The position numbers were made by a program, and so were the translations under genes. A model generated the notes under the pieces. The model made no database searches and was not told the DNA's origin. It saw only the letters and a list, made by a program, of their open reading frames with translations. Of a stretch of DNA of 64,000 bases, positions 1 to 64,000 are shown one piece after another. Each line of letters opens with the position of its first letter. Positions within the stretch are counted from its first letter, which is position 1. The stretch comes from Stappia sediminis (lineage in GTDB: Bacteria; Pseudomonadota; Alphaproteobacteria; Rhizobiales; Stappiaceae). Where the stretch lies: positions 124,001 through 188,000 of the forward strand of contig NZ_WUMV01000001.1 of the NCBI RefSeq assembly GCF_009826895.1, written 5' to 3'.

Positions 1-281
1 ATATGGCGGGCCGCACGTTCGAGGTTTTCCATTGTCCGGGCCATGCGCCGGGTCATCTCGTCTATTTCGACCGTGACCTCCGCTTTGCCATTTCAGGCGA
101 CGTTTTGTTCGCCGGCGGCGTCGGCCGCACCGGAGATCTGCCCTTCAGCGATCACGACACGCTCATCAGCTCGATCAAGGAAAAGCTCCTGCCGCTGGGC
201 GATGATGTCGCTTTCCTGCCCGGCCACGGTCCGGGCTCCACCTTCGGTCATGAGCGGCAGACCAATCCTTTCCTGAAGTAA
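1..281 (+). CDS. MBL-fold metallo-hydrolase, C-terminal part (5' end outside window)
   Basis: This is the last 90 or so residues of a metallo-beta-lactamase-fold hydrolase of the glyoxalase II-like group. Visible motifs are CPGHAPGHL (metal-ligand His), ISGDVLF with the bridging Asp, GRTGDLPF, and a final LPGHGP carrying the last metal His. The spacing matches single-domain cytosolic MBL hydrolases that cleave thioesters such as S-lactoylglutathione, but the substrate cannot be told from this fragment. The reading frame is open to the left edge, so the metal-binding HxHxDH motif lies outside the window. The ATG near the edge is internal, not a start. No T-rich terminator follows the stop. Confidence 0.85.
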
Positions 282-397
282 ATACCGGCATTCGCCCGAA
301 ATGTGATGCCGATTACAACCGTCTTTCCCGAAGGCTCCTAAGTAGAGGGGGTAGAGGACGCGGAAATGCCGCGTTCTTGAACGAGGGAGACAAGACG

Positions 398-670
398 ATG
401 AAACGCATTCGTTCCGCCGTAGCCATCGCAGTGCTTTCCGCGGTGGTCGTCGGCCCGGTCGGTCAGGCTTTTGCCGGCGATTATTGGGATCGTTCGGCGA
501 AGCTTCGCGATCTTGAGCGCTCAGAGGCGCGTGGCGGCCCGTACATCCGTGGCGGGCGCTCAGGCTTCCAGACGCGCTTTCGCGTCTGCAACATCCTGCC
601 GACGCCGACCCGAGACCCCTATACGGGCGAGCGTATCTACGTGAACAAGGAAGTATGCTGGTTCGAATGA
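398..670 (+). CDS. Small secreted hypothetical protein
   Basis: A 90-residue protein with a clear Sec signal peptide: basic start MKRIR, a hydrophobic stretch to about residue 22, and a probable cut after QAFA. The mature part is about 63 residues, rich in Arg and Gly, with two cysteines (in FRVCNIL and EVCWFE) that could form one disulfide in the periplasm. A GAGGGAGA ribosome-binding site lies just before the chosen ATG, which decides this start over one seven codons upstream. I do not recognise the family. It stands alone between the MBL hydrolase and a convergent LysR gene. Confidence 0.75.
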   Translation: MKRIRSAVAIAVLSAVVVGPVGQAFAGDYWDRSAKLRDLERSEARGGPYIRGGRSGFQTRFRVCNILPTPTRDPYTGERIYVNKEVCWFE

Positions 671-751
671 GGCCGGCAAGCGAACACTTGACGGTCCGCG
701 CCGGCGGCATGTCCGCCCGCGCCCGTCACGTCGCCCCTTCACGCTGCCCCG

Positions 752-1660
752 TCACGATACAAGGTCGGCGACGTCCTTCGCGGATTCTTCCGATATCCAG
801 GCCTTGAAGGCTTCCACCTTCGGGTCGCTCCACCTGTCCTCGCGCCCGATCAGGCAAAGCCAGCCGTCCGTCTCGCATTTCATGTCCTCGAACGGCATCA
901 CCAGTGTGCCGGCCCTGAGTTCCTCCTGGCACAGCATGAGGTCGCCCATCACGATGCCCGTGCCCATCACGGCCGCCTTCACCGCCATGTCTAGGTTTGG
1001 AAATGTATTGCCGCTTTCCGGATCGACCCCTTCCACGTTGAAGCGCGTAAGCCACGCTTTCCAGTCTTCATGCCCGGCGTTCTCGTGAAGCAGCGTCTTG
1101 CCGGCAAGGTCCGACGGCTCGTCGAACGGTCCATATTCGCCAAGGAACCGCGGCGAGCAGGCAGGCGAAACGGATGTCGGCAACAGCGGCAGCGAGCGGA
1201 TGTCCGCCGGCCGCTTGCGCCTGTTGTCCATTGCGAAGCCGAGGTCGTATTCGCTCGCGTCGAAACCGGTCGCGCCGTAAAAATCCGTGGTCAGCCTTAT
1301 GTGGATGTCAGGGTGGTCGATGCGGAAGCGGTCGAGCTTGGGGATGAGCCAGCGAATGGAGAAGGTAGGCGGACAGATGATGCGAAGGTCCGCGCCACTG
1401 CGCGAAATGCGCTGGGCCTCGCTGACGATCCGCGCAAAAGCCTCCGTCAGGACGGGAAGAAACCTCCTGCCGTGGTCGGTCAGTTCCAGGCCCTTGGGCA
1501 GCCTCTTGAACAGCGTGACGCCAAGGTGGTCTTCCAGAAGCTTGACGTGCCGGCTCACCGCGCCGCGCGTGACGTGCAGTTCTTCCGCCGCGCCCACATA
1601 GCCCCGGTGGCGGGCCGCCGCCTCGAAGGCGCGGAGCGAATTGAGGGGAGGAAGGCGCAT
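752..1660 (-). CDS. LysR-family transcriptional regulator, GcvA-like
   Basis: A 302-residue LysR-type regulator. The N-terminal winged helix-turn-helix (about residues 5-64) reads LNSLRAFEAAARHRGYVGAA with the recognition segment HVTRGAVSRHVKLLE. The rest is the periplasmic-binding-like effector domain. The opening PPLNSLRAFEAAARH is typical of the GcvA/AmpR-like branch. The start ATG follows a GGAG site. The gene is divergent from a DUF1127 protein gene, an arrangement frequent in Hyphomicrobiales, and a perfect palindrome lies 15 bases upstream of its start, so it probably controls both itself and the DUF1127 gene. The effector is unknown. Confidence 0.92.
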   Translation of the reverse strand: MRLPPLNSLRAFEAAARHRGYVGAAEELHVTRGAVSRHVKLLEDHLGVTLFKRLPKGLELTDHGRRFLPVLTEAFARIVSEAQRISRSGADLRIICPPTFSIRWLIPKLDRFRIDHPDIHIRLTTDFYGATGFDASEYDLGFAMDNRRKRPADIRSLPLLPTSVSPACSPRFLGEYGPFDEPSDLAGKTLLHENAGHEDWKAWLTRFNVEGVDPESGNTFPNLDMAVKAAVMGTGIVMGDLMLCQEELRAGTLVMPFEDMKCETDGWLCLIGREDRWSDPKVEAFKAWISEESAKDVADLVS

Positions 1661-1674
1661 CGGATCTCCATCAT

Positions 1675-1693
1675 GGATCAGATAAACTGATCC
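1675..1693. promoter_or_regulatory. LysR-type operator, 7-bp perfect inverted repeat
   Basis: GGATCAG-ATAAA-CTGATCC is a perfect inverted repeat with a 5-base centre between the divergent LysR gene and the DUF1127 gene. It contains the T-N11-A pattern of LysR boxes within ATCAG-N5-CTGAT. Its place close to the regulator's own start fits autorepression and activation of the divergent gene. This is inferred from position and symmetry. Confidence 0.6.
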
Positions 1694-1780
1694 TTGCCGC
1701 CAGATATCTTGGTTTGAAACGCCATCGCGTTGCTCATAATTAGAAAGCTTCCGGATGTCGTTTTGTCAACGGAGGCGGAA

Positions 1781-2116
1781 ATGAAAGCCGATGCGGCGTG
1801 CCCTCGGCAGACAGTGGACCCTGCGCTTTCAACAGCGGGGTGGCTTGTCGCCCTGATCAGGAAATTTAAACGCCTTGCGCGACGTCGCGAGTGCCGAATG
1901 CGGCTTGTTGACGATTTGCAGCGTCTCGCGGAGACGTCGCCGCATTTGCTTGAGGATATCGGAATTCGTCCGGATGACGGCGCGGAGGGCATCAAATCGC
2001 CGCATCCGGTGGGCGGATGGCCGAGCCCTTCTTCTCTGAGACAGGGCGGGCTCGGGCGCGAAATCTTCCGCAATCGGCGTATCAACGATCTGTTTTCCCG
2101 GCCGCCGGCGCTATGA
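1781..2116 (+). CDS. DUF1127-like small protein
   Basis: A 111-residue protein. The DUF1127-like core is in the middle: an Arg-rich helix (KRLARRRECRMRLVDDLQRL) followed by SPHLLEDIGIRPDD, which resembles the usual (L)xxLsDhlLrDIGlsR signature. Short DUF1127 proteins of rhizobia and Brucella are often controlled by LysR regulators and have been linked to RNA binding, phosphate and carbon metabolism and stress. The chosen ATG follows GGAGGCGGA; an in-frame TTG 51 bases upstream has no such site. The C-terminal 40 residues extend beyond the core. It is divergent from the LysR gene with a palindrome between them. Confidence 0.75.
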   Translation: MKADAACPRQTVDPALSTAGWLVALIRKFKRLARRRECRMRLVDDLQRLAETSPHLLEDIGIRPDDGAEGIKSPHPVGGWPSPSSLRQGGLGREIFRNRRINDLFSRPPAL

Positions 2117-2150
2117 GGAACCGTGTCGCTACGCTACGCTTCAGGGAAGA

Positions 2151-3158
2151 TCAAAGCAGGCTTCTGAGCGTGTCGAGCCGCGCGTTGACGAGCCAGCCGT
2201 AGTAGTTTTCGCGCGGCCAGGCCGTCTTGCCGGCGGCCTTCTGCTGGCGGAAGTTCGCCGCCCGCGCCCACGGGTCGCCGAGGTTGTAGAGCGTCGCCGT
2301 AATTCCGGGGTTTTGGGAGATATCCACCTTCGCGACGGATTTATAGGCCTGGATCGAATCCCGGATCACCGCCGCCATGTAGTGCAGCGAGCGGTTCGGA
2401 TCCATGGTCGAGCTGTAGATCTCGTTGGCATCGCGCGGCGAGAGCTTGCGAAATCCGCTGGTGCGCGCCACCGAATCCGACATCTTCAGCACGGTCAGCG
2501 GCGAAAGCTGACCGAGGCCGAAGCTCTGCCCGGCGAAGAGCGGCTGGAAGAACGTCTCGTTGAAGTTCTTGTTGGGGTAGCGGACCCCATTCACCCGCTT
2601 GTTGCGGAATGTCCGCTCCCAAAGCCGTTCGTAGCAGGTCCACAGGTGGTTGCTGTCGCGCTTGCTGCGGCAGGAGTCGAATTCGGGGCGGGCCACGAAA
2701 TCCTCCACGTTCTCGCCGCCGTATTCGAAGTCGAGCCGGATGCCGGCATAGCTCAGCGCCTTCACGTAGTAGGACTGCGCGCTGTCGAGGCTGTCGTAGT
2801 TGTAGGTGTGCTCGCCGATGATCGCGCCCAGCATATGCACGGGGTCGATGCCGTATTGCGCCGACACCTGCTTGATGGAGCGGATCAGCCGGGTGTCGCG
2901 GCGCAGAACGCTGATAACCTTGTCGAATTTCGCGTCGTAGCTGGAGCGGTTGGCCGCCGTGCGCCTTGCCGAGGCGAAGGGGATTTTCGGCTGCACGGAG
3001 CTGCGGTTGCCCTCCGGCACCACCTGCATCGCCGCAAGTGCCACGGCCGGCAGGGGCAGGGGCGTTGCCGCGAACAGGAACGCGCCGAGCGCCATGAGCC
3101 GGAAGACGGCTGACGCTCTGACGAAGCGTTTCGCAATCGACGGGGCAACGGTTGGCAT
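2151..3158 (-). CDS. DUF1402 family periplasmic protein
   Basis: A 335-residue protein recognised as DUF1402, a family largely restricted to Hyphomicrobiales. A long signal segment (about residues 14-42, hydrophobic, ending LPAVALAAM) points to export. The segment MLGAIIGEHTYNY followed about 100 residues later by SFGLGQLSPLTVLKMSD resembles the catalytic-Glu and G-L-x-Q parts of lysozyme-like transglycosylases, so a cell-wall role is possible but not proven. The ATG was chosen because GGAGAGA lies just upstream; another ATG ten codons earlier lacks one. It is convergent with the DUF1127 gene. Confidence 0.85.
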   Translation of the reverse strand: MPTVAPSIAKRFVRASAVFRLMALGAFLFAATPLPLPAVALAAMQVVPEGNRSSVQPKIPFASARRTAANRSSYDAKFDKVISVLRRDTRLIRSIKQVSAQYGIDPVHMLGAIIGEHTYNYDSLDSAQSYYVKALSYAGIRLDFEYGGENVEDFVARPEFDSCRSKRDSNHLWTCYERLWERTFRNKRVNGVRYPNKNFNETFFQPLFAGQSFGLGQLSPLTVLKMSDSVARTSGFRKLSPRDANEIYSSTMDPNRSLHYMAAVIRDSIQAYKSVAKVDISQNPGITATLYNLGDPWARAANFRQQKAAGKTAWPRENYYGWLVNARLDTLRSLL

Positions 3159-3339
3159 CGATCTCTCCAGAGGAAGCGAACGCGACATATCGCTTTTCGT
3201 TAAATGGCGCTAGTGCAGGCGCGACACAATTGTCATGCGTCGCCAATGCGGCGCTTCAAGGAAACTAACGATTTTTACGGAACGATGGAATTGCCCGAAG
3301 GGGACACGCGCCGTCAAAATTCGCGTTATCCGGCTTCCT

Positions 3340-3705
3340 TCACGCATTTCGGAGCGAGGCCGGCCCCATGCTGAGGCGCACCGCCTTCGGCACGCCCATC
3401 TGGCGCATCAGCCCGTCGTGGCGGCGCATGCCGCAAAGCTCGCGCTGGATGATGACATGCCAAAGCGCTTCGCCTGCTTCCGCGACCAGCCTCGGGCGTT
3501 GGGCCGGGTCGGGCGCTTCGGCGCCTGCAGTCTCCGCTTCCGCAATGCGCTCCTCATGGGCGGAAAGCTTTGCCAGCGCCTTTTCCAGCCTGGTCATCAG
3601 GCGGGCGAGCGTATCGGCCTTTTCGCCCAGCACCTCCTGCTCCAGCGCGCGGGTTAGCGGGTCTTGTTGCGATGCCGTGAACTGGCGCGGCGGTCTGACG
3701 GCCAT
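3340..3705 (-). CDS. DUF6665 family protein
   Basis: A 121-residue, mostly helical soluble protein with no signal peptide. The pattern DPLTRALEQEVLGEKADTL, then EAGEALWHVIIQRELCGMR and a tail MGVPKAVRLSMG matches the family I know as DUF6665, found beside metabolic genes in alphaproteobacteria. Its function is unknown. It begins 3 bases after the stop of anmK on the same strand, so the two are almost certainly one transcript and may be translationally coupled. Confidence 0.8.
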   Translation of the reverse strand: MAVRPPRQFTASQQDPLTRALEQEVLGEKADTLARLMTRLEKALAKLSAHEERIAEAETAGAEAPDPAQRPRLVAEAGEALWHVIIQRELCGMRRHDGLMRQMGVPKAVRLSMGPASLRNA

Positions 3706-3708
3706 TGC

Positions 3709-4839
3709 CTATTGTTCCCGGTTCGCGCGGGCGGTCCTGCCGCCCGTCATGGGCTGCGGCGCGCCGGTCGTTTCGGGAAAGCCGATCGGCAGGCCGCGAA
3801 GCGCGCGTACCGCCAGGAAGGCGAAGCATTCCGCCTCCACGGCGTCGCCGCGCAGGCCCGCGTTCTCCGCCATCACGGGCTCGACCTTGGCGCGATCTTT
3901 CAGCGCGGCCATGAAGGCCGGGTTCTTGCGTCCCCCGCCGCTGACGATCATCCGCTCGGGCCGGGTTGGCAGTATGTCGAGGCCCTTGCCCACGGCGGCG
4001 GCGGAAAAGGCGGTCAGCGTCGCAGCGCCATCTTCCAGCGTCAGCCCTTCGGCCATTTCGGCGGTGAAACCGTTGCGGTCGAGGGATTTCGGGTAGGGCG
4101 CAGTGAGATAGGGATGCTGCAACAGCCGGGCAAGCAGCGCCTCGTCTACACGGCCGGATGCCGCCAGCCGCCCGTCCTCGTCGTACAGGCCGGCCAGGTG
4201 CCTTACCACCCAGTCGTTGATCGGCGCGTTGGCGGGCCCTGTGTCGAAGGCGGCCAGCTTCTCGCCCCCGCCCCACCACGTTACGTTGGCGACCCCGCCG
4301 AGGTTCAGCACCGCAGAGCCTGGCTCAGCACCGGCTTTCCTCAGGAGTGCCGCGTGATAGATCGGCGCCAGCGGCGCGCCCTGTCCCCCTGCCGCGACAT
4401 CGGCCGAGCGGAAATCGTACACCGTGTCGATCCCGGTGATTTCCGCCATCAGCTCCCCGTCGCCGAGCTGGCGCGTCGCGCCCTTTTGCCCGCCGGATGG
4501 CGCGCGGTGCAGCACCGTCTGCCCATGAAAGCCGATCGCGGCGATGTCGCGAGGGGGAATGCCCTCGTCCTTCAGGAAGGTGTTGACCGCTTCGCCTTGC
4601 GCGCGCGTCAGCATGGCCTCGGCTTGCGCGAAGATCGCCGGTTCCGGCCCCTCGAAGTTCCAGGTCGCGGCGGCACTCATCGCCTCGCGCAGCACGGGCG
4701 CGAGATCGGGCGGGTAGGGCGCAAGCCGCCACGGCCCGAACTCGGCGATTTCCTCGCCGTCGGTGCGGATCATGGCGATGTCGATGTTGCCGTCCAGCAC
4801 CGTGCCGGTCATCAGCCCGATCGCCCAAACCGGCGTCAT
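3709..4839 (-). CDS. anmK: Anhydro-N-acetylmuramic acid kinase
   Basis: AnmK (376 residues) phosphorylates and opens 1,6-anhydro-MurNAc to give MurNAc-6-phosphate in peptidoglycan recycling in the cytosol. The N-terminal phosphate loop [10 protein letters not shown] (residues 8-17), the segment [21 protein letters not shown] and the C-terminal [10 protein letters not shown] are family hallmarks of this actin/hexokinase-fold kinase. The start was placed at the ATG after GGAGACGACC, which gives the usual family length; an upstream in-frame start adds 32 poorly conserved residues. It lies in an operon with the DUF6665 gene. Confidence 0.95.
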
Positions 4840-5113
4840 GGTCGTCTCCGTATTGGTCTCGGGTGGGAGAATAGCGGCGTGCTTCGCGCGGGCAAGCGCG
4901 CAAATTTTTTCAACGGATTTTATCGCGTCTCCCAACGGCAGGTTGCATTAACCGTTAATTAATCGAATTGTTTGCAATTGGCGCGCGATGCGTTAGCAAA
5001 TCATTAAACCTGATTTTGGCGGGGGCACCGTCGTCGGGCAATTCGAAAACCTGAAATTTCCAGCCGCCGGACGCATTTCCGGCGAACGGTGGATTATTGT
5101 TTGGAGTGGATTT

Positions 5114-5236
5114 ATGAGCTTGAGCTTTGCGGACCAGATCGGCCTTACCCTTCTCATCGGTGCCTTTCTCGGCGCGGTCAGCATGATGGCGGAAGGCGAG
5201 GTGACGATCACCGCCGTCCGGCTGTTCGCTTTCTGA
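5114..5236 (+). CDS. Putative 40-residue membrane protein
   Basis: A short frame with start ATG preceded by TTGGAG and a 40-residue product, MSLSFADQIGLTLLIGAFLG continuing to end VRLFAF. One hydrophobic helix spans about residues 9-25. No homology is claimed. The ribosome-binding site, the single transmembrane helix and its place between anmK and the repeat cluster support a real small protein, but length alone leaves doubt. Confidence 0.45.
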   Translation: MSLSFADQIGLTLLIGAFLGAVSMMAEGEVTITAVRLFAF

Positions 5237-5381
5237 GGGGATTGGGGTAGGGCGTCCCCGCCACTCACGCACCACGTCGCCGTATCACTCCTGTCATCCC
5301 CGCGAAGGCGGGGACCTCCCTCCACACGCCGTGCCCTCTCTATCGTCATCGCCGACCTCGTACCCGCCGCCGTATCACTCC

Positions 5382-5500
5382 TGTCATGCCCGCGCAGGCG
5401 GGCATCCAGTACTCATCGAAGTGGATTGAAGCGTTCATGCGGAGGCTACTAGACCCCCGCCTTCGCGGGGGTGACAGTGCGGAGTGTGCGGGGCAAGAGC
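5382..5500. repeat. Repeat unit, copy A (direct pair with copy B)
   Basis: Starts TGTCATGCCCGCGCAGGCGG, runs through a shared segment TACTCATCGAAGTGGATTGA, and ends with a second hairpin CCCCCGCCTTCGCGGGGG. It is almost identical over about 100 bases to 5699-5815 in the same orientation, differing by a 2-base insertion and a few substitutions. The two terminal palindromes with a conserved middle look like a small mobile repeat unit. Confidence 0.8.
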
Positions 5501-5698
5501 CTGCTTGCGTCAGGGCGCACGCGAGCGGGATGACGGTCTTCGTGCAGCAATGCCTTGCACTCACCGCCGCCGTATCACTCCTGTCATCCCCGCGTAGGCG
5601 GGGACCTCGCGCCGCATACCGTGCCCTCTCCTTCGTCATTGCCGCCTGTCCCCGACCTGATTGGGGGACCTCCCTCCACACGCCGTGCCCTCTCTACC

Positions 5699-5815
5699 TG
5701 TCATGCCCGCGCAGGCGGGCATCCAGTACTCATCGAAGTGGATTGAAGCGCTCAGCGGAGGCTACTAGACCCCCGCCTTCGCGGGGGTGACAGCGCGGTG
5801 TGTGCGGGGATAGGA
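5699..5815. repeat. Repeat unit, copy B
   Basis: Second copy of the unit at 5382-5500, with the same two palindromes and the same central segment. The high identity implies recent duplication or ongoing gene conversion. Confidence 0.8.
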
Positions 5816-6051
5816 CCCGGCTCTCGCGATACGCGTACCCTGGCGCTGGGGGATTCAAGTTTGCGTTAGTGACAGGTGAAAGTGTAATTTACAGTTGCGT
5901 GCCGATTTGCGAGCAGTAGGCGCGCGAAACCATGCCGCCCTTGCACCCCTCGTCGCTGCCTGATCGCGCGAATCCTTAGCCAAAATCAGAAGGCGGCATG
6001 AGTATTAGTGAATGATAAACTCTATGATATTCTGTCTGCCTTGGTGACGAA

Positions 6052-6531
6052 ATGAACGGAATATTAAATAATTTTGGCGTTCACGTCGCTTCAATATTAT
6101 ACATTTCGTTGGGTGCTCTGGTGATTGGAGTTTTCACTTTTTTCTTTAGAAATAAAAGTCGAGATTCTACCGTTTATTACATTTTATTATTGTATATCGT
6201 GTTACCAATTTTATATTATCTATTGGTCATTTCTGTGTATTCGAAGAGAAGAATTTTCTTAAGGGACGAAACTATGAATTTTGGGAAGAAATTTTCTATA
6301 TTTCTTGATTTCTTTCTCAATCCAAAAGTCCTGTTTTTTGAATTGATTCTAAGCCCCCACGTATTTCTCGTGTTTATTTCGGGATTTATCATGCTTCTGT
6401 GGGGAAGTTTTGACGCCTTAGCGGCTAGATATAAGCGGTTATCCATGATTTGGATAGCTATTTCCCTGCTTGGCGTAGTATGGAACTCTCTAATTCTGAG
6501 TGGAATGATGCAAAGCACAAAAGGTTACTGA
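6052..6531 (+). CDS. AT-rich orphan membrane protein
   Basis: A 159-residue protein with four likely transmembrane helices (about residues 12-33, 42-62, 95-117 and 130-150) and basic loops such as RNKSRD and SKRRIFLRD. I do not recognise a family. Its DNA is far richer in A and T than all neighbouring genes, with codons such as TTA, ATA and AAA that are rare elsewhere in the window, a sign of transfer. It sits between two blocks of REP-like repeats. The ATG was taken as start because it follows GTGACGAA and begins the hydrophobic pattern; there is no strong ribosome-binding site. Confidence 0.65.
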   Translation: MNGILNNFGVHVASILYISLGALVIGVFTFFFRNKSRDSTVYYILLLYIVLPILYYLLVISVYSKRRIFLRDETMNFGKKFSIFLDFFLNPKVLFFELILSPHVFLVFISGFIMLLWGSFDALAARYKRLSMIWIAISLLGVVWNSLILSGMMQSTKGY

Positions 6532-6588
6532 TATTAGCCAATATCGACAGGTCGCAGACGGTCTTCGGTCTGGTAGTTTCCGAACAAG

Positions 6589-6831
6589 CAATCCCGCGCT
6601 AGCGGGCATCTCGCAGCATACATACCGTGCCCTCTCTATCGTCATCGCCGGGCCTAGACCCGGCGACCCATCGAACTTTGACGAAACACGCCAATGCTGC
6701 ATGGGTGCGCGGGTCGAGCCCGCGCATGACGAACCTGGAAGTTTTCGCAAGATGGTCGGAGCAAGAGCCTACAACCTCTCCTCCGTCCTTGCCGCCTGTC
6801 TCCGACCTGATCGGGGAGGTTTGCCTAACAA
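6589..6831. repeat. Second REP-like repeat block
   Basis: This block again contains ACCGTGCCCTCTCTATCGTC (near 6629), two further GC palindromes (GGGCCTAGACCC near 6651; GCGGGTCGAGCCCGC near 6710) and GCCGCCTGTCTCCGACCTGA (near 6790), which matches the 5641-5661 part of the first cluster with one change. Together with 5277-5815 it brackets the AT-rich gene at 6052-6531. Confidence 0.7.
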
Positions 6832-7027
6832 CCCATCAAGCGCTTGCCGATTTCGCGTACGTGCAGGCGCGCGAGTATTTGCTGGCGGAGTGAGACTTGA
6901 TCACGACGGAGCTGAGCTCAACGTGCTTTCGGAAATAGCCGATACTCTCCTTGGTGGACGTGTTGCGCTCCGTTTGGTGAAAGCGGTTCGTCAATGGGCA
7001 GACAGAGAAACTGCAAACATGTTATAA
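6832..7027 (+). pseudogene. Possible gene remnant
   Basis: After the repeat block one frame continues to a stop at 7025-7027. It reads LNVLSEIADTLLGGRVALRL and ends WADRETANML, a helix-like pattern that looks more like real protein than the random frames around it. There is no start codon or ribosome-binding site, and the upstream part of the frame is repeat DNA, so at best it is the tail of a broken gene. I cannot name the family. Confidence 0.25.
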
Positions 7028-7138
7028 TACGTATGACTTATTGCGATAAGCCTGCACGTAGCGATAGCGTCTTGCGATGATATACGTTTTCAGTTGTTGG
7101 CGAAAATTATTTAGCATCCAGCGTCAAGGTGGCCGAAT

Positions 7139-7795
7139 ATGATTCGTGGGCTGCTAACCGGCATTCTTGTCAGTGTGTGTTTGGCTGGAGACTTGAGTGC
7201 AGCGAATGCGTTGAAAGTCGGGGAACCGGCTTATGATAGTTCGTTAGTTGGGGGTAATGATCTTCGAGATAGATTAGAAAATGCATTGGCTGATAGTCTG
7301 CATCGATTTAAAGCAGGCCTTGATGAAATCAGCGTAAAAAATTGCTCTATTAAAGTAAAAAAAATTCTTGTGAAACGCTGCAATTTTAGGGAGAGGGCAA
7401 TTGCGCGCACAATGCTAATAAATTTGACCGAAGTGTCCGACGTTGAGGTAAGCCAAATAGGTGCTGTAAAAGCGTTAAATTTCAGATTTACTAAGAAGAT
7501 ATGGAGAATAAGAGAAAAGAGCTATCAATTATTTCAAAGTATTACGGATGTTCCGCCAGCGCTTCTGCCAGAAATAGATAGTTTTGATAGAGATATATTT
7601 ATTCAAACGAAGAAGTCTAGGATGGTAGAAGAATATTTAAAATCCCATGGCGTTTTTTCTGCGTCAAAAATATATACTTGCTATGGATATTACTACAATG
7701 AAGATAATATTGGAGGTATGAAGATTTTTTTAGATTATAAGGATACGTCCAAAATTCAAAAAGACTTATACGCATTAATTAAGTCGTGCAGTTAG
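7139..7795 (+). CDS. AT-rich orphan secreted protein
   Basis: A 218-residue protein with a Sec signal peptide (MIRGLLTGILVSVCLAGDLS, probable cut after the SAANA region). The mature protein is basic and has four cysteines in two neighbourhoods (NCSIKV and KRCNF; IYTCYG and the final KSCS), suggesting periplasmic disulfides. No family is recognised. Its codon use is AT-rich, like the gene at 6052 and unlike the chromosome around it. The following 210 bases to the uvrB stop are AT-rich and hold nothing I can identify. Confidence 0.65.
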   Translation: MIRGLLTGILVSVCLAGDLSAANALKVGEPAYDSSLVGGNDLRDRLENALADSLHRFKAGLDEISVKNCSIKVKKILVKRCNFRERAIARTMLINLTEVSDVEVSQIGAVKALNFRFTKKIWRIREKSYQLFQSITDVPPALLPEIDSFDRDIFIQTKKSRMVEEYLKSHGVFSASKIYTCYGYYYNEDNIGGMKIFLDYKDTSKIQKDLYALIKSCS

Positions 7796-8009
7796 AGAAT
7801 AAAATATGTCTGGATAATATACTTACAATAATAGGGGATAATTTTCTTCTACATCATAAAAATCAATAATATGTTGGTCTTCTTCAGCGCCCTCATACGA
7901 CAGGGTGAAAGTGATACCTGTTGCCAAAATTCACCTCAATTAATCGAATCGAAATCGATCAACTTTAGATTACTTTTCATGTGGCGTGTAATTATCTAAA
8001 TTTAAAAAT

Positions 8010-10826
<2,817 letters not shown>

Positions 10827-10941
10827 GGCGGCAAATATGGTCAAATCCGGCGGGGAAGAAAACCCCGCGTTCGCGCTTCGTCCCGCAATTCACCGTGGCT
10901 GCTGACACAACGGTGGCGGCAGGGGCGGCTGTGTTCGTTTT

Positions 10942-11490
10942 CTAGCGGCAATAGGGGCCGGTGGAGTCCATCGCCTCCGCCGCGCCGTCCAGCGAAAAGC
11001 GCCCGAAGGTCTCATGCGGGCTTCCGTCAGGTGCTGAGTCCGGCAAAAGGTCGAACCGCAGTTCCAGCGTGCCTCCGCTGCGCAGCGCGGCGGCCAGCGG
11101 CGGGGAGATCGGCGCAAGGTAGTTCTGCGCCTCGCTGCCTTCGGAAAACAGCACCGTCGTCGCCTCCGCTCCGGCGGCGGCCAGCGGAAAGGCCTCGCCG
11201 TCGACCAAGGCTACCACCTTGCCGGGCTGGTACTGGAATTCGCTGGTCTCGCCCGTGTCGGCGTGGAAGATCGGCCCGTCGTTGGCGGCGTAGATTTCCA
11301 GCTTCATCTCGTCGGCGCATTGCACCGCCAGCGCCACCATCGTCGAGTTCGTCTCCATAACTCGCGTGAAGGCGGTGTCGCTGACCGTTTCCCAATCACT
11401 TGCGAAGGCGGCGCTGGCGAAGGCAGCGGTTGCGGTCAGGCTCGCGGCAAGGGCCAGGGCGGGAAGGCGAAGATGTTGCATGGCCGGCAT
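10942..11490 (-). CDS. Secreted hypothetical protein
   Basis: A 182-residue exported protein. The N-terminus MPAMQHLRLPALALAASLTA is a signal peptide, with a likely cut in the AFASAAFAS region. The mature domain is beta-rich and has two cysteines, in VQCADEM and the final PYCR. No family is recognised with confidence. Three nearby in-frame ATGs (11505, 11490, 11481) all leave a usable signal peptide; the middle one follows ACGGAT and was chosen with little certainty. It is divergent from the kinase at 11615, so the 124 bases between them must hold both promoters. Confidence 0.7.
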   Translation of the reverse strand: MPAMQHLRLPALALAASLTATAAFASAAFASDWETVSDTAFTRVMETNSTMVALAVQCADEMKLEIYAANDGPIFHADTGETSEFQYQPGKVVALVDGEAFPLAAAGAEATTVLFSEGSEAQNYLAPISPPLAAALRSGGTLELRFDLLPDSAPDGSPHETFGRFSLDGAAEAMDSTGPYCR

Positions 11491-11614
11491 ATCCGTGAAA
11501 CGCATGGGACTCAGACACGCTTGCGGGCGTGAAGCCACCTCTGCAATTGACGATAGTGTGAAGCGCGAATGCGATTTCTTTGCGACGCGGTAATTTTGGC
11601 GGAAAAGAAAAGAC

Positions 11615-12550
11615 ATGAAACCAATCGGCGCACTTCCGCTTGATGAGATTTCCCGCGCGCTCGCCGCCGCCGGGCTGGCCGGGCGTCTCGGGGCGGATGC
11701 CATCGCGCCGCTGTCCGGGCTGACCAATCGGGTGTTCCGTGTGGATTTTTCCGGGGGCGAGGGCGTCGTCGTGCGTCTGCCAAGGCCGGAGACGGCGACG
11801 CTGATCGACCGGCGGCGTGAGCTGCATAACGCAATGGAAGCCGAGAGGATCGGCATCGGGGCGGAAATTCTTTACGCCGATCCCGCCGGCGGCGTCATGA
11901 TCACGAAGCTGGTTCCACATGCGCGGGCGCTTGTCCCCGCTGCGCTCGACCGTGATAGTCTGGAGCAGGTCGGCGCGTCCTTCGCCCGGCTGCACCGCTC
12001 CGGTGCGGCGTTCCAGGGGTTGCTCGATCCCTTCGCCCTGATCTCGGATGCGGTGGGACGCCTTCCCGATATCGGGTCCGCCTGGCACGATCTGACGGCG
12101 GATGCGATGGCGCTCCGGGATGGCGATGTGACGCTAGGGGAGGATTTGGCGCCCTGCCACTGCGATCCGGTTCCCGACAACATCCTCGAAAGCCGGCCAG
12201 ATAGCCATGAGGGAATTGAAAACACCCCATTTGGCACCTTTTCCGGCGCTTCCGGAATTTTCCTCATCGACTGGGAATATTCCGCCATGGCCGATCCCGC
12301 CTGGGATCTCGCCTATTTCGCGCTGGAGGCGGAACTCTTCGAAAAATCACTGCTTCGCCTGCTCGAAGGCTATGGCGGCGGCGCGGGGATCGGGAAAAGG
12401 GTAGCGCGGATGAAGCCCGTCTGCGACTGCCTCTCCGGCCTTTGGGCTCTTGAGCAAGCCCGTGCCGGAAATGCCGCTACGGATTTTGGGGTTTACGCGG
12501 CCAGGCGGTTCGATCGCGCAAAGCAGGCATTGACGGACCTCAACGGGTGA
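11615..12550 (+). CDS. Choline/aminoglycoside kinase-like phosphotransferase
   Basis: A 311-residue APH/choline-kinase-fold protein. The nucleotide-binding lobe contains LSGLTNRVFRV and VVVRLPRPET. The catalytic loop is CHCDPVPDN (Brenner motif, H-x-D-x4-N) and the metal-binding motif is IDWEYSAMADPAWDLAYF. This pattern is closest to LicA/choline kinases, which phosphorylate choline or a related small alcohol with ATP in the cytosol; the actual substrate is unknown. The 3' end overlaps the convergent DUF1624 gene by 11 bases. Confidence 0.85.
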   Translation: MKPIGALPLDEISRALAAAGLAGRLGADAIAPLSGLTNRVFRVDFSGGEGVVVRLPRPETATLIDRRRELHNAMEAERIGIGAEILYADPAGGVMITKLVPHARALVPAALDRDSLEQVGASFARLHRSGAAFQGLLDPFALISDAVGRLPDIGSAWHDLTADAMALRDGDVTLGEDLAPCHCDPVPDNILESRPDSHEGIENTPFGTFSGASGIFLIDWEYSAMADPAWDLAYFALEAELFEKSLLRLLEGYGGGAGIGKRVARMKPVCDCLSGLWALEQARAGNAATDFGVYAARRFDRAKQALTDLNG

Positions 12551-13526
12551 TTTCCTGCGCCTCGCACATGGCATAGGCGTCTCGCATCTCTGTCGTCAGC
12601 GTGTCGTCCTGCGGGTTCGCAATCAGCCCGGCCCATGTGCCTTCGTCCTTCATCGTATTGAGGGTGCAGCGGCAAATCTGCCTGCACTCCTCACCGCCAT
12701 GCGAAATCGAGCAGGACATCCGGCAATTGTCGGTGAATTCGATTTCCGCCGGTGAAGTGGTCAGCCCTAGCGTGATCGCGGTCCAGACGAGGCCGTAGAG
12801 TATGGGTTGATGTAGCAGATAGACGGCGAGCGAATGCCGCCCGGCAAAGGCGAAGCCTCGCCACACAGCATTATTCGCCTGCCGGCGTGAGAGAAAGCCG
12901 AACAGTCCGAACGATGCTCCGATCCTGGCGAGTATTATACCAGCCAGCACGAACCCGAACCACGGAACCATCGGAACGAAGTCGACGGCCGGAGGCGGGG
13001 CGGTGGCAAGTCCCGTCCAGATCAGGGCTGGGTGGTTGAAAAGGTCCGACCGGGCCCAGAACGGCATGGAGAAAACGAAGGCAGCGGCAAGTACGGAGGC
13101 CGAGATCGGCAGCCTTAAGAATGGCAGTGCAAGCAGGCTGGAAAGCGCGATGCAATGCAGGATGCCGAAGCGGACGAACTGATCGCCGAGCGCGTACCAT
13201 GTCCCGGCCGTGACGGCGGCCGCCGCAAGCGCGATCCTGGCGAAACGGATGAAAATCGCCTTCCAGCGGAAGGACTTGGGGTGCGCCAGCACGAGGCTAA
13301 CGCCAACAAGGAAGATGAAGCTTGCGGCGATCGTGACGGCAAATGTCCGCCATCCGGCGCCCCGCGCCACATCCCAGTCGACAAGGCGGAACCAGAACAG
13401 GTCCCAGGACAGGTGGTACACCGCCATGGCGAGCAGGGCGAGCCCGCGTGCGATATCGACCGCGTCTATCCGCTTTTTCGGCAAGATGGCGGAACTGCGG
13501 GCGTTGGTGTCGGTGGTCTGGTCCAT
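12540..13526 (-). CDS. DUF1624 / heparan-alpha-glucosaminide acetyltransferase-like membrane protein
   Basis: A 328-residue multi-pass protein with about seven hydrophobic helices. The opening RIDAVDIARGLALLAMAVYHL is the DUF1624 signature (HGSNAT catalytic domain-like), shared with membrane acyltransferases that move acetyl groups across the membrane. FAGRHSLAVYLLHQPILYG closes the membrane domain. A C-terminal tail of about 60 residues is soluble and carries six cysteines (NCRMSCSISHGGEECRQICR and later), which could bind a metal or form disulfides. It overlaps the kinase gene tail to tail. Substrate unknown. Confidence 0.85.
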   Translation of the reverse strand: MDQTTDTNARSSAILPKKRIDAVDIARGLALLAMAVYHLSWDLFWFRLVDWDVARGAGWRTFAVTIAASFIFLVGVSLVLAHPKSFRWKAIFIRFARIALAAAAVTAGTWYALGDQFVRFGILHCIALSSLLALPFLRLPISASVLAAAFVFSMPFWARSDLFNHPALIWTGLATAPPPAVDFVPMVPWFGFVLAGIILARIGASFGLFGFLSRRQANNAVWRGFAFAGRHSLAVYLLHQPILYGLVWTAITLGLTTSPAEIEFTDNCRMSCSISHGGEECRQICRCTLNTMKDEGTWAGLIANPQDDTLTTEMRDAYAMCEAQEITR

Positions 13527-13888
13527 AGGCTCATGATTGCCGGTCGCGGGGCGCGCGCCAAGGCATGTTCAAGGGGGTGGTTCGCTTTTTCAGGACACTC
13601 CAGCCTAAAAGCGGCACGATCTGGACGGGGATGATCGACAGGAAGATTAAACCACAGCCCGCCATGCCGGGGAGGAAAAGCCGCCCAACCAATGGGACTG
13701 CACAGGTAACAGCGTATGGCGTCGGTCCGGAGGCGGGAAGAATTGCAGCATCGCCGGCTGGTGTCGAGCGGCTGGAGGTCGCAGCGTGAGCGACCTGAAT
13801 GGCAAGCCTGTTCCGGCGACCGACGTATTTCGAAGGGCGGAATCCCACCCTTATTGCGGTGGTTCAGGTTGTAGTGAAGTCCGGAGCG
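13527..13888. other. Intergenic stretch with no supported gene
   Basis: About 360 bases between the DUF1624 start and the small membrane protein. A minus-strand frame (13531-13848) contains a hydrophobic run but lacks a ribosome-binding site and a consistent codon pattern, so no gene is called. Confidence 0.4.
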
Positions 13889-14017
13889 TTAAGGAAAGCC
13901 GATGAAGAGGATGAAGACGACTATCGAAGCCAGAAACGTCGCCTTGAAGGCGAGCGGCCAGGGGGAAGGCTTGATGACGGTGAACATGTCCTGCTCGGTC
14001 CGGTCCGCAAGGCTCAT
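13889..14017 (-). CDS. Putative 42-residue membrane protein
   Basis: Start ATG preceded by CCAGGAGACAG (strong ribosome-binding site). The product MSLADRTEQDMFTVIKPSPW continues into one hydrophobic helix and ends FILFIGFP. The cytosolic head of about 20 residues followed by a single transmembrane helix ending at the C-terminus is typical of small membrane-anchored subunits or regulators. I do not recognise a family. The ribosome site and the clean membrane segment make it more likely than chance. Confidence 0.6.
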   Translation of the reverse strand: MSLADRTEQDMFTVIKPSPWPLAFKATFLASIVVFILFIGFP

Positions 14018-14260
14018 GACTGTCTCCTGGAAGACTTGAGGAAGCCGAACGATTAGGAAATATGGTTACCAATTCGTAAATATCGCTCACGACACACTCA
14101 CGCCTTATCCCGACATTTTGAGCGTCAGAAACAGGTTTTTCGTGATTTTTCCGTGGGTTGTTGCGCAAATGACACGTAATTCGCGATCAAAAGAAGCCGT
14201 CGCGACGATGTGCCGCAACGGCACGAACCGTTAAGACTTTCGATCGGTGATTCGCCACTG

Positions 14261-14671
14261 TCACAGGTCGAGTGTATCGAGCCCCGCTTCGAGATAGTCG
14301 GCCAGCAGCGGCATCCCTAAAAGGTACTTCGCGGTTGGCCCGACCGCCCGTTCGCGGGCGTCCGCGATCGCCTGTTCGAAATCGCCCGCTTCGTAGTCGC
14401 CGCGTCCGACCCAGCAGATGGCGACGAGTTCGGCCGCTTCGTCGACGTTGAGATCCTCGATCAGCTCGCGCAGCTCTTCTTCGGAGAGATCTTCGCTTTC
14501 CTCTTCCGCAAGCCCGTCATGGGCATGGGTGTCGCTCAGCGAATCGCTGTCGAATTCGATCTCGCCGTCGTGTCCGTCCTCCAGGCTTTCGTCCACGCCG
14601 GAATAGGCGCCGCGCGCCTTGTTGATCAACATGCGCACCGTTTCCGGTGAAATGGACAGATCGACCGCCAT
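14261..14671 (-). CDS. DUF3775 domain-containing protein
   Basis: A 136-residue acidic protein recognised as DUF3775, which is common in alphaproteobacteria. Residues 1-25 (MAVDLSISPETVRMLINKAR) and the C-terminal half (ELIEDLNVDEAAELVAICWV, then GRGDYEAGDFEQA) carry the conserved pattern; the middle is a Glu/Asp/Ser-rich linker. The function is unknown. The ATG chosen follows GAGGAGT; an upstream in-frame start adds eight residues without a good site. Confidence 0.85.
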   Translation of the reverse strand: MAVDLSISPETVRMLINKARGAYSGVDESLEDGHDGEIEFDSDSLSDTHAHDGLAEEESEDLSEEELRELIEDLNVDEAAELVAICWVGRGDYEAGDFEQAIADARERAVGPTAKYLLGMPLLADYLEAGLDTLDL

Positions 14672-14886
14672 GGCCCCACTCCTCATTCGAGACAACGATC
14701 ATCTCGTATCGATGAAATTTGCGCAATCGCCAGTATGCTCCGGCGACAACGCTTCGCCGGAACGTGCATAAGCGAAAGAGGGCGTGGAGCCTTGATCGAG
14801 CGCAAGCGCCGGGTTGGCCGGGCCGTTATCCCCAGAACCTTTATTCGGCGATCGGACCGGCGGCCGCTCAGAGCCTTGAAGGGGTG

Positions 14887-15267
14887 CTACTGGAGGAAAC
14901 TCAGGCGCTGATAGTCGAGCTGGGCGCTGGCGGGGCCGGAAGCCTGCTTGCGCGCAGCGTCGCGGATTACCGGATGACGGCGCTGGGATTTCTCGACCGG
15001 CTCCGATTGCGCCTCGGCCCTGGGCGCTGTCGAGGGAGCGGATGGCACTTCCTCGGAGTTCGAGACGGCCTTGCCGGCCGGTGCCTGCGCATCCGGCTGG
15101 GCGCTGCCGGTCGCGCTGGCGCCGCCCGCGCCTGACAGTGGTTTGCCGAACACTGCGATTGCGAGCGCAAGACCAAGGCCAAGCGCGATTGCAATGGAAA
15201 GGTGGCGGGCCGTTCGCATGCCGTCCGCGCCCGCCTGAATTTCGTTTCGGTGTGTCTGCGATTCCAT
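14887..15267 (-). CDS. Single-pass membrane hypothetical protein
   Basis: A 126-residue protein with a short cytosolic N-terminus, one hydrophobic helix (about residues 22-41: RHLSIAIALGLGLALAIAVF) and a Pro/Ala/Ser-rich, low-complexity tail probably in the periplasm. No family is recognised. It lies 20 bases downstream of another small membrane protein gene on the same strand, so the two are likely co-transcribed. Confidence 0.5.
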   Translation of the reverse strand: MESQTHRNEIQAGADGMRTARHLSIAIALGLGLALAIAVFGKPLSGAGGASATGSAQPDAQAPAGKAVSNSEEVPSAPSTAPRAEAQSEPVEKSQRRHPVIRDAARKQASGPASAQLDYQRLSFLQ

Positions 15268-15286
15268 GGTGTCTTGCGATGCTGTT

Positions 15287-15550
15287 TCAGCGAAAGCGAT
15301 CCTGGCTGCGGCGGGCCGCCGTGCGCAGGTTTTTCGTCAGATGGCGGGCCAGCACGGCGCTCAGGGTCAACATTGCCGAAAAGGCGATGCTGATAACGCC
15401 GATGGCCCAGTCTTCGCCAAGGCTCAGCGGCCCCGCGCGGGCGCTTGATGCCAACAGGGCCGGCGGTAGCGCGGCGGCGAGGGCGAAAGCGGAATAGCGC
15501 AATATGGCGCTAACTCTCTGCAATGTGCTTCGACTGCGTTTTTCAACCAT
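15287..15550 (-). CDS. Small membrane hypothetical protein
   Basis: An 87-residue protein with two hydrophobic helices (around residues 15-36 and 42-65) and basic ends (MVEKRSRSTLQR; ARRSQDRFR). No family is recognised. The ATG chosen follows GGGAGTAGCGGTG; a start 15 codons upstream is possible. It probably forms a two-gene unit with 14887-15267. The 344 bases between this gene and the PAS gene at 15895 hold no supported gene and must contain the divergent promoters. Confidence 0.5.
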   Translation of the reverse strand: MVEKRSRSTLQRVSAILRYSAFALAAALPPALLASSARAGPLSLGEDWAIGVISIAFSAMLTLSAVLARHLTKNLRTAARRSQDRFR

Positions 15551-15894
15551 CACCGCTACTCCCCACTGATCGGCACTGGCTTCCAAGCGGCGCACACTCG
15601 CTCCCGAAAAGGACGGTTCGATGCCCGCAATCGGGCGGAGGCGGTGTCATTTCATGGAGAGTTTGTGGCGATCTCACGCAACGGAGACTTCTCTGAAAGC
15701 GCGTGACGAAGGAAAAATGCAACCGATGCTCTTTACCGGTTTTTCATCGCTTCCATGCACTGTGAAGACAAAATCGCCCGAACTGGAGAAGGTTGGGAAG
15801 CGTCTTGCAAAACCGGCGACAGGGAACTCTCGCCACCGTTTCCGGACCCTTCCAGACCGAATTTCCTGGTGGCCTTCGAGTTAGCGGTAGACCC

Positions 15895-17013
15895 ATGGAA
15901 GCTTTGGAACGCGCAGCCGAACCGGAAACGAAAGAAACGCAGGCGAAGCCCGCCGAAGCCGGGAAAGCGGAGGCTGAGGGTACGCCTGCGATCAGCCTTG
16001 CGGGGCTTACTTTCTTCGTGGTGGACGCCGTTGCGAAACAGCTCATCTGGATGGAGCCGGAAGGGCTCGACTTCGCGGGCGAGGCGGGCCTGAAGGAAGC
16101 TCCTCTTTCCAGCGCCCTGCGCCGGCTTTCGCAAGGCGACCAGAAGCAGGTGCTATCTCTTATCCAGCGCGCCATGCACAAGGGCAAGGCGGGTCCGATC
16201 GACCTCGGCGGCGACGACATAGGTCACGGCCTGTCGCTTTCCGCCCGCCGTTATGAAACGTCTGGCGGCGGCGCGTTGGTGATCGCCGCTGCCGATGGCG
16301 ACGGTATTGCGGAAACGGGCGGCGCGGCCGTGCGTGGCGTCGCCCCGCTCATTCGCCACCTGGTGGAAGGCAGCTCCAAGTCGGTGCTGGTGGTCGACAG
16401 TTTTGGTTACGTGCGCTACGCCAACGATCATTTCTTCCGTATGTTCCAGATCGCCGATCCGCAGTTCTGCATCGGCCGAAACATCGCCCACATTCCGAAC
16501 CGCCTCGGCAAGACGTTGCCCCCGCTGATCCTGACCGGTCTTGCCCGCAGGGCGCCGGAGCATGCCGCACGCCGGTTCTTGCTGCCGAGCGGAGATGCGG
16601 TTTCGCTGAGCTTTTCGCTGGTGCCCTTCCGCGTTTCCGCCGGTCTGGGAGGGGCAGTCTTCACCGCCGAGCGCCAGCTTGCCGACGGCGTCGATTTCCA
16701 GCGCGTCATGGACCTTCTTTCAACCAGCGTCCTTGTCGTCGATGTCAAGACGCGCATGATGATTGCGGCAAACGAAACCGCGCGCCGCTCCTTCGCAATG
16801 TCCCGGCAGATGATGGAATCGGCGCCGATCACCGAGACCCTGCTGCATCCGAAGACGTTCAAGTCCCTGATCGATCATGCCCAGCAGGGCAGCCAGTCGC
16901 CAGTGCAGGCAACCATCAGCGGTTTCGACGGTGTCACGCGCGCCAAGCGGCTCAAGGCCACGCTTATGCATCAGGACGAGAGCATCTATCTCGTCATCGA
17001 AAGCAAGCACTAG
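15895..17013 (+). CDS. PAS-domain protein without an obvious output domain
   Basis: A 372-residue cytosolic protein. Two PAS-like segments can be read: SSKSVLVVDSFGYVRYANDH (about residues 160-180) and LLSTSVLVVDVKTRMMIAAN (about 276-295), each followed by the expected beta strands. The N-terminal 30 residues are Glu/Lys/Ala-rich. There is no kinase, GGDEF, EAL or DNA-binding region, so it may sense a ligand and act through a partner. An upstream TTG has a GGAGAAGG site but would add residues with poor coding character. Codon use is like the chromosome. Confidence 0.7.
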   Translation: MEALERAAEPETKETQAKPAEAGKAEAEGTPAISLAGLTFFVVDAVAKQLIWMEPEGLDFAGEAGLKEAPLSSALRRLSQGDQKQVLSLIQRAMHKGKAGPIDLGGDDIGHGLSLSARRYETSGGGALVIAAADGDGIAETGGAAVRGVAPLIRHLVEGSSKSVLVVDSFGYVRYANDHFFRMFQIADPQFCIGRNIAHIPNRLGKTLPPLILTGLARRAPEHAARRFLLPSGDAVSLSFSLVPFRVSAGLGGAVFTAERQLADGVDFQRVMDLLSTSVLVVDVKTRMMIAANETARRSFAMSRQMMESAPITETLLHPKTFKSLIDHAQQGSQSPVQATISGFDGVTRAKRLKATLMHQDESIYLVIESKH

Positions 17014-17045
17014 AGCATATCCCGCTTTCGTGGAAAGCGCTCTAG
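17010..17045. terminator. Inverted repeat after the PAS gene
   Basis: CTAGAG (17010-17015) pairs with CTCTAG (17040-17045), and CGCTTTC-GTG-GAAAGCG forms an inner stem, with a 7-base bulge. It overlaps the PAS stop codon and lies between convergent genes. There is no T tract, so it may be a repeat family hairpin rather than a true terminator. Confidence 0.45.
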
Positions 17046-17189
17046 GTGTTCGATCCCGTGGTTTGATGGTGCGCTCTCTTCATCCGAATTGAGGGATGCA
17101 CTGTGGGACAGGTTCTTCACGGGAGCGCCTCTGAGCCTGTCCGTGGGCGGGCGTAGCCCGACCCGGGGGACAGAGGCGATCGGGGGGGG

Positions 17190-18047
17190 CTAATCCCGCA
17201 CTGCGCTGCGGAAAGCGGCAGCGAGCGCGGCGATGGCATCGCGCGGGCGGCCGTCCCCGACCCTCGAATGAAGAAGAATCGGCAAGCGCGGCAACTGCGG
17301 AAGGCCAAGGCGGGGTCCCACGTCCACCGCCCCGAGCGGCAACATGCGCCGGGCCAATGCGGCAACGCCAAGTCTGGCCATGACGGCGGCGGAGACCGCC
17401 GTAACGCCTCCGCCTACGAAGACTTCCGTCCATGGCACGCCGGCCTTGTCCAGGAGCTCGCAGGCCATATTACGCACTCCGCAAGGCTCGGGCATCGTGG
17501 CAAGCGGCAGAGGCTCGCCAGCGCGCTGCTGCCAGTCGGGTGCCGCGAACCAGCCGAAACTTTCTTCCTTCAGGACTTCTCCGTCATCTCGCCCCGCATG
17601 CTGGCGAACCATCACCACGTCGAGTTCGCGTTGGTCGTAGCTTTGAAGCAGGGCGCTCGAAGTTCCTAGCCGGATTTCGATGACCAGTTGCGGATCCTGG
17701 GCGTTCATTCGCGCGATCAATGCGGGCAGTTCCGGCCCCGCGACATGGTCGCTTATGCCGATTGCAAGCCTTTGCCGGGTTGCGTCGAAAGCCGCGAACG
17801 CACGATCTTGCGCCTCCAGCAGTTCGCGGGCGTGATCGAGGAACACCGCGCCCTGTGCCGAAAGCTGCACGCGCCGGGGCGTACGCTCGACAAGCCGGCA
17901 TCCGAGCCTTTCTTCAAGCCGCTTGAGCTTAAGGCTGATCGCCGACTGCGTCGTTCGCGCGGTTTCGGCGGCGCGTGTGAAGCTGCCCAACTCGGCGATA
18001 CGTACGAATGCCTGCACCGCGTCGAGGTCAAGGGGGCGTTCTGTCAT
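17190..18047 (-). CDS. LysR-family regulator of the BKACE locus
   Basis: A 285-residue LysR-type regulator. The helix-turn-helix is at residues 8-66 (LDAVQAFVRIAELGSFTRAA, then TTQSAISLKLKRLEERLG). The effector domain contains the usual IGISDHVAGPELPALIARMN start. It is divergent from a BKACE gene, and a motif 25 bases upstream of its start recurs before the downstream tautomerase gene, so it very likely controls all three. The inducer is unknown, possibly the BKACE substrate or product. Confidence 0.9.
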   Translation of the reverse strand: MTERPLDLDAVQAFVRIAELGSFTRAAETARTTQSAISLKLKRLEERLGCRLVERTPRRVQLSAQGAVFLDHARELLEAQDRAFAAFDATRQRLAIGISDHVAGPELPALIARMNAQDPQLVIEIRLGTSSALLQSYDQRELDVVMVRQHAGRDDGEVLKEESFGWFAAPDWQQRAGEPLPLATMPEPCGVRNMACELLDKAGVPWTEVFVGGGVTAVSAAVMARLGVAALARRMLPLGAVDVGPRLGLPQLPRLPILLHSRVGDGRPRDAIAALAAAFRSAVRD

Positions 18048-18071
18048 TTACATTTCCAATGTCTAAAATTC

Positions 18072-18092
18072 CCATCCATTGCATATCAAAAT
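18072..18092. promoter_or_regulatory. Candidate LysR operator, copy 1
   Basis: A 21-base motif, CCATcCATTGcATATCAA plus aAT, which matches 18 of 21 bases at 19236-19256 upstream of the tautomerase gene. It holds the half-sites ATTG-N5-CAA. It lies between the divergent LysR and BKACE genes, where an autoregulating LysR protein would bind. Confidence 0.55.
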
Positions 18093-18210
18093 AAATGGGC
18101 CGATCCTAATGTAAAGCGACGACAAAACGGAAAGACCCGCGCCACCGATAGTATCGTGTTGCGCGAGGCATACATCCACTTGAACACCTTGAAAACGCGG
18201 GAGGGGGACA

Positions 18211-19137
18211 ATGCCCAAACCAGTTATTATCACCTGCGCCGTCACCGGCTCCATTCACACCCCGTCCATGTCGCCGCATCTGCCCGTCACGGCGGCGGAG
18301 ATCGCGGAAGCCGCGATTGAGGCGGCGGAAGCAGGAGCCGCGATCGTGCATCTTCATGCCCGCGATCCGAAGGATGGCCGGCCGCTGCAGCACCCCGACG
18401 CTTTCCTGCCGTTCCTGCGGGTCATCAAGCAGCGGTCGGATTGCGTGGTCAATATCACTACTGGCGGCGCCGCGACGATGACGATCGAGGAGCGGCTGGA
18501 GCCCGCATCGAGGTTCAAGCCGGAAGTCGCCTCGCTCAACATGGGGTCGATGAATTTCGGGCTTTATCCGATGCTCGGCCGCTTCAAGGATCTTAAATAC
18601 GAATGGGAACGTGAGTATCTGGAAGGCTCTCGCGACCGGGTCTTCAAGAACACATTCGCCGATATCGAAATGATACTGACGAAATGCGCGGAAAACGGCA
18701 CCAGGTTCGAGGTCGAATGTTATGATATCGGCCACCTTTACACGCTGGCGCACTTCGCCGACCGCGGGGTCATCAAGCCGCCGTTCTTCGTGCAAAGCGT
18801 CTTCGGGATCCTCGGTGGTATCGGCGGCCATCCGGAAGACGTGATGATGATGAAGCGAACGGCAGACCGTCTCTTCGGCGAGGATTATCACTGGTCGGTG
18901 CTTGGCGCGGGCCGCAATCAACTGCCGATAGCCGCACAGGCGGCCGCACTGGGCGGCAATGTGCGCGTCGGGCTTGAGGATTCGCTTTGGGCCGGACCGG
19001 GCAAGCTCGCGACAAGCAGCGCGGAGCAGGTTCGCAAGGTGCGCCAGATCATCGAAGGGCTCGGCCTTTCCATCGCCACACCTGAGGATGCGCGAGCCAC
19101 GCTGGAATTGAAGGGCGCTGATGCAGTGGCGTTTTGA
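18211..19137 (+). CDS. BKACE family beta-keto acid cleavage enzyme (DUF849)
   Basis: A 308-residue BKACE protein, the family of Kce (3-keto-5-aminohexanoate cleavage enzyme). These zinc enzymes join a beta-keto acid with acetyl-CoA, giving acetoacetate and a new acyl-CoA. Evidence: ITCAVTGS near the start, AAIVHLHARDPKDGRP with the metal-ligand HLH, NITTGGA, and FEVECYDIGHL, then FGILGGIGG. The substrate class cannot be assigned from motifs alone. It lies in a divergon with a LysR gene and is followed by a tautomerase gene; together they suggest a small catabolic pathway for an unknown keto acid. Confidence 0.92.
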   Translation: MPKPVIITCAVTGSIHTPSMSPHLPVTAAEIAEAAIEAAEAGAAIVHLHARDPKDGRPLQHPDAFLPFLRVIKQRSDCVVNITTGGAATMTIEERLEPASRFKPEVASLNMGSMNFGLYPMLGRFKDLKYEWEREYLEGSRDRVFKNTFADIEMILTKCAENGTRFEVECYDIGHLYTLAHFADRGVIKPPFFVQSVFGILGGIGGHPEDVMMMKRTADRLFGEDYHWSVLGAGRNQLPIAAQAAALGGNVRVGLEDSLWAGPGKLATSSAEQVRKVRQIIEGLGLSIATPEDARATLELKGADAVAF

Positions 19138-19160
19138 ACTTCAGGCGCCATCCCCTTAGC

Positions 19161-19191
19161 GGCGGTGGATCCGGGATCAGGCTCCACCGCC
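19161..19191 (+). terminator. Hairpin between BKACE and tautomerase genes
   Basis: GGCGGTGGA (19161-19169) and TCCACCGCC (19183-19191) form a perfect 9-bp stem with a 13-base loop. No T tract follows, so it may be an attenuator or a weak terminator. It separates the two genes, and the second gene has its own operator-like motif. Confidence 0.4.
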
Positions 19192-19235
19192 TCTTGGACG
19201 GCCTAATTCATTTACGATTATAATCTCTGATATCG

Positions 19236-19256
19236 CCATTCATTGGATATCAATAT
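19236..19256. promoter_or_regulatory. Candidate LysR operator, copy 2
   Basis: CCATtCATTGgATATCAA plus tAT; 18 of 21 bases match 18072-18092. It contains the dyad ATTG-GATAT-CAAT and a T-N11-A pattern. It lies 50 bases before the tautomerase start, which suggests that this gene has its own LysR-controlled promoter. Confidence 0.55.
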
Positions 19257-19305
19257 GACAGGGCGGCATCTAAGGTTCCTGCTCCAAAGAACGAAAGGAC
19301 ACAAG

Positions 19306-19686
19306 ATGCCGCTCTTGCACATATCGATGCGCTCCGGAAAGTCGGAAGCCTACAAGCAGGCGATTTTCGACGGCCTCTATCAGGCCATGCGCGAGACGTT
19401 CAGCGTGCCCGAAGATGATCAGTTCATGGCCATCACAGAGCATGACGCCTCTAACTTTCGCGCCAGCAAGACCTATTACGATATCGCCCGCAGCGATGAC
19501 GTGATCTTTGTTCAGATCAGCGCGATGAACTCACGCACGGCAGAGCAGAAGAAGGCGCTTTACAAGCGGATCGTGGAACTGCTCGGCGAAAACCCCGGCA
19601 TCCGCAAGGAAGATGTCTTCATCAACCTCATCGAGGGCGTGAAGGAGAACTGGTCCCTCGGTCAGGGACTTGCGCAATACGCGTGA
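19306..19686 (+). CDS. Tautomerase family protein
   Basis: A 126-residue member of the tautomerase (4-OT/MIF) superfamily. The mature protein begins with Pro after Met removal (MPLLHISMRSGKS), and this Pro-1 is the general base for keto-enol tautomerisation. Later parts (MRETFSVPEDDQFMAITEHD; EDVFINLIEGVKENWSLGQG) match longer, 'putative oxalocrotonate tautomerase'-like proteins. The start is set by AAAGGAC before the ATG and by the need for Pro-2. It likely acts in the same pathway as the BKACE enzyme. The substrate is unknown. Confidence 0.88.
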   Translation: MPLLHISMRSGKSEAYKQAIFDGLYQAMRETFSVPEDDQFMAITEHDASNFRASKTYYDIARSDDVIFVQISAMNSRTAEQKKALYKRIVELLGENPGIRKEDVFINLIEGVKENWSLGQGLAQYA

Positions 19687-19883
19687 GGTGAGGCCGCGCT
19701 GGTCTTCAGCACGGGAAATGCGGCTGCGAGCTCCAGTTGAGGCATTCATACGGGGTGTTGCAGCCGACCCGCTCCATAGCGCATCATGTAGCCCCGCCGC
19801 AGGCATGATGTGCGCTCGTGTTTTTCAAGTTCGAGCTGCCAATATTCTGGAACTAGCGCCAATTCCCGGTTCTCGCGGCTTAA

Positions 19884-21158
<1,275 letters not shown>

Positions 21159-21189
21159 TCGACCCGTTCGGCGAACGGATAACTCCCGA

Positions 21190-21217
21190 GGGCGGCTTCG
21201 TGCCGCCCTTGTTTTTT
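21190..21217 (+). terminator. Rho-independent terminator of aatA
   Basis: GGGCGGC-TTCGT-GCCGCCC followed by TTGTTTTTT, 30 bases after the aatA stop. A perfect 7-bp GC stem with a T tract. Confidence 0.9.
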
Positions 21218-21427
21218 GAAGAGCGCGTTAAAGTTCGCTCCAATCGAAAAGATCTTCAGGAATTCCTGGAAACGGGATTTTCACTTCCGATTGACGCCGG
21301 CGGATATGACATATTGTCCGGGAATGAAGATCATTGATTGTAAAATAAAAATATGCGACTGTTGTTTGTAATTATCAAATAGTGGCAATTAAGTCATTGT
21401 TTATAAACATGAATATTGGAGGGTGTA

Positions 21428-21862
21428 ATGTCGCGTCTTTCCGGTTTTGTTTTGGCTTTGGTGTTCTTCTGCGTCAGCTCCGTAGCCATGGCGGATGGAG
21501 CCTCTCTAACCGCGCTTTCGGTGTGGGAAAATCAGAGGGGGTCCAAGCTGACTATCGAGACAATAGACCCGACCACAGGCGTTTTGACGGGAAACTATAT
21601 AAACAACGCGGCGGGATATGGATGCATCGGCTCTCCATATCGGGTCGTGGGCTACGTGTATGGAAATTTGATCGGCTGGTCCGTTCGCTGGAGCAATGCC
21701 CATGAAGATTGCCAGTCCATCACCTCATGGACAGGGTATTATCAGAACGGGACAATCACCACGCAGTGGGAACTTGTTTACGGGACACAGATCAACGACG
21801 GCGCCGATATGTTTACCTCTGTTGCCAAGCGAGAGTTGCAAGGTTTGAAACTGGCACAGTGA
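21428..21862 (+). CDS. Rhizavidin-like (dimeric-type) avidin family protein
   Basis: A 144-residue exported protein; the signal peptide is about residues 1-22 (ending SVAMA). The mature barrel matches avidin/streptavidin and most closely rhizavidin. Biotin-contact positions appear conserved: N35 and S39 in WENQRGS, Y57 in GNYIN, W88 in GWSVRW, S97, T99 and W101 in SITSWTGY, W114 in TTQWEL and D127 in GADMF. C66 (GYGCIGSPY) and C95 (HEDCQS) sit where rhizavidin has its disulfide, and the streptavidin inter-dimer Trp is absent, so a dimer is expected. It presumably binds biotin tightly in the periplasm or outside the cell. The upstream 200 bases are AT-rich. The ATG after TTGGAGGGTGTA was chosen. 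Confidence 0.88.
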   Translation: MSRLSGFVLALVFFCVSSVAMADGASLTALSVWENQRGSKLTIETIDPTTGVLTGNYINNAAGYGCIGSPYRVVGYVYGNLIGWSVRWSNAHEDCQSITSWTGYYQNGTITTQWELVYGTQINDGADMFTSVAKRELQGLKLAQ

Positions 21863-22147
21863 AAATTTTCGTCTTGTAAGAACCGGTTGCGTCTCCGTGT
21901 GAAACGCAGCCTCATTCACAGGGTGTCGAAGTCGCCCCGCGCGCTTCTCCTTGCGTTTCCTTGGCGTTTATTGCGCCATCCCGGCCTTGTTCATGGGGTC
22001 ATGACCTTGGGTCTGGATCCATGATCCGTCGGCAATGATATGATGCGACCTGGCCGCGTTTTTTCTTGGAAAACGCGGTTTCATGCTGTCATTCTTCCAT
22101 CACGTCAGTGGGTTGGGGTGCGTCTATCCGAAATCGGGAGATAAGCC

Positions 22148-22618
22148 ATGCTGCGATTCCTGTTGGTGGTCGTCCTTTCCTGCGCATCGTTTTCGGTGCT
22201 TGCCCAAAGCGGTCCGGGCGTGGAGGCCGGCGTCCTCAGGTGCAACGTAAGCAGTGGCGGGTCCTTCATTTTCGGGTCGACGAAGGGCCTTTTGTGCACC
22301 TTCAAGCCTGCGGGCAATCGCGCGGAAGAAACCTATACCGGGACGATCAACAAGTTCGGGATCGACATCGGCGAAGTCAAAGCAGCGGAGTTCATCTGGG
22401 CGGTTCTCGCCCCTTCCGCGGATCTCGATCCCGGAGCCCTTGAAGGCAATTACGCCGGTGTCTCGGCCGGAGCGACGGTCGGCTACGGGGTTGAGGCGAA
22501 CGCGCTGATCGGCGGCTTCGACAAGTCGATAGCTCTCAACCCTTTGAGCGTGGCGGGCACGCAGGGGCTCGACATTCAGGCTGGCGTCGCCTCTCTTTCG
22601 CTGAAAGCCGGGAAGTAA
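22148..22618 (+). CDS. DUF992 family secreted protein
   Basis: A 156-residue exported protein: signal peptide MLRFLLVVVLSCASFSVLAQ, then the DUF992 pattern (VEAGVLRCNVSSGGSFIFGS; LLCTFKP; YTGTINKFGIDIG; then a long stretch of small residues ending in SLSLKAGK). Two cysteines (RCNV, LCTF) probably form a disulfide. DUF992 proteins are abundant in Hyphomicrobiales and of unknown function. It follows the avidin-like gene by about 285 bases on the same strand; both products are exported, but no shared operon can be claimed. Confidence 0.85.
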   Translation: MLRFLLVVVLSCASFSVLAQSGPGVEAGVLRCNVSSGGSFIFGSTKGLLCTFKPAGNRAEETYTGTINKFGIDIGEVKAAEFIWAVLAPSADLDPGALEGNYAGVSAGATVGYGVEANALIGGFDKSIALNPLSVAGTQGLDIQAGVASLSLKAGK

Positions 22619-22907
22619 ATTCTACCGGTTTCTCTTACGCCTTTTCGCGCTGCGGCAATGGTTTTCCTTGCGTTCGCGGGTGGATCGGCGCGACCATGAA
22701 CGACCGCCCGCGCACTGGCGGACGGCGGCGCGGATTACGCTACGCCGAATGCGGCGTGATGCTCTTCGCGCCGGCCCTGGACGGCCGGGAAAGGCTTTGG
22801 CCGCCCGAGGGCTTGATCCGGAGCGCTTCCGCCCGGCCCTGGGTCCGGTCGCGCGCTCCGCGGTCCGGCTGCGTCCGCGGTCTGGCCAAACCAACGGAGG
22901 CGACACC

Positions 22908-24977
22908 ATGGGAGAAGACCGTAAAGGGGGACAGACCGGCGGCAGACGAGAGGGGCCCCGGTGCATTGCGATAATCGGGCCGTTTGCCAGTGGCAAGACC
23001 ACGCTGCTCGAAGCCATCCTCGCCCGCACGGGGGCCATACACAGACAGGGAACGATTTCCGACGGGAATACCGTTGGCGACGGCGCGCCGGAAGCGCGAG
23101 ATCATTCCATGAGCGTCGAGGTCAATGTGGCCGAGACGGACTATTTGGGGGATACCTATACGTTTCTAGATTGTCCCGGTTCGGTCGAGTTCCTGAGCGA
23201 AGCGGATGGCGTGCTGGCAGGCGTCGACATGGCGATCGTCGTGGCCGAGGCCGACGAGAAAAAAGTCCCCGCCCTTCAGGTTCTCTTGAAGAAGCTTGAG
23301 GATCACGGCATTCCCAGGGTGCTTTTCCTGAACAAGATCGACAAGACGACGATGCGCGTGCGCGACGCCCTGGAGCTTCTTCAGCCGGCCTCGAGCGTGC
23401 CGATGGTATTGCGTCAGATCCCGATCTGGAAAGACGGAATAGCGATCGGCTTCATCGATCTCGCGCTGGAACGCGCCTTCGTCTACCGCGAACACGCGGA
23501 AAGCCTCGTCATCGATATGCCGGACGACGAGCAGGTGCGCGAGGTGGAAGCCCGCTTCGAAATGCTGGAGAAACTTGCGGACCACGACGACGTTCTCATG
23601 GAAGCGCTTCTTGAGGATATCGCTCCCGGCAAAGAGAGGGTATTCGGCGATCTCGTCGACGAGTTGCGCCAGGGCATCATCTGTCCGGTCTTCATCGGCT
23701 CCGCCGAACACGGTAATGGCATCCAGCGTTTGATGAAGGCGATACGCCACGAAGCGCCCGACATCGAGATCACGCGGCAGCGGATCGGCCTCGACGCGAA
23801 TGCGGATACGACGATCCAGGTGCTCAAGACGCTGAACACGCTGCATGCCGGCAAGCTTTCGGTCGCGCGCGTGCTGACAGGCTCGGTCGGCGATAGTGAT
23901 ATACTGCATCGTCACGACGGATCGGAGTCCAAAGTTTCCGGCCTCTTCAAGCTGATGGGACAGCAGGCGACCAAGCGAGACCGCGCAGGCGTCGGGGAAA
24001 CCGTCGGCCTGGGCAAGCTCGACAAGGTGCAGACAGGCGAAACGCTCGGCGGTTCCGCCCCGGCCGAGCAGCTTTACACGCTCGATCCGCCGCCGCCGGT
24101 GCTTGCTCTGGCGGTTGCGCCGAAGGAGAGGCGCGACGAGGTGAAACTGTCCTCCGCACTTGCCAAGATCGCGGAGGAGGACAGGGGCCTCGTCGTAAGC
24201 CACACTCAGGATACGGCCGAGACGATCGTCGAAGGGCAGGGCGAGATGCATCTTCGCGTCGCGCTGGAGCGCCTTGCCGGCAAGTACGGGCTGGAGGTGG
24301 AAAAGCAGCCGGCCATCGTTCCCTACCGCGAAACGATCCGTGGCAGCACGACGGTGCGAGGGCGGCACAAGAAGCAGTCCGGCGGCCACGGCCAGTTCGG
24401 CGATGCCGTTCTGGAAATCCGCCCGCTGGAGCGCGGCGCGGGATTTGCCTTCGATGACCGCATTACCGGTGGCGTCGTGCCGAAGCAGTATATCCCCGCC
24501 GTCGGCGAAGGCGTGAAGGAAGCGCTCCATCACGGGCCGCTTGGCTTTCCCGTGGTCGATGTCGGCGTGACGCTTACCGATGGATCGTATCACTCGGTGG
24601 ACTCCTCCGATCAGGCGTTCCGGATGGCGGCCATCCTGGGCATGCGCGAAGGTCTGCCGCAATGCAATCCCGTGCTGCTGGAGCCGATCTACCAGGTGTC
24701 GATCTTCTGCCCCAACGATGCCACGGCGAAGGTCAACGCCATCGTGTCGTCGCGCCGCGGTCAGATCCTCGGTTTCGATGCGCGCGACGGCTGGACAGGC
24801 TGGGACGAGGTTAAGGCGATGATGCCGGAAGCGGAGATTGGCGAATTGATAGTCGAGCTCCGCTCGGCAACGGCGGGCGTCGCCAGCTACACCAAGCGCT
24901 TCGACCATATGGCCGAACTTTCGGGCAAGACGGCCGAAGAGATCTGCAGCCGTTTCGGGCGTAGCCAGGCTGCCTGA
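22908..24977 (+). CDS. Elongation factor G-like GTPase, divergent
   Basis: A 689-residue protein with the five-domain layout of EF-G. GTPase motifs: P-loop GPFASGKT (residues 24-31), DCPGS (88-92), NKID (142-145). The catalytic-position His of canonical PGH is Ser92 here, and switch I lacks the standard RGITI sequence. Domains II to V follow (SHTQDTAETIVEGQGEMHLR in domain III; HKKQSGGHGQFGDAVLE in domain IV). Such EF-G-like paralogs are known in alphaproteobacteria, with unclear roles in ribosome handling. The ATG was chosen because of ACGGAGGCGAC upstream; the open frame extends 80 codons further left without coding character. Confidence 0.88.
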   Translation: MGEDRKGGQTGGRREGPRCIAIIGPFASGKTTLLEAILARTGAIHRQGTISDGNTVGDGAPEARDHSMSVEVNVAETDYLGDTYTFLDCPGSVEFLSEADGVLAGVDMAIVVAEADEKKVPALQVLLKKLEDHGIPRVLFLNKIDKTTMRVRDALELLQPASSVPMVLRQIPIWKDGIAIGFIDLALERAFVYREHAESLVIDMPDDEQVREVEARFEMLEKLADHDDVLMEALLEDIAPGKERVFGDLVDELRQGIICPVFIGSAEHGNGIQRLMKAIRHEAPDIEITRQRIGLDANADTTIQVLKTLNTLHAGKLSVARVLTGSVGDSDILHRHDGSESKVSGLFKLMGQQATKRDRAGVGETVGLGKLDKVQTGETLGGSAPAEQLYTLDPPPPVLALAVAPKERRDEVKLSSALAKIAEEDRGLVVSHTQDTAETIVEGQGEMHLRVALERLAGKYGLEVEKQPAIVPYRETIRGSTTVRGRHKKQSGGHGQFGDAVLEIRPLERGAGFAFDDRITGGVVPKQYIPAVGEGVKEALHHGPLGFPVVDVGVTLTDGSYHSVDSSDQAFRMAAILGMREGLPQCNPVLLEPIYQVSIFCPNDATAKVNAIVSSRRGQILGFDARDGWTGWDEVKAMMPEAEIGELIVELRSATAGVASYTKRFDHMAELSGKTAEEICSRFGRSQAA

Positions 24978-25003
24978 GCGGGTTTGGAAAATTCGGATCG
25001 ACG

Positions 25004-25031
25004 GCCGGCGGCGGGAGCGCCGCCGGCTTTT
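25004..25031 (+). terminator. Rho-independent terminator of the EF-G-like gene
   Basis: GCCGGCGGCG-GGAG-CGCCGCCGGC followed by TTTT; perfect 10-bp stem, 26 bases after the stop. Confidence 0.85.
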
Positions 25032-25084
25032 CCTGTTCTGGACCTGGCACCGCGCGGCCATACCTATTGCTGAAGAATGAGGTC

Positions 25085-26239
25085 ATGGACGAACGGGAGG
25101 CAAGGTTGCGCAACAGCCTTCTCATTGCGGCCTGCACCATTGCAGGCGCCTGTGCCAATACGGTCGGTGCCGAGGACATCCACAACGCGGGATCGGCCAC
25201 CTTCAGCGTCACGCGCATGACGCAGGCACTCGACCACCCCTGGGGGTTCGATTTTCTGCCGGACGGGGCCGTTCTCGTGAACGAGCGCGATGGCCGGATG
25301 CTGTATTTCCCGCCGGACCTCCAGCAAGCGGCTCCGGTCAAGGGCGTCCCGGAGGTCAGGGCGTCCGGGCAGGGCGGCCTGCTCGACCTGGTGGTCGCAC
25401 CCGATTTTGGGTCCTCGGGGCGCATCTATTTCACTTTCTCGGAGCCTGGGTCCGGCGGTGCGGGAACGGCGGCGGCAAGTGCCGAGTTCATTCGCGATGG
25501 CGCAGGTCCGCGCCTTGAGAATGTGCGCGTCATCATGCGCATGGACAAAAAGACGGGAGCCGGGCGCCATTTCGGTTCGCGCGTCGTGCCCGCGCGTGAT
25601 GGCACTGTCTATGTCACGACCGGCGACAGGGGCGAGAGCGAGCGGGCGCAGGATCCGTTTGACCATGCGGGCTCGGTCCTGAGGGTGAATGCCGATGGAT
25701 CGATCCCGGCGGATAATCCGTTTGCGGACGGAAAAGAGGGATTGCCCGAGCTCTGGTCGATGGGCCACCGAAATATTCAGGGCGCGGCCCTTCAGCCGGA
25801 AACAGGCGAATTATGGACTGTCGAGCACGGCGCGCGCGGCGGTGACGAGATCAATCGCCCTCAGGCTGGCCTGAACTACGGCTGGCCCGTGATTTCCTAC
25901 GGCAGGCATTACTCGGGCGGGAAAATCGGGGTCGGAACCGAAGCAGATGGCTACGAGCAGCCGGTGCACTATTGGGATCCGTCGATCGCCCCGTCCGGAA
26001 TGGCGTTTTACGCCGGCGAAGCGGTGCCTGAATGGACGGGCGACATGTTCGTCGGTGCGCTCAAGGACCAGTTGATCGCCCGCCTCCAGATCGAGGGCGG
26101 AAAAGTCGTCGGCGAGGAGCACCTTATCGAAGGCGACTACGGGCGGATCCGTACGATCAGGAACGGGCCGGGCGGTACGCTCTGGTTTTCGACGGATGAG
26201 TCCGATGGCGCTCTTTATCGCATTGGTGCTGCGCCCTGA
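25085..26239 (+). CDS. PQQ-dependent sugar dehydrogenase (aldose sugar dehydrogenase-like)
   Basis: A 384-residue soluble beta-propeller of the GDH-B/YliI (Asd) family, which oxidises aldose sugars in the periplasm with PQQ. An N-terminal hydrophobic segment (about residues 8-30) serves for export. Conserved parts are LDHPWGFDFLPDG (propeller start), GQGGLLDLVVAPDF, HFGSRVVPARDGTVYVTTGD (His and Arg near PQQ), SMGHRNIQGAALQPETGELW and EHGARGGDEIN. The ATG follows ATGAGGTC; an earlier TTG is possible. No PQQ biosynthesis genes are present in this window. Confidence 0.9.
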   Translation: MDEREARLRNSLLIAACTIAGACANTVGAEDIHNAGSATFSVTRMTQALDHPWGFDFLPDGAVLVNERDGRMLYFPPDLQQAAPVKGVPEVRASGQGGLLDLVVAPDFGSSGRIYFTFSEPGSGGAGTAAASAEFIRDGAGPRLENVRVIMRMDKKTGAGRHFGSRVVPARDGTVYVTTGDRGESERAQDPFDHAGSVLRVNADGSIPADNPFADGKEGLPELWSMGHRNIQGAALQPETGELWTVEHGARGGDEINRPQAGLNYGWPVISYGRHYSGGKIGVGTEADGYEQPVHYWDPSIAPSGMAFYAGEAVPEWTGDMFVGALKDQLIARLQIEGGKVVGEEHLIEGDYGRIRTIRNGPGGTLWFSTDESDGALYRIGAAP

Positions 26240-26391
26240 GGCTGTTTCTCCCGTTTTGTTCAACTGAGCTTGATTTGAGGCTCGCCGTGACGCGCGTTAC
26301 CTATCTATCAAAGGGCAGGCTCGCTGGCGTCTGTCCGCAACGTGACATACGGGCGGTAGACGGCCGGAAAAGAGTCAAGCTGGAGGGAATG

Positions 26392-27357
26392 ATGCACATC
26401 CTGCGCAAAAGAAGCTGGGAAATTCCGGAATCCCAGGCAACACCGGAAGAGGTGTTCTTGAACCGCCGTTCGGTGCTTGCCGGCCTTGCCGGCGCGGGCG
26501 CACTTGTCGCCGGCGGCGTGGGGCTGCCGCGGGCGGCGTTCGCGGAAGCGGATCCGAGCGCGCATCTTTACCCCGCGAAACGCAACGAAGCCTATACGGT
26601 CGACCGTGAGCTTACGCCGGAAGACGTCGCGTCGAAGTTCAATAATTTCTATGAGTTCGGCTCGCACAAGCAGATCTCCCGCGCCGCGCAGGCGCTTCAG
26701 ATCCGCCCTTGGGATATCCTTATCGACGGAATGGTCGACAACCCTCAGACGATCGCCATCGACGACCTTCTGAAAAAGGTTACGCTGGAGGAGCGTCTTT
26801 ATCGTTTCCGTTGCGTTGAAGCGTGGTCGATGACGGTGCCGTGGTCGGGCTTTCCGCTTGCCGATCTCGTCAAGCTGGCCTCGCCGAAAGCCGGTGCCAA
26901 ATACATCCGTTTCGAGACGTTCAACGATCCGGACCTCGCCAGCGGTCAGCGTGCCAACTGGTATCCCTGGCCCTATGTCGAGGGTGTGACCATGGAAGAG
27001 GCGACCAATGAGCTCGCCTTCATGGTTACAGGCGTGTATGGCAAGTCGCTGCCCAAGCAGCACGGCGCGCCCATTCGCCTTATGCTTCCCTGGAAATACG
27101 GCTTCAAATCCATCAAGTCGATTGTGAAGATGACCTTCACCGACGAGCGCCCGGTGAGCTTTTGGGAAGAGATCCAGGGCTCGGAATACGGTTTCTGGGC
27201 GAATGTGAACCCGGAAGTGCCGCACAGGCGCTGGAGCCAGGCTCGCGAAACGGTGCTCCACACTGGCGAGAAGGTGCCCACGCTTCTGTTCAACGGTTAC
27301 ACGGAGCAGGTGGCCCACCTCTACAAGGGCCTCGAGGGCGAGCAGCTCTACATGTGA
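26392..27357 (+). CDS. msrP: Periplasmic protein-methionine-sulfoxide reductase, catalytic subunit
   Basis: MsrP (YedY), 321 residues, is a molybdopterin enzyme that repairs oxidised Met in periplasmic proteins. A twin-arginine signal is seen at residues 24-50 (LNRRSVLAGLAGAGALVAGG). The Mo ligand is C141 in FRCVEAWSMTVPW. ANWYPWPYVEG and PIRLMLPWKYGFKSIKSIVK are family signatures. The second of two adjacent ATGs fits the GGAGGGA site better. The membrane partner MsrQ (heme b) is usually next door but is not adjacent here; after the stop there is a terminator. Confidence 0.95.
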   Translation: MHILRKRSWEIPESQATPEEVFLNRRSVLAGLAGAGALVAGGVGLPRAAFAEADPSAHLYPAKRNEAYTVDRELTPEDVASKFNNFYEFGSHKQISRAAQALQIRPWDILIDGMVDNPQTIAIDDLLKKVTLEERLYRFRCVEAWSMTVPWSGFPLADLVKLASPKAGAKYIRFETFNDPDLASGQRANWYPWPYVEGVTMEEATNELAFMVTGVYGKSLPKQHGAPIRLMLPWKYGFKSIKSIVKMTFTDERPVSFWEEIQGSEYGFWANVNPEVPHRRWSQARETVLHTGEKVPTLLFNGYTEQVAHLYKGLEGEQLYM

Positions 27358-27381
27358 GTTTATTGACAGCTGAACGAATTG

Positions 27382-27411
27382 GGCCGGTGCATCGCGCGCC
27401 GGCCTTTTTTT
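27382..27411 (+). terminator. Rho-independent terminator of msrP
   Basis: GGCCGGTGC-ATCGC-GCGCCGGCC with one G-T pair, followed by seven Ts, 24 bases after the msrP stop. Confidence 0.9.
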
Positions 27412-27627
27412 ATGGGCCCATGGCTTGGGGGCAGGGTACTGCCAGGCATTTGCCCATTTTCCGAAGGCTTGAAAGGTCTGCCCATTTCTCGGGCGCATTT
27501 GTGTTCGCGATTTTGCAGTGCGGCATAGCCGGTCGTTTCAGGGGGGGCATCATGTTGCATGCGCCCGACATGCTTTCACAGCATGAACGACCGTGCTGAC
27601 GTCTCGGAAAATGTCGGAAAAGCAGGC

Positions 27628-27657
27628 AAAAAAAGAGCCGGGCCGCGAGGGCCCGGC
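27628..27657 (-). terminator. Rho-independent terminator of the AbcR-like RNA
   Basis: Minus strand GCCGGGCC-CTCGC-GGCCCGGC then TC and a run of seven Ts. Perfect 8-bp GC stem. Confidence 0.9.
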
Positions 27658-27763
27658 AGTCTTGATCATACCGTCTATGACGGTGCAATCACCTTCCAGA
27701 GGGGAACAGCTGGCTGCATCAAGACGTCGCTGGGAGGAGGTAGCGACGAAGCAAACCAACAGC
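27628..27763 (-). ncRNA. abcR: AbcR-like (alpha-r15 family) small regulatory RNA
   Basis: On the minus strand downstream of lsrB, the place where AbcR1/AbcR2-type sRNAs lie in rhizobia. A hairpin CGTCGCT...AGCGACG (27725-27748) exposes the loop ACCTCCTCCC, an anti-Shine-Dalgarno motif that fits AbcR pairing with ABC-transporter mRNAs. A second pyrimidine patch GTTCCCCTCT follows. The 3' end is a strong terminator, GCCGGGCC-CTCGC-GGCCCGGC plus TCTTTTTTT (27628-27657). Upstream, TTGTTT and CATATA (27770-27775) with 17-base spacing make a plausible promoter, which sets the 5' end to within a few bases. No tandem second copy was seen. Confidence 0.72.
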
Positions 27764-27881
27764 AACGCTTATATGCAGTGCACAAGCTGGATAAACAAGA
27801 GGCAGTGGTGCATCTCTGATATGCATTTCCGACATGCCTTCACGTGAGTAAAGCGCTCAATAATTGGCTGTGCATAGAAAT

Positions 27882-27979
27882 GCAGCATGCTGCGGATTGC
27901 CGCTAAACCTTGGCATGCACGACATGCCACAGGCCACTGACGTGGCCATTCCCTCGCCAATTTTGAGGAGGCGATTGGC
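27882..27979 (-). other. Hairpin-rich region after lsrB
   Basis: Four palindromes follow the lsrB stop codon: GCCAAT...ATTGGC (27956-27979, loop containing CGCCTCCTCAAA), GGCCA-N6-TGGCC (27932-27947), GGCATG-N5-CATGCC (27911-27927), and GCAGCATGCTGC (27882-27893). None has a T tract. They may form a structured 3' untranslated region, or protein-binding sites upstream of the AbcR-like promoter. Confidence 0.5.
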
Positions 27980-28876
27980 TCAGAATGTCCAGCGTTCCGC
28001 GTTCGACAGCAGGAAGTCGCGGAAGGCGGCAATGCGTGCCGTGTTCTTGAGCTCGGAAGGATAGACGAAATAGGTATCGAAGGTTGGCACATGCGCGCCG
28101 GGCAGGATCGGCATCAGGCCTGAATCCTCTTCGATCAGGTAATCCGGAAGAAGCGCGATGCCCACTCCGCGCTGAACCGCGCGCTTGATGGCAACCACAT
28201 TGTTGATGCGAAGCACGCACGTCCGCTTTTGTCCCGCCGGCAGGCCAGCGGTTTCCAGCCAGTTCATTTCGCGAAGATAGATCGGCGCCTGCTCGCCGTA
28301 GGTGACGATCCTGTGATCGTCCAATTCGTCGATGGACTTTGGCGTTCCGAAGCGCTGGATATAGGAAGGTGCTGCGTAAAGATGGAAATGAACGGTAAAG
28401 AGCTTGCGCTGGATCAGGTCCGGCTGGGTGGGCTTGCGCAGGCGGATTGCAACATCCGCCTCGCGCATTCCGAGATCAAGTTCGTCGTCGTCGAAGATCA
28501 GGCGAAGCTCGACTTCGGGGTAGAGATCGACAAACTCGTTGAGGCGCGAAGTCAACCACGTCGAGCCGAGGCCGACGGTTGTCGTGACCCGCAGCGTGCC
28601 CGACGGCTTCTCCTTGGTGTCCGTCAGCCGCGTCTGCACCGCCTCGAGCTTGAGCAGCACCTCGCGCGCCGTGCGGTAGAGCAGTTCTCCCTGCTCGGTC
28701 AGCAGCAGTCCGCGTGCATGGCGATGAAACAGCGGCACGCCAAGGTCTGCCTCCAGCGCGCTCACCTGCCGGCTCACGGCGGACTGGCTCATGTTGAGCG
28801 CATCGCCCGCATGGGTGAAGCTTCCCGCCTGCGCTGCCGCGTGAAAGATGCGCAGCTTGTCCCAATCCATAGGCAT
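27980..28876 (-). CDS. lsrB: LysR-family regulator LsrB/VtlR
   Basis: A 298-residue LysR regulator that matches LsrB of Sinorhizobium and VtlR of Brucella: start MPMDWDKLRIFHAAAQAGSF, recognition helix LNMSQSAVSRQVSALEADLG, then LFHRHARGLLLTEQGELLYR and TTTVGLGSTWLTSRLNEF. Members control redox and envelope functions, symbiosis or virulence, DUF1127 genes and the AbcR2 sRNA. Effector-domain cysteines known for redox sensing are few here (one at RTCVLRINN). It lies 42 bases downstream of trxB on the same strand, with an AbcR-like sRNA after it, the expected synteny. Confidence 0.93.
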   Translation of the reverse strand: MPMDWDKLRIFHAAAQAGSFTHAGDALNMSQSAVSRQVSALEADLGVPLFHRHARGLLLTEQGELLYRTAREVLLKLEAVQTRLTDTKEKPSGTLRVTTTVGLGSTWLTSRLNEFVDLYPEVELRLIFDDDELDLGMREADVAIRLRKPTQPDLIQRKLFTVHFHLYAAPSYIQRFGTPKSIDELDDHRIVTYGEQAPIYLREMNWLETAGLPAGQKRTCVLRINNVVAIKRAVQRGVGIALLPDYLIEEDSGLMPILPGAHVPTFDTYFVYPSELKNTARIAAFRDFLLSNAERWTF

Positions 28877-28918
28877 GACGCGAGTAGCCCCCCTCTGCGA
28901 GCTTGCCAGAAGGGCAGG

Positions 28919-30923
<2,005 letters not shown>

Positions 30924-31085
30924 GCGCGGGATTGTTATTCTATTGCACGTTTGCGCAAAAAATCATAATGCCATGACATCCGCCAGTCATTGTGTTGCGC
31001 CGATTCCATTCGGGCGTGCGTAATTCGCTGCCGGGAAGCCGGCATGTCCGCCCGGCTGCATGGTGTTTTGTATTGGGAGACCAGA

Positions 31086-31559
31086 GTGAAAGCCCGGCTC
31101 GATGCGATCGATTGGCAGATCCTGAAGGAACTGCAGGAGGACGGCCGCATGACGAACGTCGAGCTTGCTCGCCGTGTCGGCATCTCCGCGCCGCCCTGCC
31201 TTCGTCGCGTGCGTGCGCTGGAGGAAATCGGTCTCATCCGTGGCTATCGCACTTTGCTGGACGAGAAGAAACTTGGCTACGACGTTACCGCCTTTGCCAT
31301 GGTCGGCCTGCATAGCCAGACGGAGGCCGACCTTCTGGCATTCGAAGAGCAGGTGAGCGCCTGGCCGATCGTGCGCGAGAGCTACATGCTGTCGGGCGAG
31401 GTCGATTTCCTGCTGAAATGCGTGACGCAGGACTTGCAGACATTCCAGACCTTCATCATCCGCGACCTGACCGCCACCCCGAATGTGGACAGTGTGCGTA
31501 CGGCCCTCACGATCCGCCGGACCAAGGACGAACCCGTCGTTCCCATCGATCTCGGCTGA
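31086..31559 (+). CDS. Lrp/AsnC-family transcriptional regulator
   Basis: A 157-residue Lrp-type regulator: N-terminal helix-turn-helix (DAIDWQILKELQEDGRMTNV, then ELARRVGISAPPCLRRVRAL) and a C-terminal RAM effector domain (FAMVGLHSQTEADLLAFEEQ onward). Such proteins respond to amino acids and act as dimers or octamers. A GTG start was chosen because GGGAGA lies 6 bases before it and the protein then begins MKARLDAIDW like its relatives; the ORF extends upstream without support. It is divergent from ELM1-trxB, a common order in rhizobia. Confidence 0.88.
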   Translation: MKARLDAIDWQILKELQEDGRMTNVELARRVGISAPPCLRRVRALEEIGLIRGYRTLLDEKKLGYDVTAFAMVGLHSQTEADLLAFEEQVSAWPIVRESYMLSGEVDFLLKCVTQDLQTFQTFIIRDLTATPNVDSVRTALTIRRTKDEPVVPIDLG

Positions 31560-31599
31560 GGCCGCGCCCTCCGGCATCCAGCCGCATCTTGCAACGAAA

Positions 31600-31621
31600 G
31601 CGGGCGGCAATTGCCGCCCGC
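31600..31621. terminator. Bidirectional terminator between lrp and greA
   Basis: GCGGGCGGCAA-TTGCCGCCCGC is a perfect 22-base palindrome between convergent genes, flanked by AACGAAA and GCTTGTG. The T tracts are weak on both sides. Confidence 0.7.
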
Positions 31622-31651
31622 GCTTGTGTCCGGGTTCTGGAACTCTGTGGA

Positions 31652-32125
31652 TCAGCCGAACGCGACGGCGATGATTTCATAGGCGCGTGCGCCGCCCGGC
31701 GCCGCCACCTCCACCGAATCGCCGATAGTCTTGCCGATCAGCGCCCGCGCGATCGGCGAGGAAATCGATACCTTGCCCGCTTTCACGTCCGCTTCGACGT
31801 CGCCGACGATCATGTATTTCTTTTCCTCGTCGGTGTCCTCGTCGACGAGCGTCACGGTCGCGCCGAACTTGATCGTATCTCCCGACAGTTTGGAGACATC
31901 GATGATCTCGGCGCGCCCGAGCTTGTCCTCCAGTTCGGAGATGCGGCCTTCGTTGTGGCTCTGCTGCTCCTTGGCGGCGTGGTACTCGGCGTTTTCGGAA
32001 AGGTCGCCATGAGCCCGCGCTTCCGAGATCGCCTGGATGATGCGCGGTCGTTCCACCGACGTGCGCTCCTTCAGCTCCTGCTCCAGCATCGCGTAGCCGG
32101 CGGCGGTCATCGGGACTTTTTCCAT
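31652..32125 (-). CDS. greA: Transcription elongation factor GreA
   Basis: GreA, 157 residues, rescues backtracked RNA polymerase by stimulating transcript cleavage through the secondary channel. The N-terminal coiled coil includes [20 protein letters not shown] and the tip acidic pair is in [20 protein letters not shown]. The C-terminal FKBP-like domain ends [14 protein letters not shown]. It lies 204 bases downstream of carB on the same strand, as in many alphaproteobacteria. Confidence 0.96.
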
Positions 32126-32329
32126 GGTCTTTGACCTTCAAATTTTGCGCGTTCAAGGCGCATGCACAAACAAAGATAAAACCCGGTCCGGGAATTCCGC
32201 CCGAACCGAGGCTCGTACGCTTATTGGCCGAAGCGTGCCTTCGCTCGCCGAACGGCCGGCACAAGGCTACGCTTCTGTTTTCCAAGGTGCCTGACGACCC
32301 TTCCGCATCATGCGGCGATGCGGGCCGAC

Positions 32330-35638
<3,309 letters not shown>

Positions 35639-35895
35639 CGTTTGCTCGCAAAAACCCGAGCGCAGGTCGCTTTTGGTACCGCGCGGCGGGAGGGGAACTT
35701 TTTTTTCGTCGGCTGAGCGGGCCTTATAGGGAAAAAAAGACCTTCGGGAAACCCCGTAAACGGGCGGAGTACTCAGGAATTTTCACCAGCCCAAAGCGAA
35801 GATCGTGTGTTTCCCGCGCAAGCAAGAGCCGCGCGCCCCGTCGATTTTAATCGTCCTGCGCCCCTGCGCTGAAGCCGGCACTTGCATTCGGCGCA

Positions 35896-36267
35896 TTAAA
35901 TCTTCGTCTCGGAACGATGAATCCTTGCGCTTTCGGCGGAACTGTCGGCACTTTGCCGGCCGTGGCCGGACTCGACGTCTGCGGCAAGCGCATCCGACGG
36001 CGGTTCGAAGGAAGTTGGCACCGGCGCGGTGCCATCGAAATCGCCAATGCCCTTGGTCAAGGCATAGCAGGCCAGGCGGATCGACTTGGGAATTTCCACG
36101 GGACGGCCGTTTCGGTCGCCCTTTTCATAATATTGGATCATCCGCTTTTTCAGCCCAAGCCGCTCCGCCGCGTCCTTCTGTTTAAGCCCAAGCCCCTTCC
36201 GCCAGGCGCGGAACTGGTCCGGGCTCATGAGGGGGGCTTCCTTGTCCTTGCGTTCCGTCTTGTTCAT
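35896..36267 (-). CDS. XRE-family helix-turn-helix protein
   Basis: A 123-residue protein with a helix-turn-helix at about residues 16-50 (SPDQFRAWRKGLGLKQKDAA, then ERLGLKKRMIQYYEKGDR). The C-terminal 50 residues are Ser/Ala/Glu-rich and probably disordered. The start is uncertain: the first ATG gives 123 residues, an ATG 13 codons later (LMSPDQ) would give 110. It lies 260 bases upstream of carB on the same strand. Its target is unknown. Confidence 0.75.
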   Translation of the reverse strand: MNKTERKDKEAPLMSPDQFRAWRKGLGLKQKDAAERLGLKKRMIQYYEKGDRNGRPVEIPKSIRLACYALTKGIGDFDGTAPVPTSFEPPSDALAADVESGHGRQSADSSAESARIHRSETKI

Positions 36268-36325
36268 TCTTGCGTCTTCGAACAGCGCGCCACTTTCGAC
36301 TGGATGCGAACGGTATTCGGTTTCC

Positions 36326-36397
36326 AGTCACCCGAATCTGAAGTTCGTCTCTTTGCTCGGCATGCTCTGAACGAACTTCGGATTCAAAAGGGTGACT
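36326..36397. repeat. Long imperfect inverted repeat 1
   Basis: AGTCACCC then GAATCTGAAGTTCGT (36326-36348) pairs with ACGAACTTCGGATTC and, after four extra As, GGGTGACT (36376-36397). That gives about 22 of 23 base pairs with one G-T pair, a 4-base bulge and a 27-base centre. It lies between divergent XRE and AraC genes. Confidence 0.7.
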
Positions 36398-36413
36398 AGG
36401 GTCTGGACCCTAG
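36396..36413. repeat. Perfect palindrome between the two long inverted repeats
   Basis: CTAGGGTC-TG-GACCCTAG, 8-bp arms and a 2-base centre. It immediately abuts inverted repeat 1. Confidence 0.75.
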
Positions 36414-36430
36414 GATATTTAAGTTTCCAG

Positions 36431-36500
36431 TGTGGTTTTCGAATTTGAAATACGCTCCGGAGGCAGCTGCTATTGTGAGGCGTATTTCAAATTCGCCACA
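36431..36500. repeat. Long inverted repeat 2
   Basis: GAATTTGAAATACGC (36441-36455) and GCGTATTTCAAATTC (36480-36494) are perfect 15-bp arms around a 24-base centre that itself contains the palindrome GCAGCTGC. Outer TGTGG/CCACA arms extend the structure. It starts 18 bases after the previous palindrome and ends about 130 bases before the AraC start. Confidence 0.8.
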
Positions 36501-36631
36501 CCAGGGCGAAAGCGCAAAAAGTGCGACCTGCTATCAATCGGACGTTCGTCGCGCGAAGTCAATCTTGTCAAGGATTTGTATCCGTCCGGCCGGCCTTCCG
36601 GCGGCAAATTCGTATCGCGAAAAGTTGATCG

Positions 36632-37813
36632 ATGCCGCAGGAAAGGCGGTTTAGCTTTGAAGGACTCGAATTTCGACCCGATATCATTGAAGACCTTGCG
36701 ACAAGCATGCTCGATTTGGCGACCAGCGACACTGATTTCGGCTTGCTCCTTACGGGCGGCGATAGCGAAGCGCATCTCATTCAGGCGCGCGAGCTTGTCG
36801 GATTGCCGGAATATTGCGCGGTTCTCGATATCCCGCTCTCGCCATTCCTGAAGCAGTACCGCTTGAGCAACGTGCCCGCCCGGCCGCCGCTTGGCAGTTA
36901 CATCCGCCTGGATGATTTCTCAAGGCTGCTGGACGCCCTGGCCACCCGTGCGGGGTGCGAGACCTTCGCACTCGACTGGACGAAGTGGCTGATCGAGACA
37001 TTGCCTGATCCGATAGATTGCCAGGGTGCTGACGATACCGTTTGCATGGCGGCGAAATATGCTCCCGATTTGCGGTCGGCGATCGATGTCCTCGCGAATT
37101 GCGCTTCGGTCAGTCATGACCTGGCAATGGCCGAATGCGTCAGCGAAGGTGCGACGACGGCGCTGCAGTGGGCCTTCCCTTATTCGATCAGCTGCCGCAA
37201 TCAGATTACCGACCGTATTGCCGGGGCGTACTGCCGGAGGATCTCGGTTTTGACCGGCGGTTTGGACGTTGTTGTGAGCGTTGAACTCAACCGTGACGAG
37301 CCGGTAGATGCCGGACCGTATCGGGAATTTTTCGGGCCCGCGATTTCGTTCGACGCGCCATTCAACCGGATCAGGGTCAAGACATCCGCGCTGGATACGC
37401 CCAACTTGCGCGCCAACAACGACATTTTTGTCGCTCTTGGCGAATTGAACCGGCGCCGGCTTGCCGACAAGCGCAGGGTGCATTCAGTGGTTGGACGCAC
37501 TTGCGAGGCGATTGCCGCGGACCTGAGCGATCCCGACCTGACCCTTTCCAAGGTGTCGCGCAATATGGCCTTGAGCGAACGGGGCCTGCAGCGCCGGCTG
37601 TCCGACGAAGGTGCGACATTTCAGATGCTTCATGACAAGGTTCGCCGGCAAGCCGCCGAGGACCTGCTCACGGCGACGGATCTTTCCATTTCCGATATCG
37701 CCTACAGGTTGGGGTTCAAGGCGGTGGGAAACTTTACCCGCGCTGCGAGGCGATGGTTCGACCGCTCGCCGAAGGAGTATCGCAAGGAAAGACAGTCCGC
37801 TGCGGCACAGTGA
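36632..37813 (+). CDS. AraC-family transcriptional regulator
   Basis: A 393-residue regulator with an N-terminal sensor of the Arabinose_bd/OruR-like type (about residues 20-210) and a C-terminal double helix-turn-helix (about 290-390: SDPDLTLSKVSRNMALSERG, RLSDEGATFQMLHDKVRRQA, then LSISDIAYRLGFKAVGNFTR and RRWFDRSPKEYRKER). The ligand is unknown. The gene has no partner on its strand. The ATG lies soon after GATCGATGCCG and is not strongly supported by a ribosome site. The region before it has three striking inverted repeats that may be its operators. Confidence 0.88.
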   Translation: MPQERRFSFEGLEFRPDIIEDLATSMLDLATSDTDFGLLLTGGDSEAHLIQARELVGLPEYCAVLDIPLSPFLKQYRLSNVPARPPLGSYIRLDDFSRLLDALATRAGCETFALDWTKWLIETLPDPIDCQGADDTVCMAAKYAPDLRSAIDVLANCASVSHDLAMAECVSEGATTALQWAFPYSISCRNQITDRIAGAYCRRISVLTGGLDVVVSVELNRDEPVDAGPYREFFGPAISFDAPFNRIRVKTSALDTPNLRANNDIFVALGELNRRRLADKRRVHSVVGRTCEAIAADLSDPDLTLSKVSRNMALSERGLQRRLSDEGATFQMLHDKVRRQAAEDLLTATDLSISDIAYRLGFKAVGNFTRAARRWFDRSPKEYRKERQSAAAQ

Positions 37814-38432
37814 GACAATCCGGCAAATCGGGCGGGCGATTCGAGCATATCTGCCCCGGCGAAAGGTGCGGGGATGGCGTTTCGGGCCGCGATTCCGCGA
37901 ATTCGTTCGATTTTGGGGTTAAATTCGGTGTTACGTCGCGTGTAACGATGGGATTTTTGCCGATATCGAGAGAATGCGGAGGTCTTTGTGGCATTGCGAG
38001 AATGCGCCGTTGCGGCAAGTAACGCGCAAAACACATTGCATTATATCATGATAAATTAAGCCGCGCTTAGAGTTGTCCTTGGGGCAAGACTGTATATTTC
38101 TGCAAATATTGATCGAAAATTCGAAAAAAATCTATTATACTTGGCTTTTATAATTGAAGTATTTAATATTTTCCAAATTGAACCCAGTCAAATTCTGAAT
38201 AGATAACGAAATATACGATTTATATAACTTTCTTTCACGGAAAGTTTATTATATACGCATGGATAGCAGAATTGTAACGCATCCAAAGATAACGAATTGG
38301 CGTGAAATGAAAAAGAATGCAAATGCATAGAGTGGCATAGTCCTGCTCGATCCGATGCGGGGCGCGAAGCTGACAGCTGCATCGGTCGAAACAAAAACGC
38401 CTTCAGACGGGCAAAACGGAACGGGCAAGACT
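37814..38432. other. AT-rich intergenic region
   Basis: About 620 bases, strongly AT-rich from 38030 to 38330, between the AraC and MerR genes. No gene is supported. It contains the palindrome TCGAAAATTCGA (38113-38124) and the dyad listed at 38226. Confidence 0.55.
38226..38246. promoter_or_regulatory. Dyad upstream of merR-type gene
   Basis: AACTTTC-TTTCACG-GAAAGTT, 7-bp perfect arms in AT-rich DNA about 190 bases before the MerR-family start. It could be a regulator site; no direct proof. Confidence 0.4.
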
Positions 38433-38888
38433 ATGAGCAACCTGGCAACGAAAATTCTGGACGCTCCCGATATCGCGGGGCCTATCGTCAAGGAAGGCGG
38501 CGAGGAAAAGCTTCTCGCCATTTCCGAAATGTCGGATCTGTTCGACGTAACTTTGCGCACGCTGCGCTTTTATGAGGAGAAGGGCCTCCTCAATCCGGTG
38601 CGCAAAGGTGCGCGGCGCTACTATCGCCCGCATGACGTGAGCCGGATGAAGGTCATCCTCCAGGCGAAGAAGATCGGGCTGACGCTTGGCGAGATCCGCC
38701 GCGTGATCGCGATCGTCGAAGGCAACCTGCCGCGTATCGAGCAGCTGCGCCAGCTTCGCAAGATCTGCGCCGATCAGGAGGGCATCCTGCGCGAGCATCA
38801 GGCTCAGGTCGACGAGCAGATCACCGAAATGCAGGGCGTTGTCGCCTCGCTCGACACGCTGATCGACACGGGTGGCGACGCCGCCTGA
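38433..38888 (+). CDS. MerR-family transcriptional regulator
   Basis: A 151-residue MerR protein. The winged helix-turn-helix (about residues 28-95) reads LLAISEMSDLFDVTLRTLRF, YEEKGLLNPVRKGARRYYR, and VSRMKVILQAKKIGLTLGEI. The rest is a dimerisation coiled coil (ICADQEGILREHQAQVDEQI). No metal-binding cysteines are present, so it is not a classical metal sensor. The start is placed at MSNLATK; the longer frame to 38355 has no good ribosome site. It is convergent with carA and shares a terminator with it. Confidence 0.85.
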   Translation: MSNLATKILDAPDIAGPIVKEGGEEKLLAISEMSDLFDVTLRTLRFYEEKGLLNPVRKGARRYYRPHDVSRMKVILQAKKIGLTLGEIRRVIAIVEGNLPRIEQLRQLRKICADQEGILREHQAQVDEQITEMQGVVASLDTLIDTGGDAA

Positions 38889-38925
38889 TCAGGCCGATGC
38901 CGGCATCCGCCGGCAATGTAAATCG

Positions 38926-38960
38926 AAAACGCCCGGCCGAAGATTTCGGTCGGGCGTTTT
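38926..38960. terminator. Bidirectional terminator between merR and carA
   Basis: AAAACGCCCGGCCGAA and TTCGGTCGGGCGTTTT form a long stem with one G-T pair and a very short loop; A and T tracts on both sides serve both convergent genes. Confidence 0.9.
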
Positions 38961-38990
38961 CGGTTCATGGAAAGGCAGTCGGCACGCGGG

Positions 38991-40199
38991 TCAGCGTTCC
39001 GCTTCCGACGCAATTCCTTTGCGCTCACGCATGAGATTGGCGAAGCGGCGGAACAGGTAGTGGCTGTCGCGCGGGCCCGGCGAAGCTTCCGGGTGGTATT
39101 GCACGGAAAAGACGGGCCTGTCCTTGAGCCGGATGCCGCAGTTCGATCCGTCGAACAGCGAAACGTGGGTTTCCTCCAGCGTGCCGGGCAGGGTTTGCGC
39201 GTCGACGGCAAATCCGTGGTTCATCGACGTGATCTCGACCTTGCCGGTCGTGCGGTCGAAAACGGGGTGGTTCGCGCCGTGGTGACCCTGGTGCATCTTC
39301 GTGGTCTTCGCGCCGAGCGCGATGGCGAGCATCTGGTGGCCGAGGCAGATCCCGAAAACCGGCAGGCCTTCGTCAACCACCTTTCGGATGGTCTCGACCG
39401 CATATTCGCCAGTTGCTGCCGGGTCGCCCGGTCCGTTCGACAGAAACACCCCGTCCGGGTTGTGGGACAGGACGTCCTGCGCGCTCGCGGTCGCCGGAAG
39501 GACGGTCACTTTGCAGCCGGTATCGGCAAGAAGCCGCAGGATGTTGCGCTTGATACCGTAGTCGAGAGCGACGACATTGAAGCTTTCGCGCTCGCGTCGG
39601 CCATAGCCGTTGCCCCAGGCCCAGGGCGTTTCGTCCCAGGAAAAACTCTGGGCGGTGGTCACGTCCTTGGCCAGGTCCATCCCGTCTAGGCCCGGCCATG
39701 CCTGTGCCGCCTGCTTCAGCGCATCCATGTCGAACACGCCGTCTGGCGCATGCGCGATCACTGCATTGGCAAGGCCTCTTTCGCGGATCAGGGCGGTCAG
39801 CGCACGGGTGTCCACGCCGCAAAGGCCGACGATCCCGCGCGCTTTCAGCCAGGCATCGAGGTGCTTCGTCGCGCGGTAGTTGGAAGGATCCGTTATGTCG
39901 GCCTTGAAGATGGCGCCGCGCACCCCGGAAGAGGAGGCCATGTTGACCGTCTCTATGTCTTCCTCGTTGGTGCCGACATTGCCGATGTGTGGAAAGGTGA
40001 AGGTGATGATCTGGCCGGCGTAGGAGGGGTCGGTCAGGATCTCTTCATAGCCGGTCATGGCGGTGTTGAAGCACACCTCGCCCACGGACTGGCCCGTCGC
40101 GCCGAGGCCTTGTCCCTCAATGACGGTTCCGTCGGCGAGAATGAGTACGGCCGTTGTCGGCGTCGCGGACCATGCGTCAGCGCTCGTCATGTCTTGCAT
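38991..40199 (-). CDS. carA: Carbamoyl-phosphate synthase small subunit
   Basis: CarA, 402 residues, is the glutamine amidotransferase subunit that feeds ammonia to CarB. The N-terminal domain holds GEVCFNTAMTGYEEILTDPS and TFTFPHIGNVG. The class I amidotransferase domain carries the nucleophile Cys in PVFGICLGHQM, plus SNGPGDPAA and SVQYHPEASPGP with the catalytic His and Glu. The first ATG was used; a second, three codons on, is equally possible. It is not adjacent to carB. Confidence 0.97.
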   Translation of the reverse strand: MQDMTSADAWSATPTTAVLILADGTVIEGQGLGATGQSVGEVCFNTAMTGYEEILTDPSYAGQIITFTFPHIGNVGTNEEDIETVNMASSSGVRGAIFKADITDPSNYRATKHLDAWLKARGIVGLCGVDTRALTALIRERGLANAVIAHAPDGVFDMDALKQAAQAWPGLDGMDLAKDVTTAQSFSWDETPWAWGNGYGRRERESFNVVALDYGIKRNILRLLADTGCKVTVLPATASAQDVLSHNPDGVFLSNGPGDPAATGEYAVETIRKVVDEGLPVFGICLGHQMLAIALGAKTTKMHQGHHGANHPVFDRTTGKVEITSMNHGFAVDAQTLPGTLEETHVSLFDGSNCGIRLKDRPVFSVQYHPEASPGPRDSHYLFRRFANLMRERKGIASEAER

Positions 40200-40445
40200 T
40201 CTTCATCCGGTTGATGACATCATGCGCCTCAACGCTCCGTAGCCGGCTTTCGATATCGATTCGCAGGCCGACCGGGAACGGGGCGCATCAAGGCCGGCAC
40301 TCTAGGGGATACGACCGTAGCGGTCAACCACGAGGTCACTAAAGAAAATTCCGCAAAATCAACGGGTTAGCCATATCGTTGGAGGGATTTTTCTGGCATT
40401 TGCCCTTTGGTGAGCCGATTCTCCCGACAGCCGGTGGAGCATTGA

Positions 40446-40901
40446 ATGCGCGAAGAGATCAATTCCGCCCTGCAGAACGCGCTTGAGAAAGGCGAGAAAG
40501 GGCGCGCTGCGACGCTGCGCCTCGTCCAGGCGACGATCCGCGACAGGGACTTGCGGTCCCGGGAAACGGGCGGCGACGGGCTGACCGACGTCGAAGTCAT
40601 CGAAATCCTGCGCAAGATGATGCGCCAGCGCGAGGAATCGGTGCGCGATTACGAGGAATCGGGCCAGCTTGAGTTGGCCGAACAGGAGCGCCAGGAAAGC
40701 GATATCATTCGCGAATTCCTTCCCCGTCAGTTCGACGAAGAGGAAATGCGCCGGCACTGCGAAAATGTGGTGCGCGATATCAATGCCCATGGGCTTCGCG
40801 ATATGGGCCGCTGCATGAGCGCGTTGAAGGAGCGCTTTCCCGGCCAGATGGACTTCACCCGCGCAAGCTGCGTTGTGAAGGATCTGCTGCGCAGCGAATA
40901 G
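40446..40901 (+). CDS. GatB/YqeY domain-containing protein
   Basis: A 151-residue YqeY-like protein: MREEINSALQNALEKGEKGR, ATLRLVQATIRDRD, DVEVIEILRKMMRQREESVR and FLPRQFDEEEMRRHCEN are the family pattern. The domain resembles the tail of GatB, which binds tRNA in the amidotransferase, but the role of stand-alone YqeY is not settled. It is divergent from carA and lies 167 bases upstream of dnaG, a conserved neighbourhood in alphaproteobacteria. Confidence 0.92.
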   Translation: MREEINSALQNALEKGEKGRAATLRLVQATIRDRDLRSRETGGDGLTDVEVIEILRKMMRQREESVRDYEESGQLELAEQERQESDIIREFLPRQFDEEEMRRHCENVVRDINAHGLRDMGRCMSALKERFPGQMDFTRASCVVKDLLRSE

Positions 40902-41068
40902 TGCACCCCTTCCTCATCCACAGCGTTGCACAGCAATTCACAGGGTGCTCGTCTCGAAATCTGCGTTTATCCGCCTTGGTGGTGCGCAAGGCGTGAATTG
41001 AGCGTCGGCTTCCGCGCCCAAGTGTTTTAGTCTGCTCATGTCCCTTAACCAGCCGATCTGGAATCCTG

Positions 41069-43042
41069 ATGCGTTTTCCGCCGTCCCTGCTCGATGAAAT
41101 TCGCGTAAGGCTGCCGCTTTCCGATGTGGTCGGGCGCCGTGTGAGCTGGGACCGGCGCAAGACGCAGCCCGCGCGTGGCGATTTCTGGGCCTGCTGCCCG
41201 TTTCACCAGGAAAAGACGCCGAGCTTCCACGTCGATGACAGGCGCGGACGCTACAAGTGCTTCGGCTGCGGCGCGTCCGGGGACCATTTCCGGTTTCTGA
41301 CCGATACCGAGGGCCTGAGCTTTCCCGAAGCGGTGGAGCGTCTTGCCGAGCAGACGGGCGTCGCCTTGCCGAAGCCCGATCCGCAGGCCGAAAAGCGCGA
41401 GCAGCGCCGCGCCAGCCTTGCCGAAATTTGCGAGATGGCGGCGAGGTTCTTCCAGGCCGAATTCGCAACGTCAGGCGGTGCCGCGGCGCGGGACTATTGC
41501 GCCCGGCGCGGGTTGAAGGGCGATACGCTGAAGGAGTTTCGCTTCGGTTTCGCGCCCAACGGTCGCGACGCCTTGAAGCGGCATCTGGTTTCCAGGGGCG
41601 TCGACGAGGCGGATATGATCGAGGCTGGCCTCGTCATCAAGCCGGACGACGGGCGGGCAAGTTACGACAGGTTCCGCAACCGGCTGATAATCCCGATTCA
41701 GGACGATCGCGGCCGCGTCGTCGCCTTCGGCGGGCGCACGCTCGACCCCGATGGTCAGCCGAAATACCTGAATTCGCCGGAAACGCCGCTTTTTCACAAG
41801 GGCGCACTTGTCTTCAACGCTCACCGCGCGCGAGAGCCCGCCTTCAAATCCGGTCAGGCGATCGTTGCCGAAGGTTATATGGATGCGATTGCCATATGGC
41901 AGGCAGGTTTTCCGGCCGTGGTCGCGACACTGGGGACGGCATTCACCGAAGAGCAGATTGCACGCATCTGGAAGCTTTCCGCGGAGCCGATCATTTGTTT
42001 TGACGGCGATGTTGCCGGTGTGTCGGCGGCGCATCGCGCGCTGGACCGTATCGCGCCGGTGCTGAGAAGCGGCTATTCCTTCAATTTCGTATTCCTGCCG
42101 GACGGAAAGGATCCGGACGATCTGATCCGCGCCGGCGGCGCACCGGCCTTTCGGGAAGCCTTGTCCGGCGCCAAGCCGCTTATCGACGTCCTGTGGGAGC
42201 GCGAGGCTTCCGTTGCGCAAATCGATACGCCCGAACGCAAGGCGGCGCTTGAGAAGCGCTTTGAGGATATCGTCCGCCAGATAAAGGACGAGCGTGTTCG
42301 CCGGCGTTATCAACTCGATATCAGGCTAAGGCTCTCGAACCTTTTTTTCGAGCAGTCGCGCGCCGCGCGAGGCTTCGCCAGGGGGCAGGGGCGCGGGCGT
42401 GGGGCTGGCCAGTTCACGGAACCGGGCCTCAAGGACCGGCTAGAGCGCCCGGACGGTCCGATGTTCGGAACGGAGCGCACGCTATGCGGGCTTTGCCTGA
42501 AGTATCCGGGCCTGTTCGAGCGTCATGTGGAACGTGTCTCGCAGTTGCCGCTGCATGATGAGCTTCATGGCCGGTTCCGGGATGAATTGTGCCGCGTGGC
42601 GACCGAACTCGATAGCGCGCAGGTCAGCGATTTCTTCGACAAGCTGGACGAGCGTTTCTATCGAATTCTGTCGGAAGCCCTCGATATGCCCGAGGCTGTC
42701 GAAACGAGATCGGCGCCCGCCGAGGCCGTTCGGGCGCGTTTCCAGGACCTGATCCAGCGCCTTCCCGTACTTCGATACGACCCGCCCGAGGATTTTGTGG
42801 AGCATCTGTTCCTTCATTTCCTGGACGTTCTGGAGACGAGCGCGCTCGAACGCGAACTTGAGCAGGAAATGGCCAGCGCGGACGAAGATTTCGACGACGC
42901 GGCGTGGGACAGGATCAAGGCGCTGACGCAGGATCTTTCCCGCCGTCGCGAGGAGTGCGCGCGCGATGAGCAGGAACTTGCCGAACGTGGCCGAAAACTG
43001 CGTGAAACAGGGCAATCGGTTGTGTTCGCCAAGGCCGGATGA
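41069..43042 (+). CDS. dnaG: DNA primase
   Basis: DnaG, 657 residues, makes RNA primers at the replication fork. The N-terminal zinc-binding domain shows C43/H46/C64/C67 (CPFHQEKTPSF; YKCFGCG). The RNA polymerase core includes the Toprim parts IVAEGYMDAIA and IICFDGDVAG. The C-terminal DnaB-interaction region is about residues 450-650 and is less conserved. It lies upstream of rpoD on the same strand, as in the macromolecular-synthesis order of many bacteria. Confidence 0.97.
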   Translation: MRFPPSLLDEIRVRLPLSDVVGRRVSWDRRKTQPARGDFWACCPFHQEKTPSFHVDDRRGRYKCFGCGASGDHFRFLTDTEGLSFPEAVERLAEQTGVALPKPDPQAEKREQRRASLAEICEMAARFFQAEFATSGGAAARDYCARRGLKGDTLKEFRFGFAPNGRDALKRHLVSRGVDEADMIEAGLVIKPDDGRASYDRFRNRLIIPIQDDRGRVVAFGGRTLDPDGQPKYLNSPETPLFHKGALVFNAHRAREPAFKSGQAIVAEGYMDAIAIWQAGFPAVVATLGTAFTEEQIARIWKLSAEPIICFDGDVAGVSAAHRALDRIAPVLRSGYSFNFVFLPDGKDPDDLIRAGGAPAFREALSGAKPLIDVLWEREASVAQIDTPERKAALEKRFEDIVRQIKDERVRRRYQLDIRLRLSNLFFEQSRAARGFARGQGRGRGAGQFTEPGLKDRLERPDGPMFGTERTLCGLCLKYPGLFERHVERVSQLPLHDELHGRFRDELCRVATELDSAQVSDFFDKLDERFYRILSEALDMPEAVETRSAPAEAVRARFQDLIQRLPVLRYDPPEDFVEHLFLHFLDVLETSALERELEQEMASADEDFDDAAWDRIKALTQDLSRRREECARDEQELAERGRKLRETGQSVVFAKAG

Positions 43043-43583
43043 AGCGCCTTTTACGGTGTGCCGGCCGTCATGCTTCGGCCTTTCGCGCAAAAAGAAGGCG
43101 CGAGCGAGTGAGTGGACCGCGGAAAAATCGACGTTGACCTTTCGCGAATCACTCTTGCGATTCTCGGTGGCCGCGTTAAATAGTCGAAAGGCAGCAACGA
43201 GCGCCGAACGCTGGGCATCATTGGACCTATGGGCCATCCACGGGCGAAACACGAGATTGGCTGCCGACAATCCGGGAACCTTGCCAGTGCGGAAAACCGC
43301 GCTGCTTTTCGCGTATGTTCAATCGCGATAAGCGCGCTGATTGAATGGACTTTTCCGCCGGTGGGGGCAGAGGGACGAATTTCGACAGAGTTAAGCGGGA
43401 CTTAACGGACCGCATATAAACAGACCGAAAGGTTGAGCGGGCGCGATCGGGATTTTTTTCGTTTTGGCGGCGGCGATTTTTCGCGCCGCTGGAGAAACCG
43501 CCTGATCGAGAGCGGAGCGGCGGGCTTCGCGCGCCAAGCGGGTACATGACGCCGATCGCGAATCGGCGGAGCCGGAGACAAAC
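43043..43583. other. dnaG-rpoD intergenic region
   Basis: About 540 bases with no supported gene. It presumably holds the rpoD promoter and leader, but no element was recognised with confidence. Confidence 0.5.
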
Positions 43584-45581
<1,998 letters not shown>

Positions 45582-45605
45582 GGCGGCACGAAGCGGAAAT
45601 CATCG

Positions 45606-45634
45606 AAAGCCCGGCCGTTTTGGCCGGGCTTTTT
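45606..45634 (+). terminator. Rho-independent terminator of rpoD
   Basis: AAGCCCGGCC-GTTTT-GGCCGGGCTT followed by further Ts, 25 bases after the stop. Confidence 0.92.
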
Positions 45635-45769
45635 CTTATGGTAGCGTACTGTCTTTCCCGCATTGCCGGTCATTGCTCCAAGGCGCATAGTTTTCGGGGC
45701 GATTTGGGGGCGATGACGGTGCTGGCCAGGACACCTTTGGTGCGCGTGCCGCGCCAAGGGAGGTGTGTC

Positions 45770-46063
45770 GTGACCATCTACATCGTTTTCGTCAGCTGGA
45801 CCGATCAGGGGATCAAGAACGTCAAGGATTCTCCCGGGCGGCTCGACGCGGCCAAGAAGATGCTGTCCGACATGGGCGGAAACTTCCGCGAGTTCTATCT
45901 CACGATGGGCGAATTCGACATGATGGCGATCTGCGAGGCACCCGACGATGCGGTGATCGCGCGCATGGTGCTTATGCTCGGCCAGACCGGAAACATCCGC
46001 ACGCGAACGGTGAAGGCATTCCCGGAATCTGCCTATCGCGAGATCATCAACTCGCTCGGGTAA
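45770..46063 (+). CDS. GYD domain-containing protein
   Basis: A 97-residue GYD-domain protein, a small ferredoxin-like-fold family of unknown function. The pattern is IYIVFVSWTDQGIKNVKDSP, then RLDAAKKMLSDMGGNFREFY and LTMGEFDMMAICEAPDDAVI. The GTG start after AAGGGAGG gives the normal family length; the frame opens further upstream without sequence support. It is convergent with the MFS transporter gene, 6 bases apart. Confidence 0.85.
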   Translation: MTIYIVFVSWTDQGIKNVKDSPGRLDAAKKMLSDMGGNFREFYLTMGEFDMMAICEAPDDAVIARMVLMLGQTGNIRTRTVKAFPESAYREIINSLG

Positions 46064-46069
46064 CACTTC

Positions 46070-47527
46070 TTAGCCGGCTCTGCGCAACTTAGGCAGTGCG
46101 AACGCCAGAGGTATCGCAAGTGCCGCGAAGCCTGCCATGACGAGGAACACCGGCGGACCCGAGGCTATTGCGGCTTCGCGTGTCACGAGTTCGCCGGTTC
46201 CAGGTTCGCTCAGGCCGAATTGCAGCGCGAAGAGGCTGGTGATCGCGGCGCCTATGGCGACGCCTGCGGATGTCAGCGTCGGGATGATGCCCGCCGCGCG
46301 ATCGCGCTCGGCCCCTTCCGTGGCATAGATGATGGATTTGCTGAGGAAGAGGTAGCTCATCCCGAATCCCGCGCCGCAGGCGATCGAACCGACAGCGAAG
46401 AGCGGAAACGACTGCATGAAAAGTGCCCACGCGACGGTGGCAAGTCCGATAGCCGAGGATATCGTGCCGAGGCGAATGAACCGGCGTTGCGCATCCGGAT
46501 CGCTGACGCCCGCGACGAGCCACGCCGCAATCGTCCAGGAAAAGGCGGTCAGCGTCGAGGCATAGCTCGCCTGTGTCACGCTCAGGCCCCAGAGCGACTG
46601 TCCGATGCCGGTGTAATAGACGCCCCGGATCGCGTTGGACGACGACATGATGAGCCTGATCCAGACGCTGAGGCCGAGAATGCCGGCGAGGCGGAAGGCC
46701 CCCTTCGGCACGAAGGGAAGGGCGGACCGCCCGTCCAGATAAAGCGTGAAGACGATAAGGCCTAATCCCGCTGCCAGCACCGTCACGATGGCTTTCGGGT
46801 CGCTCATCTCTCCTATGAAACTGATGAGCGTGACCGCGATGGCGATCATTAACAGACGGGGGATCGCGGCTGCCTTGGCCTTGTCTGAAATCTCGGCTTT
46901 TTCGCGAGTGGCGCTTGGGATCACGGCGAGAGCCAGCATAAGAAGAAGCGCTGTCAGCGGAACATTGGCGAGAAAGGCCGCCCGCCAGGACCATGTCTCG
47001 ATCAGGATACCAGCCATGAGCGGGCCAGCTCCTGCCGCGAGCGCCCAAACGGCGGAAAGCAGCGAATAGACGGCCGGTACGGCGCGCTCCTCGAAAAGGT
47101 CCGGGATTACGATGTAACAGAGCGCCATGATCATGCCTTCGCCGAAGCCCTGCACAAATCTTCCGGCCAAAAGGCCGGGGATCGATAAGGCAAGCCCGGC
47201 TACCAGCGACCCCGCGAGAAGCAGGAGCGTCGCGAATATGAAAAGCGGCTTCGCGCCGAGCCGCGCCTTCAATGTGCCCGTCATCGTTCCGGCCACGATC
47301 GCCGCCACCTGAAACAGCGTGAAGACCCAGAACGCCCGCTCCTGGCCGCCAAGTTCGCGGATGATGTCGGGAAGGGCTGCGGCCGTGACGAAACCGTTCA
47401 CCGCGTGCGAACCGACACCGAGGATAAGCGTAAGGCTCGCAAGCCATCGCGCCTGGCCGGTGAGGTCGAAAAAAATACCGGCATATCGCCGCCGGAGGGT
47501 GGAATGGCGCGTATCGGAGAAGGACAT
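46070..47527 (-). CDS. MFS transporter
   Basis: A 485-residue major-facilitator protein with about 14 hydrophobic helices, as in the DHA2 drug/proton antiporter group. Signs: GVGSHAVNGFVTAAALPDII in helix 1, GTLKARLGAKPLFIFATLLL in loop 2-3, RFVQGFGEGMIMALCYIVIP in helix 4 and the motif-C-like helix AGAGPLMAGILIETWSWRAAF. The substrate is unknown. The ATG lies after ATGAGGTAAGCGAA. It is divergent from a SufR-like regulator gene, which may control it. Confidence 0.88.
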   Translation of the reverse strand: MSFSDTRHSTLRRRYAGIFFDLTGQARWLASLTLILGVGSHAVNGFVTAAALPDIIRELGGQERAFWVFTLFQVAAIVAGTMTGTLKARLGAKPLFIFATLLLLAGSLVAGLALSIPGLLAGRFVQGFGEGMIMALCYIVIPDLFEERAVPAVYSLLSAVWALAAGAGPLMAGILIETWSWRAAFLANVPLTALLLMLALAVIPSATREKAEISDKAKAAAIPRLLMIAIAVTLISFIGEMSDPKAIVTVLAAGLGLIVFTLYLDGRSALPFVPKGAFRLAGILGLSVWIRLIMSSSNAIRGVYYTGIGQSLWGLSVTQASYASTLTAFSWTIAAWLVAGVSDPDAQRRFIRLGTISSAIGLATVAWALFMQSFPLFAVGSIACGAGFGMSYLFLSKSIIYATEGAERDRAAGIIPTLTSAGVAIGAAITSLFALQFGLSEPGTGELVTREAAIASGPPVFLVMAGFAALAIPLAFALPKLRRAG

Positions 47528-47646
47528 TTCGCTTACCTCATAAAAAAAGTATTTTCTTTCTATATTCGCCTGATTTTGACAAGGCAACACTTTTTAAATA
47601 TGTCTGAAATCGCATGGCACGAACGAATGGCCGGGAGCCGCGAACG

Positions 47647-48312
47647 ATGGCGATCGAAACGGACCGGACGAGCGGTTTGATCCTGCAGACGCTGAAGGCG
47701 CGCGGGTCGCTCACCGCCGCAAGTCTTGCCGGAAGGCTTTCGGTGACGCCGGTGGCCGTTCGTCAGCATCTCGACCGCCTTCTGGCGGAAGGTCTCGTTC
47801 GCTACGAGGACCGCCGCGAGACGGTTGGCCGGCCGAAGCGCTACTGGGCGCTTTCCGAAAAGGGCCACAACCGTTTTCCGGACAATCATGAGGGTCTGAC
47901 GCTGGAGATGCTCGATGCCGTCCGCTCGGTCTTTGGCGAAGAGGGGCTCGAAAAGCTCATTTGCGAGCGCGAAGCGCGCATGCGTGAGGTTTATGGGCAG
48001 GCGCTCACCAGTGCCGGCGGGCTGAAGGCGCAGCTCGAAAAGCTTGCCGAACGGCGCACGCAGGAAGGCTACATGGCCGAGGTCGAAGCGCTTCCCGAAG
48101 GCGGTTTCCGTCTTGTCGAGAACCACTGCCCGATCTGCTCGGCGGCCCGCAAATGCCAGGGGTTCTGCCGTTCCGAGCTGGCGCTGTTCCGCATGCTTCT
48201 CGGGCCGGATGTGACGGTCGAGCGTGAGGAACACATCATTGCAGGTGCACGGCGCTGCGCCTACTTGATTTTGCCCGTGAAAGAACCCGCCACCTCTGCT
48301 TTGGCGGAATGA
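47647..48312 (+). CDS. SufR-like winged-helix regulator with Fe-S-type cysteines
   Basis: A 221-residue regulator. The N-terminal winged helix-turn-helix (about residues 5-75) reads TSGLILQTLKARGSLTAASL, SVTPVAVRQHLDRLLAEGLV and VGRPKRYWALSEKG. The C-terminal domain has CPICSAARKCQGFC (Cys-x2-Cys-x6-Cys-x3-Cys), resembling the cluster-binding cysteines of SufR, the Fe-S-cluster repressor. The chosen ATG follows GGGAGCCGCGAAC; another start is 11 codons upstream. It is divergent from an MFS transporter gene. Confidence 0.8.
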   Translation: MAIETDRTSGLILQTLKARGSLTAASLAGRLSVTPVAVRQHLDRLLAEGLVRYEDRRETVGRPKRYWALSEKGHNRFPDNHEGLTLEMLDAVRSVFGEEGLEKLICEREARMREVYGQALTSAGGLKAQLEKLAERRTQEGYMAEVEALPEGGFRLVENHCPICSAARKCQGFCRSELALFRMLLGPDVTVEREEHIIAGARRCAYLILPVKEPATSALAE

Positions 48313-48398
48313 CGTCTCGATCATTCATCGCTTGCAGCTTCTTGCGTCTTGGATACGGTCTTCGCGAAATACCTTGCGAATCGTGAAAGGAAGTCCTC

Positions 48399-49493
48399 AT
48401 GCGGGTGATCGTCGTCGGTGCCGGAATTGCGGGCCTTTCCACGGCCTGGTCGCTTGCCAAGCGCGGTGCCGAGGTCACGCTTTTCGAGCAGGGGCCCGTG
48501 CCCAACCCTTTGAGCGCTTCGGGAGACCAGCATCGCATCATTCGCCGTGCCTATGGCGGACAAGGCGGCTATCAGCGCCGGATCGACGAGGCCTATGAGG
48601 CCTGGGACGAGATGTGGGCAGACCTCGGCGAGAAACATCTTGTCGACACCGGCTTCCTGCTTGTCTCCCAGACGGAAGGGGACGAGGCGGAGGAATACCG
48701 CGACGGGCTTGTCGCCGGCGGCTATCCGTTCGAGGAACTGGGGCCCGAAGAGGCCGCGCGCCGCTTTCCCTTTCTTGATGCTGGCACGATCCGCTTTGCC
48801 GCCGTCAGCCCGGAAGGCGGGGTGTTGCTCTGCCAGAAGATCGCGGCATCCATGAAGCGCTGGTTGCTTGAAAACGGCGTCGATCTCCGTGAGAACGCGA
48901 AGGTCGCGGCGGTCGATGTCGCCGGTTCGGTCTGGCTTGAAAATGATGAGGAAATTACGGCGGACCATGTCGTCGTGACGGCGGGCGCCTGGGTTCTCGG
49001 GCTCATGCCGGAGCTGGCCTCCGAACTCACGACGTATCGCACGGCGGTCGCTTACTTAACGCCACCTGAAGACCTGCGGGAAGCCTGGGAAAACGCGCCG
49101 GTCATTCTCGATGTGGGTGGCACGGTGGATGGATACGTGCTTCCGCCGGTTGCCGGCACGGGGCTCAAGGTCGGGGCGGGCATTCACAAGTACGAAAGCG
49201 CGCCGGATGAAAATCGCGTCGCGCTGGAAGGCGAGGGCGAGCAAATCCGCGATTATTTCGGCCCGCCGTTCGCCCGTATTGCCGAATATAGCGTCAGCGA
49301 TGTCGTCACCTGCGCCTATACCTTCACGGAAGACGAGCATTATTTCGCGAAAAGCGAAGGCAGGCTGACGGTCGTTTCAGCCTGCTCCGGCCATGGTTAC
49401 AAGTTCGGCGCGGCGGTCGGCCGGCGTATCGCTGGAGGGGTGCTTTCCGGCGATACGGATGCCATGCGTATCTGGCTCGAGGCGCGGGACTGA
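48399..49493 (+). CDS. Sarcosine-oxidase-like FAD-dependent oxidoreductase
   Basis: A 364-residue D-amino-acid/sarcosine oxidase-type flavoprotein. Rossmann motif VIVVGAGIAGLSTAWSLAKR at residues 3-22, the Arg-rich RIIRRAYGG, and C305 in VTCAYTFTEDEHY, which aligns with the Cys that holds FAD covalently in monomeric sarcosine oxidase. SACSGHGYKFGAAVG closes the FAD domain. It probably oxidises an N-methyl or secondary amine. The substrate is unknown. It follows the SufR-like gene by 86 bases but no operon is proven. Confidence 0.85.
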   Translation: MRVIVVGAGIAGLSTAWSLAKRGAEVTLFEQGPVPNPLSASGDQHRIIRRAYGGQGGYQRRIDEAYEAWDEMWADLGEKHLVDTGFLLVSQTEGDEAEEYRDGLVAGGYPFEELGPEEAARRFPFLDAGTIRFAAVSPEGGVLLCQKIAASMKRWLLENGVDLRENAKVAAVDVAGSVWLENDEEITADHVVVTAGAWVLGLMPELASELTTYRTAVAYLTPPEDLREAWENAPVILDVGGTVDGYVLPPVAGTGLKVGAGIHKYESAPDENRVALEGEGEQIRDYFGPPFARIAEYSVSDVVTCAYTFTEDEHYFAKSEGRLTVVSACSGHGYKFGAAVGRRIAGGVLSGDTDAMRIWLEARD

Positions 49494-49517
49494 GGCGGGC
49501 CCGGCCGATAGACTGCC

Positions 49518-50018
49518 TCAGGGGATCGGCCGGATCATGCGCTTCATCACGCCGTCGCGCAGGATGACCTGGTGCCAGAGTGCGGCAAGCACGTGGATGG
49601 CGATCAGCACGATGAAGGCCGGCTTCATGGCTTCGTGGATTTCGCCCGCCTCGGGCAGAAGGTAATAGGCGATCGCGCCTGTTATGGGGGCCGCGAACAA
49701 AAGCACGTAGAACAGGAAATGCGCTGCCTTCATTACGAGAACGGCATATGCCGGTTCCTTTTCCGGTGCCGGCGGAACGCCGTGGCGGATGCGCAGGCCA
49801 AGACGCGCAATCATCAGGGCCAGAATTGCAAAGCCGGCCCAGATATGGGCGTTCGCAAGGAAAAGGTCGATCGCGTCGACCGCGCGGCCTCTGGCAAGCG
49901 CCCTTTCGGCATGCGCGATGGATTCACCGAAAACCAGCTGGAAGACGACAAGGGCGGCAATCAGCCAATGAAGGGTGATTTGCGCAAGGCTGTAGTTCGA
50001 TGGGGAAGACGTCGACAT
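49518..50018 (-). CDS. Cytochrome b561 family protein
   Basis: A 166-residue integral membrane cytochrome b with four helices. Heme-ligand histidines are seen in ITLHWLIAALVV, NAHIWAGFAIL, MKAAHFLFYVL and AIHVLAALWHQVI. These small diheme proteins pass electrons at the inner membrane, often from quinol to periplasmic partners such as superoxide. The chosen ATG is preceded by GAGAGGTTCATC; an earlier start adds seven residues. It stands alone, convergent with the flavoprotein gene. Confidence 0.9.
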   Translation of the reverse strand: MSTSSPSNYSLAQITLHWLIAALVVFQLVFGESIAHAERALARGRAVDAIDLFLANAHIWAGFAILALMIARLGLRIRHGVPPAPEKEPAYAVLVMKAAHFLFYVLLFAAPITGAIAYYLLPEAGEIHEAMKPAFIVLIAIHVLAALWHQVILRDGVMKRMIRPIP

Positions 50019-50134
50019 GATGAACCTCTCGTCCGGCATGATGCCGCCACCGAATTCAGGTGGCGCATCATGCTAGCGAGGCATTGTCGCGGGTTTTTGT
50101 CGGAATTGTCGCAAAATGTATTCCGCCGCCGCGT

Positions 50135-51007
50135 TCAGTCCGTGGTTAGGCCTTCCTCCACCGCGTCGAGAATGAACTTCGGCAGTGCGAAGGCGGCCTG
50201 GTGTACTTCCGGTGTGTAGTAGCGGGTCTCGAAGCCGGCTTTCTCGAAGCGCTGTTTAAGCGTTTCGAGCGGCACCTTGCGAAGGTTTGGGTCGTCACTT
50301 GCGAAGCCGAGCGCCATGTGCCCGCCGAAATAGGTCGGGATAGCGGCGATATAGGCAGTCGCATCCTTGTAGATTTTCGAAAGATGCCTGATCGAGGAGA
50401 CGAGTTCGGCCCTTTGCAGGAAGGGCACGCCGTTCTGCGTGACGAGAACGCCGCCGGGCTTCAGGCAACGGTGGACGCCGCGGTAGAATTCCTCGGTGAA
50501 GAGGACGGCGCCCGGCCCCTCCGGATCGGTGGAATCGATCATCACGACATCGAAGCGCCGGTCCGTTTCCCGCACGAAACGCGCACCGTCGGCGATCGCA
50601 AGGTCGAAGCGGCCGTCTTCGAAAACGGGAGCGTTGAACTCGGAAAAGTGCTCGCGTGAGAATTCGACGACGGAAGCGTCGATCTCGACTTGCGTCAGGC
50701 GTTTGACGCCTTGATGCTTCAAGGCTTCTTCGGCCATGCCGCAGTCGCCCCCGCCGATGATGAGAACCTCCTCGGCGTTGCCATGCGCAAGGATCGGCAC
50801 ATGCGCCATCATCTCATGGTAGATGAACTCGTCACCCGTCGTGACCTGGGTGATGTTATCGAGCATCAGGACCTTGCCGAAAACCGGGTTTTCGAAAAGC
50901 ACCAGTTCCTGGTGTTCGGTGCGCTCCTGATAGAGGATGTCCCGGCATTCATAGCTCACCTGAACGCCGGGATAGAGCGTTTCGTTGAAATGCAGCCCGT
51001 TCTTCAT
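50135..51007 (-). CDS. speE: Polyamine aminopropyltransferase (spermidine synthase)
   Basis: SpeE, 290 residues, transfers the aminopropyl group of decarboxylated AdoMet to putrescine. Signs: YQERTEHQELVLFENPVFGK near residue 26, LDNITQVTTGDEFIYHEMMA, the nucleotide-binding VLIIGGGDCGMAEEALKH, VVMIDSTDPEGPGAVLFTEE with the catalytic Asp and the GVHRCLKPGGVLVTQNG loop. The start codon overlaps the speD stop by 4 bases (ATGA), so translation is coupled. Confidence 0.96.
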   Translation of the reverse strand: MKNGLHFNETLYPGVQVSYECRDILYQERTEHQELVLFENPVFGKVLMLDNITQVTTGDEFIYHEMMAHVPILAHGNAEEVLIIGGGDCGMAEEALKHQGVKRLTQVEIDASVVEFSREHFSEFNAPVFEDGRFDLAIADGARFVRETDRRFDVVMIDSTDPEGPGAVLFTEEFYRGVHRCLKPGGVLVTQNGVPFLQRAELVSSIRHLSKIYKDATAYIAAIPTYFGGHMALGFASDDPNLRKVPLETLKQRFEKAGFETRYYTPEVHQAAFALPKFILDAVEEGLTTD

Positions 51008-51537
51008 GCGATTTCCCGCGCCACTTTTTCGCCGCGCAGGATTTCGCTCACTTCCGTGCGTGCGGGCGCAAAGGCGCGCTTGAGCACCTCGACGCATCGC
51101 TCGGGTTTCGCGTCTCCGCACATGAAGACGTCGAAGGCCGCATAGCCTGCTTCCGGCCACGTGTGCACGGAAATGTGGCTTTCGGCGAGCACCGCCACCC
51201 CGCTGACGCCCATCGGCTGGAACGGATGCAGGTGGATGTGAAGAAGCGTGGCGCCGGCCTTCTCGACGCATTCCTTCAACGTCTCCTTGATATAGGGGAG
51301 ATCGTCGAGTTTCGTCGCGTCGTAGAGGTCGATGATGAGATGCGCGCCGGCGCACTTCACCCCTTTTTTCTCGATGAAGTGGTCCAGCCGATCCTCAGTG
51401 AAAATCGCTGCGATCGCGGTGTCGCTGTTATCTTCCGTCTGGGTGGTGCTTCTTGGCCCGCTGGAATCGATCTCGTCGATCCCGGCGTCGCGAGCCGCCA
51501 AGTCCATCCCCAATTGGAAGAGGCCGTCGTCAGACAT
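51004..51537 (-). CDS. speD: S-adenosylmethionine decarboxylase proenzyme
   Basis: SpeD, 177 residues, makes decarboxylated AdoMet for SpeE. The self-cleaving bond is between E119 and S120 in LAESHISVHTWPEAGYAAFD; the Ser becomes the pyruvoyl cofactor. The catalytic His is in SVHTWPE. Compared with the roughly 125-residue minimal bacterial form, about 55 residues are added at the N-terminus, rich in Asp, Ser and Thr; an internal start at MDLAARD would only remove ten. It is the first gene of a speD-speE unit. Confidence 0.95.
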   Translation of the reverse strand: MSDDGLFQLGMDLAARDAGIDEIDSSGPRSTTQTEDNSDTAIAAIFTEDRLDHFIEKKGVKCAGAHLIIDLYDATKLDDLPYIKETLKECVEKAGATLLHIHLHPFQPMGVSGVAVLAESHISVHTWPEAGYAAFDVFMCGDAKPERCVEVLKRAFAPARTEVSEILRGEKVAREIA

Positions 51538-51749
51538 GGCGGTCTCCCCAACCAGCAGATGAAACCTGAACTTTCAGGCGGTCTCCGGCCAGTGTGGCAC
51601 ATCCGGCCGGAATGAAAAACTCCGGTATATCCGCAAGTCCGGATATCGGAACAAATCTTGCAAACATTGGCGAAGCGCGCTAATGCGAACCGTGCGTATA
51701 ACGTCCATGAAAAGCGGACTCAATGATAAATTTCCTTGTCGGAAGATGG

Positions 51750-53546
51750 TTAGACGCCGAATAAAAACCAGATCGCCAGCACTGCCGTTACACCGGCAAT
51801 GATGTTGAGCGGCAGCCCAATCTTCACGAAATCGAGGAAACGGTAGTTGCCGGCACCATACACGAGCGTATTCGTCTGGTAGCCGATGGGTGTTGCGAAG
51901 CTGGCGCTCGCGCCGAACATGATCGCCATGACGAAGGAGCGCGCATCGAGCCCGAGTTGCTGCGCGAGGCCTATCGCTATGGGCGTGAAGACGACGGCAA
52001 CCGCATTGTTCGTCACGAGCTCGGTCAGGAGCGAAGCCAGCAGGTAGACGGCCGCGAGGATCACCAGAGGGTGCGCGTTCTCGATCGCCGGCAGAACGCT
52101 CTCGACGATCAGGTTTACGGCGCCGGCGTCTTCAAGGCCGCGCCCGACGGCGAGCATGGCGAAGATCAGGATCAGGACGCGCCCGTCGATCGCCTGGAAC
52201 GCCTCGTCTGAATCGATGCAGCGCGTCAGCAGGATGAAGGCGACGCCGATCATCGAAAGACCCGCGATCGGCATGACGTTGAGCGCGGCCAGAATGACGA
52301 CGGCAGCGAGCGTCGCGATCGCTATCGGGGCCTTCCGCCGCCGGTAGGGCCGTTCCGTCGGTGCGCTCAGGCCTACAAATGTGCCTGCGGCGGCAAGCCG
52401 CCGCAGGCCTTCCGCCGGCCCGGAAAGGACTAGTGTATCGCCGGACCTCAGCCGGATGTTTTCGATAGGGATGCCGGCGGGCAGCACCCTGTGGCGGTGC
52501 ACGGCGAGGACGGCCGCGCCGAAGCGCATCGGAAGGGCAAGCTGGCGTATCGTGCGCTCGTTGACGGATCGGTCCGGCCCCACCAGCGCCTCGACGATTT
52601 GGGGCTCTTCGTCTTCCCGTGGCGGGGCCAGCATGAGCCTCGGCTCGCCGATGATGACGTTTTCATCCTGGGAAAGCGTGAGGATTTCCGCCGCCGGCGC
52701 GCTGATCGATATCCGGTCGCCCGCTTTCAGTTCCTGTTTGGCGTATGCGGGAGCCAGCGCCCCGTTCTTGCCGATCATGCCGTGCACGGTAACGGAAGCG
52801 GGCGTTAGCGCGGCCGTTGAGCCCAGTTCCTTGCCGATATAGTCCGAATCCGCGGGGATCATGATTTCGGATGAAAACGCCACCGCATCGTCGGAGGCTT
52901 CGAAGTCGCCGATGCCGGCGCGGTCGGGCAGGAGCCTGCGCCCGATACCGAGCAGATAGACCATGCCGACGATCGCGACGACGATGCCGACCGGCGCGAT
53001 CTCGAAAATGCCGAAATGTTTCATCCCTTGCGACTGCGCCACGCCGTCGACCAGAAGGTTCGTCGAGGTGCCGATAAGCGTGCAGGTGCCGCCAAGAATG
53101 CCGGCGAAGGAAAGCGGGATCAGGTGGCGGGACGGCAGCTCGCCCATTTCGCCTGCAAGCTTGATGACGACGGGAATGAGCACGATCACCATCGGCGTAT
53201 TGTTGACGAAGCCGGAGAAGACGAGCGTTCCGAACAGCAGCGCCGTCATGGCGAGCGCCTTTCGCCCACCCAGTTTCTTCGTCAAAAGGCCGCTTACGGC
53301 CTCCAGCGTTCCCGTTCGCACCAGCGCGCCGGACAGGATGAACATCGCGGCAATTGTTATGGGGGCGGCGTTCGAAAAGACGTTGAGCGCTTCGCCTACG
53401 TTCAGGAGGCCGAGCGCAAGCATGATCGCCGCTCCGCCGATGGCGATCACCTCGGGCGGAAACCGTTCGCTGGCGAAGCCAACGAAAACCAGCAGAAGAA
53501 CCGCGAGCGACACATAAGCCTGATTTTCGGCGACGAATTGCAGCAT
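51750..53546 (-). CDS. SLC13/DASS-type permease with two TrkA-C domains
   Basis: A 598-residue membrane protein. The N-terminal and C-terminal membrane halves (ArsB/NhaD or Na+/sulfate symporter fold) include FVNNTPMVIVLIPVVIKLAG and TNNAVAVVFTPIAIGLAQQL as paired signature loops. Between them lie two TrkA-C domains: IMIPADSDYIGKELGS onward (about residues 210-270) and a second in SVNERTIRQLALPMRFGAAV onward. Such proteins carry sulfate, dicarboxylates or other anions; the substrate is unknown. The start is the ATG that opens the first helix; no strong ribosome-binding site precedes it. Confidence 0.87.
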   Translation of the reverse strand: MLQFVAENQAYVSLAVLLLVFVGFASERFPPEVIAIGGAAIMLALGLLNVGEALNVFSNAAPITIAAMFILSGALVRTGTLEAVSGLLTKKLGGRKALAMTALLFGTLVFSGFVNNTPMVIVLIPVVIKLAGEMGELPSRHLIPLSFAGILGGTCTLIGTSTNLLVDGVAQSQGMKHFGIFEIAPVGIVVAIVGMVYLLGIGRRLLPDRAGIGDFEASDDAVAFSSEIMIPADSDYIGKELGSTAALTPASVTVHGMIGKNGALAPAYAKQELKAGDRISISAPAAEILTLSQDENVIIGEPRLMLAPPREDEEPQIVEALVGPDRSVNERTIRQLALPMRFGAAVLAVHRHRVLPAGIPIENIRLRSGDTLVLSGPAEGLRRLAAAGTFVGLSAPTERPYRRRKAPIAIATLAAVVILAALNVMPIAGLSMIGVAFILLTRCIDSDEAFQAIDGRVLILIFAMLAVGRGLEDAGAVNLIVESVLPAIENAHPLVILAAVYLLASLLTELVTNNAVAVVFTPIAIGLAQQLGLDARSFVMAIMFGASASFATPIGYQTNTLVYGAGNYRFLDFVKIGLPLNIIAGVTAVLAIWFLFGV

Positions 53547-53648
53547 CCGGATACTATGATCAAATCGCTTGCGGATTTCGACATTTGTCTTGACGCTTGA
53601 GCTTCCGAAAATCGGCGGCAATCAAGCCGATGCCATTGCAATACACGG

Positions 53649-54263
53649 CTAATCGTGTGTCTCACCCGATAACGGCGTCAGCTGCATCGACTGACGCTGC
53701 CGGAATTCATCGAACCAGCGCGTAAGCCCGGGGCTGTCCCGAAACAACGGCAGATCGCGAAATTCGAGCCAGTCCAATGTGGTCGCGAGCGCGATGTGGC
53801 CGATGTTCAGGTCACTTTCGGACAGGTTTTCCCGTTCCAGCCAGCGGTAGCTTTCCTTGAGCTTGAGCTCATAGCCCTCTTGAAGCTGAGGGTAGCGAAG
53901 CTGCTCCGGTCGCCGGGTGCTTTCCCAGCGAACGGCTATGCCCGCCTGCGCCATCTCCTGCGCCAGCGCCTGCAGGCGAAGGGCAGCCCATCGTTCTTCC
54001 GGGTCGGTGGGGATGAGTGGGCGGCCGTCGTGCAGCGTGTCGAAGAATGCGCAGATGACATCGGAATCGAACAAGGCGGAACGGCCGGGCCTCAGGAGCA
54101 CCGGCACCTTGCCAAGAGGGTTCTCTGCGAAGACCTCGGCATTTGCGTTTGTCGGGCTCGTTTCGTGATGCTCGACCGTCAGTTGGTCTGAAATTCCGGT
54201 CTCATGGGCGAATACAAGGGCCTTTCGGGCAAATGGAGAATGCGTCTGATACAGTAATTTCAT
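53649..54263 (-). CDS. Glutathione S-transferase family protein
   Basis: A 204-residue GST: thioredoxin-like N-terminal domain (MKLLYQTHSPFARKALVFAH, with a Ser at the usual Cys/Ser/Tyr position; NPLGKVPVLLRPG with cis-Pro; SALFDSDVICAFFD) and an all-helical C-terminal domain with NIGHIALATTLDWLEFR. Role is likely detoxification or thiol transfer, substrate unknown. The ATG was preferred to a TTG codon just before it. Confidence 0.9.
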   Translation of the reverse strand: MKLLYQTHSPFARKALVFAHETGISDQLTVEHHETSPTNANAEVFAENPLGKVPVLLRPGRSALFDSDVICAFFDTLHDGRPLIPTDPEERWAALRLQALAQEMAQAGIAVRWESTRRPEQLRYPQLQEGYELKLKESYRWLERENLSESDLNIGHIALATTLDWLEFRDLPLFRDSPGLTRWFDEFRQRQSMQLTPLSGETHD

Positions 54264-54382
54264 CAAGGCTCTGCTTATTGCGCTGGAAGGTGCCGTCGTG
54301 GGATTTGGGGGGAGCGACGGAACGATGTGTGTTCCCGATATCCTGTGGTCTGCCTAACGCAAAATGGGCGCTCGAACTGCAT

Positions 54383-54400
54383 GGTCACGCTATCGTGACC
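54383..54400. repeat. Inverted repeat upstream of GST gene
   Basis: GGTCACG-CTAT-CGTGACC, perfect 7-bp arms, 120 bases before the GST start. May be an operator or part of a terminator for the SIMPL gene. Confidence 0.45.
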
Positions 54401-54417
54401 CGTAAGGCTTTCGAGCG

Positions 54418-54450
54418 GCCCCATGGCGATGGCCGTTGTCGCCATGGGGC
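54418..54450. terminator. Hairpin after the SIMPL gene
   Basis: GCCCCATGGCGA and TCGCCATGGGGC make a perfect 12-bp stem with a 9-base loop between the SIMPL and GST genes. No T tract, so terminator function is uncertain. Confidence 0.5.
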
Positions 54451-54507
54451 ATGTATCGATCGTTCGTCTCTTCCCTGGCGGAGCGGCTCCCCCTGACCTT
54501 TTTGTCT

Positions 54508-55248
54508 TTATTGATCGAGTTCCCAGGTGACGTTGACTTGCACGCTCAGCTCGCTTTCGCCCGCTTCCACGGGCGGTGCGGCGTCGGACACGGCCTCCGC
54601 CCTTGCCAGCGCGAAGCCCTTCGGGCGAACGGGGTAGGAGTTCTCGTTGATCGAAAGCACCTTGCCCAGTTTCACTCCGGCGGCCTCGGTGTAGATCTTC
54701 GCCTTGCGGATCGCATCGGCCATGGCTTCCTGTCGCGCTTCGTCGCGGCGCTTGTCGCCGTCGCTGACGATGAAGGAGATGCCGTTCACCTGGTTCGCGC
54801 CGTCCTTGACCACCGCATCCAGCAGGCCGCCCAGTTTCTCAAGATCGCGCACGCGAATGCTCACGCCGTTCGTCACCCGGTAGCCGACGATTTCCAGTGT
54901 CTCGTTCCCGTTCGTCTTCTTGATGCGCTCATAGCGCGGCGAGACGGAAAAGCCCGACGTCTGGATATCCCGCGCTTCGATGCCGGCCGCCTTTATCGTC
55001 TTGACGACTTCGCTCATCGCCTCGGAGTTGCCGGCAAGCGCCTCGGCCGCCGTCTTTCCGTCCGTCACGACGCCGCTCGTCACCATCGCCACGTCGGGGG
55101 CTGCCGAAACGCTGCCCTCGCCGGAGATGCTGATCGTCGCCGGCTGCTCCTTTTCCTGGGCCGCAAGCGGTGTCGCAAGCATTACGGCGGCGGCGATGGC
55201 TAGCCCCAGGGCGCGAAGGATATCGGACGGGCGTGGATGCGTTTTCAT
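54508..55248 (-). CDS. SIMPL (DUF541) domain periplasmic protein
   Basis: A 246-residue exported protein with a signal peptide (MKTHPRPSDILRALGLAIAA..., cut after PLAAQ). The SIMPL/DUF541 pattern is clear: ATISISGEGSVSAAPDVAMV, TSGFSVSPRYERIKK, GYRVTNGVSIRVRDLEKLGG, and ARQEAMADAIRKAKIYTEAA. Related proteins (YggE, BP26/OMP28 of Brucella) protect against oxidative stress and can form channels or rings. It stands alone downstream of an AI-2E-family permease gene. Confidence 0.92.
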   Translation of the reverse strand: MKTHPRPSDILRALGLAIAAAVMLATPLAAQEKEQPATISISGEGSVSAAPDVAMVTSGVVTDGKTAAEALAGNSEAMSEVVKTIKAAGIEARDIQTSGFSVSPRYERIKKTNGNETLEIVGYRVTNGVSIRVRDLEKLGGLLDAVVKDGANQVNGISFIVSDGDKRRDEARQEAMADAIRKAKIYTEAAGVKLGKVLSINENSYPVRPKGFALARAEAVSDAAPPVEAGESELSVQVNVTWELDQ

Positions 55249-55318
55249 CAATCGGACCTTTTGTTTTCAATACGTTGGGTGGAAACAGTCGTGGGTGAAT
55301 GCGGCGGATCGGTGGCGC

Positions 55319-56419
55319 TTACGCTTTGGGGTGATTCTCCGTTGAACCGGCGATGTCGGCATGTTCGTGCAATGCCAGCGGTTCGCCGACTTCGCCATCG
55401 GCCGAAAGCAGGATCGCGATTGGCCGGGTGGCGGGAAACTGCGCGCAGACGATAAGCCCGAGCACTGTCAGCGGCACGCAAAGCACCATGCCCGTCACGC
55501 CCCATAGCGTGCCCCAGAAGGCAAGCGACAGCATGATGACAAGGCCGGAAAGGTTGAGGCTCGTGCCCATCAGCCGCGGCTCCAGGATGTTGCCTATCGA
55601 AAACTGTATCAGGCCGAGCCCGCCCGCGATGATCAGGAATTGGCTCAGGTCCTTGAAATAGACGAGCGCCAGCATGCTCGGGAAGATCACGCTGATGAGC
55701 GAGCCGATTGTCGGTATGTAGTTCAAAAGAAACGCGATGAAGCCGAATAGCGCCGCATAGGGCAGGCCGATGAAGCTCAGGAGCGCGCTCGTCAGAAGGC
55801 CCGTCATGACACTGACGGCGGTCTTTATGTTGACGTAGTGGCGCACGGATTTGCCGACCGCCGCGCGGATCGCAAAGGCGACCTCGGCCCTTTCCTTGGA
55901 CGTGAAAAGCCGCATGAGCTTGCGGTCGAAGGTCGATTGCTCCATCAGCAGGAAAAGCACGTAGATGAAGACGAGCGATGCCGAGCCCGCCACCGTCGTG
56001 ATGATGCTGGCACCGGCGGATATCAGTTTGCTTACGATCCCGCTGGGAAGAAGGTCCTGCAATTCCACCTGGTCCTGCAGTTGAAGGCTCGCCATGAGTT
56101 CGTTGAAGACCTGTTCCAGCCTTGTCTGGTAAAGCGGCGCATCCCCTGCAAGTTCCGTGAGGTTTGCTGTGACCAGGTCGAACACGAAGCTTGATACGCC
56201 GAAGATCGTTAGAAGGGCGGCGGGCAGCGCCACCCAGCCGGGAAGCCTGAACGGTCCGAGCGGCAGTTTCTTGAAGCCTAGCGCGACCGTGTTGATCAGA
56301 TACCAGGCGACCAGCGCGATGACGAAGGGAAGCAGCAGCGAGCGCCCCACGTGAAGCAGCCAGCCGATCAGCGTCACCGTCAAAAGCGCAAGCGAAACGG
56401 TTGCAAGCGAACGCGGCAT
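55319..56419 (-). CDS. AI-2E family transporter (PerM-like)
   Basis: A 366-residue membrane protein with about eight helices. SVMTGLLTSALLSFIGLPYA, FLLNYIPTIGSLISVIFPSM, and MGTSLNLSGLVIMLSLAFWG are typical of the AI-2E/PerM (UPF0118) family. Members include TqsA and Na+/H+ or metabolite exporters, so the substrate cannot be assigned. There is a periplasmic stretch of about 90 residues after the second helix pair. It lies 70 bases upstream of the SIMPL gene. Confidence 0.88.
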   Translation of the reverse strand: MPRSLATVSLALLTVTLIGWLLHVGRSLLLPFVIALVAWYLINTVALGFKKLPLGPFRLPGWVALPAALLTIFGVSSFVFDLVTANLTELAGDAPLYQTRLEQVFNELMASLQLQDQVELQDLLPSGIVSKLISAGASIITTVAGSASLVFIYVLFLLMEQSTFDRKLMRLFTSKERAEVAFAIRAAVGKSVRHYVNIKTAVSVMTGLLTSALLSFIGLPYAALFGFIAFLLNYIPTIGSLISVIFPSMLALVYFKDLSQFLIIAGGLGLIQFSIGNILEPRLMGTSLNLSGLVIMLSLAFWGTLWGVTGMVLCVPLTVLGLIVCAQFPATRPIAILLSADGEVGEPLALHEHADIAGSTENHPKA

Positions 56420-56586
56420 GTCCGAATCCCGTTGTCTCCTATTCCCTTTCGTAAACTCCCTCGCATCCGATTGCCACCGAAACGGGTGGAAACGCCTCGA
56501 TCTCCCTCTTTCGCTGGAAAAGCACGGGGCATGATCAAGCGCGCGCTTGCCACCTGTCGCCCGGCTGGTGTACGAAGCGCAGTGAA

Positions 56587-56663
56587 GGGCCTGTAGCTCA
56601 ACTGGTTAGAGCCGTCCGCTCATAACGGATTGGTTGGGGGTTCGAGTCCCTCCGGGCCCACCA
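56587..56663 (+). tRNA. tRNA with anticodon CAU (probably Ile2, else Met)
   Basis: All arms fold: acceptor GGGCCTG/CGGGCCC, D arm GCTC...GAGC, anticodon stem GTCCG/CGGAT around loop CTCATAA (anticodon CAT at 56621-56623), T arm GGGGG TTCGAGT CCCTC, and encoded CCA. Elongator tRNA-Met of alphaproteobacteria usually starts GGCGG, and this one does not, so it more likely is tRNA-Ile2, whose C34 is changed to lysidine. The last 17 bases also occur at 58106 as part of a 23-base direct repeat, marking integration at this tRNA. Confidence 0.92.
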
Positions 56664-56669
56664 TTTTTC
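56647..56669 (+). repeat. attL-like direct repeat in the tRNA 3' end
   Basis: TCCCTCCGGGCCCACCATTT plus TTC, 23 bases, identical to 58106-58128. It covers the 3' half of the T arm, the acceptor and CCA plus a short T run. A typical tRNA attachment site. Confidence 0.85.
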
Positions 56670-56890
56670 TTTTTCTGTTTTTCCATTCGTTCCGGTCCGC
56701 CCCTTCTCAGGAAAGGCGATCTGCGAAATATGGTTGCCCTGCTTCGCAAGTCTCAGCTGGTTTTCAAATTAGCATCACTTAAAAAGACTAGTGAAGTGTC
56801 CAAATTTATCAAATTATGCGCCGCGCGTGACAATTTTTATTTGATCTTGTATAGTGCTTAAGTTTTGGCGCGACATTGAAGTAGGTTTCT

Positions 56891-57808
56891 ATGTCTTATT
56901 TTAATTTATTGAAGTTTCTTGCTCTTCAGCTTGTGATTTTGTTGGCGCTTAGCTTCCCAGTAAGTGCTTGTGATCCCAATGAGAATTGTAGCAGATGTCT
57001 GATTAGTAATCCGTTTGGAGGTTGCACCTTGCGCGGAAACGACCCTGTATGTGAAGCAAGAAAGAAGACATGTCAGGTTGGGGGAGGTGCTGTAACTGGA
57101 GCGATATTTTCCGGGCCATTGCGTCAGGGTGGCATTGTTCCCCGAGAAACAGTAAAAAAATGCCTTGAGAGGCCACGAGATTGTTCGAATGAAATAATTG
57201 CGAGAGGGGGATATAGTTTTGTTCGCCCGATCATAGACCAATACATTTCTGATTTGCGAAGGCAAGCATCGGGTAAATACTTCAGAATTTCACCTAAATT
57301 AAAGAATGATCTTTCTAGATATTTTCGATTTGACTTAAGTTTAGTGAAAATTGCATTTGATATTAATACACGGCATGGGCAACATATCACGATTGGGTAC
57401 GAAATATACTTTACAAATCGAATCGATTTCGCAACCTGTGCAGGCTTTCAGCTTCTGGCGCATGAACTTGAACATGTCGATCAATACCGTCGTAGAGGCG
57501 GGATTGAGCCGTTTATGTCCGAATATGTTATGAAATCCGTGGGGCAAGTGTTGTCACGTCGTTCATTTAACGTGCACGACTATATCGACATCGAGAGCTC
57601 CGCCATCTCAAAAGGTAGCAGTGTGGGCTGTCCCAACTTAGTCAGAGGATCTCCGCCTCACTTAATGCCTGGAGCAGTAAGACCACCGCAAATGGGGCAA
57701 ACTTGCTCGACGCCATGGGGGCGTTGCTTGATGAACGTAGTGGCGCCATTCGGGTCGCAATGTTTTTGCGCCACGAACGGTGGGCCTATCGGCGGTGTCG
57801 TACCCTAA
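56891..57808 (+). CDS. Secreted protein with DUF4157-like HELEH motif
   Basis: A 305-residue exported protein: hydrophobic signal (residues 5-26), then a Cys-rich start (CDPNENCSRCLISNPFGGCT). Residues 189-201 read LAHELEHVDQYRR, with the zinc-protease pattern H191-E192-x2-H195 and the HVxQ that follows it in DUF4157 putative metallopeptidases. The C-terminus is again Cys-rich (QTCSTPWGRCLMNVVAP, then CFC). A periplasmic or secreted peptidase is inferred; the third metal ligand cannot be fixed. Codon use is AT-rich, unlike the flanking genes. It is the only clear cargo of the tRNA-bounded mini-island. Confidence 0.8.
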   Translation: MSYFNLLKFLALQLVILLALSFPVSACDPNENCSRCLISNPFGGCTLRGNDPVCEARKKTCQVGGGAVTGAIFSGPLRQGGIVPRETVKKCLERPRDCSNEIIARGGYSFVRPIIDQYISDLRRQASGKYFRISPKLKNDLSRYFRFDLSLVKIAFDINTRHGQHITIGYEIYFTNRIDFATCAGFQLLAHELEHVDQYRRRGGIEPFMSEYVMKSVGQVLSRRSFNVHDYIDIESSAISKGSSVGCPNLVRGSPPHLMPGAVRPPQMGQTCSTPWGRCLMNVVAPFGSQCFCATNGGPIGGVVP

Positions 57809-58105
57809 ATCGGTAGATCGATTGGATTTCCTACGTTCAATAAAAAGTCTTTTATAATACTTTTTCGCCCGGAAGCTGTAGAGGCATGTATGCCAATTTG
57901 AGAATAATGGCATTGAATTTAAAGTTATTTTGGGGTGATCAACAATGAATAGAGATATTTTTTCATATCCAATAAAATAGAGATCAATTGTCTGACTGCA
58001 AGACCGCGTGGAAAGACAGATTGATGTCTCCCTCTACTCCAAGGCTTTACTCCGAAGAATCTATATCTATCTGAAATATATAGATCTCTTATGGTGTGTG
58101 TCTTT

Positions 58106-58128
58106 TCCCTCCGGGCCCACCATTTTTC
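58106..58128 (+). repeat. attR-like direct repeat
   Basis: Second copy of the 23-base tRNA 3' end; only this part of a tRNA gene is present here. It marks the right boundary of the AT-rich mini-island. Confidence 0.85.
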
Positions 58129-58184
58129 CAGAATATTGATTCCCAGCCCGAATTTCAGCGTATCTGCGTTTCGCCTCGCTCCGC

Positions 58185-59171
58185 CTAGAGCCCCGCGACC
58201 CGCTCCACGAACCACACGGCGGAAACCGAGCCGACGGCATAGGTCATGATCGTTTTCGGCAAGGGTGTCGGGCTGGTAAAAATCAGCTTCAGGCCGGCGA
58301 TCGTGAGCAGCGTGAAGGCGATGAAGATCAGCTGGCCGGCTTCCACGCCAAGGTTGAAGGTCAGGAGCGCGAGCGGCACGTCGTTTTGCGGCAGGCCGAT
58401 ATCGCGCAGCGCGCCGCCGAAACCGAAGCCGTGAAGCAAGCCGAACAGAAACGCGATGACCCATGGATAGCGGCTTGAAAGGTCGACCCGGCCGTTTTCC
58501 TTGCGCAGGATTTCCGCCGCGACGAAAACGATGCTGAGCGCGATAAGCGCTTCCACCGGCCCCTGCGGCGCATGGGCGAGCCCGAGCGTCGCAAATGCAA
58601 GGGTGATCGAATGGGCGAGGGTAAAGGCCGTGACCGTCTCCACCAGCTTGCGGGTGTTGTCTATGAACAAAAGCAGCGCCAGAACGAACAGGAGATGATC
58701 GAACCCGAGCAGAATGTGCTCCACGCCTAGCAGGAAATACGTGCGCGCGGTATCGGTCGAAGTTGGCGATGCTTCCACCGTCACTTGCGGGTAGTCGGGC
58801 ATGAGGCGTGCGGATTGCACGCTTCCGTCGAGATGCGCGATCCGGACGAGAACATCCGTGAAGGTCGAGGCCAGGCCGTCGATCGCAACCCTCCGGCCCG
58901 CCAGCCCCCCTTCGCAGGCGACACTCCATCGGCTCAGGACCGCAACACCGTCGTTTGAGATGACGGGAGCCGCCGTCTCCCTGCAATTCTCGGGAAGGCG
59001 AACATTGAGCGAGAGGCGGAATTCGCCGCGCGCCGGCACCTTCCAGAGCACGTCGTATATGCCGGGCCTGGCCTCGGTGATTTCCAGAAATGCGGGGCGA
59101 AGCTCATGCGCCAGGACGCTTGACTGAGCGAACCCGGCGAAGGCCAGAAATATCAGGAGGAAGAGGCGCAT
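58185..59171 (-). CDS. HupE/UreJ-type membrane protein
   Basis: A 328-residue protein: signal peptide (MRLFLLIFLAFAGFAQSSVL), a periplasmic beta-rich domain of about 130 residues, and a C-terminal HupE/UreJ_2 membrane domain with six helices. YFLLGVEHILLGFDHLLFVL and AHSITLAFATL carry His residues typical of nickel/cobalt or metal permeases in this group; GLLHGFGFGGAL is another signature. The start ATG overlaps the stop of the PpiC gene (TGATG), so they are coupled. No hydrogenase or urease gene is nearby. Confidence 0.88.
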   Translation of the reverse strand: MRLFLLIFLAFAGFAQSSVLAHELRPAFLEITEARPGIYDVLWKVPARGEFRLSLNVRLPENCRETAAPVISNDGVAVLSRWSVACEGGLAGRRVAIDGLASTFTDVLVRIAHLDGSVQSARLMPDYPQVTVEASPTSTDTARTYFLLGVEHILLGFDHLLFVLALLLFIDNTRKLVETVTAFTLAHSITLAFATLGLAHAPQGPVEALIALSIVFVAAEILRKENGRVDLSSRYPWVIAFLFGLLHGFGFGGALRDIGLPQNDVPLALLTFNLGVEAGQLIFIAFTLLTIAGLKLIFTSPTPLPKTIMTYAVGSVSAVWFVERVAGL

Positions 59172-60061
59172 CACCGTGCTGCCGCGCTTTTCGGCGGCAC
59201 GTCGTCTTCGCGCGGCGCGGGCCATGTGACCTTCACTTCGTATCTCTCTTTCAGGTCCAGATAGCGCTCCTCGGCGATGCGGCGGCGTTTTTCCGCCTCC
59301 CATTCACGCAGGACGGCGTCACGAATTTCATCGATCGCCGGGTCGCGTGCGGCCTCGCGGTCGTCGATGTGAACGAGATGCAGGCCGTAGGTCGATCGCC
59401 AGGGGCCGGTCCATTGCCCGGCATCGGCCTTGAAAAGTTCCCCGGTGAATTCCTTGCCGAAGGTGTTCTCGATCTGCTCCACGGAGACCAGCGGTACCGT
59501 TTGCGGCAATAGGGTCGGATCGCCAAGGCGTCCCACATCGATCTCGCCTTCGGCCGAGCGCAACGCGTCGAGCAGGGCGTTTGCATCGGCTTCGGCCTCG
59601 CCGCCGCGCTTTTGCGGGTTGAGGAAGATCTGGCGGAAGGCGATGCGCTCCGAGCGGCGGAATTTTTCGCGATTGTCTTCAAGGTATTTCGCGAGCTCTT
59701 CCTCGCTCGGCGAAAGGTCCGATGCGTTCGGCTCGATCAGGAATTCCATTTTCTGCTGCAGCCGCCTGCGGAAGACGGTGTCGTCCTGGTCGAGCCCCAG
59801 CTTGCGCCCCTCGCGGTAGAAGATCTCCTCCTTCACGTAGGCGTCGATCAAGCCTTGCATTTCGTCGCGCGTCGGCGGGCGTTGCCAGGTTCTGGAAAAG
59901 GATTCGTAAAGCTGGGCGATCCGCCCCGGTCCGACTTCGATAGTCTGGCGGTCGCCACCGGTCTCGCCGCTGTTGACGAATGAATAGAGCCCGAAAACCG
60001 CGATGCCGATCAAGAGGAACTGGGCGAGCGGCTCGGCAAGAATGCGGCGGACGATCTTCAT
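59171..60061 (-). CDS. PpiC/SurA-type peptidyl-prolyl isomerase
   Basis: A 296-residue membrane-anchored protein: one N-terminal helix (about residues 12-28), a helical chaperone part with RIAQLYESFSRTWQRPPTRD and YVKEEIFYREGRKLGLDQDD, and a parvulin-like domain (about residues 125-240: RIAFRQIFLNPQKRGG, PLVSVEQIENTFGKEFTGEL, GPWRSTYGLHLVHIDDREAA). It acts on folding in the periplasm. The start at MKIVRR is preferred because AAGGAAG precedes it, though at long spacing; an ATG eight codons upstream is possible. It is the first gene of a pair with HupE. Confidence 0.85.
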   Translation of the reverse strand: MKIVRRILAEPLAQFLLIGIAVFGLYSFVNSGETGGDRQTIEVGPGRIAQLYESFSRTWQRPPTRDEMQGLIDAYVKEEIFYREGRKLGLDQDDTVFRRRLQQKMEFLIEPNASDLSPSEEELAKYLEDNREKFRRSERIAFRQIFLNPQKRGGEAEADANALLDALRSAEGEIDVGRLGDPTLLPQTVPLVSVEQIENTFGKEFTGELFKADAGQWTGPWRSTYGLHLVHIDDREAARDPAIDEIRDAVLREWEAEKRRRIAEERYLDLKERYEVKVTWPAPREDDVPPKSAAAR

Positions 60062-60180
60062 GCCAGGGTTGCGCTTCCTTTGCATTTGAATTCATTCGCA
60101 AAGAGGCACTATAGCCCGCTATTGCCCTCGCGGGATATTGGGATTTTGCGGACGGTTTTGCGAAATTTCCGGCGACCGGT

Positions 60181-60990
60181 TCAATTCCCGGTCGGGAACA
60201 GGAACGTCACGGCGAACCTCGCGCCCAGGCCTTCCGGTCCGCCTGGTGCGCTGTCCGCCCAGTAGCGCACGCCCGCCTGGAAGCTGACGGGCTGCTCGCC
60301 GAACCTGACGAGTTTGGCGACCATGGCGTTGATCGGGATCGACCATTCGTTGTTCGTCCAGTCGTAGGTGGATTCCGAATTCAGCGTGAAGGTCCAGGCA
60401 GTCGGTGTGGTGTAGGACAGGAAGGGCTGCAGGAACGTGGAGTTGACGTCGGAGCGGGAGCTGTCGCCCGCGAACGACCAGATGTGGTTGGCCAGCATGC
60501 CGTAGGTCCATGGCCCGCTTTGCTTGAGGATGACGCCCGTTGGGCCGGCGCCCCATTTCTCCGTGCTCAACAGGCTGTCGGTGCCTGTCGGCAGAAGGAA
60601 GACGGGACCAAGGCCCCAGATGATGCCGCCGGGTCCCGGGTCCTTAGGCGAAAGGAACAGGCTTTGGGTCGTGTCGCTCAGCCCGAACTGCGTGCCGGAA
60701 TTGCCCGCGATATCGTCCTGCCAGACGACGGGCACGATGGTGCGGGAAATGAGGTTCCATTTCTCGTTCAGCGAAATCGGGATCACCGGCTGGATGTTGA
60801 GCGTGACATTGTCTCCGTCCGCCGGGCCGTAGCCCGTGTTGTAGTTGAACTGGAAGGGCACGCTGATCAGCGAAGCGACCGGATTGGAGAGTTTCTTGGC
60901 GAGGTCCGCATCCTGCGCCCGTGCGTAATTGCTTGAAACTATAAGAACTGTTGCAATTCCCAGGAGGAATAATCTGGCGGCCTTGAGCAT
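60181..60990 (-). CDS. Outer-membrane-type 'transporter' beta-barrel protein
   Basis: A 269-residue exported protein: signal peptide MLKAARLFLLGIATVLIVSS, cut after ARAQ. The mature part is rich in beta strands with aromatic girdles (ISVPFQFNYNTGYGPADGDN, TLNIQPVIPISLNEKWNLIS, FGLSDTTQSLFLSPKDPGPG, WTYGMLANHIWSFAGD) and ends in FAVTFLFPTGN. It resembles proteins labelled transporter or MetA-pathway phenol-degradation barrels. What it carries is unknown. A GA repeat includes its ribosome-binding site. Confidence 0.82.
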   Translation of the reverse strand: MLKAARLFLLGIATVLIVSSNYARAQDADLAKKLSNPVASLISVPFQFNYNTGYGPADGDNVTLNIQPVIPISLNEKWNLISRTIVPVVWQDDIAGNSGTQFGLSDTTQSLFLSPKDPGPGGIIWGLGPVFLLPTGTDSLLSTEKWGAGPTGVILKQSGPWTYGMLANHIWSFAGDSSRSDVNSTFLQPFLSYTTPTAWTFTLNSESTYDWTNNEWSIPINAMVAKLVRFGEQPVSFQAGVRYWADSAPGGPEGLGARFAVTFLFPTGN

Positions 60991-61000
60991 CAGCGGTATT

Positions 61001-61020
61001 CCTCTCTCTCTCTCTCTCTC
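61001..61020 (-). repeat. GA dinucleotide repeat at the ribosome-binding region
   Basis: On the coding (minus) strand about nine GA units run into GAGG, which serves as the Shine-Dalgarno sequence 10 bases before the ATG. Simple repeats of this sort can gain or lose units by slippage, changing the spacing or accessibility of the site. Confidence 0.8.
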
Positions 61021-61225
61021 AAGAATTTGTGCCGATGCGTAAGTTTTGTGGATTTGAAGAAGGATTTAAATGGGTAAGGCCTTCGACGTTCAGTCTGGAG
61101 ACTGATAAATCGCATGTGTGGCAATTTCGCCGAGAAATGCGGAAGTAAAAGTTGAAGCTTAATCGCAATATCGTTCGGTCTGCCGGGGGCTGGCGCAGTC
61201 GCCCTCTGTCGGTCTATAGTCCATT

Positions 61226-61239
61226 CATATGCATGTAAT
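61226..61239. promoter_or_regulatory. Candidate MarR operator, copy 1
   Basis: CATATGCATGTAAT, 33 bases before the MarR start. Matches 13 of 14 bases at 61838-61851, before the downstream oxidoreductase gene. Confidence 0.55.
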
Positions 61240-61271
61240 CGAGGCATGATCCGGAATCATGTTGAGGGGAA

Positions 61272-61784
61272 ATGGACCTGCCGGAACCGAAATCCGACAT
61301 ATCGGCCGTGCGAGAGGCTGAAGCCGAGAGCCTGCCGGCGACACTTGGCGAAATCGGGCTGGATCGTTTCGCGCCCTACCTGATGAACCGGGTGATGGGC
61401 CGCTGGAATGCGGACATACAGAAGGAGCTTCGCGAGTTCGGCCTGACGACCGCGCAAATGCGCGCGCTTGCCGTTTTGTCGGTTATTCCGGGTCTCACGA
61501 TCATGGAGCTTTCCGTCTACACGGTCACCGAACAGTCGACCATGAGCCGCACGCTCGACGGTCTGGAATCGCAAGGCTACGTGCGACGCATAGCCCGCGC
61601 AGACGACGCCCGCGCGCGGGAGATTTTCCTGACCGATGCGGGTGCTGCCGCCTTTGCCCGTGTCTGGCCGCTCATGCGCGATGCCTATGAGAAGATGCTG
61701 GCCGGCATCGGCGAGGAGGAGCGAGAGGCGTTTCTCGGCACCTTGCGCAAGATCATGCGCAATGTGCGCAAGCACAATCTTTGA
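61272..61784 (+). CDS. MarR-family transcriptional regulator
   Basis: A 170-residue MarR protein with a winged helix in the middle (LREFGLTTAQMRALAVLSVI, TIMELSVYTVTEQSTMSRTL, DGLESQGYVRRIARADDARA, and the wing REIFLTDAGAAAF). The ends form the dimer. The start ATG follows TTGAGGGGAA. It sits about 100 bases before an indolepyruvate ferredoxin oxidoreductase gene, and the same motif is found before both genes, so it likely controls both. The ligand is unknown, possibly an aryl-pyruvate or aromatic acid. Confidence 0.88.
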   Translation: MDLPEPKSDISAVREAEAESLPATLGEIGLDRFAPYLMNRVMGRWNADIQKELREFGLTTAQMRALAVLSVIPGLTIMELSVYTVTEQSTMSRTLDGLESQGYVRRIARADDARAREIFLTDAGAAAFARVWPLMRDAYEKMLAGIGEEEREAFLGTLRKIMRNVRKHNL

Positions 61785-61837
61785 CGGCCCTTACAGGTCG
61801 CGATTGACGGTGCGGATGTTTTAAGCTTGAATATATG

Positions 61838-61851
61838 CATATGGATGTAAT
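61838..61851. promoter_or_regulatory. Candidate MarR operator, copy 2
   Basis: CATATGGATGTAAT, 36 bases before the oxidoreductase TTG start. One base differs from copy 1. Confidence 0.55.
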
Positions 61852-61886
61852 TTGACGACAGCCTGATTTACGCAAGGGAGAGGCAA

Positions 61887-64000
61887 TTGGCCGAAAGGTC
61901 GTTCGCGAAGGAAGTGGAGCATTTGCGCTTGCGCGCCGGCGAGGAGTTCCACGGCGAAGGCATCCTTGCGATCACCAAGGCGCTGCTTCAGTGCGGCGTC
62001 GGTTACGTCGGCGGTTATCAGGGCGCGCCGATCTCGCATCTGATGGATGTCTTGTCTGACGCAGAGGAATTGCTTGGCGAATACGGCGTGCGTTTCGAGG
62101 CGAGCGCGTCGGAGGCGACTGCCGCCGCGACGCTTGCTGCATCGGTGCATTATCCCATTCGCGGTGCGGTCACCTTCAAATCGACGGTCGGCCTGAACGT
62201 CGCTTCCGATGCGCTTGCAAATCTGGCTTCGGGCGGGGTCACTGGCGGTGCGTTGCTGATCATCGGCGAGGATTACGGCGAAGGTTCCTCCATCATGCAG
62301 GAACGCAGCCACGCCTTTGCCATGAAGTCCCAGGTCTGGCTTCTGGATCCGCGCCCGAACCTGCCCTCGATCGTCAAGGCCGTGGAAGACGGCTTCGAGC
62401 TTAGCGAGGCCTCCAACACGCCGGTCATGCTCCAGGTTCGCATTCGTGCGTGCCATGTCACTGGCTCCTTCCCGGCGAAGGATAACAAGCGCCCGCCGAT
62501 GACGGTGGCGGAAGCCCAGAACGCGCCCCGGCGCGACACGCAGCGCGTCGTCCTGCCGCCTGCGTCTTACCAACACGAGCAGGAGAAGATCGCGAAGCGC
62601 TGGCCGGCTGCGGAAAGCTTCATTCGTGAGCGTGGGCTGAACGAGCGTTTCGGCCCGGAAAAGGCTCCCGTCGGCATCGTCCTTCAAGGCGGCATGTACA
62701 ACGGCGTCATCCGCGCGCTGCAGCGTCTCGGCCTTGCCGACATCCACGGCGAGACGAGCGTTCCCCTTTATGTCCTTAACGTTACCTATCCGCTGATCGA
62801 AAGCGAATTCCTTGAATTCTGCGAGGGCAAGCGGTCGGTTCTGGTGGTGGAAGAGGGCCAGCCGGATCATATCGCGCAAACCTTCGGCGCGATGCTTCAC
62901 AAGGCTGGCTCGTCCGTGAAGCTTGCGGGCAAGGATTTCCTGCCGATGGCCGGCGAATACACTGGCCGTGTGATGCTGGAAGGGATCGGCAAGTTCCTCC
63001 ATGCCCACGGGGCCGAGCTTCTGCCGGATGCCGCCCGCGCGCCCAACGAGCCGCAGTCGTCAAAGCCCGATACGCCGGATCTGTCAGGCGTCGTGCCGCC
63101 GCGCCCGCCGGGCTTTTGCACGGGCTGTCCCGAACGGCCGATCTTCGCCGCCACCAAGCTCGTCGAGCAGGAACTCGGTTCCCACCACATAGCGGGTGAC
63201 ATCGGCTGCCATCTCTTCGCCTCGCTGCCGCCGTTCGAGATCGGCTCGTCGACGATGGGATATGGCCTCGGCCCGGCTTCCGCATCCGCCTTCAACGCGG
63301 CGGGCGCGAAACGCACGATCTCCTTCATCGGCGATGGCGGCTTCTGGCACAACGGGTTGAATTCCTCCATCGGCAACGCGGTCTACAACAAGGCAGACGG
63401 CGTCATCGTCGTCGTCGACAACAATTACTCTGCCGCCACCGGCGGGCAGGACATACTGTCGACCCGCGCGCCGAACGCAAGCCGCTCCACGGGCCATTCC
63501 ATCGTCGATGCGGTGAAGGGGCTTGGCGTTAAATGGGTGCGCCACATCGACCGCACATATGACGTGCCGAAAATGCGCGACACGTTGCGCGAGGCGCTGA
63601 CAACAGAGACGGAAGGCCCCAAGGTCATCGTCGCCTCGTCGGAATGCATGTTGAACCGGCAGCGGCGCGAAAAGCCGATTGCGACGAAAGCGATCAAGTT
63701 GGGAGAGCGTGTCGTCAGGCCGCGCTTCGGCGTGGATGAGGATGTCTGCACGGGCGATCATGCCTGCATGCGGCTTTCGGGGTGTCCTTCGCTCACGGTG
63801 AAGCATCTCGACGATCCGTTGAGGGACGATCCGGTCGCCCATATCGATGAATCTTGCGTCGGCTGCGGCAACTGCGGCGAAGTGGCCGATGCCGCCGTGC
63901 TTTGTCCCTCTTTCTACCGGGCCGATGTGGTTCACAACCCGCGCGGGTTCGAGCGTTGGTTGTCGGGCTTTCGCTCCCGCATCATCGCCCGGCTTCAGGC
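61887..64000 (+). CDS. Indolepyruvate ferredoxin oxidoreductase alpha subunit-like (3' end outside window)
   Basis: More than 704 residues of an IorA-type 2-oxoacid:ferredoxin oxidoreductase, which oxidises aryl-pyruvates to aryl-acetyl-CoA with ferredoxin. The N-terminal pyrimidine-binding part has GGYQGAPISHLMDVL and FEASASEATAAATLA. The thiamin diphosphate part has GDIGCHLFA, GDGGFWHNG and VVDNNYSAATGGQ. A ferredoxin-like part follows with CTGDHACMRLSGC and CVGCGNCGEVADAAVLCPSF, enough for two 4Fe-4S clusters. The frame has no ATG near its start; a TTG after AAGGGAGAGG is the best start. The frame is open at the right edge. Confidence 0.88.
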   Translation, partial: MAERSFAKEVEHLRLRAGEEFHGEGILAITKALLQCGVGYVGGYQGAPISHLMDVLSDAEELLGEYGVRFEASASEATAAATLAASVHYPIRGAVTFKSTVGLNVASDALANLASGGVTGGALLIIGEDYGEGSSIMQERSHAFAMKSQVWLLDPRPNLPSIVKAVEDGFELSEASNTPVMLQVRIRACHVTGSFPAKDNKRPPMTVAEAQNAPRRDTQRVVLPPASYQHEQEKIAKRWPAAESFIRERGLNERFGPEKAPVGIVLQGGMYNGVIRALQRLGLADIHGETSVPLYVLNVTYPLIESEFLEFCEGKRSVLVVEEGQPDHIAQTFGAMLHKAGSSVKLAGKDFLPMAGEYTGRVMLEGIGKFLHAHGAELLPDAARAPNEPQSSKPDTPDLSGVVPPRPPGFCTGCPERPIFAATKLVEQELGSHHIAGDIGCHLFASLPPFEIGSSTMGYGLGPASASAFNAAGAKRTISFIGDGGFWHNGLNSSIGNAVYNKADGVIVVVDNNYSAATGGQDILSTRAPNASRSTGHSIVDAVKGLGVKWVRHIDRTYDVPKMRDTLREALTTETEGPKVIVASSECMLNRQRREKPIATKAIKLGERVVRPRFGVDEDVCTGDHACMRLSGCPSLTVKHLDDPLRDDPVAHIDESCVGCGNCGEVADAAVLCPSFYRADVVHNPRGFERWLSGFRSRIIARLQ

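Follow-up and report, generated by a model that had tools for sequence, protein, structure and literature searches.

The window, a stretch of 64,000 nucleotides of Stappia sediminis, carries an avidin gene on its forward strand at positions 21428–21862, encoding a precursor of 144 amino acids. The open reading frame (ORF) begins with an ATG at 21428, has a Shine-Dalgarno-like GGAGG close upstream, and ends with a TGA at 21860–21862. An alternative in-frame TTG start is possible at 21416, upstream of the ATG, but the homologous gene of Hongsoonwoonella zoysiae has an ATG at the position aligned to 21428, which speaks against it. The ORF matched the Pfam Avidin family (PF01382) with 52.7 bits (cut-off 24, E = 6.8e-14), while the NCBIfam streptavidin equivalog NF047623 scored 34.4 bits, below its cut-off of 300. 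A sequence search of the PDB returned 152 distinct sequences at E <= 0.001. The best match was wilavidin (7ouq; E = 6.7e-31, 110.5 bits), followed by shwanavidin (93.9 bits), afifavidin (85.6) and rhizavidin (76.7). The ORF is a genuine avidin, far beyond a chance match, and the original prediction of a biotin-binding-type protein was thus borne out at the level of the family.

Eight genes flank the avidin gene between 17190 and 27357: a LysR regulator, a BKACE enzyme, a tautomerase-like ORF, an aspartate aminotransferase (aatA), a DUF992 gene, an EF-G-like gene, a PQQ-type dehydrogenase-like gene and a molybdopterin oxidoreductase. The avidin gene is not adjacent to biotin genes. A second DUF992 gene, 51% identical to this neighbor (22148–22618), lies at another place in the genome. 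Between aatA and the avidin gene, a pattern match marks a terminator-like hairpin at 21187–21211 on the forward strand. An upstream element of 37 bases lies at 21334–21370 on the same strand, 58–94 bases before the avidin start, and is kept in the window and in H. zoysiae. As it had a single match in each of these two avidin-bearing genomes and none in a third genome of the genus, no regulon was seen. A 12-bp palindrome, TGTTTATAAACA, sits between this element and the start codon (21398–21409) and is absent at that place in H. zoysiae. Regulation by BioR was also considered and rejected. The BioR motif, TTATMKATAA, had no exact match in the window, and the surroundings of BioY in two genomes held none even with one mismatch allowed; at two mismatches there were two matches in locus L001, one at window 21397–21406 upstream of the avidin gene. 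This is the chance level, since shuffled sequence gave two or more such matches in 61 of 200 runs.

Next, we compared the predicted protein with streptavidin, entered in the alignment as a typed-in sequence. Ten of the 13 biotin contacts of streptavidin are identical in the window avidin (window/streptavidin: N35/N23, S39/S27, Y57/Y43, W88/W79, S97/S88, T99/T90, W101/W92, W114/W108, L116/L110 and D127/D128). Two streptavidin contacts, S45 and N49, belong to the L3,4 loop, where avidins of this group carry an insertion that makes the alignment unreliable, and W120, the inter-dimer Trp, stands opposite a gap. The same ten identities and the same absence of W120 were found in all 12 non-streptavidin rows of the alignment. 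Two cysteines, Cys66 in the L3,4 loop (codon 21623–21625) and its presumed partner Cys95 in the L5,6 loop (codon 21710–21712), both on the forward strand, are conserved without exception in the 18 sequences aligned and would form a disulfide. According to PMC5398887, a disulfide between these loops occurs in rhizavidin, shwanavidin and hoefavidin and is important for biotin binding. Thus, three features named in the original prediction, namely the retention of nearly all biotin contacts, a rhizavidin-type cysteine pair and the lack of the inter-dimer Trp, were all recovered, and the window avidin is very likely a tight biotin binder, judging by these residues.

The main structural variation concerns the span from W114 to D127 (21767–21808, forward strand), which contains a shortened L7,8 hairpin and no inter-dimer Trp. 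This span could be read in 45 of 50 extracted avidins, many of them near-identical rhizavidins, and it measures 13 residues in the window and in H. zoysiae, 14 in locus L024, and 17–28 in the other readable avidins (17–18 in the known dimer types). Since the window and H. zoysiae tie as the shortest of the 45, the L7,8 hairpin has been cut short in their lineage. Locus L024 (4950–5411), with its span of 14 residues, is the avidin of an uncultured alphaproteobacterial metagenome-assembled genome (MAG) and lacks a C-terminal tail. Such a very short L7,8 loop may interest engineers of small, open avidins.

A single-chain AlphaFold2 model, whose input alignment comprised 18 proteins from the window and the loci, had a mean pLDDT of 80.5. 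Confidence was highest in the barrel (92–95), intermediate in the two blocks of the cysteine loops (80–81), and low in the first 30 residues (51–62) and in residues 136–144 (<50). The model shows eight strands, from residues 31–34 to 121–131 (21518–21820, forward strand), forming the barrel that carries the biotin-contact residues, and all 50 Foldseek matches listed were avidins. Wilavidin ranked first (E 1.1e-12; TMt 0.83–0.86 for full-length chains and 0.88 for a short form) and shwanavidin followed. The biotin complexes of wilavidin (7ouq) and shwanavidin were among the top matches, and because the predicted fold matches these biotin-bound relatives, the biotin pocket of the window barrel would likewise be open. 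The N-terminus, where pLDDT is low, reads as a putative Sec signal peptide (residues 1–22; 21428–21493, forward strand), with a hydrophobic core followed by AMA/D. The avidin is therefore probably exported, either to the periplasm or out of the cell.

In a maximum-likelihood tree of 23 avidins, from which shwanavidin was left out, the window avidin paired with that of H. zoysiae (support 100/99). This pair belongs to a group of 17 rows that also holds a wilavidin group (five rows, 99/97) and a rhizavidin group (nine rows, 96/97); the branching order among the three is not settled, and the program warned of long branches meeting. The avidin of a Roseibium MAG, the other carrier in the family Stappiaceae, falls inside the rhizavidin group. 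The label "rhizavidin-like" in the original prediction therefore holds broadly, for the 17-row group, and fails narrowly, since the window avidin lies outside the nine-row rhizavidin clade, pairs with H. zoysiae and is nearer to wilavidin and shwanavidin by score. A survey of bacterial avidins that covers the dimer clade is given in PMC8033661. The literature searched yielded no work treating avidin together with Stappiaceae, and the papers naming Hongsoonwoonella deal, going by their titles, with taxonomy, sponge isolates and hopanoids.

We then examined which genomes carry avidins and whether they can make biotin. The genome of the window has one avidin copy. Carriers amount to two of three genomes of the genus (the second being H. 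zoysiae SY4-7, family Stappiaceae), 3/87 of the family and 18/397 sampled from the order, so the expectation of a rare and patchy gene holds for the samples searched. In the window's own genome (completeness 100), no match to bioB exceeded the cut-off; the single weak match is lipoyl synthase (37 bits versus 225), and weak matches to the bioB model in other genomes were assumed to be the same. The genome does encode a BioY importer (123 bits), and the ORF just upstream of it resembles BioN; neither ORF had an NCBIfam match. The host thus seems unable to make biotin, as far as its gene content tells. The absence of bioB is the rule in the family, with 69 of 87 genomes lacking it (bioB in 18/87) and 86 of 87 having BioY, and is therefore no mark of avidin carriers (p = 1 for the test of bioB absence against avidin within the family).

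The order sample, in which 139 of 397 genomes had bioB, gave the opposite of a link between avidins and auxotrophy. Of the 18 avidin carriers 11 had bioB, compared with 128 of the 379 genomes without an avidin (p 0.023, Fisher test). Carriers of avidins of all types are thus more often equipped with bioB, which speaks against a general link, and the idea that avidins generally go with auxotrophy was rejected. Divided by avidin type, bioB occurred in 0/6 carriers of the rhizavidin/wilavidin clade versus 11/12 of the others (p 0.0004), a split made after the fact, with related genomes counted apart and only some of the 12 in the tree. Against the rate among avidin-less genomes, the 0/6 is not significant (p 0.18). 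In a named set, 11 of 31 carriers had bioB: 2/20 alphaproteobacteria of the rhizavidin/wilavidin clade, 4/6 bradyrhizobia and 5/5 gammaproteobacteria, the last of the wilavidin group. The 2/20 differ from the 128/379 non-carriers at p 0.027, a value to be read knowing that 13 of the 20 carry near-identical rhizavidins (those of Rhizobium and of one Rhizobiales record) and that the named set and the order sample may share some genomes. A like contrast, between Bradyrhizobium with biotin biosynthesis and Rhizobium with transport, is drawn in PMC8914248, and R. etli CFN42 is described there as a biotin auxotroph. The split within Hyphomicrobiales, with dimer-type carriers mostly lacking bioB and the others mostly having it, is post hoc and can be tested on larger, phylogenetically corrected sets.

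The role of bacterial avidins for their owners is still argued, and the present host offers a clean case: it has a single avidin gene and a single BioY, apparently lacks biotin synthase, and has a congener in which the avidin gene is missing. The original prediction called the role unknown, which is out of date. According to PMC8914248, a mutant of R. etli in ravA, the rhizavidin gene, declines more quickly when subcultured without biotin, and either added biotin or complementation restores it; the mutant also piles up PHB, and the authors propose a storage of biotin. Streptavidin, for its part, has been tied to sequestration and to self-resistance against acidomycin. We consider it about an even chance that the window avidin is an exported, dimer-type, high-affinity avidin that captures and stores scavenged biotin for its host. 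Its barrel would be open to biotin, and the C66–C95 disulfide would hold the L3,4 loop shut, standing in for the missing Trp of a neighboring dimer. The protein would then capture and keep scavenged biotin for a host without bioB and with BioY, as proposed for rhizavidin in R. etli. We infer affinity, export, the disulfide, oligomeric state and storage role alike, the last because the host lacks a biotin synthase and has BioY. Several observations count against storage: the lack of bioB is common throughout the family, bioB is commoner in avidin carriers overall in the order sample, the wilavidin-group carriers among the gammaproteobacteria all have it, the 0/6 of the rhizavidin/wilavidin clade does not differ significantly from the avidin-less rate, and the avidin gene lies apart from biotin genes, with no BioR-like site beyond chance at it or at BioY. 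That tightly bound biotin is hard to hand over would be a further point against.

Alternatively, the avidin could be secreted and withhold biotin from competitors or grazers, a role that streptavidin has long been supposed to have. The signal-peptide-like N-terminus agrees with such a role, and the patchy distribution, together with the high share of bioB among the carriers of the order sample, fits a weapon better than a store. Competition and defence are discussed in the survey PMC8033661. Streptavidin acts in an antibiotic network: according to PMC13336041, it is encoded in an antibiotic gene region and both sequesters biotin and neutralizes acidomycin. Denial nevertheless appears rather unlikely here. 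A secreted weapon of this kind would put the host at risk of starving itself, since it has no bioB, and no biotin-analogue cluster was seen among the eight flanking genes (17190–27357). Moreover, the only knock-out of a dimer-type avidin that we found, that of R. etli, has a phenotype of self-conservation (PMC8914248). Capture and storage is therefore favored over denial, on account of the host without bioB and the defect of the rhizavidin mutant in conserving biotin.

The evolutionary history of the locus bears on a further alternative, namely that the gene came in by horizontal transfer and does little or nothing for the host. The avidin gene has a GC content of 52%, versus 61–63% in three neighboring genes. 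The gene order aatA, DUF992, EF-G-like is kept in the three congeners, yet the avidin gene lies to the left of DUF992 in the window (between aatA and DUF992) and to its right in H. zoysiae (between DUF992 and the EF-G-like gene); the third congener had no avidin match. Relatives were found on 43 plasmid records, 37 of them of Rhizobium and all below 60% identity. Between the window and H. zoysiae, the avidin gene has a dN of about 0.155 and a pS of 0.71, near saturation, with dN/dS about 0.07 for the whole gene. In a comparison of 37 rows, the avidin pS of 0.694 is the second highest, and the other 36 have a median of 0.385; the one higher row is a LysR match at 30% identity, the next lower value (0.682) belongs to the ORF at 41069, wrong-frame ORFs are surely among the rows (e.g., 96–710, with pN > pS), and weak codon bias could also raise pS. 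DUF992 is raised as well (0.536). Simple vertical descent with the neighbors is doubtful, the avidin value lying far above the row median, and the pattern is what a local hot spot would give if the gene changed its place there or arrived there repeatedly; an old gene whose silent sites evolve faster is also possible. At the same time, the low dN/dS fits purifying selection. Such selection, together with a 37-base upstream element conserved between copies so far diverged at silent sites, stands against a gene without function, and we regard an acquisition with little or no role as improbable.

Mobile-element cargo was rejected too. No relatives were found in the phage records searched, none of 16 pattern matches in viral contigs was confirmed as an avidin relative, and the contig with the window copy is 735 kb long, the copy standing between genes whose order congeners keep. 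On plasmid pCC829_2 of Bradyrhizobium barranii, the PLSDB table, which is incomplete, lists no gene for an avidin-like ORF (L004:6001–6399) that has transposase genes and a VOC gene in its vicinity, and possible avidin remnants with open frames of only 46–47 amino acids are seen in Bradyrhizobium murdochi and B. hereditatis (L043, L044). Within the window, whose GC content is about 60%, low-GC stretches at 6001–8000 (0.37–0.46) and 57001–58000 (0.44) were possibly acquired; a 218-aa ORF in the former (7139–7795) had no Pfam match. In the neighborhoods of 11 relatives, Pfam searches of 20 flanking ORFs (18 of the 30 listed flanks plus two next neighbors) found no biotin-pathway families. A DAO/GCV_T flavoprotein adjoins the avidin gene in Rhizobium cremeum (L018:5789–8353) and Afifella pfennigii (L019:2299–4959), and translation GTPases are located close to the avidin gene in two cases, LepA in L022 and the EF-G-like gene in the window. 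These recurring neighbors were taken for chance.

Finally, the avidin may have drifted so that it binds biotin weakly or prefers a different small ligand, for instance through the short L7,8 loop shared with H. zoysiae. Such a drift would agree with the binding of acidomycin by streptavidin (PMC13336041), but is improbable, as the window and H. zoysiae copies have the same residue at each of the ten alignable contacts despite near-saturated silent sites.

Storage of biotin might also involve the C-terminal tail, 15 residues that follow D-x-F and end in GLKLAQ (21815–21859, forward strand). Comparison of rows found a tail of 13–15 residues in 16 of the 19 examined and of three residues in the other three (L024 and two bradyrhizobia). 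Near its end, 12 of the 16 tailed rows have S or T followed by L or F, counted by eye; the window pair has GLKL. The fixed length across a diverged family suggests that the tail has a function. Wilavidin forms hexamers. In hoefavidin, the tail occupies the biotin site, as reported in PMC5398887, and a hoefavidin variant separates as dimer, tetramer, hexamer and octamer. Because of a tail like that of hoefavidin and these several assemblies, the window avidin cannot be called a plain dimer in solution, and the naturally dimeric state that had been predicted is not established from sequence. As a long shot, the tail of each subunit may plug the pocket of its neighbor when biotin is lacking and hold dimers in a larger assembly; biotin would displace the tail, and the short L7,8 loop would let the vitamin leave to the BioY importer, making a biotin-gated store for an auxotroph. 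If so, alphaproteobacterial avidins of the rhizavidin/wilavidin type would be a scavenging aid of cells without bioB, unlike the sequestration avidins of biotin makers.

In conclusion, the window avidin adds a new member, with a small structural variation, to a kind of protein that is already known and has a patchy distribution. Its nearest relative is the avidin of H. zoysiae SY4-7 (L013), at 74–75% identity and with the same loop lengths and upstream element. Among solved structures, wilavidin (7ouq, 7our) is closest in sequence and predicted fold (48–51% identity in Foldseek) and has in common the short hairpin of strands 6–7, the cysteine pair and the GYGC loop; its tail has 14 residues. 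It differs in an L7,8 loop five residues longer (18 versus 13 from W to D) and in its carrier, a gammaproteobacterium with bioB; the aligned wilavidin stretch is identical to L014, from MAG Gammaproteobacteria SURF_13. Shwanavidin (3szh, 3szj), next in the PDB list and solved with biotin, has the same cysteine pair and a longer L7,8. Rhizavidin of R. etli p42d (3ew1, 3ew2) agrees in the cysteine pair, the contacts and the lack of the inter-dimer Trp, and has a tail of 14 residues, but is only 39% identical, belongs to another clade of the tree, has longer L6,7 and L7,8 loops and is plasmid-borne. Afifavidin and hoefavidin are of the same dimer type; the former is 39–43% identical in the fold search, and its tail (L019) lacks the S-L pattern. 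Streptavidin has the same ten contacts but no cysteine pair, while the window avidin has no equivalent of its Trp120.
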